Shown here one piece after another: positions 1 through 9,837 of a stretch of 9,837 nucleotides of DNA (positions within the stretch are counted from its first letter, which is position 1; each line of letters starts with the position of its first letter). Made by a program: the position numbers and the translations under genes. Origin of the DNA: a bacterium (lineage in GTDB: Bacteria > UBP15 > UBA6099 > DSWB01); contig JAGUYV010000423.1 of NCBI GenBank assembly GCA_020061125.1, positions 1 through 9,837 of the forward strand, given 5' to 3'. The notes beneath the pieces are model-generated. The model saw only the letters and a program-made list of their open reading frames with translations, did not search any database and was not told the DNA's origin.

Positions 1-800
1 ACGAGCACGAAATTGGCGTCGCTGTTGGCCAGGGCCGCGCTGGCGGCGATGAACCCGCTATGCCGGCCCATGAGCTTGACCAGGCCGATGCCGTTGGGGT
101 ACCCTTCGGCCTCATAGTGCGCGCTGCGCAGAGCGTCCACGGCCGCGCTGAACGCGGTCTCAAACCCGAATGTCTTCTCTATATAGCAAATGTCGTTGTC
201 TATGGTTTTGGGAATGCCCACAACGGCGATGTCCAGGCCGCGGCGGCGGATTTCCCGGTGCAGGTCCATTGCGCCGCGCTGTGTGCCGTCGCCGCCGATT
301 ACGAACAGAATTCCGATGCCGTAATCCTCGAGAGTGTCGGCCATCACGGCCGAATCCTGCGGACCGCGCGACGAACCGAGAATGGAGCCGCCCATCTTAT
401 GGATGTCCTTGACCCGCGCCGGGGTCAGCTCCAGGGGTTCGTGTCCCTCGTCCGGATTCAGTCCTGCGTATCCGAAACGGAAACCGAGAATGAGGCGGGA
501 CTTGTAGCGGTAGTGCAGTTCCATGACCAGGCCGCGGATCACATCGTTGATGCCCGGGCACAGGCCGCCGCAGGACACGATGGCCGCGGGCGTGGTTTCG
601 GGGTGGAAGAAAATTTTTGCGCGCGGGCCGGCCTTCTCGAAGCTCGGAGGCGGGCCGGCCGCGCCGCGGTTCTGTTCAAAGAAGTTCAGGGTGGGCGCCA
701 GAAGCACGCGCTCGCCGTCGTCCACGAAATGCTTGATGTTGAATGGCGAATCGAATTTGCATTCGCCAAGGTTTTCCACTGTGAAATCGCTGATGTTCAT
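1..800 (-). CDS. pfkA: 6-phosphofructokinase, plant/trypanosome-like lineage (3' end missing)
   Basis: This should phosphorylate fructose 6-phosphate to fructose 1,6-bisphosphate in cytoplasmic glycolysis. Translating the minus strand from the ATG at 798-800 gives 266 uninterrupted codons before the window edge. Visible family motifs are CGGLCPG (residues 77-83), an IHKMGGSILGSSRG block (about 133-146), the nucleotide-site GGDGT (169-173), the catalytic loop PKTIDND (197-203) and MGRHSG (244-249). The approximately 70-residue N-terminal extension, including an FEKAGPR stretch (54-60), is typical of the long plant/trypanosome/TP0108-like group rather than short E. coli PfkA. Glycine in GGDGT suggests ATP as donor, although the lysine in PKTIDND is shared with PPi enzymes. 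It starts 19 bases after the metG stop with GCAAGG about 10 bases upstream, so it is probably co-transcribed with metG. The C-terminal third is outside the window. Family is confident; the donor is inferred. Confidence 0.93.
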   Translation of the reverse strand, partial: MNISDFTVENLGECKFDSPFNIKHFVDDGERVLLAPTLNFFEQNRGAAGPPPSFEKAGPRAKIFFHPETTPAAIVSCGGLCPGINDVIRGLVMELHYRYKSRLILGFRFGYAGLNPDEGHEPLELTPARVKDIHKMGGSILGSSRGPQDSAVMADTLEDYGIGILFVIGGDGTQRGAMDLHREIRRRGLDIAVVGIPKTIDNDICYIEKTFGFETAFSAAVDALRSAHYEAEGYPNGIGLVKLMGRHSGFIAASAALANSDANFVL

Positions 801-819
801 ATCGAAAGCCTTGCGCCCT

Positions 820-2892
820 TTAAGACACCCGGGCGCCGTTGGGCGGGTCGCCCTCGGGCTGGAGCATGAGGGGCTTGTCCCCATGCGTGGCGCACAGGAC
901 CATGCCGCGGCTCTCCACGCCCATGAGCGTTTTGGGTTCGAGGTTGGCCACGAGAATCACGCGGCGGCCGGGCAGGTCCGCGGCTTTGTAGGATTTTCCG
1001 ATGCCGGCCATGACCGTGCGCTGCTCCACGCCGATGTCCACGGTGAGCTTCACCATTTTGTCGCTTTTCGGCATTGCCTCGGCCGTGAGGATCGTTCCCA
1101 CGCGCAGATCCCATTTCATGAAATCCTTGATGCCGCGCTCGGGCTTGAGCGGTTCCAGTTTCTGCGCTTCCTTCTCTTTGGTTTGCGCGAAGCCCTGGAG
1201 CTTTTCCTTTTCCGCGGCCATGTCCTTGTCCGTGAGGCGCTGGAACAGGATTTGGGGCTGGGCCAGGGTGAATCCGGTTTTGGGCAGGGTGGCGAAGGCG
1301 TCGTGGAACGGCACTTTGTCCAGGGGTTCTGTTTCGCCAAGCATGTCCCAGATTTTGAGCGCTGTGTCCGGAAGGAACGGGAAGGAGGTCACGGCGAGCC
1401 CGCGCACCAGGCGGATGCAAGTGTGCATGATGTTGGCGGCGCGGGTATTGTTTTCCTTGAGCGCGGTCCAGGGAGCCTGGGTGTCAATGTATTTGTGCGC
1501 CATGCGCGGGATGTCCATCATAGCTTCGAGAGCGCGGCGGAACTGGAACGAGTCAATGGCCGTGGCGCATGCCGCGGCGCTGGCTTCGGCCGCCTCGATC
1601 AGCTCAATGTCCGCGCGGTCCGCGGCTTCTCCCTCATATTTGGGAATCGCGCCGAAATTCTTTCCCGTGAATGAAATCACGCGGTGCACGATGTTTCCGT
1701 ACACATTGGCGAGTTCATTGTGGCGCGCGCCGAAGTCGTCCCACTGGAACTCGGTGTCGCGGGTTTCGGGCATCACGCTGCAAAGGTAGAAGCGTGCGGA
1801 ATCCGCGGGGTGGCGGTCCAGGAAATCCAGGGGATCTATGTACCAGCCCTCGCTCTTGCTGAACTGTTTTCCTTCGAGGTTCAGAAAAGCGTTAGCCGGC
1901 ACCGTGTCCACGAGTTTCCAGCCGTTTTCCTGTCCGTGGCACATGATGGGGAACATGACCGCGTGGAAGAAAATGTTGTCCTTGCCGATGAAGTGGACCA
2001 AGCGCACGAAGTCAGGGTTTTCGGGCTTCCAGAATTCCTTCCACCGCTCCTCCTGGCCGCGGTTGCGGAACAACTCGATGGTGGAGGAGATGTAGCCGAT
2101 GGGCGCGTCGAACCACACATAGATGACTTTGCCCTGGGCGTCGGGGTCGTCCACTGGCAGGGGGATGCCCCATTTGAGGTGCCGGGTGATGGGCCGCGGC
2201 TTGAGGCCGTCGCCGTCCTTGACATAGCTTTCGGCTTCGCGCAGCACATGCGCGCGCCATTCGGGTTTGCTTTCGAGCCATCCGGTGAGCCATTCCTGGA
2301 AGTGGTCGAGACGCAGGACCCAGTTGAAGGTGTCGCGCATGACCGGGGTAGCGCCGCAGATTTTGCAGACGGGTTCTTTAAGCTCCGCAGCGTCGAGAGT
2401 GCGGCCGCAGGCGCCGCATTCGTCGCCGCGCGCGCCGGGCTTGCCGCAGTGCGGGCACACGCCCGAGATGTAGCGGTCCGCCAGGAACAGGTCGCATTTC
2501 TCGCAATAGTATTGCGCCTCGGCGCGTTTCTCGATGTGCCCGAGTTCGTCCAGGCGCTTGTAAAACTCGCAGGTCATGGGGTAATGCGGGTCCTGGCGCG
2601 AGGTCTGCGAGAAATTGTCGAAGCTGATGTTCATGCGGTCAAAGATGGACTTGATGAGCGCGTGGTTTTCGGCCACATGTTCCTGTGGCGTGATGCCGCG
2701 CGCTTCGGCGCCGATGGTGATGGGGATGCCGTGGTCGTCCGTGCCGCCCACATAAATGATGTCCGCGCCGCGCATGCGGTGGTAGCGCACGAAGATGTCC
2801 GCGGGCAGATATGCGCCCGCTATGTGGCCGAAATGAATGGGGCCGTTGGCGTAGGGCAGGGCGCTGGTAACGAGTATCTTGCGGTTGTCCAT
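820..2892 (-). CDS. metG: Methionine--tRNA ligase (MetRS) with C-terminal tRNA-binding domain
   Basis: This charges tRNA-Met with methionine using ATP, in the cytoplasm. The chosen start gives 690 aa, beginning MDNRKILVTSALPYANG. The class I signature HIGH appears as HFGH (20-23) and KMSKS as KQFSKS (342-347). Four CxxC knuckles (Cys 130/133, 146/149, 159/162, 176/179) form the two-zinc connective-peptide type of insertion. The anticodon-binding helical domain follows (about 390-560), then a charged linker, then an EMAP/Trbp111-like OB fold (about 588-690, starting near DFMKWDLRVGTI) that in this family aids dimerisation and tRNA binding. A longer reading to 2976 adds 28 Arg/Pro-rich residues with no homology to MetRS, and it would begin inside the best promoter. 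I therefore prefer the ATG at 2890-2892. AGGGAG at 2907-2912 is a strong Shine-Dalgarno match, but its 14-base spacing is long. The stop lies 19 bases before pfk. Confidence 0.97.
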   Translation of the reverse strand: MDNRKILVTSALPYANGPIHFGHIAGAYLPADIFVRYHRMRGADIIYVGGTDDHGIPITIGAEARGITPQEHVAENHALIKSIFDRMNISFDNFSQTSRQDPHYPMTCEFYKRLDELGHIEKRAEAQYYCEKCDLFLADRYISGVCPHCGKPGARGDECGACGRTLDAAELKEPVCKICGATPVMRDTFNWVLRLDHFQEWLTGWLESKPEWRAHVLREAESYVKDGDGLKPRPITRHLKWGIPLPVDDPDAQGKVIYVWFDAPIGYISSTIELFRNRGQEERWKEFWKPENPDFVRLVHFIGKDNIFFHAVMFPIMCHGQENGWKLVDTVPANAFLNLEGKQFSKSEGWYIDPLDFLDRHPADSARFYLCSVMPETRDTEFQWDDFGARHNELANVYGNIVHRVISFTGKNFGAIPKYEGEAADRADIELIEAAEASAAACATAIDSFQFRRALEAMMDIPRMAHKYIDTQAPWTALKENNTRAANIMHTCIRLVRGLAVTSFPFLPDTALKIWDMLGETEPLDKVPFHDAFATLPKTGFTLAQPQILFQRLTDKDMAAEKEKLQGFAQTKEKEAQKLEPLKPERGIKDFMKWDLRVGTILTAEAMPKSDKMVKLTVDIGVEQRTVMAGIGKSYKAADLPGRRVILVANLEPKTLMGVESRGMVLCATHGDKPLMLQPEGDPPNGARVS

Positions 2893-2921
2893 GGCGGATG
2901 AAAACACTCCCTGAAACATTG

Positions 2922-2939
2922 GCCGCGGCGGGCCGCGGC
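2922..2939 (-). repeat. GC-only hairpin / 10-bp tandem repeat in metG leader
   Basis: The 10-mer GGCCGCGGCG occurs twice back to back at 2921-2930 and 2931-2940. As a consequence GCCGCGG (2922-2928) and CCGCGGC (2933-2939) form a perfect 7-bp inverted repeat with a 4-base loop. It sits between the predicted metG transcription start (near 2941) and the ribosome binding site, so the mRNA would begin with a very stable hairpin. A 5' stem can protect mRNA from decay; that role is inferred here. No T-run follows, so it does not look like a terminator. Confidence 0.5.
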
Positions 2940-2947
2940 GTCTGGTC

Positions 2948-2976
2948 ATTGTAACATCGGGCCGCGCAAACCTCAA
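2948..2976 (-). promoter_or_regulatory. Sigma-70-like promoter for metG-pfk
   Basis: On the minus strand, -35 TTGAGG (2971-2976) is followed by exactly 17 bases and then -10 TACAAT (2948-2953). A TGn extended -10 lies directly upstream of the -10. Predicted transcription starts near 2941, leaving a leader of about 48 bases to the metG ATG at 2892. A second candidate lies further upstream: extended -10 TGCTATGAT (2992-3000) with TTGACC at 3020-3025, but its 22-base spacer is poor. Consensus quality is good; activity is unproven. Confidence 0.55.
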
Positions 2977-3051
2977 CCGCGCGCGGACCGGATCATAGCA
3001 TGACGGTGCGGCGGCGGCGGGTCAAGTTTTTCGCTTTCAGCCGATAGCGTT

Positions 3052-4860
3052 TTATTCCCAGAACTGGGGAATGTCGCCCGCGGCCAGAAGCAACCCGTTC
3101 CTGCTGTCTGGGAAAATGTCCTTGATGTGAGCCATGGGATTGGCGATGTCCAGAGAGCCGTTGCGAAATTTCAGGATGCGCGCCTCGTCGTTGGCCACGG
3201 TGTAGCCGATCACAAGCTCGTCCCTGCCGTCTTTGTCGAAATCCGCGGCCGCCAGGGTCAGCCCGGCTTCATAAGTGGGAACCGCCTGGGGATGGGAATC
3301 CAGCACGGTGAATCTGCCGTTCGCGTACTTATAAATCACAAGGTCGGAATTGCCGGCTTTCTTGGTCACAATGAGTTCGTCTCGCCCGTCTCCGTCGAGA
3401 TCTCCGCCGATGGCGTAGCAGCCGTCTCCGTAGGACCCGGGGAATACATCAATCAGCTCGGCCATGGGCTGCGACATATCGAGCATGCCGTCCGCGGATT
3501 TGTAAACGCGCACTTCGTCGTTGGACACGGTGGTGCAGAGCGCGAGTTCGTCCGTGCCGTCGCCGTCGAAATCTCCGGCTGCCGGGACCAGGCCGGAGGC
3601 ATAACCGGGAAGGGGCGACGCGATGCGCTGCCTCTCGGCCATGCGGCCCTTTTCATAGCCGAACACCGCCAGTTCGTTGCGATCATAAGTGGTGGAGCCG
3701 ACGAGTTCGTCAATGCCGTCGCCGTCGAAATCTCCGGTTTCCATGAAGATGCCGTTTTTATACCCGCTGAAAAAGTCCTCCAAATGGCTGAAAGGCACAT
3801 CGAACTGGAATTGCCCATTCTGGAATGGGAACACGCGCATGTCGTCGTTGGCCACGGAATGGGCCAGGGCAAGCATGGCTTCGCCCGGTTTCTGGAAATG
3901 CCCGATGCGAACGCGCACGCCCGCATTGTATGTGGGATACATGATGTCCCGGGCCTGCACGATTTCGAAAACCCCGTCGCGGCAGGCGAGGAACCGCAGC
4001 GCGTTCGTGTTCACCGAAGTGCTGACAACCAGGATAGCGCCGCCGGTTGTGCAGGGGTCGGCGCTTGGGTACTTGAAATCCTGGGTCGGAATCCTGTCCA
4101 CGCCCGGGCCGGGGGTGGGGAATATCGGGGTCGCGTCGCTGATGGTCACATCCTGCACGGCGTTGGCGAAATCAATCTGCGCCTGGCCGCTTAGCGTGCT
4201 TGCGAAATCGTCATAGATAATTAGAGCGGCGCGGCCCAGCGGGTTGCGAAGAAACCAGACCATGTCCTCGTCCATCTTGGGGTGGGATCGGCGCAGGGTG
4301 GACGCGGGCAGTTCCTGGGCCATGCGGCCGTCGTTGGCGAATTTCTGCATGTACACGATCCGGTTTAATTCCGAATCGTAAACGATGATGTTCATTTCGA
4401 GTTTGACGCTGTCGGTGTTGGATATATCCAGCGCGGTGACATCTCCAAACATGGCGTACCGGACATTGAGCATTTCCGCGAAAGCGTCCGCCGCGGCCCA
4501 GTCGAAGCGCTTGTTGACATCGTCAATGTTGTACGAGGTATATATTTTGCGCTGCATGTTCACGGCGAGGCGTTCGAACTGATCCGGCGGAACCACTTTG
4601 TATCCGAGGTCGTCGGGGAGCATGGTGGAAAACGACTGTTTAAGGCACCGGTTCAGGCCTTCGCGCTCTTTCTCGAAGAACCCGAGATCCCAGCCTCCGG
4701 GGATGACATCATCGAGTTGTCCGCGGTTGAAGCGCAGCGGCGTCCACACGCCGAAGAGCGCGACACTGTCCTGGCTGGCCTGTTTGGCTTGCGCGCATGC
4801 GTCATAGCACGCTGTGACAATCAGCGCCGTCACAAAAATTTTTATCAATATGTTCTTCAT
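3052..4860 (-). CDS. Exported FG-GAP/VCBS-repeat beta-propeller protein, function unknown
   Basis: I do not recognise a specific function. From the ATG at 4860 the protein is 602 aa. Residues 1-25 look like an export signal: Lys2, Lys7, then a hydrophobic run. VTAC (15-18) could be a lipobox, while AQA before Lys26 could be a signal peptidase I site, so it is either a lipoprotein or a periplasmic/secreted protein. Residues about 30-265 form an unassigned domain; its strand pattern near YAMFGDVTALD loosely recalls LpoB/CsgG- or TolB-N-like folds, which is weak inference. A Pro-rich linker (about 243-258) precedes the repeats (about 272-602). Four of these carry the calcium-loop motif DxDxDGxDEL, starting at 377, 430, 487 and 540. 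Such repeats build beta-propellers that bind ligands or partner proteins. A start 12 codons upstream (4896) is possible, but it would bury the signal and lacks a ribosome site; GGAAG lies 14 bases before the ATG at 4860. It is transcribed divergently from the sugar cassette. Confidence 0.88.
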   Translation of the reverse strand: MKNILIKIFVTALIVTACYDACAQAKQASQDSVALFGVWTPLRFNRGQLDDVIPGGWDLGFFEKEREGLNRCLKQSFSTMLPDDLGYKVVPPDQFERLAVNMQRKIYTSYNIDDVNKRFDWAAADAFAEMLNVRYAMFGDVTALDISNTDSVKLEMNIIVYDSELNRIVYMQKFANDGRMAQELPASTLRRSHPKMDEDMVWFLRNPLGRAALIIYDDFASTLSGQAQIDFANAVQDVTISDATPIFPTPGPGVDRIPTQDFKYPSADPCTTGGAILVVSTSVNTNALRFLACRDGVFEIVQARDIMYPTYNAGVRVRIGHFQKPGEAMLALAHSVANDDMRVFPFQNGQFQFDVPFSHLEDFFSGYKNGIFMETGDFDGDGIDELVGSTTYDRNELAVFGYEKGRMAERQRIASPLPGYASGLVPAAGDFDGDGTDELALCTTVSNDEVRVYKSADGMLDMSQPMAELIDVFPGSYGDGCYAIGGDLDGDGRDELIVTKKAGNSDLVIYKYANGRFTVLDSHPQAVPTYEAGLTLAAADFDKDGRDELVIGYTVANDEARILKFRNGSLDIANPMAHIKDIFPDSRNGLLLAAGDIPQFWE

Positions 4861-4896
4861 CTCAATCAGCCCCGCTTCCTTTTGTTGACTATTCAT

Positions 4897-4926
4897 GCGC
4901 CGTGCGGCCCGGATCTTTCACGGCGC
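4897..4926. repeat. 8-bp perfect GC-rich palindrome upstream of propeller gene
   Basis: GCGCCGTG (4897-4904) and CACGGCGC (4919-4926) are exact inverted copies separated by 14 bases. The element lies 36 bases upstream of the preferred start at 4860, inside the predicted 5' leader on the minus strand. It could be an operator half-site pair or an mRNA hairpin. It lacks a following T-run, so it is not a typical intrinsic terminator. Confidence 0.4.
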
Positions 4927-5059
4927 GTCCGCATCCTGTGGATTTCACGCTCCCGCGCCGCCGGAAACTGCGGATCATTGGTCCGGCTCGTTCGGGAATC
5001 CTTTGCCGAAAGACACATTGCGAAACGCGTTCGACAACTCCGGTTAACGCCAACCATAT

Positions 5060-5087
5060 ATTATCAGTGAAACTGTGTTAAGGGCAA
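5060..5087 (-). promoter_or_regulatory. Candidate promoter for the propeller-protein gene
   Basis: On the minus strand, TTGCCC (-35, 5082-5087) and GATAAT (-10, 5060-5065) are spaced by 16 bases. The matches to consensus are 4/6 and 5/6. It would give a leader of nearly 200 bases containing the palindrome at 4897-4926. Prediction rests on consensus alone. Confidence 0.35.
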
Positions 5088-5182
5088 ATCTCGATTGATT
5101 GGAAACCATTGTGTTTGCTCAAGACGAATGTTCATACAATATGGCGGACGCTCGGCTTTGGCGCAATCCATACCGGAAAAGG

Positions 5183-5211
5183 TTGCGGCGAATCAGGCCA
5201 TCGTGGATAAT
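5183..5211 (+). promoter_or_regulatory. Candidate promoter for the sugar cassette
   Basis: TTGCGG (-35, 5183-5188) and GATAAT (-10, 5206-5211) are separated by the ideal 17 bases. The -35 matches only TTG; the -10 matches 5/6. Transcription would begin near 5218, about 43 bases before the amidotransferase ATG. TACAAT at 5135-5140 is an alternative -10, but no good -35 sits at the right distance from it. Confidence 0.35.
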
Positions 5212-5260
5212 ACGGAATTGAGGCAAAAGCGCCTGCCCGAAGAGACAAGGAGACTGTCGC

Positions 5261-6469
5261 ATGGGAAATCCCAGGGATGATCATGAAAGCGGAGCTGCAA
5301 AAGGGACAAGGCAGAAACGCATCCGGTACTGCACGCGATGCATCATGCCCGAGACCAAGCCGGATCTTTTCATTGATGAAGAAGGCGTGTGCAGCGCATG
5401 CCGGAACATGGAGAACAGGAAAGCCATTGACTGGGACCAGCGGCGCGGCGAGTTGAAACAAATTCTCGAGAAATACCGCTCCAAGGATGGAACCCGGTAT
5501 GATTGCATCATTCCCGTGAGCGGCGGCAAGGACAGCCATTACCAGACCATCCGGATGCTCGAGTTCGGCATGAACCCGCTCTGCGTGACCGCTACTACCT
5601 GCAGCCTGTCCGAGATTGGCCGCAGAAACATCGAGAATCTCAAGAGCCTGGGCGTGGATTACATCGAGGTGACCACGAACAGAAAAATCAGAAGAAAAAT
5701 CAACCGGCTCGGGCTGGAGCAACTGGGAGACATCTCGTGGCCGGAGCATGTGACCATATTCACCATACCCGTGAGAATGGCGATGCGGTTCCGTGCGCCC
5801 CTGATTATCTGGGGCGAAAATCCGCAGCACGAATACGGAGGGCCTGCGGCCGCGGCAGACGACAATGTGCTCACCCGGCGCTGGCTCGAGGAGTTCGGCG
5901 GCATGCTCGGCCTTCGCGTGAATGACCTGGTCGGCGTCAACGGCATTGAGCGCAAGCACCTCATTCAATATGTGTATCCCACGGACGAGGAATTGCGGGA
6001 AGTGGGCGTCACCGGCCTGTTCCTTGGCTATTATCTCCCCTGGGACGGATACAACAATGTGCTGATTTCACAGGCCCACGGGTTCGAGACCTACCCCGGG
6101 CCGGTGGAAGGCGCGCTGGTCAACTATGAGAACCTGGACAACATGCAGACCGGAATCCACGACTATTTTAAGTTCCTGAAGTACGGCTTCGGCCGGGCCA
6201 CGGATCACGCCTGCATGCACATCCGCCGAGGCCGTCTGTCAAGAGAGGACGCCGTCAGGCTGGTCAAGATCCACGATGGAAAGTTCCCCTGGGAATATCT
6301 GGGCCACAGGCTCGAGGACATGCTTGCGGAAATGGACATGTCCGTGGATGAATTCATCCGGATATGCGATAAATTCACCAACAAGAAACTCTTTCTTCAA
6401 GACTCGCGCGGCAATCTCGTCAAGGACCGGCACGGCAATCTCACGAAGGTGAACTACGACAACGAATGA
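5261..6469 (+). CDS. wbpG: N-acetyl sugar amidotransferase, WbpG/PseA family
   Basis: Members of this family use ATP and ammonia to turn an acetamido group of a nucleotide-activated or related sugar into an acetamidino group for O-antigen, capsule or flagellar glycans. The protein is 402 aa. Residues 22-50 hold two cysteine pairs (Cys24/Cys27 and Cys44/Cys47), a probable zinc site in the family's RYCTRC-type N-terminus. SGGKDS (87-92) is the PP-loop ATP-pyrophosphatase motif that adenylates the substrate. WGENPQHEYGG (184-194) and the GYYLPWDGY stretch (256-264) are well-formed conserved-looking blocks. The start is set by AAGGAG at 5247-5252, eight bases before the ATG. This leaves about 20 polar residues ahead of the usual family start. 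The stop overlaps the hisH start as ATGA (6466-6469), indicating translational coupling with the glutaminase that should supply its ammonia. The exact sugar substrate cannot be read from the sequence. Confidence 0.93.
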   Translation: MGNPRDDHESGAAKGTRQKRIRYCTRCIMPETKPDLFIDEEGVCSACRNMENRKAIDWDQRRGELKQILEKYRSKDGTRYDCIIPVSGGKDSHYQTIRMLEFGMNPLCVTATTCSLSEIGRRNIENLKSLGVDYIEVTTNRKIRRKINRLGLEQLGDISWPEHVTIFTIPVRMAMRFRAPLIIWGENPQHEYGGPAAAADDNVLTRRWLEEFGGMLGLRVNDLVGVNGIERKHLIQYVYPTDEELREVGVTGLFLGYYLPWDGYNNVLISQAHGFETYPGPVEGALVNYENLDNMQTGIHDYFKFLKYGFGRATDHACMHIRRGRLSREDAVRLVKIHDGKFPWEYLGHRLEDMLAEMDMSVDEFIRICDKFTNKKLFLQDSRGNLVKDRHGNLTKVNYDNE

Positions 6470-7080
6470 GAGTGGCGGTGATTGACTACGGGATGGGCAA
6501 CCTGGATTCGGTTGTCCGTGCCGTGGAGGAGTGCGGCGGCTCGCCGGTACTGACAAGGAGCGGGCGGGACATCGCCGAGGCCACGCACATCATTCTGCCC
6601 GGCGTCGGGGCGTTCGCCGAAGGAATGGAGCGCCTGCACAGCCTTTCGCTGGTGAAGGCGCTGGAGGAACAGGCGCTGGGGTACGGCATTCCGTTTCTCG
6701 GGATCTGCCTCGGGATGCAATTTCTGGCCTCGAGAGGAACCGAGGGCGGAGACATTCCGGGCCTGGGCTGGATTGAAGGTGAAGTGAAGAAGCTGGAACC
6801 CGTGAACGGCGAGCGCATCCCCCATGTGGGGTGGAACGATGTGGAGCATGACGCGCAGAGCGAGCTTTTCCGGGACATTCCCTCGGGCAAAGATTTCTAT
6901 TTCGTGCACTCGTACCATTTCCAGTGCGCGAATCCCGTTGATGCGCTGGCCGCCACGCCATATTGCGGGGGCTTCGTGTCCGCCGTGGGCCGCGGCAATG
7001 TTTTTGGGGTGCAGTTCCACCCGGAAAAAAGCCAGAGGGCCGGATTTCAGCTCATCAGAAATTTCCTTGCCATGAGGTAA
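6466..7080 (+). CDS. hisH: HisH-type glutamine amidotransferase subunit of the sugar cassette
   Basis: This is a class I glutaminase that releases ammonia from glutamine for a HisF-type partner. It is 204 aa, the normal HisH length. The catalytic triad is complete: Cys81 in GICLGMQ, and His185 and Glu187 in GVQFHPEKS. The N-terminal DYGMGNL (7-13) and the PGVGAF strand (45-50) are also typical. In histidine biosynthesis HisH works with HisF as imidazole glycerol phosphate synthase. Here it is coupled by an ATGA overlap to the amidotransferase upstream and sits one base from hisF, with no other histidine genes around. As in wbpG-hisH-hisF clusters, I infer that its ammonia goes to sugar amidation. 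A dual role in histidine synthesis is unlikely but cannot be excluded without the rest of the genome. Confidence 0.95.
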   Translation: MRVAVIDYGMGNLDSVVRAVEECGGSPVLTRSGRDIAEATHIILPGVGAFAEGMERLHSLSLVKALEEQALGYGIPFLGICLGMQFLASRGTEGGDIPGLGWIEGEVKKLEPVNGERIPHVGWNDVEHDAQSELFRDIPSGKDFYFVHSYHFQCANPVDALAATPYCGGFVSAVGRGNVFGVQFHPEKSQRAGFQLIRNFLAMR

Positions 7081-7081
7081 C

Positions 7082-7840
7082 ATGATCAAGACGCGGCTGA
7101 TACCGACCCTGCTGTACAAGGACCTCGGGCTTGTCAAGGGCGAGGCCTTTGACAGTTGGCGACGAATCGGCGGCGTGGTGCAGTCTATCCGCGTGTATAA
7201 TCTTCGGGAAGTGGACGAGCTTGTTTTCCTTGACATTTCCGCCACGGGCGAGGGCCGGCCGCCGGATTTCGAGGCCATAGACGAGTATGCGGACAACTGT
7301 TTCATGCCGCTCACCGTGGGCGGGGGCATCCGTACGGTCGAGGATGTGAGGAAGCTGCTGGCCGCGGGCGCGGACAAGGTGGCGATCAACACCGCCGCGG
7401 TCAAAACCCCGGAAATCATCCGGGACACGGCCAGGGTGTTCGGCGCACAGTGCGTCGTGGTGTCCATAGACGCGCGCGCACGGCCCGGAGGCGGCCACGA
7501 GGTTTTCATCAATTCCGGCGCTCTGGCCACAGGGCTTGATCCCGTGGAGCATGCCCGCATGGCCGAATCCATGGGCGCGGGGGAATTGCTGGTCACTTCC
7601 ATAGATCACGACGGGTTGCTGGCCGGATACGACATCAAGCTGATCAAGGCGGTAAGCGATGCGGTGTCCATTCCCGTGATTGCGTCGGGCGGCGCGGGCA
7701 AACCCCAGGATTTCGTGGACGCAATTCAGCAGGGGCATGCCACCGCGGTTGCGGCCGCGGCCATTTTCCACTTCACCGAAACCACGCCTTCGGAAGTCAA
7801 GGCTTACATGAAACAGGCGGGCATAAACATGCGGATCTGA
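7082..7840 (+). CDS. hisF: HisF-like ammonia-relay partner (WbuZ-type), catalytic Asp11 replaced by Leu
   Basis: This is a 252-aa TIM barrel of the HisF family. VGGGIR (79-84), DKVAINTAAV (98-107), SIDAR (128-132) and ASGGAG (201-206) are the usual phosphate-binding and strand motifs. Numbering matches Thermotoga maritima HisF at the N-terminus. The catalytic Asp11 (motif CLDVKD) is Leu11 here (TLLYKD), while Lys19 and Asp130 remain. The residues that form the ammonia gate in T. maritima HisF (Arg5, Glu46, Lys99, Glu167) are present as Arg5, Glu46, Lys99 and Glu168. The sequence therefore fits the glycosyl-amidation-associated WbuZ subgroup, which carries ammonia without making imidazole glycerol phosphate. 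The start follows the hisH stop by one base, with GAGG just upstream inside hisH. Database names will often still read 'imidazole glycerol phosphate synthase subunit HisF'. Confidence 0.93.
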   Translation: MIKTRLIPTLLYKDLGLVKGEAFDSWRRIGGVVQSIRVYNLREVDELVFLDISATGEGRPPDFEAIDEYADNCFMPLTVGGGIRTVEDVRKLLAAGADKVAINTAAVKTPEIIRDTARVFGAQCVVVSIDARARPGGGHEVFINSGALATGLDPVEHARMAESMGAGELLVTSIDHDGLLAGYDIKLIKAVSDAVSIPVIASGGAGKPQDFVDAIQQGHATAVAAAAIFHFTETTPSEVKAYMKQAGINMRI

Positions 7841-7886
7841 CCGGTCCGGCCAGTCGAAGCATATGCGGCACAACAAGGTTGATTGC

Positions 7887-9563
7887 ATGCCGAAATTCAA
7901 ACTTTACATTTCCGACCACAACCGGGTTCTCGCGGATTTGCGCAACCACCCGGATGTCGAGGAAGCGCCTCTGGTGAGCGCGGACGCCGTTGTGGTCTGG
8001 CAGGATTTCCGGGACCTGAATCGCGACATTGTGATGTTCAGCAACGCCATGGGCATTCCCACGCTGGTGATGCAGCACGGCTGCAACCAGGTTATCGAGT
8101 ATCTGCCGCCGTCCGAAGACGAACCCATGCAGTTCCCGGTCTTCGCCTCAAAAGTCATGGTCTGGGGGCCGTACGACAGGGAGAGACTGATTGAAACCGG
8201 TTATCCTCCGGAAAGAGTGATCCTTACCGGCCCGTCCATGTTCGACAATCTTCCGCCAAAGAAAGAACACCAGGGTATCAACATCGTCAATTTCCCGCTC
8301 AAATGGGATGAGGATGTCGAAGAGAACTACGAGGTTCTCCGAGCGCTGCTCGAAGCCGGGAAATATAATGTGACCACCAAGATCGTCCAGGAATTCCATA
8401 ATGTGAAACGCTTCGAGGCCATGCACAGCAAATACGGCGGCCGGGTGGTGGCTACCTCGTGCAATGCGCCGGACCATTTCGGCGCGCTGTACGATCTCGC
8501 CGCAACTGCGGACCTGTTCCTCGTCAACTGGTGCGGCGTCACCCCGGCCCTCATAGCGGATTGCATGGACATCCCCATCGTATACGCGGATGTGTTCAAG
8601 CCCCGGCGGCTGCTGGGTTCGGACAAGTTATATCACTTTGTGGATCCGGGCAACGGGGATGTGGTGAGCGATCTGTCCCGGCTTACGGAAGTTATTGACT
8701 ACAACCTCGATCACCCCGGACACAACCGGGACAAGCGCCGGGCGTCGGCCCGCAAACTGGCGAATTTCGGGGCAGAGGGCAAAGCCCTGGACCGGATTCT
8801 GGAAACCGTGAAGGCTGCGGTCACGGAAGCACGCCCGGATTCCGTGGCCAAAACCGTGTTTTCCCAGCTCGGTCCAAATGAAGCAGCGCTTCTCTCCGAG
8901 AGCATCGCGGACTTCCTGGACGACAAGGGAGAGCACAGGGCGTACAGGCCTTACGCCGCCGCTCTACGGTCACAGGAGCCTTATCTCGTCGTCGAGTCCG
9001 TTCCGGGTTTCCCCGGCGAGGTTCTTGTGGCGGAAATCCCGGTGGGAACGGATTACGGGCAGCTTCCGTTTGCCGCGGAAAACGCGGTGACAACTCTCAT
9101 CGGGAAACACGCGCGTGTTGTGCGGCTGGACCAAATCGCCTCGCAGGTTGCGCCTGGCGCTGTGGACCTTGTTTTCGACTCGAATTATCCGCGCTCCGCC
9201 ACGGAGCTGGAAACCCGGCTTGCGGCATATTCCGGTCTGCTCAAACCCGGCGGCAGTCTCCACATGATGTTTCCCAACCCCGGGGCTTACAAAACCAGGG
9301 TCAAAATCAGGCTGGGGCGTCCCGCGCCCTGGTCTTTATCAAAACCGTTTCCTTCCCCCGCCAGCGTGATGCGAACCATTGAGCGGAGCGGATTCCGGGA
9401 AGTGTCTCGGGAATGGATTCGTCTCTCGAAATTTCATGTCCCCAGCGCGGCTTCACGGGAAGAGTTCAAGCTGCGGCTCGCCGGTTCTTTTTACCGCATT
9501 TTCAAGGGCCTTCTGCCCGAAACAATGGGAAGCGCCCTGGCCCTTCATTACACAAAATCCTGA
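7887..9563 (+). CDS. GT-B glycosyltransferase-like protein fused to a methyltransferase-like domain
   Basis: The protein is 558 aa from the preferred ATG at 7887, which has AAGG eight bases upstream. An ATG at 7863 would add eight residues but lacks a ribosome site. Residues about 1-310 resemble GT-B enzymes of the CDP-glycerol glycerophosphotransferase / UDP-GlcNAc 2-epimerase style: GIPTLVMQHG (56-65), YPPERVILTGPSMFD (106-120) and a donor-site-like segment starting ADLFLVNWCGVTP (208-220). Residues about 360-515 look like a class I SAM methyltransferase: VDLVFDSNYP (426-435), LLKPGGSLHMMFP (451-463) and SGFREVSREW (501-510). The glycine-rich SAM motif I is not visible. There is no signal peptide or membrane segment, so it is probably cytoplasmic. 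It follows hisF by 46 bases and likely transfers or modifies the amidinated sugar in the same operon. Fold assignment is by motif only and the specific activity is unknown. Confidence 0.78.
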   Translation: MPKFKLYISDHNRVLADLRNHPDVEEAPLVSADAVVVWQDFRDLNRDIVMFSNAMGIPTLVMQHGCNQVIEYLPPSEDEPMQFPVFASKVMVWGPYDRERLIETGYPPERVILTGPSMFDNLPPKKEHQGINIVNFPLKWDEDVEENYEVLRALLEAGKYNVTTKIVQEFHNVKRFEAMHSKYGGRVVATSCNAPDHFGALYDLAATADLFLVNWCGVTPALIADCMDIPIVYADVFKPRRLLGSDKLYHFVDPGNGDVVSDLSRLTEVIDYNLDHPGHNRDKRRASARKLANFGAEGKALDRILETVKAAVTEARPDSVAKTVFSQLGPNEAALLSESIADFLDDKGEHRAYRPYAAALRSQEPYLVVESVPGFPGEVLVAEIPVGTDYGQLPFAAENAVTTLIGKHARVVRLDQIASQVAPGAVDLVFDSNYPRSATELETRLAAYSGLLKPGGSLHMMFPNPGAYKTRVKIRLGRPAPWSLSKPFPSPASVMRTIERSGFREVSREWIRLSKFHVPSAASREEFKLRLAGSFYRIFKGLLPETMGSALALHYTKS

Positions 9564-9574
9564 ACACGCTCATT

Positions 9575-9588
9575 TGTTTGTGCAAACA
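9575..9588 (+). repeat. Small inverted repeat after the cassette
   Basis: TGTTTG and CAAACA flank a 2-base centre just 12 bases after the stop of the preceding gene. Folded with a realistic 4-base loop it leaves a weak 5-bp AT-rich stem. No T-run follows, so it is a poor terminator. It could equally be a protein-binding palindrome or chance. No better terminator was found between 9564 and 9660. Confidence 0.2.
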
Positions 9589-9659
9589 CGGATGAAGGCA
9601 ACCGGTGCTTTCCCGTGGCAGCCGCGCCTGAACCTTGAATAATACCGGCCAATTCGCAT

Positions 9660-9688
9660 TTGCCCCGCGCCGCGTTTTTATGTAAGAT
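9660..9688 (+). promoter_or_regulatory. Candidate promoter for the gene at the right edge
   Basis: TTGCCC (-35, 9660-9665) and TAAGAT (-10, 9683-9688) are spaced by 17 bases. Each matches consensus at 4/6. The predicted start near 9695 leaves a leader of about 94 bases that includes a small AGCCG/CGGCT stem (9704-9720). The rest of the 9564-9788 gap shows nothing recognisable. Confidence 0.35.
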
Positions 9689-9788
9689 CGGGAGAGCGTT
9701 CCGAGCCGGCTTTCGCGGCTGTGTGCGGCAAGCGGACCGGGGCGCTCCGGCATTCCCCATAAATTTCGTGAAAAGGACGGTTCCGGCG

Positions 9789-9837
9789 ATGCATCCCAAG
9801 GCATGTTGTTCCATCAAACCGCTGCTGGCGGCGTTTG
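9789..9837 (+). CDS. Start of an unidentified gene, truncated by the window edge
   Basis: An ATG at 9789 follows AAAAGGA (ending 11 bases upstream) and opens a frame that stays open for 16 codons to the edge. The residues MHPKACCSIKPLLAAF have an early lysine followed by a hydrophobic stretch, which could be the beginning of a signal peptide or membrane anchor. The fragment is too short to assign a family. It is supported by the ribosome site and by the upstream promoter candidate. Confidence 0.4.
   Translation, partial: MHPKACCSIKPLLAAF

Follow-up and report, generated by a model that had tools for sequence, protein, structure and literature searches.

This locus raises the question of what is done by a two-domain protein, half glycosyltransferase-like and half methyltransferase-like, whose gene stands directly behind a sugar amidation module. 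The window, that is, the whole stretch of DNA analysed, is an entire contig of 9,837 bases (G000:C26) from a genome of 513 contigs estimated to be 79% complete. Four genes run head to tail on its forward strand: wbuX, hisH, hisF and the gene for the two-domain protein, here called P0001. wbuX and hisH overlap by 4 bp, a gap of 1 bp separates hisH from hisF, and 22 to 46 bp lie between hisF and P0001. The preliminary description was right both on this position after the amidation module and on the reading frame: P0001 (7887..9563, +) is an open frame of 558 aa, with the best coding signal in its own frame over its length. AAGG is found directly 5' of the ATG at 7887, and an in-frame ATG at 7863 offers an alternative start, giving 566 aa. 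On the 3' side, about 225 bases lead to a possible next gene start near 9789, the contig ending 274 bases past P0001. On the reverse strand (3052-4896), the window contains a gene divergent from wbuX for a 614-aa protein with FG-GAP repeats, possibly a surface protein.

The sequences of the three upstream genes make a convincing case for an intact acetamidino module. The first (5261..6469, +) encodes a 402-aa N-acetyl sugar amidotransferase of the wbuX/wbpG type (NCBIfam TIGR03573, 345 bits, cut-off 203), whose translation carries an SGGKDS PP-loop and four cysteines in CTRC...CSAC. It is followed by a hisH-type glutaminase of 204 aa (6466..7080, +; TIGR01855, 225 bits, cut-off 105), with the Cys nucleophile within GICLGMQ, and by a hisF/wbuZ-type barrel of 252 aa (7082..7840, +). 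The barrel reaches 292.5 bits with the WbuZ model TIGR03572, slightly below the cut-off of 299.7, and scores lower (276) with the hisF model. Contig C3 carries a second HisF-type gene (IPCLDVRDGRLVKG) of this genome, so the copy within the window is not necessarily one for making histidine. In the family scheme, HisH frees ammonia and HisF conveys it, while WbuX uses ATP to activate the acetamido group. The PP-loop and tetracysteine motif of WbuX are also those of LpNASAT, the Legionella enzyme, and the ATP-to-AMP step of WbuX-type activation is a proposal by the authors of that work (PMC10607449).

A plausible, though unproved, target sugar for the module is a nonulosonic acid, given the adjoining NeuB-like and PseG-like genes on contig C292 (L220, 2018-4171). 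Both fall below the NCBIfam equivalog cut-offs; the pair could represent a divergent nonulosonic acid pathway and is a possible source of substrate for amidation. In another genome of the same order (G001), the module is arranged as hisH-hisF-wbuX (L050, G001:C84, 7352-10008), which differs from the window, and is part of a large cluster for surface polysaccharide that also has flippase-, polymerase- and glycosyltransferase-like genes. Three genomes contain paired strong wbuX homologues 0.3 to 1.7 kb apart (G137:C24, 40042-42371; G049:C69, 67764-71363; G143:C1, 52059-55836), which suggests amidotransferases of different specificity.

Within P0001, residues 29-310 (7971..8816, +) correspond to a truncated GT-B domain. 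Against a profile of 12 GT-B relatives, this region scored 110.5 with hhalign, while the maximum of 100 shuffles was 26.9. Several of these relatives match Glyphos_transf, Epimerase_2 and the NCBIfam models TIGR04326, TIGR04396 and NF046086. P0001 keeps QHG (63-65), GYPPERVILTG (105-115, with TG at 114-115), His171 and Asp209. In the S-T-x3-E donor motif, the Ser and the Glu found in 12/12 relatives are replaced by Val218 and Ile223, respectively, and the HP of 11 of the 12 is HN (H171-N172). Identity between P0001 and its relatives is 10-27%, at which such residue-to-residue matches may be wrong. Upstream of QHG, P0001 has only 62 residues, where seven relatives have 158 to 385; about 100 residues of the N-lobe are absent from P0001, and the open frame cannot supply the missing part. 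No curated cut-off was reached by this half in Pfam, where PF02350 gave 12.2 bits against the required 30.6, or among the relevant NCBIfam models, and neither phmmer against the PDB nor a profile of the N-terminal half returned a match. A match of P0001 to the beta-propeller model TIGR04275 covers only 17 residues and was judged to be due to chance. The GT-B style motifs reported earlier for the first 310 residues are thus present and reflect homology, but it had been overlooked that this half is truncated as well and has lost the donor Ser and Glu. With this degeneration of the N-terminal half, both domains become suspect instead of the tail alone.

The methyltransferase-like core extends over residues ~365-506 (8979..9404, +), from beta1 to SGFREV. 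Residues 321-558 reached hhalign scores of 48.5 and 53.3 with methyltransferase profiles, which none of 200 shuffles attained (maximum 28.1). In a control with 200 other ORFs, only two outscored the tail of P0001, both of them methyltransferase genes by sequence, and the best non-methyltransferase ORF scored ~28. In agreement, phmmer matches the tail to the methyltransferase L006 from the same genome, and a pairwise alignment shows similarity to L090 that extends over the final part of the domain. The late methyltransferase signatures noticed in the preliminary description could be located at residues 426-433 (VDLVFDSN), 451-466 (LLKPGGSLHMMFPNPG) and 501-506 (SGFREV). This half did not reach any Pfam or NCBIfam cut-off either. 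Judged by profile comparison, the two halves are homologous to GT-B glycosyltransferases and class I methyltransferases, far above chance in the shuffle controls.

The glycine-rich SAM loop of the tail was described earlier as lacking GxGxG around residues 379-399. The loss is real, as GxGxG is not found anywhere in residues 340-410, but the site was probably misplaced. MAFFT and hhalign agree on a register in which the equivalent of motif I is most likely the degenerate stretch YLVVESVPG, residues 366-374 (8982..9008, +). The acid and the first and second Gly correspond there to V368, E370 and V372, and G374, the last Gly, is the only one kept; the spacings D389-D415 and D415-D427 look normal. 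VGTDYG (386-391; 9042..9059, +) is aligned by phmmer, Pfam Methyltransf_12 and MAFFT with beta2, D389 being the acidic residue. One weak pairwise alignment backs the 379-399 register, with EIPVGTDYG as motif I, resembling EIGCGTGYG. Motif I is degenerate in both: P0001 has at most two of the four features of h-h-D/E-h-G-x-G-x-G in any register, compared with three or four in 30/31 methyltransferases. The helix A region is also about four residues short.

Structure prediction gave limited information. A single-sequence AlphaFold2 model of the whole P0001 had a pLDDT of 36 and was left unused. Residues 312-558, modelled with an alignment of 31 viral methyltransferases, gave a mean pLDDT of 62.6 and a pTM of 0.62, with beta1 at 366-369 and the least confident region at 382-398 (pLDDT <50). 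Foldseek searches with this model returned methyltransferases (best E 6.5e-4), and VIA-align found 3cc8 (Z 8.8, rmsd 6.2 over 161) and 4htf (Z 8.8, rmsd 4.8 over 171), both with middling Z-scores. These results are partly circular because the methyltransferase rows of the alignment supply the fold, and a PDB search with that alignment inevitably returned only methyltransferases. The model is therefore consistent with a methyltransferase fold rather than proof of one, and a SAM pocket is neither shown nor ruled out by it.

Codon usage differs between the two halves, with 0.19 for the N-terminal half and 0.03 for the tail (8817-9560) against a native mean of 0.25 (53 segments). The drop fits either a different origin of the tail or relaxed constraint. 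Coding contrast reaches its minimum over the final 80 codons. On contig G000:C3, a gene for a TPR-like protein (L221, 5258-6376) has a strongly non-native codon usage (-0.42) and was probably acquired horizontally or is contamination; the tail of P0001 lies above this foreign-looking gene. A frameshift behind the missing motif I was considered and rejected, as the P0001 frame scores best there and the other frames have no motif I.

Full-length homologues of P0001 were not found in 98 related genomes, in seven species genomes of the phylum, in two pattern scans of 85,000 species genomes, which reach only fairly close relatives, in two scans of viral contigs, or in phages or plasmids. Two matches in the genome collection, from Omnitrophota and Staskawiczbacteria, are stand-alone GT-B proteins without the methyltransferase tail. 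Plasmids gave only two 30% fragments, located in CDP-glycerol glycerophosphotransferases, and phages gave none. Nothing relevant was found in PHROGs or Rfam. Distant GT-B genes occur near some wbuX-type modules, and the 19 other wbuX-type neighbourhoods examined, with sizes of 12 to 20 kb, had no P0001-like gene, a twentieth region containing only the GT-B relative from G094, already found. As there is neither a full-length homologue nor a P0001-like gene in those neighbourhoods, none of the three (fusion, missing motif I, linkage to wbpG-hisH-hisF) could be shown to be conserved. Orthologues may exist in open metagenomes. We found no description of a GT-B/methyltransferase fusion beside an acetamidino module in the open-access literature.

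We suggest that P0001 is a lineage-restricted fusion, degenerate in its donor site as well as in its SAM loop, that assists the amidation module as an accessory, either without catalysis or radically re-purposed, a reading to which we assign a probability of about 0.42. Ammonia freed by HisH would pass through HisF to WbuX, which would amidinate the N-acetyl group of a sugar, while P0001 would recognise or hold the acceptor glycan or sugar nucleotide, or its carrier, or scaffold the enzymes, without catalysing a transfer. The homology of the two halves, the residue losses, the operon-like order and the lack of homologues in the sets searched are results of computation, whereas loss of catalysis, a binding role and a partnership with WbuX are what we infer as most likely. 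The narrower version, in which a double pseudoenzyme (dead GT-B plus dead methyltransferase) serves an acetamidino amidotransferase complex as the subunit that recognises its substrate or scaffolds it, seems rather unlikely, and we know of no such role described for acetamidino systems. Counted against the accessory reading is the conservation of His171, QHG and Asp209, which an entirely dead GT-B domain would not need. The same residues, together with GYPPERVxLTG, favour the strongest rival, a glycosyltransferase that still works despite its altered donor site, transfers the amidinated sugar and uses the dead tail as an acceptor- or partner-binding module. The near-native codon usage of the N-terminal half, the surface carbohydrate glycosyltransferase models matched by the relatives and the place of the gene after sugar-modifying genes point in the same direction. 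This rival is nevertheless doubtful, since Ser218Val and Glu223Ile fall on positions invariant in the 12 relatives, HP has become HN and the N-lobe is some 100 residues short.

The degeneration of both active sites, the absence of orthologues from the genomes of the order that were searched, the weak codon adaptation of the tail and the fading of coding contrast at the very end could also mean that P0001 is a fused relic in decay, its frame still open and neither half under selection for function. This is unlikely considering 558 codons without a stop, the AAGG near the start and the normal codon usage of the N-terminal half, and domains of different origin would shift codon usage too. It appears improbable that the tail is an active methyltransferase whose cofactor loop (VVESVPGFPG or EIPVGTDYG) has diverged, and P0001 thereby a transferase of one or two activities. 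SAM binding is in itself compatible with a degenerate motif I, D389 is retained along with the beta3/beta4 motifs, and EIPVGTDYG recalls EIGCGTGYG in the 379-399 register, but the poor match to motif I in any register, the shortened helix A region and the low confidence of the model at 382-398 speak against it. Between the two options put forward earlier for the tail, a dead fold used for binding or a divergent cofactor loop, the dead fold is the likelier, but it probably concerns both halves instead of the tail alone. An assembly or sequencing error that masks an ordinary motif I or has merged two genes is very improbable: the assembly is incomplete and the contig ends shortly after P0001, but no other frame of the motif I region contains GxGxG, the frame of P0001 scores best there, and in the GT-B half the losses are single-position changes within a frame that codes well.

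What the sequence shows is sound, and the domains were assigned with good controls, while what we infer about function comes from one genome. The proposal of a dedicated enzyme for amidino-sugar glycans was not established, its sole link being the operon position in one incomplete genome. Should P0001 be a non-catalytic partner, it would illustrate how an amidotransferase module is directed to its glycan, and would add to the instances of two enzyme folds being recruited jointly for binding. Should it be just a transferase that has diverged or is decaying, it would be a minor curiosity; for now, it is known from a single genome.

Compared with known systems, the three upstream genes belong with the WbpG/WbuX-HisH-HisF modules of LPS and nonulosonic acids, and the modules examined elsewhere have no P0001-like fourth gene. 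With the GT-B surface carbohydrate glycosyltransferases (NF046086 BFO_1060, TIGR04326, TIGR04396; PF04464, PF02350), residues 29-310 share QHG, G-x-P-x-R-V-x-x-T-G and the ADLF strand. Unlike them, P0001 meets no family cut-off, has lost most of the N-lobe and carries Val/Ile for Ser/Glu and HN for HP. Residues ~365-506 have beta4, LxPGG and the later helices in common with the class I SAM-dependent methyltransferases (PF08241/PF13649/PF08242; L090 and L006 being the nearest local ones), but differ in having YLVVESVPG for motif I, a shortened helix A region and no family cut-off met. Anamorsin (2ld4), a non-catalytic methyltransferase-fold protein of no demonstrated sequence relationship to P0001, was matched only weakly by Foldseek, with a model built from methyltransferase sequences; what the two would share is a fold like that of methyltransferases but lacking the canonical SAM loop.
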